Positions 1 through 22,219 of a stretch of DNA of 22,219 bases are shown in pieces. Under the pieces are notes generated by a model. It did not search any database, had not been told where the DNA came from, and saw only the letters and a program-made list of their open reading frames with translations. Positions within the stretch are counted from its first letter, which is position 1, and each line of letters opens with the position of its first letter. Location: IMG/VR virus record IMGVR_UViG_3300042691_014303, positions 1-22,219 of that record; one strand, 5' to 3'. The translations under genes were made by a program, and so were the position numbers. Source of the DNA: a virus.

Positions 1-268
1 TTGGTTCTAAATATTCAACACAAAATGCTCCAAATTTAAACCCTATTTTACCAGTACGAATTTCTCCAAATCCATTCTTATCCACTTTAATTAAATCATT
101 TTCGTATACATCTTTTCCGTTTTTATCTTGTAAACCAGTATATTGACAAGGGATAAGCATATCATCTTGCTCAAACAATTCATCAACATATCCACTATAT
201 TTGTATTGTTCAATAAACCCTTTGGTTTGTGGATTCCAGAATTTAAATTTGATTGTCCGATTGTGCAT
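1..268 (-). CDS. YopX family phage protein, C-terminus cut by window edge
   Basis: An open frame starts at the ATG at 268 and runs off the left edge, giving 89 residues beginning MHNRTIKFKFWNPQTKGF. The later stretch IPCQYTGLQDKNGKDVYENDLIK is the hallmark of the YopX family (an 'mQyTGLkDkngkeIyegDiik'-like core), small phage and prophage proteins of unknown biochemical role. The start is the first ATG and overlaps the end of the upstream gene by 26 nt, as for its neighbours. The family call is from memory of the motif; the function is unknown. Confidence 0.85.
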   Translation of the reverse strand, partial: MHNRTIKFKFWNPQTKGFIEQYKYSGYVDELFEQDDMLIPCQYTGLQDKNGKDVYENDLIKVDKNGFGEIRTGKIGFKFGAFCVEYLEP

Positions 269-698
269 TTTGATTATTGACAGTTATAGTGTCCAAACCT
301 AAAGAAATAGGCTCATTATCATTATATGCTGGAGGAAACGCGGTTTCCAAATCAGACTCATAAGAACTCATATGAAACATAGGACTAAATTCTCCAAAAT
401 CCGTTGGTAATAAAGCATCAACGGATTCATTATACATAGTATCATGAAAAACCATATCATCATACTTTTTTTTAAAATTTTCTAGATAGTGTTCAAATCC
501 ATCATAGTTTTCATCATATTTTGTATTATAAACATAATCGAACAGCCAATCTTCTCCTTCTTTAGTTAAATTTAAATCTCTTACTAATTTTATAAAATAT
601 TCTTCTTGAACCGATTGAAGTTCATTTATGAATGTTTTTACTTTAAAAATAGCATCTTCGGGATGTTGTCCGTCTGGTGTGTAATTTTTAGTTTTCAT
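243..698 (-). CDS. Hypothetical acidic protein
   Basis: A 151-residue protein with an ATG start at 698. It is rich in Asp, Glu, Tyr and Asn, has no predicted membrane segment and no motif I recognise. The N-terminal half looks helical (residues about 14-80) and the C-terminal third looks disordered. It overlaps the genes on both sides (11 nt and 26 nt), indicating one co-transcribed minus-strand unit. Function unknown. Confidence 0.7.
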   Translation of the reverse strand: MKTKNYTPDGQHPEDAIFKVKTFINELQSVQEEYFIKLVRDLNLTKEGEDWLFDYVYNTKYDENYDGFEHYLENFKKKYDDMVFHDTMYNESVDALLPTDFGEFSPMFHMSSYESDLETAFPPAYNDNEPISLGLDTITVNNQNAQSDNQI

Positions 699-894
699 TT
701 TTAGTTGAGTTTAAAAGTCCTTGAATGTTTTCTATAGACCAATTTTTTTCAATTGCTTCTCTAATCGTTTCATTTTTTTGTTTTGTAGATAGGTATGATA
801 TATATTCACTCATACACATTCCGGTTAGTGATGTTATAACTATAGCTACAATTGAGATTATAACCCAATCTGGTTTATTTTTATTCTGATTCAT
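688..894 (-). CDS. Small single-pass membrane protein
   Basis: A 68-residue protein starting at the ATG at 894. An in-frame TTG at 924 would add 10 residues, but the ATG fits the 4-nt gap to the upstream gene better. Residues about 10-27 (VIISIVAIVITSLTGMC) form one hydrophobic span. The rest is a charged, probably helical tail. It sits directly after a membrane-anchored SH3b protein, so the two may act together at the envelope. A holin-type or accessory lysis role is possible but nothing in the sequence shows it. Confidence 0.65.
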   Translation of the reverse strand: MNQNKNKPDWVIISIVAIVITSLTGMCMSEYISYLSTKQKNETIREAIEKNWSIENIQGLLNSTKNEN

Positions 895-898
895 AAAA

Positions 899-1243
899 TT
901 ATTGTTTGTTTGTTTGATACTCAAACAGTATCAATCTATCTTTAAAGACGTATCCGGTTCTTCCGCTTTCAGTATATACTTTAAACCAATTTCCAGACTT
1001 GTCAAGTATTTCTAAGTTTGTTCCATTTAAAATTCTAGCAATTGATGATGAAGAAATATCTGGTTTTTCTCTCAAATTAACCCAACCATCTTTATCATCC
1101 ACAATACCATATTCTTTTTTTAAGATTGGTTTATAAACTTCTTGGTGTACAATTTTTAATTTATCATAAACACCAACACCAGCTGTTATTAGAGCAGCAA
1201 TTCCTGTTAATATAACACCAATATGTTGCCAATTATTCTTCAT
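899..1243 (-). CDS. Membrane-anchored bacterial SH3 (SH3b) domain protein
   Basis: A 114-residue protein. Residues 8-26 form a membrane span near the N-terminus (HIGVILTGIAALITAGVG). Residues about 46-106 fit the SH3b/SH3_3 pattern: GWVNLREKPDISSSSIARILNGT, then GNWFKVYTESGRTGYVFKDRL. SH3b domains usually bind peptidoglycan or other envelope polymers, and the topology would place the domain in the periplasm. No catalytic domain is attached. In a phage this could be part of lysis or of superinfection control at the envelope (inference). Confidence 0.8.
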   Translation of the reverse strand: MKNNWQHIGVILTGIAALITAGVGVYDKLKIVHQEVYKPILKKEYGIVDDKDGWVNLREKPDISSSSIARILNGTNLEILDKSGNWFKVYTESGRTGYVFKDRLILFEYQTNKQ

Positions 1244-1421
1244 TAAAATGATTTAAACAATCAGTTATTTCTTGCTTCTGAAGTCTCAAAAGAATTCTAC
1301 CATAATTTTTAATACATTCTTTTGCATATGTATCTAATTTATTCAAACATCCATCAGCAGATAATCCGCTTTGATAAAAAGCGTAGTCTTCCAAGTCATC
1401 AAGATGTAATTTCTTGTTCAT
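1233..1421 (-). CDS. Hypothetical small protein
   Basis: A 62-residue protein beginning MNKKLHLDDLEDYAFY. A longer frame runs upstream to 1541, but it would lie inside the next gene; the ATG at 1421 gives a 23-nt overlap with that gene, matching the spacing seen throughout. Two cysteines lie in its middle. No family recognised. Confidence 0.6.
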   Translation of the reverse strand: MNKKLHLDDLEDYAFYQSGLSADGCLNKLDTYAKECIKNYGRILLRLQKQEITDCLNHFNEE

Positions 1422-1881
1422 CTTTTGTTTTCCAAAACTTTTCGGTTTCTTCACAACAAGCAACATAACCTTGTTTTCTTGCTTCTTCTCTACAAAGAGT
1501 TTTAAACCAGCCACCTCTTTTACAAAGAACGCCATTTTCACCAGTTACCTCGCAAGTATTTCTAGATTTTCTTTCTGCTTCATGAATGATGTCGTCAATA
1601 ATATCATCCTCGATTTTATCTGCACCATAGACGCTTACATAAAATCGAAGATCTCCATACTTTTCTTTAATTTGATCAGCCACTACCTGTACTTCTCTTC
1701 CGTCTTTAGAACAAAGATCACAGAAGTATTGCATCTTTTCCATGCATTCATCTAGAAGCTTGTACCAACCATCGTCTACTTCAAACCCCCATGCCATACA
1801 TGTATGCATTGGATCTCCTCTAAAATTTTTTAAAATCTTAGGATATTTTTTTACTAGTTCTAGTTGTAGTTCTTCTTTCAT
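1399..1881 (-). CDS. Cysteine-rich phage protein, likely zinc-binding
   Basis: A 160-residue protein. It has a CxxC pair at residues 54-57 (CDLC), an IKEKYGDLRFYVS stretch at about 72-84, then CEVTGENGVLCKRGGWFKTLC. This order (CxxC, 'KEKFGGLRFY', an E-rich helix, 'CExCG...GWxxTLC') is common in uncharacterised phage proteins. The cysteine spacing suggests zinc binding, although one expected Cys after CEVTG is absent. Start at the first ATG, 1 nt after the stop of the upstream mini-ORF. Role unknown. Confidence 0.75.
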   Translation of the reverse strand: MKEELQLELVKKYPKILKNFRGDPMHTCMAWGFEVDDGWYKLLDECMEKMQYFCDLCSKDGREVQVVADQIKEKYGDLRFYVSVYGADKIEDDIIDDIIHEAERKSRNTCEVTGENGVLCKRGGWFKTLCREEARKQGYVACCEETEKFWKTKDEQEITS

Positions 1882-1882
1882 A

Positions 1883-1987
1883 TTATTTTTTCCTCTTAGA
1901 TGGTCTAGTAACAGTTACAGTTACAGTTTTTCTAATTTTGGTTGATCCTATTTTTTTTTCCGTCACTCTTTGTTTTTTTATTTTCAT
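1883..1987 (-). CDS. Very small basic ORF
   Basis: A 34-residue open frame with ATG at 1987, starting MKIKKQRVTEKKIGSTK and ending RPSKRKK, with a VTVTVT core. It stops 1 nt before the ATG of the next gene and follows a promoter-like sequence at 1993-2022, so it is the first gene of this unit. About a third of its residues are Lys or Arg. It could be a nucleic-acid-binding peptide or just a translated leader. Its placement supports expression; function is unknown. Confidence 0.45.
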   Translation of the reverse strand: MKIKKQRVTEKKIGSTKIRKTVTVTVTRPSKRKK

Positions 1988-1992
1988 AAATA

Positions 1993-2022
1993 TAAAAATA
2001 ATATAATTTAAATTTTTGTCAA
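1993..2022 (-). promoter_or_regulatory. Predicted promoter for the 1883-1987 unit
   Basis: On the minus strand TTGACA (2017-2022) is followed after 16 nt by TATTTTTA (1993-2000), just ahead of the mini-ORF ATG. The -10 resembles the Bacteroidota TAnnTTTG element. The tract is very AT-rich, so chance matches are easy. Confidence 0.4.
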
Positions 2023-2029
2023 TTAGAAA

Positions 2030-2305
2030 TTATTCTTCCCAACAATTATTCTTATAATCCCAGTGTCTGGAGTCATAAAAATTTATTTCTATTTCTAAAC
2101 CAAAAACATTTAGTTTAAATCTAATACCAGCATGATCTTTTCCAGTGAGTTTACAATCAAACTCAAAAGAAAACAAGTTATAATTTGAAAAAAAAGTTTC
2201 AATTTCCAAATTTTTATTTTTAGATAGTTGTTTATGAAACCATTTTAGTTTATACCAAAATCTTGGTTTATTTGTAAAATTATAAATTGTAAAATTAACG
2301 TACAT
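2030..2305 (-). CDS. Hypothetical phage protein with RHWD motif
   Basis: A 91-residue protein. The C-terminal half has alternating hydrophobic residues (HAGIRFKLNVFGLEIEINF) ending in YDSRHWDYKNNCWEE. The 'DxRHWD' ending is familiar from small phage proteins with a beta-rich fold, but I know of no assigned function. ATG start at 2305; it stands slightly apart, with a 74-nt gap upstream. Confidence 0.65.
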   Translation of the reverse strand: MYVNFTIYNFTNKPRFWYKLKWFHKQLSKNKNLEIETFFSNYNLFSFEFDCKLTGKDHAGIRFKLNVFGLEIEINFYDSRHWDYKNNCWEE

Positions 2306-2379
2306 AAATTACTAATTTAGACGTAAAACAAAAAAACTTATGTAGAAATTTACCGAGTATTTTTTTCAATATTTTCATG

Positions 2380-2601
2380 TTATGACTTTCTAGGTAAAAG
2401 TAATGCTATTTCATCAGAATCATCAGCAACTACTTCTAAAAATTCTCCATCCCACCATTTATCTTGTTTGTGCTTATTTTTAACTATAGGAACTAAATGA
2501 ATAGAATCAACCTCATCATAACCACCCTCATAACCTTGCACAACTACACGTTTTTGGGGGTCTTCCAACGTAAGACGTTCAATTAATTCTTTAACTTTCA
2601 T
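2380..2601 (-). CDS. Small phage/plasmid accessory protein (EGGYD motif)
   Basis: A 73-residue protein beginning MKVKELIERLTLEDPQKRVV, followed by VQGYEGGYDEVDSI. The pattern 'tVkELIekLq..dPd..VvvqGYEGGyd' occurs in short conserved proteins of phages and plasmids. It overlaps the RNA ligase gene by 11 nt and is translated from the same message. Function unknown. Confidence 0.7.
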   Translation of the reverse strand: MKVKELIERLTLEDPQKRVVVQGYEGGYDEVDSIHLVPIVKNKHKQDKWWDGEFLEVVADDSDEIALLLPRKS

Positions 2602-3682
2602 GGTTTAATTTTTGTGTTATTAATTTTATCCATTGTATTCTAGATATTTGTTTATTATCCAATATAGAAAACGCATATGATGAATTTTCATGATAATTTC
2701 TTTTAATCATTTCCGCTTGCTCTTTCCTAGATTCTACTTTTCTAATATCATGGACCATTTCCAATATATTGTCAATATATTTTTTTACGCTATCGCCAGC
2801 ATTACAAATTTTTTCTATTTCATCTTTTAATTGTAATGCTATCTCAAAATCAAAATCTGATTCTATTTTTTTATAGAACTCTTCGCATGATGGCATTTCA
2901 GAGTCAACATAATATTCAATTAAGTTGTTTTGTGAGTTCAATTGTGATTTAACTCTATGACAAAATAAATACCAATCAGATTTTAATTTGATTCTGTTCT
3001 GGCCATTATTATATGATACAACAATTCCCTCTTTACCTTTCCAATATTTTATAGTTTCTGCTATTTTAGAAAGATCATTAGTATCTAGGAAGTTATATGA
3101 TTGCGGCGTTGGGATAGGCCCAATCTTTCTCCATATATCAATCAAATCAGACGAAGAAACAACACACATTCCGTTTTTGTTTATAGCACCAATAAAATAG
3201 AATTCTATTTGTTGTGGTCTAACAACAATAACATTATTGGGTGTTACTATTTCAAACAAAAGACTAATGTGTGAGTTTTCTTTTAAGAACTCGACTACCT
3301 TTTGGTATTTTTCTGGTAACAATTCAAAATCTTTAGCATTCTCTTGTGATGAATAAGAAACCGTACCTCTTGTTCTCATTGAGAACTTATCATTAACATA
3401 ATCTGCTATAAGAAGAGAACCATCTATCTTATCTTCTATCTTCCAATCGTTAAAATCCTCTGGGTTTGGATAACATTCTGGTTTTTCTCCATAGTTAAAA
3501 AACTTCGGAAAACCAGAAGATAAAACATTACCTTCTTTGTCCGTAATTAAAGAACGATAAAACAAGTTGTTCTGATTCCACTTTGCGTCAATTTCTGGAG
3601 TTATTAAATAACTATCCAAACCACAAAACTTATTTGGAATAATATTAAAATATTCTTCTTTTAATGGAAGTTTTATTTTCAT
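2591..3682 (-). CDS. T4 Rnl1-type RNA ligase
   Basis: A 363-residue protein, close to T4 RNA ligase 1 (374). Nucleotidyltransferase motifs appear in order. GFPKFFNYGE (58-67) precedes motif I, K85-I-D-G-S, with the adenylated lysine at 85. Motif III is LLFEIV (141-146), motif IV KGKEGIVV (215-222) and motif V RIKLKSDWY (230-238). The helical C-terminal region (about 245-363) would correspond to the Rnl1 tRNA-recognition domain. In T4, Rnl1 with polynucleotide kinase reseals tRNA cut in the anticodon loop by host nucleases; no kinase gene is visible here. The family call is strong; the substrate is inferred. Confidence 0.9.
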   Translation of the reverse strand: MKIKLPLKEEYFNIIPNKFCGLDSYLITPEIDAKWNQNNLFYRSLITDKEGNVLSSGFPKFFNYGEKPECYPNPEDFNDWKIEDKIDGSLLIADYVNDKFSMRTRGTVSYSSQENAKDFELLPEKYQKVVEFLKENSHISLLFEIVTPNNVIVVRPQQIEFYFIGAINKNGMCVVSSSDLIDIWRKIGPIPTPQSYNFLDTNDLSKIAETIKYWKGKEGIVVSYNNGQNRIKLKSDWYLFCHRVKSQLNSQNNLIEYYVDSEMPSCEEFYKKIESDFDFEIALQLKDEIEKICNAGDSVKKYIDNILEMVHDIRKVESRKEQAEMIKRNYHENSSYAFSILDNKQISRIQWIKLITQKLNHES

Positions 3683-3689
3683 AAAACTA

Positions 3690-3785
3690 CTATACTATAT
3701 TTTTATAGAACATCAACCAAAAATAAAACAAAGAAACACCTAAAAACACGATAAAAGATAAAATTAATTTAGTTTTAGTTTTCAT
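3690..3785 (-). CDS. Tiny single-pass membrane peptide
   Basis: A 31-residue frame starting at the ATG at 3785 and starting MKTKTKLILSFIVFLG, mostly one hydrophobic helix (residues 7-27) after a basic N-terminus (positive-inside). It overlaps the upstream gene by 11 nt and ends 8 nt before the RNA ligase ATG, so it fills an otherwise empty gap. No homology can be assessed at this length. Confidence 0.5.
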   Translation of the reverse strand: MKTKTKLILSFIVFLGVSLFYFWLMFYKNIV

Positions 3786-3990
3786 ATATATTTTTCTTAT
3801 ATCTAAAGTTTCTCCATTTGGTTCTATGTTTTATAATCCAATCGATCAAAGCTGTATCAAACCCTATATCATAACCCCTTTTTTCACTTTCAAGCCATTT
3901 ATGTTTTAAAATTTCTTCTCTTTCTTCTATAAATTCTTTATATATAGAAGAACTCATGAAAAAACATGGTGTTGCGGTTAGTGCTATCAT
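3775..3990 (-). CDS. Hypothetical protein with KHKWLESEKxGxDIG motif
   Basis: Up to 71 residues. The conserved-looking part is the second half: EILKHKWLESEKRGYDIGFD, then ALIDWIIKHRTKWR, a compact helical small protein seen in bacteria and phages without known function. Two ATGs compete: 3990 (used here, preceded by AT-rich leader) and 3957 (starting MSSSIYKEF), which would remove 11 residues. Confidence 0.65.
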   Translation of the reverse strand: MIALTATPCFFMSSSIYKEFIEEREEILKHKWLESEKRGYDIGFDTALIDWIIKHRTKWRNFRYKKNIYEN

Positions 3991-4029
3991 ACATAATATT
4001 TACTTTTTTATTAAAAGATAAACATTATA

Positions 4030-4731
4030 TTATTGTCTAAATTCCCATAATTCATTAATATCTAAAAGTTTAGATACGCAACCATTTACTCTTTCCGTCC
4101 AACTAGAATGAAAGTGTCCATAGAAATGATATTTTGGATTGCATATTTTAAATATCTCATCCATTACTGCTCTTTCATCGGTAAGATCTTCCAACAAATA
4201 AGCATCTTCTCTCGACCATCCATAAACCATTTCATTGAATTGTTGTGGAAAACACCATGATGGCGCGGTGTGAGTAACAAGAATATCAACTTTTTGACAG
4301 GCGTCTCTATCAAAAACAACACCCTCATCTTCCCAATAAGAAACCCCTACAGTTCTTCCAGTTCTATCAATAGATACTGCACCACCAATAAATTGAATAA
4401 GTTTAGAATTATATTCAAAAACAGAGTAATCTTCGACCAATTCAAAATTATCTAAACATATTCTATTATTTTTTTTGAAAGCTATAGGATCATCATGATT
4501 TCCTCTAATAGCATAAAAATTAATATTATTCTGTTTAAATTTTTTATCAAGTAACCCATAAGTTACCATATCTCGACTTGGATTAAATCCAACTCCTAAA
4601 TCCCCAACAGAAATAATATTAGCGTTGGAAATTTTTTTTAGTTGTATTTTAAAAAGCAATTCATTCCAATTTCCGTGGGTATCGCCTAAAAATAATATTT
4701 GTTTATTACCATCCAGTTGTGTCGTCGTCAT
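4030..4731 (-). CDS. Calcineurin-like metallophosphoesterase
   Basis: A 233-residue protein with the full metallophosphoesterase motif set: GDTHG (16-20), GD (43-44), GNHD (77-80), H154 in VTHTAPSW and GHFH (205-208). These residues bind two metal ions and the phosphate. Phage members of this superfamily hydrolyse phosphomono- or diesters (protein or RNA ends, 2',3'-cyclic phosphates). With two RNA ligases nearby, trimming of RNA ends is an attractive but unproven role. The ATG at 4731 overlaps the upstream gene by 26 nt. Confidence 0.9.
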   Translation of the reverse strand: MTTTQLDGNKQILFLGDTHGNWNELLFKIQLKKISNANIISVGDLGVGFNPSRDMVTYGLLDKKFKQNNINFYAIRGNHDDPIAFKKNNRICLDNFELVEDYSVFEYNSKLIQFIGGAVSIDRTGRTVGVSYWEDEGVVFDRDACQKVDILVTHTAPSWCFPQQFNEMVYGWSREDAYLLEDLTDERAVMDEIFKICNPKYHFYGHFHSSWTERVNGCVSKLLDINELWEFRQ

Positions 4732-4993
4732 TAGTTTGATATATTCTATATTGTTTTATTTCTTCTGTCAATATGTCTTTTAAACGAGTTAATGCAAGTT
4801 CATATGTATCACATTCTTCTTCGATTTCATCTACAATGTATCCATGATGACAAACTAGATATTTTGGTGGAAATCCATAACTCCATTTAGTTTCTATATA
4901 CCAATGACAATCACGGTCTTTGTGGTGGTCTTTTCCTATTAAAACATACCATTCGTCAGTTAGTTCTGTAATCTCTTCAATTATAGTTTTCAT
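4706..4993 (-). CDS. Hypothetical protein
   Basis: A 95-residue, acidic protein rich in Trp, Tyr and His (GKDHHKDRDCHWYIETKW). No membrane segment and no motif I can assign. Its 3' end overlaps the metallophosphoesterase start, implying translational coupling. Confidence 0.65.
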   Translation of the reverse strand: MKTIIEEITELTDEWYVLIGKDHHKDRDCHWYIETKWSYGFPPKYLVCHHGYIVDEIEEECDTYELALTRLKDILTEEIKQYRIYQTNDDDTTGW

Positions 4994-4996
4994 AGT

Positions 4997-5545
4997 TCAA
5001 GTCCATAAAAATTCTCTATATTTAATTAGTTCAGTTAATACATTTGTATCTTTTTCAGAAATTTCTTTTTCTAATTCATTTACTTTTTTATATTTTACTT
5101 CATATGGAATTCCATCATCAACCATTTGAAATAATTTTCTACCGTCTTTATCTGTTATTGGTTTAAACATTTCAACAAATGGTCTTAATGGTGGATAAGA
5201 TTCTTCCATTCTTTTCTGTAAAATTGGTCTTTCTACTGTTATATATCTATATGATTTAATTAACCAATCTTCAAAATTTTTATGTTCTTCTGATGAAGAC
5301 CAATCTATTTGATTTTGTTTGTACTCGTCTTCATAAAAGGATTTTACAAATTCAAAATTAACATCAACTAACAAAGAACTTATATCACGCCATGTTCTAG
5401 GTATAACCTTTCTTAATCTTTCATGTCTTGGTTTAAAAATTGGAAGTATATTATCATAATAATACATTCTATAACTATATGGAAACAAATCCAAAAAGTC
5501 ATATATTCCAAATTTTTCAAAAAAATATTTTCTTATTTTGTTCAT
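4997..5545 (-). CDS. Conserved-looking phage protein of unknown function
   Basis: A 182-residue protein. Start taken at the ATG at 5545, which forms an ATGA overlap with the HNH gene stop; an in-frame TTG at 5566 would add 7 residues. Features: FPYSYRMYYYDNILPIF, KPRHERLRKVIPRTWRDI, NFEFVKSFYEDEY and VERPILQKRM, a density of aromatic and basic residues usual in conserved globular phage proteins. I recall similar sequences in large phages but no function. Confidence 0.7.
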   Translation of the reverse strand: MNKIRKYFFEKFGIYDFLDLFPYSYRMYYYDNILPIFKPRHERLRKVIPRTWRDISSLLVDVNFEFVKSFYEDEYKQNQIDWSSSEEHKNFEDWLIKSYRYITVERPILQKRMEESYPPLRPFVEMFKPITDKDGRKLFQMVDDGIPYEVKYKKVNELEKEISEKDTNVLTELIKYREFLWT

Positions 5546-6120
5546 ATATTTAAAAATACGTTCCAATCTTTTATTTCATCTTTATTTCTAATATAGAAAG
5601 ACACTGGCATTACTCTAGGAGCCGTTGGTTTCTTTATTAGTTTTAATCCCGCTTGTTCTGGTGTCTTATCTGCTTTTCTAGAATTAATTTCTTTGTGAGC
5701 CAATACACAATTTTCCCAAGATGATTTTCCCCCTTGGGATTTTGGAATTACATGATCTATATTACCGGTTTTCTTGTTTAATATTCTACCGGTATATTGA
5801 CAAGTATAATTGTCTCTCTCCCAAAGATTTTTTTGAGTGAATTTAACAACTTGTTTTGGTATTGTATCATTATAATTCAACACGATAACATTTGGTATCT
5901 TAATAGCACCATTTATGGTTTTAACAACATCATCATTTTCAGATACTTTTAAAGAAATCCATTCTCTCCATTCTAATGGAAGAATTCTATCATCTTCAAC
6001 TAGAAGACCTTTTGCATGATCGGAATACATCAAACAAAATGAATGCTTTGCTGTAGTCGTATTAATCGGTATCCAACATTTATTTAATATTAAGACGCTT
6101 CTATCAATATTCTTTTTCAT
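5542..6120 (-). CDS. HNH endonuclease-family protein, atypical zinc site
   Basis: A 192-residue protein matching a widespread HNH family throughout: SVLILNKCWIPIN at the N-terminus, RD (102-103), CQYTGR (107-112), IDHVIPKSQGG (121-131), SWENCVLAHKEINSRKADKTPEQAGLKL (134-161). The His-Asn-His core (D122-H123, N137, N146/K149) is kept. The two CxxC zinc knuckles normally seen (CQYCG and ACxxCN) are reduced to CQYTG and AHKEIN, so the structural zinc is probably lost. It may be a DNA nuclease or a homing endonuclease. ATG at 6120; overlaps neighbours by 17 and 4 nt. Confidence 0.85.
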   Translation of the reverse strand: MKKNIDRSVLILNKCWIPINTTTAKHSFCLMYSDHAKGLLVEDDRILPLEWREWISLKVSENDDVVKTINGAIKIPNVIVLNYNDTIPKQVVKFTQKNLWERDNYTCQYTGRILNKKTGNIDHVIPKSQGGKSSWENCVLAHKEINSRKADKTPEQAGLKLIKKPTAPRVMPVSFYIRNKDEIKDWNVFLNI

Positions 6121-6859
6121 TCAACTTATAAGGTTTTTCGATTATAACATAATATGACCCAGAGACTTCTTGTATACTTGACATATTACCTTTCGGTAAA
6201 GGATTTTTTTCAAATGCTTTATATACAAGATCCCACGCTTGATTATATTCTTTATTTTTTATAGCTTTAGATACTTTTTCTTGATAACGTTGCGGAATTC
6301 TAAATTCTTTTTGTGGTTTCCAATATCCATTAATAGAATCTAAAATCTGAGGCGGTTCAACATCAGAAAATTTCATTACTCCATCTCCACTAACATCACA
6401 AATTCTCCTATAACCATCATTACGCTCATAGTGGAGATATTGTTCAATAACCTTTTTAATTTCCCATGCAATCGTTCCTTCTCTCATTTCCTTTGTATTA
6501 CCAACACCAAAAGATGAATTTGGATGATCCAAATTTGGAAAAGTTTTCTTTTTTTTCCATTCCTCCGATTCTTTTATTATAGAACCACTTTCATCATATT
6601 CATTATTATATTGATCATAAAATCCACCGTGACCATCATATCTTCTTTCTGGTAAAGAAGGGAACATTACATATCTAACATGCCTGTGGATAGCTTCTCG
6701 TTCATTCCAATCAATCAATCTATCCCAATATGCTTCGCTCATTGCCATATCAACCTGACCAGAACGAAGTCTTGAAAAAACTTCAAGTGCTGTTGTTAGA
6801 ACAGCAAGATGATCATAATCAAATTCAATTTGAATCTTCTTGGATTTTTTTGTTTTCAT
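6104..6859 (-). CDS. Hypothetical phage protein (FSRLRSGQ motif)
   Basis: A 251-residue protein. The N-terminal segment (LTTALEVFSRLRSGQVDMA, then a conserved-looking RHVRYVMFPSLPE) resembles uncharacterised phage proteins in which an 'ALExysRlrmGQ' helix precedes a sequence-divergent region. Residues 125-150 (EGTIAWEIKKVIEQYLHYER) look like a second helix of the same family. No catalytic motif seen. Overlaps the next gene upstream by 35 nt. Confidence 0.65.
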   Translation of the reverse strand: MKTKKSKKIQIEFDYDHLAVLTTALEVFSRLRSGQVDMAMSEAYWDRLIDWNEREAIHRHVRYVMFPSLPERRYDGHGGFYDQYNNEYDESGSIIKESEEWKKKKTFPNLDHPNSSFGVGNTKEMREGTIAWEIKKVIEQYLHYERNDGYRRICDVSGDGVMKFSDVEPPQILDSINGYWKPQKEFRIPQRYQEKVSKAIKNKEYNQAWDLVYKAFEKNPLPKGNMSSIQEVSGSYYVIIEKPYKLNEKEY

Positions 6860-7106
6860 ATTTTTTTGTTATGTGTTTTCTGGTAAAACTATCAAGTTTA
6901 AAATGATACTTTGCTATATTATATATAGAACTTGATTGCATAGCAGCCCCAAGTTGAACATTATATTGCTTATATGCATAAGGATCTCCCTTTTTATGAA
7001 ATTGATTATACATATTTCTCATTCTTCTTTTTTGTAAAATCGTGTCTTTTCCTAAGAAAATCACGAATGCTTTAATATCATCTTCCCAATTTTTGAATAT
7101 TTTCAT
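6825..7106 (-). CDS. Hypothetical basic protein
   Basis: A 93-residue protein rich in Lys and Arg (for example KDTILQKRRMRNMYNQF), probably helical, no membrane span. Function not recognised; a nucleic-acid contact would fit the charge but is only a guess. Confidence 0.6.
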   Translation of the reverse strand: MKIFKNWEDDIKAFVIFLGKDTILQKRRMRNMYNQFHKKGDPYAYKQYNVQLGAAMQSSSIYNIAKYHFKLDSFTRKHITKKYENKKIQEDSN

Positions 7107-7109
7107 ATA

Positions 7110-7451
7110 TCACTTATAGTATAAATCTTCACTGTCGTCAAGTATTACTCTATCTTTTAACCAAGCACATAACGCCCAATGATAATAGGTGTAATTTGGA
7201 TCTCCTTCATAATGAAAGAAAGCATGACCCAAATCATATTCAATTTGTTTCATAATTTTCTTTTTAATTCCTTTTGGTGCTCTACTTTCCAACATCCAAG
7301 AATCCAAAAATACTTTACAATCCATTCCAAAATCCCAAGAGAAATATGCCACATTATTATGACGATCTACATGATAGATATCAATATAAATTGGTTCTTT
7401 ACATTTGATTATTCCAAGCTCGTAAATCGTATCTGGTATTTTAAGTTTCAT
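7110..7451 (-). CDS. Hypothetical protein
   Basis: A 113-residue protein rich in aromatic residues and Asp (NVAYFSWDFGMDCKVFL, FHYEGDPNYTYYHWALC). No recognised domain. The ATG at 7451 overlaps the preceding hydrolase gene by 11 nt and it ends 4 nt before the next ATG. Confidence 0.65.
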   Translation of the reverse strand: MKLKIPDTIYELGIIKCKEPIYIDIYHVDRHNNVAYFSWDFGMDCKVFLDSWMLESRAPKGIKKKIMKQIEYDLGHAFFHYEGDPNYTYYHWALCAWLKDRVILDDSEDLYYK

Positions 7452-8016
7452 TAGTGCTTAATATATTAAACACTATATTTTTTAAACAATCAACTCTTTT
7501 TTCAAAATTTTCTTTGGACGGTGTTTCTATTGTGCAATAAGAAATATTTCTTCTTCTCAATGCTCTTTCTAATGTTCCCTTGTATGGTTGTTTTCCGTTT
7601 GTTATTACACCATCATTTGTTTCATCACCATGCGCTTGTTTTAAAATTTTTATATCTATATCCGATAAACAGGTTTTAATATGTTCTTCCAAATCTGGAG
7701 AACAATAAGCATATACGCCATCAACTTCATCATCCTCATGTAATGATATTACAACAGATGGATTCAATTCTTCTATCTTTAAAAGTAATCTATCCTGAAA
7801 ATCATTATTATCTGGTGTATCGAAATGTCGATTTAAATCTTTTCCATCAACTCTTCTTTTGTTTGTTTTGTTTATGTTGGATATAACATAAACATTTTTT
7901 TGATTTTTAAAATGTTCAGCAGCTTTATTACCAGCTGGTTCATCCCCATGAATACCACTAATAATAACAAATGTTTTATTTCCAGTAAATTTTTCAATTA
8001 AAAAATCAAATTTCAT
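7441..8016 (-). CDS. AstE/AspA-like M14 zinc hydrolase
   Basis: A 191-residue protein with M14 carboxypeptidase-fold signatures: H23-G-D-E26 in SGIHGDEPAGNKAA (zinc ligands HxxE), DLNR (60-63; the arginine contacts the substrate carboxylate), H93 in VISLHEDD (third zinc ligand) and E164 in CTIETPS (catalytic glutamate). This is the succinylglutamate desuccinylase/aspartoacylase branch, but single-domain and short. Possible substrates are a peptidoglycan peptide, an N-acyl amino acid or a peptide tail. Its first residues (MKFDFLIEKF) resemble the N-termini of the proteins at 18333 and 13347. Confidence 0.85.
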   Translation of the reverse strand: MKFDFLIEKFTGNKTFVIISGIHGDEPAGNKAAEHFKNQKNVYVISNINKTNKRRVDGKDLNRHFDTPDNNDFQDRLLLKIEELNPSVVISLHEDDEVDGVYAYCSPDLEEHIKTCLSDIDIKILKQAHGDETNDGVITNGKQPYKGTLERALRRRNISYCTIETPSKENFEKRVDCLKNIVFNILSTNET

Positions 8017-8025
8017 ATAGTATAT

Positions 8026-8265
8026 TTATTTTCTATTATAGAAAACATTACACATATGATTATTTTGATACCAATTATAAAGATAATCTTCATGTTTATC
8101 TAAAAAAACCAAACAACTCAAAAGACTGGAATTATCGTTTCTGTAACTTTTACAAATTAATTGTATATCTTTATTGTCTATTTCTGATATCGGAAATGTT
8201 TTTAAAAAGGTGAGTTTAGCACTCATCGTTTTAAGTTTTTTATCGTCACTATCAATTTTAATCAT
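8026..8265 (-). CDS. Hypothetical protein
   Basis: A 79-residue protein, mostly helical by composition (MSAKLTFLKTFPISEIDNKD near residue 14). An internal Met at residue 14 is an alternative start. The start overlaps the upstream stop by 1 nt (TAATG). Unknown function. Confidence 0.6.
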   Translation of the reverse strand: MIKIDSDDKKLKTMSAKLTFLKTFPISEIDNKDIQLICKSYRNDNSSLLSCLVFLDKHEDYLYNWYQNNHMCNVFYNRK

Positions 8266-8558
8266 TAAAAATTGTTATATTTGTCTAATGATGCTTCAAA
8301 ATTAATATCACCATCAAAAGACTTTTCGCCGGAATTCATAACCAAACAATCCCAAAGTTTACCAATATTAACTTCGTTTACTTCTATTTGATTCCATTCC
8401 TCGTCTGTTAAATTTTCAAGTTCGGTTGGTTGTTCATTTAACCAACTCAATACTGCATAAATTTGAACAACTGGTCTTTGAGTTGCATTTGAATATAAAT
8501 TAGATTTAAATTCAAATTGCGGATATAAATCAGATAATTTTTTAATTATATCATCCAT
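8265..8558 (-). CDS. Hypothetical acidic protein
   Basis: A 97-residue protein starting MDDIIKKLSDLYPQFEF. An in-frame TTG at 8630 would extend it, but the ATG at 8558 shares its A with the TGA of the upstream mini-ORF (TGATG), a typical coupled start. Contains Trp-rich acidic segments (AVLSWLNEQPTELENLTDEEW). No family recognised. Confidence 0.65.
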   Translation of the reverse strand: MDDIIKKLSDLYPQFEFKSNLYSNATQRPVVQIYAVLSWLNEQPTELENLTDEEWNQIEVNEVNIGKLWDCLVMNSGEKSFDGDINFEASLDKYNNF

Positions 8559-8674
8559 CAGATCAATACTCCCAAAATAAATCCAACAATAAAACCTAAT
8601 ATAAATACAGTTTTTGTTGGGTGGTTCCAAATAAATTCATTGATATATTTTCCTATGTTATTTAATGTTTTCAT
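8558..8674 (-). CDS. Tiny single-pass membrane protein
   Basis: A 38-residue frame, ATG at 8674: a polar N-terminal helix (MKTLNNIGKYINEFIW), then a hydrophobic span at residues 21-38 (KTVFILGFIVGFILGVLI) with a GxxxG-like small-residue face. It lies directly after the putative spanin and just before a TGATG-coupled gene, so translation is likely. Small membrane proteins next to spanins are often holins or antiholins; here that is only a suggestion. Confidence 0.6.
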   Translation of the reverse strand: MKTLNNIGKYINEFIWNHPTKTVFILGFIVGFILGVLI

Positions 8675-8677
8675 ATT

Positions 8678-9277
8678 TTAAAGTATTCCTTTTATTCTAA
8701 GATAAGTTGCTCCAACTATTGATGCGAGCAATAAAACTATTACAACATTTCTTTGTAAAATTGCAAGATCTTTTTCTACTAATTTCTTTTGCATTATATT
8801 TAAGTCTTTAATCATCTTATCATTATATTCCATCTGACGAATCAGTTCTTGGTCCACAGCTTGTTTAGTTTCTAATAAATTTTTATTATCTTTTTCAATC
8901 TGAGCATATGTTTCTTTATCTTTTAAAAGTTTCTGATATTCTTCTGAACTCACAACAACAACGGTATCATTTTTATATTTTTCTGGAATTATTAATACTC
9001 TTTGTTTATTAATAATAGTTGGCTTAACTTTACTTTGACTTCCTATTGTTTCTATATTTTTTTTGTATACTGCTTGAATTTCTATTCTTTTCTTTGGGGG
9101 TTTTACTATTCTTGTGGATTCATTAACATAGTTATCTGCTAAATCCAAACGAGCATTATCTAAAGAATCTTTTGTTGCGTAAACAGAACGAGATAACGCT
9201 TCTGATTGTTTTTCAGTATAAACCGTACAACTATTTAAAAATAGTAACGCAATACAAAATATAAATAATTTCTTCAT
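8678..9277 (-). CDS. Lipoprotein with coiled coil and C-terminal TM, possible u-spanin
   Basis: A 199-residue protein. The N-terminus is a lipoprotein signal: MKK, a hydrophobic run, and a lipobox LNSC ending at C17. Residues about 110-175 form a charged, heptad-like coiled coil (EEYQKLLKDKETYAQIEKDN and on). Residues 177-193 (NVVIVLLLASIVGATYL) form a membrane span followed by RIKGIL. An outer-membrane lipid anchor, a periplasm-spanning coiled coil and an inner-membrane helix are the architecture of unimolecular spanins (T1 gp11 type), which fuse inner and outer membranes at lysis. It is longer than T1 gp11. No endolysin is adjacent. An alternative is a structural envelope lipoprotein. Confidence 0.6.
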   Translation of the reverse strand: MKKLFIFCIALLFLNSCTVYTEKQSEALSRSVYATKDSLDNARLDLADNYVNESTRIVKPPKKRIEIQAVYKKNIETIGSQSKVKPTIINKQRVLIIPEKYKNDTVVVVSSEEYQKLLKDKETYAQIEKDNKNLLETKQAVDQELIRQMEYNDKMIKDLNIMQKKLVEKDLAILQRNVVIVLLLASIVGATYLRIKGIL

Positions 9278-9300
9278 AATTAATACTTATCTTTTATCAT

Positions 9301-9342
9301 AAAAAATAAACCCCTTTCAGGTTGGTAGCCCAAAAGGGGTTT
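9301..9342 (-). terminator. Rho-independent terminator of the tRNA block
   Basis: On the minus strand a 10-bp stem (AAACCCCTTT with AAAGGGGTTT, 9308-9342) is followed by a T-rich tract (ATTTTTT, 9301-9307). It lies 21 nt beyond the last tRNA, between the RNA genes and the lipoprotein gene. Confidence 0.75.
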
Positions 9343-9363
9343 GGTTCGACTCCGCAAAAGAGA

Positions 9364-9435
9364 GCCTCGTATCCGAATCGAACGGATGACAACGAAATTA
9401 CAAATTTCGCGCTCTACCAACTGAGCTAACGAGGC
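9364..9435 (-). tRNA. tRNA-Thr (UGU)
   Basis: Full cloverleaf on the minus strand: acceptor GCCTCGT/ACGAGGC, D-arm GCTCAGTTGGTAGAGC, anticodon loop TTTGTAA within CGAAA/TTTCG, T-arm with loop TTCGATT. Anticodon TGT. The 3' CCA is not encoded and the discriminator is U. Confidence 0.95.
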
Positions 9436-9442
9436 GTTAAAT

Positions 9443-9517
9443 TGGCATCTCTAAGGGGATTTGAACCCCTACTAATACCGTGAAAGGGTACTGTGCTAAC
9501 CGTTACACTATAGAGAC
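9443..9517 (-). tRNA. tRNA-Glu (UUC)
   Basis: Minus-strand cloverleaf: acceptor GTCTCTA/TAGAGAT (G1-U72 wobble), anticodon loop CTTTCAC with anticodon TTC, T-arm AGGGG-TTCAAAT-CCCCT. Discriminator G, and CCA is encoded. 2 nt from tRNA-Gly. Confidence 0.93.
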
Positions 9518-9519
9518 GT

Positions 9520-9593
9520 TGGTGCAGAATGAGAGAATCGAACTCTCAACTAAAGTTTGGAAAACTCCCGTTTTACCATTAAACTAATTCTGC
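9520..9593 (-). tRNA. tRNA-Gly (UCC)
   Basis: Minus-strand cloverleaf: acceptor GCAGAAT/ATTCTGC, anticodon loop TTTCCAA (anticodon TCC) on a stem with two G-U pairs, T-arm GAGAG-TTCGATT-CTCTC. Discriminator A, encoded CCA. Confidence 0.93.
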
Positions 9594-9594
9594 T

Positions 9595-10002
9595 TTAAAT
9601 TTTTAATTTATCAAGGATGTTTTTATTTTTTTGTAAAAGATTATCATCTACTTTAACTATTCCTGCTTCTATTTCTTGATGACAGTTAGAACAAACTAAT
9701 ATACATTTTTTAGCTTCTTCTAAAAGAATTTTATATCCTTTACTTAATCCTTTATGTGCAATACCGAATTTTTTATTATTTGGTATTAAATGGTGAAATT
9801 CTAAAGCACCTATACATTTTGAATAATCACATATTATACATTTATCTCCAAAATCTTTTACTAATTTTTCTTTAACCGTTCTTCTTCTTTTACTGACGTG
9901 TTCGGATCTGCATTTTTTACAACGATGATAATTTCTACCTTCTAAAACAAATTCTGTTTTTCCATGTTTATTACACTCTTTAATAATATATTTTGATTTC
10001 AT
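9595..10002 (-). CDS. HNH endonuclease inside the tRNA cluster
   Basis: A 135-residue protein. An N-terminal Cys/His zinc ribbon (C10, H13, C28xxC31: YHRCKKCRSEH) precedes an HNH domain: CIICDY (55-60), ALEFHHLIP (66-74) and CSNCHQEIEAG (104-114), giving the two CxxC zinc knuckles and the His-His/Asn/His catalytic core. It stops 1 nt upstream of tRNA-Gly and follows the interrupted tRNA-Asn. Free-standing HNH genes in phage tRNA clusters are commonly homing endonucleases that spread by cutting related genomes at or near tRNA genes; that role is inferred from position. The initial MKSK is not followed by the head-tag consensus. Confidence 0.9.
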   Translation of the reverse strand: MKSKYIIKECNKHGKTEFVLEGRNYHRCKKCRSEHVSKRRRTVKEKLVKDFGDKCIICDYSKCIGALEFHHLIPNNKKFGIAHKGLSKGYKILLEEAKKCILVCSNCHQEIEAGIVKVDDNLLQKNKNILDKLKI

Positions 10003-10049
10003 ATATTATTATTTATCTTGGTAGATCACTTTTTTATATACCAAAAATC

Positions 10050-10170
10050 CTGACGAGGTAGGATTCGAACCTACGACCAATCGGTTAATCTCGGAGATAC
10101 GAGAATCGAACTCGAATTACGTCACCTACTTCTCCCACAGCCGATCGCTCTACCACTGAGCTACTCGTCA
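10050..10170 (-). tRNA. tRNA-Asn (GUU) interrupted in the anticodon loop
   Basis: The outer parts form a canonical tRNA-Asn: acceptor TGACGAG/CTCGTCA with discriminator G, D-arm GCTCAGTGGTAGAGC, anticodon stem ATCGG/CCGAT, T-arm GTAGG-TTCGAAT-CCTAC. Removing 49 nt (10089-10137) restores the loop CTGTTAA with anticodon GTT and a 72-nt body. As written the gene is 121 nt with no readable anticodon. The break is after G34, or one base later since the junction base is ambiguous. It needs precise removal and ligation to work; otherwise it is a broken gene. Confidence 0.85.
10089..10137 (-). other. 49-nt insert in tRNA-Asn with tRNA-like acceptor/T-arm fold
   Basis: On the minus strand the insert reads from TGGGAGAAG to CTCCGAGA. 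Inside, GGAGA pairs with TCTCC, and CGAG-TTCGATT-CTCG forms a T-arm with the standard TTCRANY loop. That is a tRNA minihelix lacking D- and anticodon arms. It is far too short for a group I intron. It could be a fragment of a second tRNA gene inserted by recombination, or an unusual self-structured intron. Confidence 0.7.
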
Positions 10171-10176
10171 ATAAAA

Positions 10177-10261
10177 TGGTGGGCAGTGCTGGACTCGAAC
10201 CAGCGAACTCCGAAGAGAGGAAATTTACAGTCTCCAGCAATTGCCGCTATGCGAACTACCC
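10177..10261 (-). tRNA. tRNA-Tyr (GUA)
   Basis: Minus-strand class II tRNA of 85 nt: acceptor GGGTAGT/ACTGCCC, anticodon loop CTGTAAA on GGAGA/TTTCC (anticodon GTA), long variable arm CTCTTCGGAG, T-arm GCTGG-TTCGAGT-CCAGC, discriminator A and encoded CCA. Confidence 0.93.
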
Positions 10262-10268
10262 AAAAATT

Positions 10269-10348
10269 AGCAGAGGCAGGATTCGAACCTGCGAGGCACA
10301 AGGGCGGGTGGTTATGAGCCACCTGAGATACCACTTCTCACACTCTGC
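10269..10348 (-). tRNA. tRNA with CAU anticodon (Met-like), long variable loop
   Basis: Minus-strand cloverleaf of about 80 nt: acceptor GCAGAG/CTCTGC, D-arm GAGA-AGTGGTA-TCTC, anticodon stem GGTGG/CCACC with loop CTCATAA, T-arm GCAGG-TTCGAAT-CCTGC, no encoded CCA. The variable region is about 14 nt (CGCCCTTGTGCCTC), whereas Met and Ile-CAU tRNAs normally have 4-5. It may be an elongator or initiator Met tRNA with an insertion, an Ile2 tRNA, or a class II tRNA with altered anticodon. Confidence 0.75.
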
Positions 10349-10461
10349 AATAAAAACTTCGTTTGATGAATGGCTGTGAATACTCTCGAAACACCTTATT
10401 AAGCACCATTTCATTTTCGAGGCAATGATCTACAATGAATTGTAAACACCAAACAAATTGT

Positions 10462-10514
10462 TTAGAATATGTGCAATAGATCGAGTCATACTTGAACTAT
10501 TGCACATATTCTAA
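10462..10514. repeat. 18-bp perfect inverted repeat after the tmRNA 3' end
   Basis: TTAGAATATGTGCAATAG (10462-10479) and its exact reverse complement (10497-10514) flank a 17-nt loop. It begins 5 nt beyond the tmRNA CCA in the direction of transcription. There is no clear T-tract, so a simple intrinsic terminator is doubtful; an RNA-processing hairpin or a protein-binding site fits as well. The remaining 113 nt (10349-10461) up to the tRNA show only weak short inverted repeats. Confidence 0.8.
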
Positions 10515-10519
10515 TCAAA

Positions 10520-10944
10520 TGGTGGAGATGACGGCATACGATAGCCGTGTCCAATGAACTTTCATTTCACAATTCTTCACATGTTTGGATATTTTCGATA
10601 TTATAAGGATATCATAGTATATCTACTTTCCTACAAATAGTAACGACATTTGTTATCGTGGATAATTTTATATTACATTGAAGCTACCCGACAACCCAAA
10701 ACCCTCTGCGATTCAAAACGGAGTTAGAGGATTACCGTTAGGCTTTTAGGCGGCGAGAGCGTAAGACTCTTCTTCAATGCCACCGAGGAACTCGTCAGCG
10801 TTGTTGAAGATGTATTCAGCTTCGGCTAAAAGATCAGACATATCATCGTCTGCATTTAGTTTTCAATCGATTTTTTAGAAGGCCATCGATTAACCTTCAC
10901 ATGCATTGTGGAATTAGAATCCAAAGTCGAATCCTTTCATCCCC
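10520..10944 (-). ncRNA. ssrA: tmRNA (transfer-messenger RNA), phage-encoded
   Basis: A complete one-piece tmRNA of 425 nt on the minus strand. The 5' end GGGGATG pairs with 3' CATCTCC, followed by ACCA, and G3-U70, the alanyl-tRNA synthetase identity pair, is present. GGATTCGACTTTGG matches the conserved tmRNA 5' D-like region. P2 forms from CACAAT and ATTGTG. An H-type pseudoknot (GAAGG/CCTTC at 10878-10898 and AATCGAT/ATCGATT at 10865-10891) ends 11 nt before the resume codon, as expected for PK1. A second pseudoknot follows the tag (AACGG/CCGTT and CCTCT/AGAGG, 10703-10739). The T-loop is unusual (TATCGTAT, 8 nt, not TTCRANY). It would rescue stalled ribosomes and tag nascent chains for proteolysis. 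Confidence 0.95.
10746..10853 (-). CDS. tmRNA tag reading frame (35 residues)
   Basis: Read on the minus strand from the GCA resume codon at 10853 the frame is open for 35 codons to TAA at 10748-10746. It begins ADDDMSDLLAEAEYIF and ends GGIEEESYALAA. The YALAA ending is the degradation signal recognised by ClpXP-type proteases on ssrA-tagged proteins. Typical tags are 8-20 residues, so this is long and strongly acidic. The resume codon is set by its distance from pseudoknot PK1; it has no ATG or ribosome-binding site, as expected. Confidence 0.88.
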   Translation of the reverse strand, partial: ADDDMSDLLAEAEYIFNNADEFLGGIEEESYALAA

Positions 10945-10995
10945 ATAAATTTTTCAAAGATCAGTTATTCGATATGTCGAATATTTATTGTGTAT

Positions 10996-11026
10996 TAAAC
11001 TTACCACCGAATAGTGGATTTGTCAA
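10996..11026 (-). promoter_or_regulatory. Predicted promoter of the tmRNA
   Basis: On the minus strand TTGACA (11021-11026), a 17-nt spacer and TAAGTTTA (10996-11003), which matches 7 of 8 positions of the Bacteroidota TAnnTTTG -10. It lies about 50 nt upstream of the mature tmRNA 5' end; a small hairpin (TTCGACATATCGAA, 10967-10980) sits in the presumed 5' leader removed by RNase P. Confidence 0.6.
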
Positions 11027-11058
11027 TCAATTTTGCTGTAAACTTGATCTTTTTTTAT

Positions 11059-11409
11059 TTAATTAAATTCCAAATTCCATTCTGGTAATTGGGGAAGGTC
11101 ACACTTCTTCCAGTATCCAAGATAACCTTCTCTACCGCTTAACCTTTTACTATGTTTTGGGTCATATGGTTTGATGTACCACATCATACCTTTATATGGA
11201 GAAATAAACGTCTCTCCCATTTTGTGAACAACGGGAACACAGTGTAATTCTTTTTGCGCTGGTTTATCTAAAATTGCTCCATATGTCACATCACCATAAA
11301 ACCACCACCACCCCAAGCTATCAGGAGCATCTTTCCAGTCACTATTATTTTCTTTTAAAATAGTTACACTATAAGCTTCAGCTAGGAGTTGTTGATCTTT
11401 GCTTTTCAT
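11059..11409 (-). CDS. Head-tag family protein (MKSKDQQLLAE N-terminus)
   Basis: A 116-residue protein. Residues 1-20 are the shared tag: MKSKDQQLLAEAYSVTILKE, with LAE at 9-11 and LKE at 18-20. The body is small, aromatic and unrelated to the other tagged proteins (DSLGWWWFYGDVTYGAIL; KGMMWYIKPYD). By analogy with T4 internal head proteins the tag could direct the protein into the prohead and be removed after L/I-x-E. The ATG overlaps the stop of the next upstream gene by 4 nt. Confidence 0.75.
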   Translation of the reverse strand: MKSKDQQLLAEAYSVTILKENNSDWKDAPDSLGWWWFYGDVTYGAILDKPAQKELHCVPVVHKMGETFISPYKGMMWYIKPYDPKHSKRLSGREGYLGYWKKCDLPQLPEWNLEFN

Positions 11410-11654
11410 TTTAGAATTTCTTCCACAAATGCTGGCATATTATGACTACCAAAATCTTTCAATATAATTTTAATTGCATTTGCCAATGTTTTATAATTCA
11501 TTTCGGGATTAATTACATTTATATTTTTTTCAATATAGTCAGCAAGAGTTTGTGCTTCGATCATTTGTTCTTTAGTCAAAGGTTCGTCTTTTGTTTGTTG
11601 GGTATAGATGTTTTCTACCAAAGTCTCCAATAAAATTTGATCTTTGCCTTTCAT
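11406..11654 (-). CDS. Head-tag family protein (MKGKDQILLE N-terminus)
   Basis: An 82-residue protein starting MKGKDQILLETLVENIY, the shared tag with Gly for Ser at position 3 and a possible second cleavage motif at L12-V13-E14. The rest is a helical domain (KEQMIEAQTLADYIEKNINV; TLANAIKIILKDFG). Body unrecognised. Part of a five-gene tagged run and translationally coupled to the next gene. Confidence 0.75.
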   Translation of the reverse strand: MKGKDQILLETLVENIYTQQTKDEPLTKEQMIEAQTLADYIEKNINVINPEMNYKTLANAIKIILKDFGSHNMPAFVEEILK

Positions 11655-11657
11655 AAA

Positions 11658-12089
11658 TTAATGTCCGTAATTATAACCAAAATATGCTTTTCTTCCACTA
11701 GTAAGATTTGTTGGAATTTCTTTGTTGTCTGCATATCCACAGCATCCCTGATCTTTTATTTTGTTATAAAGACTTTCTGTTTTTGGATCTCCAACAAAAG
11801 CCATTCTTAGATTGTCAGAATACTCGTCTTTTTCCATATATTTATGAGCATATGAAATAGCATCCCTTCCAAATGTTTTTATCATATAATGATAATATCC
11901 ATTATATGTTGAAAGATCTTGTTCTGAATCATCTTCTAAATTTCTTGGATCTTCATCTTCTGGAAATTCTTCTCCCATACCAACTTTTGAAAGTTCTTCC
12001 ATTTCTGGATCATTGGGTTGAAACTTTTCATTTTCTGATAAAGTTTTTAAGTATGCTTCTTCCAACAATATTTGATCTTTTGATTTCAT
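11658..12089 (-). CDS. Head-tag family protein (MKSKDQILLEEAYLKTLSE)
   Basis: A 143-residue acidic protein. Tag residues 1-19 end in L17-S18-E19. Residues about 20-60 are Glu/Asp/Pro-rich and probably disordered (DPEMEELSKVGMGEEFPEDE). The C-terminal part (GYYHYMIKTFGRDAISYAHK) looks folded. Domain function not recognised. The tag call is the main evidence for its role. Confidence 0.75.
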   Translation of the reverse strand: MKSKDQILLEEAYLKTLSENEKFQPNDPEMEELSKVGMGEEFPEDEDPRNLEDDSEQDLSTYNGYYHYMIKTFGRDAISYAHKYMEKDEYSDNLRMAFVGDPKTESLYNKIKDQGCCGYADNKEIPTNLTSGRKAYFGYNYGH

Positions 12090-12093
12090 TTAA

Positions 12094-12630
12094 TTACATT
12101 AATCCTCTTCTTTGAGCCTCTGCTTTTAAACCTGCTAAAAGGGTAGCACCCATAAATGAAGCTACTGTTTTTTCTTTTTCTTTTATTTGTTTTAGAAGTT
12201 CTTCATCTGAAGTTTTTTCTATTCCAGAAATTTTTGATCTTTTTCCCAATTCATCGGCATCTAGGGTTCTTCTTCTTGCTACACTTCCCGGTGGTGTTGA
12301 GTCTGGTGTTATATCATTAATATCAACTGCATCATGTACATTGTAAGGAGGCTTACTATAATCATCATCATAATCCCATCCTTCCCATTTAAATTTTACG
12401 TCCTTTGGAATTTCTTTTATGCTTTCATCTCCATAAAATTGAAAAAGCCAATTTTTTAATGCTTCTTCTTTTGTGTGTCCAATTCCGGTTGTATAAATAT
12501 CGTTATGTTCTCTTCTGTTTTTATATTTAGGATTTGCTCTGGTATTATAATGTCCCACTAATCTATATCCTTCTTTTAAAACTTTTTTAGAATATATGCT
12601 CTCCAACAATATTTGATCTTTTGATTTCAT
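12094..12630 (-). CDS. Head-tag family protein (MKSKDQILLESIYSKKVLKE)
   Basis: A 178-residue protein with the tag at 1-20 (LLE at 8-10, L18-K19-E20). Residues about 20-60 (GYRLVGHYNTRANPKYKNRR, then YTTGIGHTKEEALKNW) look like a small alpha/beta fold. The C-terminus (DEELLKQIKEKEKTVASFMG) is helical. Function unknown. First gene downstream of the ncRNA locus. Confidence 0.75.
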   Translation of the reverse strand: MKSKDQILLESIYSKKVLKEGYRLVGHYNTRANPKYKNRREHNDIYTTGIGHTKEEALKNWLFQFYGDESIKEIPKDVKFKWEGWDYDDDYSKPPYNVHDAVDINDITPDSTPPGSVARRRTLDADELGKRSKISGIEKTSDEELLKQIKEKEKTVASFMGATLLAGLKAEAQRRGLM

Positions 12631-12646
12631 ACAAATATACTTACAA

Positions 12647-12680
12647 TAAAAAAATTAAAAACCAGAAAGTTCTTCATTGG
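12647..12680 (-). terminator. Probable terminator of the ncRNA at 12653-12884
   Basis: On the minus strand a weak hairpin (CCA-bulge-GAAG, loop AAC, TTTC-TGG; 12662-12680) is followed by TTTTTAATTTTTTT. The stem is short, but the T-tract is strong and the placement is right. Confidence 0.45.
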
Positions 12681-12884
12681 CTACCGAGTTGTGATCCCGT
12701 TGGACGAAGAAAACTTGTTACCCTCTGCCTAATCGAGTCTGGTTGATAGGTCCGCAACGGTTAGCTTTTTAAGAACAGCACAGCACACCATTCCCGTCCG
12801 ACTCTATCTAATTTCAAAAATCAATTTCCGATTTTGTATTCGTGAATCGTCATCCACCTATTGGATCATCGGGAACCAACTCTT
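12653..12884 (-). ncRNA. Unassigned structured ncRNA candidate
   Basis: A roughly 230-nt gene-free stretch, clearly higher in GC than its surroundings, between a consensus-like promoter (12891-12919) and a T-rich terminator (12647-12680), all on the minus strand. Possible helices: CCGTT-GC-GGAC with GTCC-AACGG (9 bp); TGATCC with GGATCA; GAGTTG with CAACTC near the two ends; TTCCCG with CGGGAA; and a GAGTC/GACTC pairing that would be a pseudoknot. No long ORF on either strand. It does not show the conserved elements of RNase P RNA, SRP RNA, tmRNA or a group I intron that I could test by eye. A 6S-like regulator or a new phage RNA is possible. Confidence 0.6.
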
Positions 12885-12890
12885 ATAAAT

Positions 12891-12919
12891 ACTATATATT
12901 TACTTTATAAAAATGTCAA
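12891..12919 (-). promoter_or_regulatory. Strong predicted promoter of the ncRNA
   Basis: On the minus strand TTGACA (12914-12919), a 17-nt AT-rich spacer and TATAGT (12891-12896): a full -35 match and 5 of 6 at -10. Predicted start near 12884. It sits immediately after the stop of the upstream gene. Confidence 0.7.
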
Positions 12920-13345
12920 TTACTTTCCTCTAGGAATTAATTCTAAACCTTCTTGTTCTGCTGTTCCGTTCATGAACTTATTTAAAGTATCAGAATCTAA
13001 ATTAAACCTAGTTGCGAGCGAAGAATCTTTTGATTTTCTTGAAACGCCAGCAGGAAGACCTAATTTAATATAATTTAAAATATCTTGCTCTGTCATTCCA
13101 CCCCTACCCCAATTCATTGTAGCTACATATTCTTTTGTTTCTGGATCTACGAAACTATAGCTGTACCAAATATCATCTTCCTCTTCATTTCTTTCAATCT
13201 TTAATTTTGCTTTTCTACCCAAAACATCAAATACTTGGTTTGATAATCTGGAATTAGGTTCGGATGAATCATCTCCGAACGATAATGATTCTTTTATAAC
13301 TTTAGAATATATTTGTTCTAATAGAATTTGATCTTTGCTTCTCAT
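12920..13345 (-). CDS. Head-tag family protein (MRSKDQILLEQIYSKVIKE)
   Basis: A 141-residue protein with the tag at residues 1-19 (LLE 8-10; I17-K18-E19) followed by a Ser-rich linker. The body (LGRKAKLKIERNEEEDDIWY; YVATMNWGRGGMTEQDI) looks like a compact alpha/beta domain, then a helical C-terminus (DSSLATRFNLDSDTLNKFMN). No family recognised. Starts 1 nt after the stop of the gene at 13347. Confidence 0.75.
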   Translation of the reverse strand: MRSKDQILLEQIYSKVIKESLSFGDDSSEPNSRLSNQVFDVLGRKAKLKIERNEEEDDIWYSYSFVDPETKEYVATMNWGRGGMTEQDILNYIKLGLPAGVSRKSKDSSLATRFNLDSDTLNKFMNGTAEQEGLELIPRGK

Positions 13346-13346
13346 T

Positions 13347-13817
13347 TTAATTACTTACATTAAATAATTCACACAATATATCAGTTTTCGAATTATTTGT
13401 ATTTGAAATTTGATTGTGACTTACTTCCATTCCATATTCACCATAAGGATCATTTGATTCAAAATTTGGTGCTATATCTTTTTTAGATTCGATTGAAATA
13501 TCTTTTTCAGCTTTACTTAGAATCAAATTTAATAGATGATCATTTACTTTTTTTGTTTTTGTAGAATCTACAAATTCTTCAATGTCTGATCGTTTAAATT
13601 TTCCTTTAAGCTGATTAAACGGCTCTGTATATTGCTCAAAAACATATATTGGAAGATATAGATGTGCTATATATGCACAATCTTTGATTACATAATATGC
13701 TGATTTATTTTGAATTGTAATTCCATTGTCTGGATTTTGACTTGCTTTATATGCTGGTATATAAAGTTTTGCGTATTTTTCAGAACTATTTTCAATTATG
13801 ACATCAAGAAATTTCAT
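13347..13817 (-). CDS. Hypothetical protein, possible variant head tag
   Basis: A 156-residue protein beginning MKFLDVIIENSSEKYAKLYI. The first nine residues (MKFLDVIIE) resemble those of the proteins at 18333 (MKFDILIEQ) and 7441 (MKFDFLIEK) and carry an I-I-E motif, a divergent form of the tag. The middle (YYVIKDCAYIAHLYLPIYVF) is hydrophobic but contains polar residues and is more likely a buried core than a membrane span. C-terminal part low complexity, Ser/Asn/Asp-rich. Confidence 0.65.
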   Translation of the reverse strand: MKFLDVIIENSSEKYAKLYIPAYKASQNPDNGITIQNKSAYYVIKDCAYIAHLYLPIYVFEQYTEPFNQLKGKFKRSDIEEFVDSTKTKKVNDHLLNLILSKAEKDISIESKKDIAPNFESNDPYGEYGMEVSHNQISNTNNSKTDILCELFNVSN

Positions 13818-13998
13818 TTTGTAATTTTTTAAATTCTTCTTCTAATTCTTCCAACTCTTTTTCTATACTATTTAATTCAATTAGAAGCTTTTTAGCTTTT
13901 TTTGGATCAGTAAAATAATGATCTAAAATTTCATCTGCTTGAGATTTAGATTTTTCTTTCATGTCTTCCAATTCAGATAATTCTTTATATAAATTCAT
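13804..13998 (-). CDS. Small coiled-coil protein
   Basis: A 64-residue protein made almost entirely of charged heptads (ELSELEDMKEKSKSQADEIL; NSIEKELEELEEEFKKLQNE), predicted to form a two-helix hairpin or dimeric coiled coil. Overlaps neighbours by 14 and 4 nt. Function unknown. Confidence 0.65.
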   Translation of the reverse strand: MNLYKELSELEDMKEKSKSQADEILDHYFTDPKKAKKLLIELNSIEKELEELEEEFKKLQNEIS

Positions 13999-14180
13999 CG
14001 GATTACTTTCATACCTCCGGTTTCAAGATTAGTTACTCTGTAGATTTTATCTTCTGGATCTGGATAATATTTGCTATATTTTGAATGATATGTCTTTACA
14101 TCCTCCCTCGTTTTAAAAGGAGACAACATAACTTCTTGCCAAACACCGGAGGTATATATTTTTCGTTCTAGTTTATACAT
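13995..14180 (-). CDS. Hypothetical small basic protein
   Basis: A 61-residue protein (MYKLERKIYTSGVWQEVMLS; DPEDKIYRVTNLETGGMKVI) with alternating hydrophobic residues that suggest a small beta sheet with one helix. No family recognised. Starts 1 nt after the RNA ligase stop and overlaps the next gene by ATGA-type coupling. Confidence 0.65.
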   Translation of the reverse strand: MYKLERKIYTSGVWQEVMLSPFKTREDVKTYHSKYSKYYPDPEDKIYRVTNLETGGMKVIR

Positions 14181-14181
14181 A

Positions 14182-15192
14182 TTAGTCTTTATAGTTTCTA
14201 TTGATGAGTTTAAAACCTAAAGGTCGGCGAGATTCAAATGATCTTGGATAAGAAGATGGACGAACTACTATTCCTTCACCAACTAGTCCACTATCGTATC
14301 TTTGTTTATCAGCCAACTCTTGAAGTTTCTGTAGAGGATTCTCCCATAATTTTATCGTAGATGCAACCTCTAATTTTGCAATTAATGGAACAATGTCACA
14401 TTGGAGTTCATTCTTACAAAAATTTTCCATTGCTTCATAATCCATATAACCATCATCAGTCTTAATCTGAAACACATATATTTTGTTGTCGATGAGTTTC
14501 ATTGGATTCTTTTGTATTCCATTACCAACCATCTCACCTTGAATTGTTCCACTCCAACCTTCTGGTATGTTTAATTTTCTGGCACACCGCCAGAACAATG
14601 ACTGCTCAGTGTCTTTCTTTGAAAGATTTCTACTACAGACTTGAGTTATAGCACCGTCTTCTACAACAACTGTAATGCTACTACCATCCAACTTTTGAGT
14701 TATTGTTATATAACTATCTGTTTCCAGTACTTTTGCTACAAGGTTTGGATCATTTAATCCGTTATCTTCATCGGTTTTAGATATCAAATGTGTTGGGAAT
14801 GATCCTGCATCTTCACCAGAAAGATTTGCAGGAATTTCTTTTATATATTTTGTAATACCCAAAATTTCAGTTACATCATCACCCACTTGCAATTGTCGTA
14901 TTTGATCGTCGAAGTCGGCAATAGGAATAACCAAACCAGAACTATATTCGCCACGAAGTTTGATATTTTTTATTCTTATTTGTTTATCTGGATTTTTTTT
15001 ATCTACCAAAAATCCAAACCAATTAGTATTGGGGACTATACTATCAATCGTAATGAATACAACTTTATCTCCTTCTTTATGTATTCCTGTTTTTACGATT
15101 GTTTGCCAACCTAATACCTCGGCAATATCCAAAGAATCAGCATTAGGATGATTGCGTATGTTTTTGATAATTTCTACTGATGCTAGTTTCAT
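14182..15192 (-). CDS. RNA ligase, DRB0094 (Rnl5-like) family
   Basis: A 336-residue protein. An N-terminal OB-like domain (residues 1-110: ASVEIIKNIRNHPNADSLDI; VLGWQTIVKTG; GDKVVFITIDS; LRGEYSSGLVIP) precedes the ligase domain. This order is typical of the Deinococcus DRB0094 ligase family. Motif I is TQKLDGSS with K167 as adenylation site, motif III QGEMVGNG (E220), motif IV GEGIVVRP (305-312) and motif V GFKLINRNY with K328. DraRnl-type enzymes seal 3'-OH/5'-PO4 nicks, preferring RNA on the 3'-OH side. Distinct in class from the ligase at 2591. Confidence 0.92.
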   Translation of the reverse strand: MKLASVEIIKNIRNHPNADSLDIAEVLGWQTIVKTGIHKEGDKVVFITIDSIVPNTNWFGFLVDKKNPDKQIRIKNIKLRGEYSSGLVIPIADFDDQIRQLQVGDDVTEILGITKYIKEIPANLSGEDAGSFPTHLISKTDEDNGLNDPNLVAKVLETDSYITITQKLDGSSITVVVEDGAITQVCSRNLSKKDTEQSLFWRCARKLNIPEGWSGTIQGEMVGNGIQKNPMKLIDNKIYVFQIKTDDGYMDYEAMENFCKNELQCDIVPLIAKLEVASTIKLWENPLQKLQELADKQRYDSGLVGEGIVVRPSSYPRSFESRRPLGFKLINRNYKD

Positions 15193-15229
15193 ACTCTATT
15201 AAGAGTAGATAAAAATTTTGTATTGTCAA
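15193..15229 (-). promoter_or_regulatory. Predicted promoter and overlapping palindrome for the RNA ligase
   Basis: On the minus strand TTGACA (15224-15229), a 16-nt spacer and TACTCT (15202-15207). The palindrome ACTCT-TAAT-AGAGT (15193-15206) overlaps the -10 and ends at the base before the ATG, well placed for an operator. The -10 is weak (3 of 6). Confidence 0.4.
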
Positions 15230-15235
15230 CAAAAA

Positions 15236-15766
15236 TTATAACAATAAAGATGGATTGTATAATGAACTATATTCTAATTCATATCTTGATTCATCATATG
15301 TGAAATTATTATTTTTAGTTCCTTTTGGAATTAAATTAGAAATTTTTAAAAATTCTTTTTTAGTTATAAAACCAGTTATCCAAACCAAATCATGCGTATT
15401 TTTTACTCTAGAAAAAATTAATATATCACAATTTCTATCTTTTTGATTTTCATATAAAGTTCCAACGTAATTTGTTTTTGGTTTTCCATTACACCCTTGA
15501 GATTTAGAATCTAATGTTATTAACTTAGATTCGGATATAAAATCTACTTCATCATCATCACTATAATTTAATTTTTTAAATGTATGTTTAATAACTACTT
15601 CCGCGAGATATCCAGTTATTCTTTGATTTTTTTTATCAATTCTATTGGTTCCTAAATTTCCATATTTCCTATAAAAATATTGATTTCTATCTTGTGCTTC
15701 TTTTATTAATTGTTTTGTAACAACAATTTCTAAAAAATCATCATTAGATTTTATTTTAAAACTCAT
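15236..15766 (-). CDS. PD-(D/E)XK-like nuclease (tentative)
   Basis: A 176-residue protein whose core fits a restriction-endonuclease fold: E56 in ITGYLAEVVIKHTF (helix 1), D75 in DEVDFIS, and D86-S-K88 in KLITLDSKSQG (the D-x10-DxK pattern). A later strand, NCDILIFSRV then HDLVWITGFITKKEF, matches the usual 'D.yvf.....' strand of such nucleases. Possible roles are host DNA degradation, recombination or RNA processing. The start is the first ATG. Alternatively it is a non-catalytic relative. Confidence 0.55.
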   Translation of the reverse strand: MSFKIKSNDDFLEIVVTKQLIKEAQDRNQYFYRKYGNLGTNRIDKKNQRITGYLAEVVIKHTFKKLNYSDDDEVDFISESKLITLDSKSQGCNGKPKTNYVGTLYENQKDRNCDILIFSRVKNTHDLVWITGFITKKEFLKISNLIPKGTKNNNFTYDESRYELEYSSLYNPSLLL

Positions 15767-15821
15767 AAATTACTACCACATTCCTAATGTAGGCGATAAA
15801 ATTATGAAGTCAATAAAAAAA

Positions 15822-16625
15822 TTACGATTTTTTAGATGTTTTTTTTGTGGTGGTAGATTTTTTTGAAGCGGATGTTTTTTTAGTATCAGCTGGTTTTTTA
15901 CGTGTAATTTTTGGAGTTGATGTTTTTTTAGATTCTTGATCCGCTAAAGATTTTTTTGCTTCCATATCTTTATTATTAAGATATGTCATTATTTCGAAAT
16001 ATTTTTGACCTTCAATAAGATTTTTTTGAATATATGGAACTCCATCTATTCTTTTAGTTCCTAGATAACCCATTTGAGATAGTTCTTTATATTCTTTTGG
16101 AGATATTCCTAAATACTCTAAAGTATTTGGGATAGATACATAGTCTTGACCAACTTTGGGTGGATTATCTTCTACGAATTTATTTGGAACGAAATAATAT
16201 TTCGATTCTGGTACTTTAACTTTTGGTTTGGACGCAACCTTTGATTTTTTAATATCGGGTTGTGTAGCAGGTTGTGGAGGTACTATTGGTTCAGTTTGAG
16301 TTTGAACTTCTGGTGTTTGTTGTGTTGCTTGAATCTCTGGCGTTTGTTGTATCTCTATTGGTTGTTCAGTAGTTGGTTGTTCTTCTGGTTTAGATTCGCC
16401 TTTAAATACATAATTAATTTTATTATAGTCAATAAAATCTTCTGGATTGAGTCCAGATTTTTTAATATCGTCTTCCAATGCTTTAATTTTTTTTAATATG
16501 GAATCGTTTTCTCTTTGAACTTTTGATTTTCCTGTTATCCAACCCATAATTCCTTCATTTATAGTATTTTTTGGTTTATTAATTTGAAAATAAATTTGAT
16601 TCAATCGAATATCATCACGTCTCAT
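15822..16625 (-). CDS. Probable internal head protein, low-complexity and very basic C-terminus
   Basis: A 267-residue protein in four parts. Residues 1-24 (MRRDDIRLNQIYFQIN ... INEG) are a diverged head tag ending I22-N23-E24. Residues 25-75 are a charged helical segment. Residues 78-125 are a Pro/Gln/Thr/Glu linker of PEIQATQQTPEVQ type. Residues about 140-215 are a small domain (LEYLGISPKEYKELSQMGYL; DGVPYIQKNLI) reminiscent of a winged or HTH-like fold. Residues 225-267 are Lys/Ser/Thr repeats (KKTSASKKSTTTKKTSKKS) like histone H1 tails. A DNA-binding, packaged protein is likely. Confidence 0.7.
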   Translation of the reverse strand: MRRDDIRLNQIYFQINKPKNTINEGIMGWITGKSKVQRENDSILKKIKALEDDIKKSGLNPEDFIDYNKINYVFKGESKPEEQPTTEQPIEIQQTPEIQATQQTPEVQTQTEPIVPPQPATQPDIKKSKVASKPKVKVPESKYYFVPNKFVEDNPPKVGQDYVSIPNTLEYLGISPKEYKELSQMGYLGTKRIDGVPYIQKNLIEGQKYFEIMTYLNNKDMEAKKSLADQESKKTSTPKITRKKPADTKKTSASKKSTTTKKTSKKS

Positions 16626-16712
16626 ATAGATATATTTATTGTAACAATATCAATTTTAAATAATTTTAATTATAAATATTGTAAATTGTAATTTTTAAAT
16701 TAAGTAATTTTC
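16626..16712. promoter_or_regulatory. Divergent intergenic region, transcription switch point
   Basis: An 87-nt, nearly pure A/T spacer between the last minus-strand gene (ATG at 16625) and the first plus-strand gene (ATG at 16713). It must hold start signals in both directions. It includes a short inverted repeat around TTATTGTAACAATA. No consensus -35 stands out. Confidence 0.45.
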
Positions 16713-16910
16713 ATGGAAACACAAACAATAAGAATAAACTTTAAACCTGGAAATTTAACTTTTGGACAAAGAGAAAAATTTATGAATGAAGAAATTTTAA
16801 AACATATTGAAAATTTCAAAATAAACGGATTATTTGTAAAACAGCATGAAATCATTTCAAAAACAAGTTCTTTATTTTCAGTTAAATTTACTCTGATTAG
16901 AATACCATAA
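16713..16910 (+). CDS. Hypothetical protein, first plus-strand gene
   Basis: A 65-residue protein (METQTIRINFKPGNLTFGQR). Beta-rich ends and a central helix suggest a small folded protein. No family recognised. Preceded by an A/T leader without a Shine-Dalgarno site. Confidence 0.6.
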   Translation: METQTIRINFKPGNLTFGQREKFMNEEILKHIENFKINGLFVKQHEIISKTSSLFSVKFTLIRIP

Positions 16911-16965
16911 GTAAAAAATATAAAAAAATATTGCCATTTTCAACATTCCAACTAATATATAGGAA

Positions 16966-17487
16966 ATGGCGAAACAGAAGAAAATACCAAAAGATCAGTT
17001 TCAGAATATGAAACTGTGGTTGGATTACCATAAAGAAAACAATAAATTACCATATAACGAGATAATTTGTTGTAAATGTAAAGCTTATCCCGCAAAATTA
17101 AAAGGTGCTGGAATGAGACACGCATTAAAAGCCGCTGGCGGAAACATAGAAGTAATGCTTAAATCTACTATGTGCAAAGATTGTAAGATTCTGACCTTAC
17201 CAAAGAAAGAGAAAAAACCACCAGTAAAAAGAATCAAAACTCAAGAAGAAATTTACGAGGAGATTGAGAAAATTAGGAGGGAAATGCCTAAAATCGATTT
17301 AAATAAACCAAGGATTACTATTGATCTCAATAAAGATAAAAAAGCATGTGCGGAATTCACTAAAAATATGTGTTTTCGACCTGATATATATCTTGATAAT
17401 GATAGAACTTGTGACTATTGTAGTATAAACGAATGTTGTTCCTGTGATCTAAAACGATTTCTAACAAAGAAAATATCAAAAAAATGA
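16966..17487 (+). CDS. Cysteine-rich, probably zinc-binding phage protein
   Basis: A 173-residue protein. Two CxxC pairs, C35-x2-C38 and C70-x2-C73, flank a basic helix (AKLKGAGMRHALKAAGG) and form a likely zinc ribbon. A Lys/Pro-rich linker follows. A second Cys cluster lies at the C-terminus (NMCFRPD; CDYCSINECCSCDLKR). The fold suggests nucleic-acid or protein binding, perhaps transcription-related. Overlaps the next gene by 4 nt (ATGA). Confidence 0.7.
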   Translation: MAKQKKIPKDQFQNMKLWLDYHKENNKLPYNEIICCKCKAYPAKLKGAGMRHALKAAGGNIEVMLKSTMCKDCKILTLPKKEKKPPVKRIKTQEEIYEEIEKIRREMPKIDLNKPRITIDLNKDKKACAEFTKNMCFRPDIYLDNDRTCDYCSINECCSCDLKRFLTKKISKK

Positions 17488-17765
17488 AAAACAATAAATT
17501 ACAATTAACGAATCCAATTCCTTATACTGTAGATATGGTTATCAGAAATTTAAACGTTTCTGTCAAAGTATTAAATCCAGATGGATTAAATCAACAACAC
17601 ATAACAATAAAATATAAAAGAAAAAAGAAAAAAGAATACGATCCGGAAAATGAAAAATATGAGCTTACCGAATCGGAAATAGAATATATAAAATATTATT
17701 TGGAAGCCGAAGGATATTTAGAAGCAGCAAGACAACACAATTTATATTTTGACAATGAAAAATAA
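17484..17765 (+). CDS. Hypothetical protein
   Basis: A 93-residue protein. A beta-like N-terminal half (PYTVDMVIRNLNVSVKVLNP) is followed by a lysine run (KYKRKKKKEY) and an acidic helical tail (ELTESEIEYIKYYLEAEGYL). Coupled to the zinc-binding gene by ATGA overlap. Function unknown. Confidence 0.65.
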   Translation: MKNNKLQLTNPIPYTVDMVIRNLNVSVKVLNPDGLNQQHITIKYKRKKKKEYDPENEKYELTESEIEYIKYYLEAEGYLEAARQHNLYFDNEK

Positions 17766-18069
17766 ACCTCCAAACGTATATGAATATGTAAATGTTTTAA
17801 AAGAAAGTGACCCTGTTTTTTATTATCCTAAAAAAAGAAAAAATTTCTTTGATAAGAATATATGGAAAATAAGATTTAATCTTTTTAAAGATGATTGGAA
17901 ATATTCAATAAAACCCATGTTTATAAATTACAATTTATTCGATTTTAAAACTAGAATTGATAAATTTGGAGATAAAGAAACAGCATTTTCAAGATTTAAA
18001 GAATTGATTTTGGGGGTGTATTACATATTAAAATCGACTTTTACATACGTTCCATTAGGATATAAATGA
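17755..18069 (+). CDS. Hypothetical basic aromatic protein
   Basis: A 104-residue protein starting MKNKPPNVYEYVNVLKES. A TTG 6 nt upstream is in frame, but the ATG inside the preceding gene's last codons (ATGAAAAATAA) is the likely start. Rich in Lys, Phe, Trp and Tyr. No family recognised. Confidence 0.65.
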   Translation: MKNKPPNVYEYVNVLKESDPVFYYPKKRKNFFDKNIWKIRFNLFKDDWKYSIKPMFINYNLFDFKTRIDKFGDKETAFSRFKELILGVYYILKSTFTYVPLGYK

Positions 18070-18118
18070 CAAAAATCAATAAAAAAAGTACCTAAAAATC
18101 AGAAAAAAGTACATTAAA

Positions 18119-18276
18119 ATGGAAAAAAAAGACGAAAAAACACCCATTTTGGAGAAAAAATCACTAAAAAATGGAAAATTTTAATTAATAATGAAATTAA
18201 TTATTACGAAACGGATTATCAAAATATAACAGATATTGATATCGTTGAGTTATTTATGCAAAAAAGTAGCAAATAA
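18119..18276 (+). pseudogene. Small ORF split by a -1 frameshift (programmed or broken)
   Basis: From ATG 18119 the zero frame gives MEKKDEKTPILEKKSLKN and soon stops. The -1 frame continues as KWKILINNEINYYETDYQNI and then TDIDIVELFMQKSSK to TAA at 18274-18276, a coding-looking stretch with no usable start of its own. At the junction, A AAA AAT (within CTAAAAAAT) fits the X-XXY-YYZ slippery heptamer. A single fused product of about 52 residues would result. Equally it may be a decayed gene. The rest of 18070-18332 is AT-rich spacer. Confidence 0.4.
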
Positions 18277-18332
18277 CCAATAATTTATTTTTATAAAATA
18301 ATAGCTTTTACTTTGGTAAATATATAAACTAT

Positions 18333-19139
18333 ATGAAATTCGATATATTAATAGAACAATTTTTAAATGAAGCAAACGTAGGCTCAAGAGGCGGTCACAT
18401 ATCACTCGAAGAAGCATTGACAAATTTGGACACTGAAAATGATGTTAACAATTTTATTACAACATCCGATCCAAAATTTTTAATATATCCTTTAGTTGTT
18501 GCTTCGGATTTTAAACATAAGGATAAAAAAATTAAAGTTGGAAAAGAATATTTTTCTGGAATGGGATTTGTTAAGAAAATAAAGGATATGTTTTTTACCG
18601 AAACATCACCCAACTATATTGACATACCAAAAACCAAGGATGGTCAAATTCCTACACAAGCTCAACTATTAATTTTTGCTAGAAAAGCAGGAGCAGCTAA
18701 AAGAGATAACAACCAACCATTTTTAGACAAATATAAAGACTTTTCAAAGACTCCAGAAAAATACGTAGCTTGGGGTCAATTATTGACATTGGTATTTCAA
18801 TCATCCGAATTTAAGGAGTCAGATTTAAGACAAGAAGAAACAGAACCAAGATATGTAACTTATACTAATTCAGAAGGTCAACAAACAGAATATAGATTTC
18901 ATACAAGACCTAATCGTGAAATTACCGGTTCTCCTTTCTCCTCTAGTGTAGAGTTTGAAAGACCACACGTTAAGCCACAAGCAGTATCAGGTATGTCTTA
19001 TGGACAATTCGTAAATGCTTTAAAGGATAATGGTAATACGTTAGATGCTTTAGTTGATTTGGTAGAAGGACAAGAAGGACGATCCAAGAAAGCAAAAAGA
19101 CCATCATTGATAGAATTGATGAAGCAAGGAAAAGCATAA
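18333..19139 (+). CDS. Possible head protein with N-terminal targeting motif
   Basis: A 268-residue protein starting MKFDILIEQFLNEANVGSR. LIE (6-8) and L11-N12-E13 are candidate prohead-protease sites, and the start matches the class seen at 13347 and 7441. The body has a helical segment (TQAQLLIFARKAGAAKRD), a tyrosine-rich beta region (TEPRYVTYTNSEGQQTEYRF) and a basic C-terminus (EGRSKKAKRPSLIELMKQGK). No known fold recognised. A short hydrophobic run (FLIYPLVVAS) is probably core rather than membrane. Confidence 0.65.
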   Translation: MKFDILIEQFLNEANVGSRGGHISLEEALTNLDTENDVNNFITTSDPKFLIYPLVVASDFKHKDKKIKVGKEYFSGMGFVKKIKDMFFTETSPNYIDIPKTKDGQIPTQAQLLIFARKAGAAKRDNNQPFLDKYKDFSKTPEKYVAWGQLLTLVFQSSEFKESDLRQEETEPRYVTYTNSEGQQTEYRFHTRPNREITGSPFSSSVEFERPHVKPQAVSGMSYGQFVNALKDNGNTLDALVDLVEGQEGRSKKAKRPSLIELMKQGKA

Positions 19140-19140
19140 G

Positions 19141-19173
19141 TGTTTTAATACAACACTCTGTTTTAATGCAACA
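19141..19173. repeat. Tandem 15-bp repeat TGTTTTAATRCAACA
   Basis: TGTTTTAATACAACA (19141-19155) and TGTTTTAATGCAACA (19159-19173), 18 bp apart, each with TGTT...AACA dyad ends. It lies between two plus-strand genes. Fits a two-site operator or a weak terminator. Confidence 0.55.
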
Positions 19174-19228
19174 TGGTGTAGCATTACCACACTAGTTCAC
19201 ATCATAACATTATAATATAGCAATACGC

Positions 19229-19570
19229 ATGAATACAAAAACAACAGAACTTATAAATAAATTCTTGAAAGAGGAGATGAATCAAATGCAACCATCTGCT
19301 CCTCAACGACCTGTTATTCTTCAACAACCACAACAGCAACAAGCTCCTCAGCAAATGCCTCCGGATAACCAAAATCAAAACAATGATAATGAAGAGGAGC
19401 AACCAGTAGAAGTATATATCCCTTTACATGATGGAAGATTTACAAATAGAATCTTTACGACTTCTAAAGGAGTTATTATTAAAGTATTGAATGATTCTAT
19501 TGACGATGATTTAAATGTTATTGCGGAGTTGGAAAACAACCCTAATACATACTTTCAAGTATCCGTTTAA
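19229..19570 (+). CDS. Low-complexity-linker protein, possible head-tag variant
   Basis: A 113-residue protein. The N-terminal helix MNTKTTELINKFLKEEMNQM contains L-K-E (13-15). A Pro/Gln/Asn linker (residues 20-58) comprises runs of PQQQQAPQQMPPDNQNQNN. A C-terminal small domain (VEVYIPLHDGRFTNRIFTTS ... NPNTYFQVSV) follows. The order (short helix with [LI]xE, linker, small domain) parallels the protein at 15822. Function unknown. Confidence 0.6.
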   Translation: MNTKTTELINKFLKEEMNQMQPSAPQRPVILQQPQQQQAPQQMPPDNQNQNNDNEEEQPVEVYIPLHDGRFTNRIFTTSKGVIIKVLNDSIDDDLNVIAELENNPNTYFQVSV

Positions 19571-19856
19571 GTTTAAAAAGTAATCAATTTTTTTGATGGC
19601 TTTTTTGTGTTACAAATAATAGTAACTATCGTGTTACAAATAATAGTAATTGTGTTACATATTACTACATTACAATGTAATGTAATGTATTATAATTGTA
19701 TGTAATATATTGTGATTTATTATATTACATTATAATTATGTGTAATACATTATGTTATATTGTGTTATATTGTAATGTATTATAATGTATTGTATTATAT
19801 AACATTTGTGTTACATAACCATTTGTGTTACATGAAAATCCAATCTAAATAAAAAA

Positions 19857-19887
19857 CCGATTGATCGGAATGGAACCAATCAATCGG
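19857..19887. repeat. 9-bp inverted repeat (hairpin) in the iteron region
   Basis: CCGATTGAT (19857-19865) and ATCAATCGG (19879-19887) separated by 13 nt. More GC than the surroundings, with no T-tract on the plus-strand side. Preceded by AAAAAA on the plus strand, so read on the minus strand it could end transcription (TTTTTT follows). Confidence 0.6.
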
Positions 19888-19985
19888 CGATATAGAGGAA
19901 TAGAATTTATCCACGAATCAATCCTACCCCACTCGATCCAGAAAGTCAATGAAACTCATGTAACACAATAAAATATGTAATGTAT

Positions 19986-20006
19986 TGTGTTACATAATGT
20001 AACACA
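19986..20006. repeat. Perfect 10+1+10 palindrome of the repeat unit
   Basis: TGTGTTACAT-A-ATGTAACACA: the iterated unit in head-to-head arrangement, 54 nt upstream of the ATG at 20060. Typical of a dimeric repressor or initiator site. Confidence 0.75.
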
Positions 20007-20059
20007 AAAAAAATAAAAAAAGTTCTGGACATAGGATAAAAACGGAATAATTTCGAGGC

Positions 20060-20245
20060 ATGGAAGAAGATATTTGTAATTGGATGCCAGAAGAAATTTC
20101 TTGTGTTATTGTAAATGGAGAAATAATTCCTGTTGACAATGTAGAATTTCTGAATATAGAGGAGGACATATATGGGAGGGACTTGATGACCTTCATGTAT
20201 AATGGAGAAAGAAAGCAGTCGTTAGTAGTAAAAAAATACATTTAG
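20060..20245 (+). CDS. Hypothetical acidic small protein
   Basis: A 61-residue protein (MEEDICNWMPEEISCVIVNG; NGERKQSLVVKKYI). Pattern of short beta strands. First gene after the iteron region, so possibly under its control. No family recognised. Confidence 0.55.
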   Translation: MEEDICNWMPEEISCVIVNGEIIPVDNVEFLNIEEDIYGRDLMTFMYNGERKQSLVVKKYI

Positions 20246-20251
20246 AATAAA

Positions 20252-20270
20252 AACCAACCAACCACAACCA
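20252..20270 (+). promoter_or_regulatory. CA-rich translation leader (ACCAACCA repeats)
   Basis: AACCAACCAACCACAACCA directly abuts the ATG at 20271. No Shine-Dalgarno sequence. The same type of leader precedes the next two genes. Confidence 0.55.
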
Positions 20271-20468
20271 ATGAAAAAAACAGAACTGATTATTACCAGA
20301 GACGAGATCGAAGGAAGCGTATCCTACAATGTAATGGATTTGATTGATCCTTCGTTTGCAGGACGAGGCGAATCCTTCCGAAACTTGCGTGATGCGATTT
20401 CATATTGCAAAGCGCATAAAGTTGGATATTCTCGAAACAAGTCGATGGATATTCTCGACAACAATTAA
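20271..20468 (+). CDS. Hypothetical small protein
   Basis: A 65-residue protein (MKKTELIITRDEIEGSVSYN; GESFRNLRDAISYCKAHKVG). A strand pair followed by a helix with a C-terminal basic turn. No family recognised. Confidence 0.6.
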   Translation: MKKTELIITRDEIEGSVSYNVMDLIDPSFAGRGESFRNLRDAISYCKAHKVGYSRNKSMDILDNN

Positions 20469-20479
20469 ACCAACCAACC
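20468..20479 (+). promoter_or_regulatory. CA-rich translation leader
   Basis: AACCAACCAACC between the stop at 20466-20468 and the ATG at 20480, the same unit as at 20252. The gene at 21166 has ACTAAAACTAACC in this position. Confidence 0.55.
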
Positions 20480-21157
20480 ATGAATACACAACCAGTAGAT
20501 GAGTTCTTCGATTCAATCGAAGATAACGAAATTAAATTCCAATTCGATTATTGGAAGAAACTAAAACCTATCAATGATTCAGAACGATTCCAAAGATTCT
20601 TATTCGCTTTTATGAGCGTTCATACCACTTGGGAACGAAATGTAATTGGATACAACAACATCAAAGATTGGTGGACTTGGATGAATCGTTGGGATGTATT
20701 AAAAGATAAACTAATTGAATCCAGAGTAGGACTACACAACAACCGATTAAAATTCATTTCAAATTTCACCACAAAGTTCTGGTCTAATCCATCTAACTTT
20801 GATAAGGGAGATGGAGAAAATTGGTCTGGTTTTCGTAATCGTATCGTGAGGGAGATTACTGGTCTTGGACTTGCCAAATCATCCTTCGCAATCGAAATGA
20901 TATATCCCGATGAAGCAGAAGTAGTGTGTTTGGATACACACTTGTTCAAAGCATACGAACTCGACCAAACCAAACACAATCGAATGTATGACAAACTGGA
21001 ATCCCATTGGGTTAAAAATTCTTTTAAAAAAGACTTGCCTCCATATATTGCTCGGTGTATCTATTGGGATCGCAAGCAGGAGAAGCAAGATTCAAGGTAT
21101 TGGAGTCATGCCTTGGAAGAAGGAGACTTCTCCGATGAAGTAATCAACCTCAACTAA
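20480..21157 (+). CDS. HhH-GPD-like DNA glycosylase
   Basis: A 225-residue protein. Residues 124-160 fit the helix-hairpin-helix plus catalytic-Asp region of endonuclease III/MutY-type glycosylases: REITGLGLAKSSFAIEM (hairpin G-L-G, lysine at 133) and VVCLDTHLFKAYEL with D152 in the LDTH motif. No C-terminal Cys4 iron-sulfur loop is present. The N-terminal half (residues 35-100, FLFAFMSVHTTWERNVIGYN) would supply the helical lobe. Expected role: removal of damaged or modified bases, or a non-catalytic DNA-binding relative. Similar proteins are known in large phages. Confidence 0.65.
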   Translation: MNTQPVDEFFDSIEDNEIKFQFDYWKKLKPINDSERFQRFLFAFMSVHTTWERNVIGYNNIKDWWTWMNRWDVLKDKLIESRVGLHNNRLKFISNFTTKFWSNPSNFDKGDGENWSGFRNRIVREITGLGLAKSSFAIEMIYPDEAEVVCLDTHLFKAYELDQTKHNRMYDKLESHWVKNSFKKDLPPYIARCIYWDRKQEKQDSRYWSHALEEGDFSDEVINLN

Positions 21158-21165
21158 AACTAACC

Positions 21166-21453
21166 ATGACAAAAGAAGAACTAACCAAGATAGTAGAAGA
21201 AATGTTAGGAGAAGATGAAAACATTCTCCTCGCAGATGGATTTGAAGATGCGTTTATAGGAGTAGGAAGGCAATTCAATACTCCATTCGCAATATACGAT
21301 AGAGGATTTTGTATTGACATACTCTTGGAGGATATGTCAAATGAAGAAGCAGAAGAATACTTTGAATACAATGTTCAAGGTGCTTATGCTGGTGAATCAA
21401 CACCAGTATTCGTAGAGATGCTAAAATTCAACCAAGAAATAAAAACCAAATGA
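21166..21453 (+). CDS. Conserved phage protein (GFxxAFxGxG motif)
   Basis: A 95-residue acidic protein. ILLADGFEDAFIGVGRQFNT, then AIYDRGFCIDIL and EEAEEYFEYNVQGAYAGEST with TPVFVE, match a phage family of unknown function that I recognise by this motif order ('dGfdeAflGiGrrfg...AiYdr...eEA.Ey.eyNv.GAyvGe.TPvf'). Overlaps the next gene by 4 nt. Confidence 0.8.
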   Translation: MTKEELTKIVEEMLGEDENILLADGFEDAFIGVGRQFNTPFAIYDRGFCIDILLEDMSNEEAEEYFEYNVQGAYAGESTPVFVEMLKFNQEIKTK

Positions 21454-21746
21454 AAATAACAGAACCACTACCAGATACGGAACAAGTCCTATTGCTCAAT
21501 GCAATCAATGCACTTCGTTGTGCAGGACAAGATAAAATCGCAGACCATATTGATGAACGATTGGAAGCTATTGCCAAGACACCCAAGGTTGCTATTTATG
21601 TCAAAGGTGGAATGGTTGAAGCAATTCGTTCCAACATCTCACCAGAAATGGATATTGAGATTGTGGATGCAGATTGCCAACAACTCGACTATGAAGAAGA
21701 TCGTTGGGAAGAACTTCAAACTGAATTGGAATTTGGAAACTACTAA
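21450..21746 (+). CDS. Small phage protein with KGGxVEAIRSN motif
   Basis: A 98-residue protein. After a helical half (QVLLLNAINALRCAGQDKIA) comes VAIYVKGGMVEAIRSNISPE, then IEIVDADCQQ, and an acidic Trp-containing tail. 'VxVxGGxVxxVxSN...vxviDxD' is a common compact motif of short phage and plasmid proteins of unknown function. Confidence 0.7.
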   Translation: MKITEPLPDTEQVLLLNAINALRCAGQDKIADHIDERLEAIAKTPKVAIYVKGGMVEAIRSNISPEMDIEIVDADCQQLDYEEDRWEELQTELEFGNY

Positions 21747-21747
21747 C

Positions 21748-21936
21748 ATGAACAAGACATACGAACTTGATTGTCGTGGTGAAAGAATTGTATTGACACG
21801 ATTGAGCGGAGAGAGTATCAAGGACACTCTCTTTAGAGACTTTGGTTGGTTGCTAAAGCCAATCATGGAACAAACCAAGTCGTTTGAAAAAACACTTGAC
21901 AAACTAAACTGGAAAATCGTAGATCATTGGAAATGA
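21748..21936 (+). CDS. Hypothetical small protein
   Basis: A 62-residue protein with ATG at 21748, 1 nt after the upstream stop. A longer open frame upstream lies inside the preceding gene and is not used. It reads MNKTYELDCRGERIVLTRLS and ends LDKLNWKIVDHWK. Unknown function; ATGA overlap with the next gene. Confidence 0.6.
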   Translation: MNKTYELDCRGERIVLTRLSGESIKDTLFRDFGWLLKPIMEQTKSFEKTLDKLNWKIVDHWK

Positions 21937-22115
21937 AAACAGACCTAATAGAACAAATCGTAGATAACCTTCGTGTGCAGGGTAAAAATCCCGAATATAT
22001 TATTTCTTACTTGAAGAAGATCATTAGTGGACTTCAAGCAGTAGCACCCAAACCAGTCACAGGGTATTTGAATGTGACTATTCACAACATGACACCAGTA
22101 AAACAAACCAAATAG
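21933..22115 (+). CDS. Hypothetical small protein
   Basis: A 60-residue protein (MKTDLIEQIVDNLRVQGKNP). N-terminal helices (EQIVDNLRVQ; YIISYLKKIISGLQAV) and a beta-like tail (TGYLNVTIHNM). A TTG 6 nt upstream could be a start; the ATG at 21933 with ATGA overlap is preferred. Confidence 0.6.
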   Translation: MKTDLIEQIVDNLRVQGKNPEYIISYLKKIISGLQAVAPKPVTGYLNVTIHNMTPVKQTK

Positions 22116-22120
22116 AATAT

Positions 22121-22219
22121 ATGCCTAACCATTGCACCAACCAACTGAAACTCGAAAGCGGACAAGACATTCTAAATGTTTTGAATCCATATTTGATCGA
22201 AGCAACAGACAATAACTAT
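22121..22219 (+). CDS. Api92-like MPN-type phage protein, truncated by window edge
   Basis: The first 33 codons from the ATG at 22121: MPNHCTNQLKLESGQDILNV, continuing without a stop to the right edge. The N-terminus 'MPNxCxNxLxixG' is characteristic of the Api92/YubB-like family of small phage and plasmid proteins with a ferredoxin-like fold. Function unknown. The C-terminus lies beyond the window. Confidence 0.65.
   Translation, partial: MPNHCTNQLKLESGQDILNVLNPYLIEATDNNY

Follow-up and report, generated by a model that had tools for sequence, protein, structure and literature searches.

The viral contig of 22 kb analysed here (22,219 nt, the whole stretch being called the window) carries a tmRNA gene that is of the ordinary kind and has two unusual traits: its tag is long and conserved, and its elbow, i.e. 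the pair of D-loop and T-loop, has been exchanged for a different type. From comparisons across a family of uncultured phages we consider it probable that this gene specifies a working one-piece tmRNA that would act via host factors, with a tag combining a degron and a helix, and with one of three swapped elbow types.

A preliminary description had placed a phage tmRNA at positions 10520–10944 and named a covariance-model scan as the check. The scan bore this out: Rfam family RF00023 matched over its full length (model positions 1–374 of 374) with 85.2 bits and an E value of 4.7e-32, compared to a curated cut-off of 47 bits. ARAGORN, run on the window, did not report the tmRNA gene. The gene and its flanks contain the following features:

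10520..10944, minus strand: one-piece tmRNA gene, CCA encoded, 425 nt (RF00023, 85.2 bits, E 4.7e-32)
10952..10963, minus strand: boxA-like motif TGATCTTTGAAA, just upstream of where the mature RNA begins
10926..10937, minus strand: short D-loop AAAGGATTCGAC, present in the phage family whenever the T-loop is TATCRTAN
10865..10898, minus strand: pseudoknot PK1, GAAGG/CCTTC plus AATCGAT/ATCGATT, with compensatory changes in relatives
10749..10853, minus strand: tag reading frame ADDDMSDLLAEAEYIFNNADEFLGGIEEESYALAA, 35 codons, resume codon GCA at 10853
10746..10748, minus strand: tag stop codon TAA, read from the sequence
10703..10739, minus strand: post-tag pseudoknot PK2, AACGG/CCGTT plus CCTCT/AGAGG, directly after the stop codon
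10531..10548, minus strand: T-arm ACGGC-TATCGTAT-GCCGT with an 8-nt loop, stem kept by compensatory changes
10468..10515, no strand assigned: 16-bp inverted repeat (hairpin) just downstream of the tmRNA gene, a candidate terminator or processing site

The acceptor stem comprises 7 bp (GGGGATG/CATCTCC) with a G3-U70 pair and is followed by ACCA, consistent with charging by alanine. This pair, a PK1 separated from the GCA resume codon by an 11-nt spacer and a post-tag pseudoknot had been described before, and all three were located on the minus strand; the resume codon specifies alanine, which together with glycine is the residue expected at this point. An arrangement like that of PK2 was recognized by eye in relatives. 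The T-stem varies among them as ACGGC/GCCGT, TCGGC/GCCGA, CCGGC/GCCGG and ACGAC/GTCGT, hence by compensatory changes. The halves of the gene stand in the standard order, unlike in a permuted gene with the 3′ T-arm half upstream of the 5′ half, and an Rfam scan found no group I intron in the T-loop. A decayed gene was ruled out by the selection acting on the tag and by the maintenance of T-stem and PK1 through compensatory change.

Relatives were gathered via the RNA ligase encoded at 14182–15192, plus tmRNA and tag patterns. The core of the tag was present at 113 loci, representing 73 distinct tmRNAs, in uncultured T4-like phages of roughly 200 kb. A strong T4 gp23-like capsid gene was found in four of the largest contigs (195–217 kb) and a weaker one in a fifth (G004); the closest cultured capsids are ~34% identical. 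Complete Rfam matches in the relatives checked scored 85–153 bits, with lower values for a divergent fragment (L309, 54.8 bits) and for L035 (76.5 bits). No SmpB gene was found in 12 phage contigs, which may be incomplete, and dependence on the host SmpB is therefore taken by default. A ClpP-like protein was present in G009 only and a Clp ATPase in G001 only, therefore no shared phage protease is apparent. The window encodes two RNA ligases on the minus strand (2591–3682 and 14182–15192; one T4 Rnl1-like plus another), a pair that suggests RNA repair near the tRNA/tmRNA cluster.

The tag frame of 35 codons reads ...ESYALAA before the TAA stop codon, in agreement with the 35-residue tag ending in YALAA described before. 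The count of 10 acidic residues among the first 21 has to be corrected: Asp and Glu make up 8 of these 21 residues and 11 of the 35 overall. Across the 73 distinct tmRNAs the tag is 31–45 aa long, at or above the usually quoted range of 8–35 (PMC8012679; PMC3968760). It contains a near-invariant core LLAEAExIFNN (L-A-E-A-E-x-I-F-N-N), and the C-terminus is almost always hydrophobic-AA. Among 47 distinct nucleotide versions of the core, pN/pS was 0.22 in frame vs 1.6 and 2.6 in the shifted frames, and the differences per site were 0.43 at third codon positions vs 0.13 at second positions. Judged by this third-position bias and by a low pN/pS in this frame only, the tag core is selected as a protein. 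The long frame could also have been conserved through RNA structure alone, the true tag being shorter or untranslated. The coding regions of tmRNAs can overlap structure, and in the inspected relatives with a canonical (class-1) elbow ARAGORN called a shortened tag that starts later, at EAEYIFNN. We regard this explanation as highly improbable, given that variation at third positions is threefold that at second positions, that the pN/pS of 0.22 is confined to this frame and that a GCA or GCT resume codon is kept at a fixed position after PK1 in the relatives.

From 12 sequences, AlphaFold2 predicted a helix at tag residues 2–17 with a block mean pLDDT of 80–89, the remainder being less certain. 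No tmRNA with the tag core was obtained when the genomes of 84,980 bacterial and archaeal species were scanned twice. The first scan was empty; the single match to the core in the second came from a Bathyarchaeota MAG, lay within an ordinary protein and was rejected. The tag occurred in no record of INPHARED, the cultured-phage collection, and had no match in PHROGs and weak matches in the PDB (best E value 0.087); no binding partner of the tag helix was found. The long tag, proposed earlier to be phage-specific, has been maintained at the protein level in many phages and is absent from the bacterial tmRNAs scanned. It might redirect host proteolysis, as was also proposed. Its C-terminus has remained of the (A/L)LAA type, an indication that the usual proteases are used and that the conserved helix makes an additional interaction.

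Mollicute tmRNAs have long tags of 26–27 aa that are read by Lon, an earlier example of a lengthened tag that makes more than one contact to a protease; no sequence similarity between these and the phage tags was recognised, and the latter, in contrast, keep a hydrophobic-AA end. Apparent long basic tags ending in ...VARKSVARQLAAVA were noticed in the tmRNAs of L058, L073 and L136.

Three T-loop classes occur among the 73 distinct tmRNAs: TTCRANY (class 1, n = 49), TATCRTAN (class 2, n = 18, including the window) and GGCAGNN (class 3, n = 6). Each of them goes with its own D-loop, which is one nucleotide shorter in class 2 and has AG in place of GG in class 3, and the two loops co-change across the relatives. 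The T-loop TATCGTAT of the window had previously been called aberrant. It does consist of 8 nt and does not match the TTCRANY consensus, but it is neither decayed nor unique: TATCRTAN together with the D-loop AAAGGAWTCGAC recurs in 18 of the 73 distinct family tmRNAs and in many two-piece viral tmRNAs. The TATCGTAT elbow was also seen in another phage tmRNA, in L273 and L311, with a different long tag, AKAIANAVEAVKSVMTNVAEFFFAEEPCLMAA.

T-loop positions were numbered with the C of the generalized T-loop motif as the anchor of the alignment. D-loop positions 18–19 read AG in exactly those tmRNAs that have G at T-loop position 55 (6/6), and GG in those that have U there (67/67). Positions 54/58 are U/A, A/U or G/G, and the exposed tertiary pair formed by C at position 56 and G at position 19 (PMC4810234) is invariant. 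Reading the elbow base by base, we infer that A18-G55 takes the place of G18-U55 and A54-U58 that of U54-A58. An independent case is provided by the permuted viral tmRNA L315, which combines AG in the D-loop with the T-loop TGCAAT and has G at position 55. The class-2 pairing is preferred and not obligatory because hybrids exist (L240 and L287) with the class-2 short D-loop and a canonical class-1 T-arm; unrelated viral tmRNAs show the same combination. In L035, a D3 loop is found with an imperfect T-arm. ARAGORN missed all 24 members with a non-canonical elbow.

The D- and T-loop pair of the window is the pair of viral two-piece tmRNAs (RF04321, tmRNA_permuted), many of which have the D-loop AAAGGATTCGAC and the T-loop TATCGTAN; the class-2 elbow was found in viral two-piece tmRNAs on at least 11 contigs. 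Unlike these, the window gene is in one piece, with its halves ~370 nt apart, and has a long tag. By its sequence it is a tmRNA in one piece whose elbow is of the two-piece type. With the standard one-piece tmRNA (RF00023) it shares the G3-U70 acceptor, D-loop, PK1, alanine resume codon, LAA tag end, PK2 and CCA, whereas the 35-codon tag with its conserved helical core and the 8-nt T-loop set it apart. The alpha_tmRNA consensus (RF01849; T-loop GGCgGUA, D-loop AAAuAGGAUCGAC) is like class 3 (GGCAGNN/TAGAT). Phage-encoded tmRNAs have been reported for 402 of 18,146 phage genomes, with a two-piece form in phage Melnitz (PMC9004378). The window gene is likewise virus-borne and without an SmpB found in the phage, but differs from the known phage tmRNAs by a tag family without an INPHARED record and by the two-piece-type elbow on a one-piece molecule. 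One of the viral contigs with a two-piece tmRNA, L297, also carries many tRNAs and a GOLLD RNA (2524–2979, 175.8 bits).

A tmRNA tree was computed from the mRNA-like domain, leaving out both loops. On this tree the T-loop class changed 12 times and the D-loop 11 times, with supports that are rough since the bootstrap had not settled and with a topology that within-gene recombination can distort. D- and T-loops shifted together in 7–8 of 8 supported independent pairs and never oppositely (p ~0.008). The RNA-ligase tree, which is independent of the tmRNA, gave 9 class changes and almost no clustering by class. In the pair L040 (class 3, GGCAGAA) and L016 (class 1, TTCGATT), the sequences agree from the leader through almost the entire middle and the ligases are 95% identical, while the D-loop and the T-arm ~370 nt away differ. 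These comparisons support a repeated exchange of elbow types, both loops together, on a nearly unchanged mRNA-like core. That the new elbows arose by independent mutation is unlikely, since identical loops are found again on different backgrounds as well as in two-piece tmRNAs.

The exchange might serve as an escape from elements targeting the canonical T-loop, e.g. group I introns, with the D-loop following to keep the fold. Group I introns of 255–257 nt (RF00028, 81–83 bits) interrupt the T-loop after TTCAACT in the canonical-elbow relatives L187/L268 and L185 and are absent from the window gene. All 883 of 883 known tmRNA introns sit in the T-loop (PMC11915505), and the UUCAACU target is absent from the alternative loops. 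Two independent intron cases against 0 among 24 non-canonical elbows are, however, far too few, and in a rough motif scan no association between homing endonuclease genes downstream and the elbow class was visible; we consider escape possible but doubtful. Neutral recombination between phage tmRNA lineages, retained only with matching loops and bringing no special advantage, can be put forward tentatively as a plausible source. The hybrids L240 and L287 resemble half-exchanged intermediates, and the DNA downstream of the tmRNA gene is very variable, but the switches among close relatives are many (12 on the mRNA-like-domain tree) and both ends, ~370 nt apart, were replaced with the middle retained.

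It seems rather unlikely to us that the elbow tracks the host, with phages that switch hosts, e.g. to Alphaproteobacteria, adopting the elbow read by the local SmpB and tRNA enzymes. These phages apparently have no SmpB (12 contigs), SmpB binding requires the D/T-loop interaction (PMC3968760) and the alphaproteobacterial consensus, GGCgGUA together with AAAuAGGAUCGAC, is similar to the GGCAGNN/TAGAT type. Yet phages can differ in their elbow when their ligases are 95% identical and their mRNA-like domains almost the same, and so many jumps between host classes among close relatives seem unlikely. The elbow type is further related to the 3′ end: CCA is encoded in 24/24 genes with non-canonical vs 23/49 with canonical elbows (Fisher p 1.5e-6, ignoring relatedness), and with relatedness considered some 6 of the 8 independent pairs show the association (p ~0.03). 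The elbow is the point from which the CCA-adding enzyme measures (PMC4810234), and this would account for the encoded CCA next to a non-canonical elbow.

Upstream of the tmRNA, 53 of the 73 relatives contain TGNTCTTTGAAA with at most one mismatch (29 of them without any), mostly 14–20 nt from the gene, vs 2 of 1460 shuffled sequences. We take it to resemble boxA, the rRNA antitermination element, and this leader suggests an rRNA-type antitermination of the phage tmRNA. Reading the conserved upstream TTTG as the -7 promoter box of Bacteroidota was rejected, and the boxA-like reading fits better, because a G and not a T occupies position -4. The hairpin on the other side has a similar counterpart following the tmRNA of L240. 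Further downstream, at 10050–10170 (minus strand), the anticodon loop of a tRNA-Asn is interrupted by 48 nt resembling a truncated tRNA, with a short acceptor pairing and a T-arm CGAG-TTCGATT-CTCG. This insert was found only in the window/L002 lineage, the gene being uninterrupted in L003 and L182, and RNA folding showed no unusual stability. At 11059–13345 (minus strand), several small ORFs begin with similar residues, M(K/R)(S/G)KDQ.LLE..Y; this N-terminal motif might be a leader or targeting sequence common to them.

In the model that we favour, the window tmRNA would act through the host's SmpB, alanyl-tRNA synthetase and proteases. During infection it would rescue stalled ribosomes and append 36 residues (Ala plus the 35 encoded). 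The last tag residues would constitute a ClpXP-type degron, and the helix LLAEAExIFNN(A)DEFL could be a second recognition element for docking to an adaptor or protease; its location would correspond to that of the SspB-binding part of the E. coli tag. The 8-nt T-loop would pair with the matching short D-loop as one of three interchangeable elbow types, swapped repeatedly while the C56-G19 tertiary pair was kept possible. The likeliest pressures on the elbow would be mobile elements that target the T-arm, such as group I introns, or matching to the host SmpB. A more far-reaching version, in which matched loop pairs acquired from two-piece lineages give immunity to T-loop invaders and the helical tag docks on a protease adaptor, we judge improbable.

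Phage tmRNA counts based on ARAGORN are likely too low, because 24/24 non-canonical members were missed and tags were shortened in the class-1 examples inspected. The coupled exchange of D- and T-loops is a natural experiment on the tertiary contacts needed by the tmRNA elbow, the possible readers of which include SmpB, EF-Tu and the CCA enzyme. A tag that behaves as a small conserved protein module, and not as a short degron, implies that the role of tmRNA in infection may exceed marking for ClpXP.
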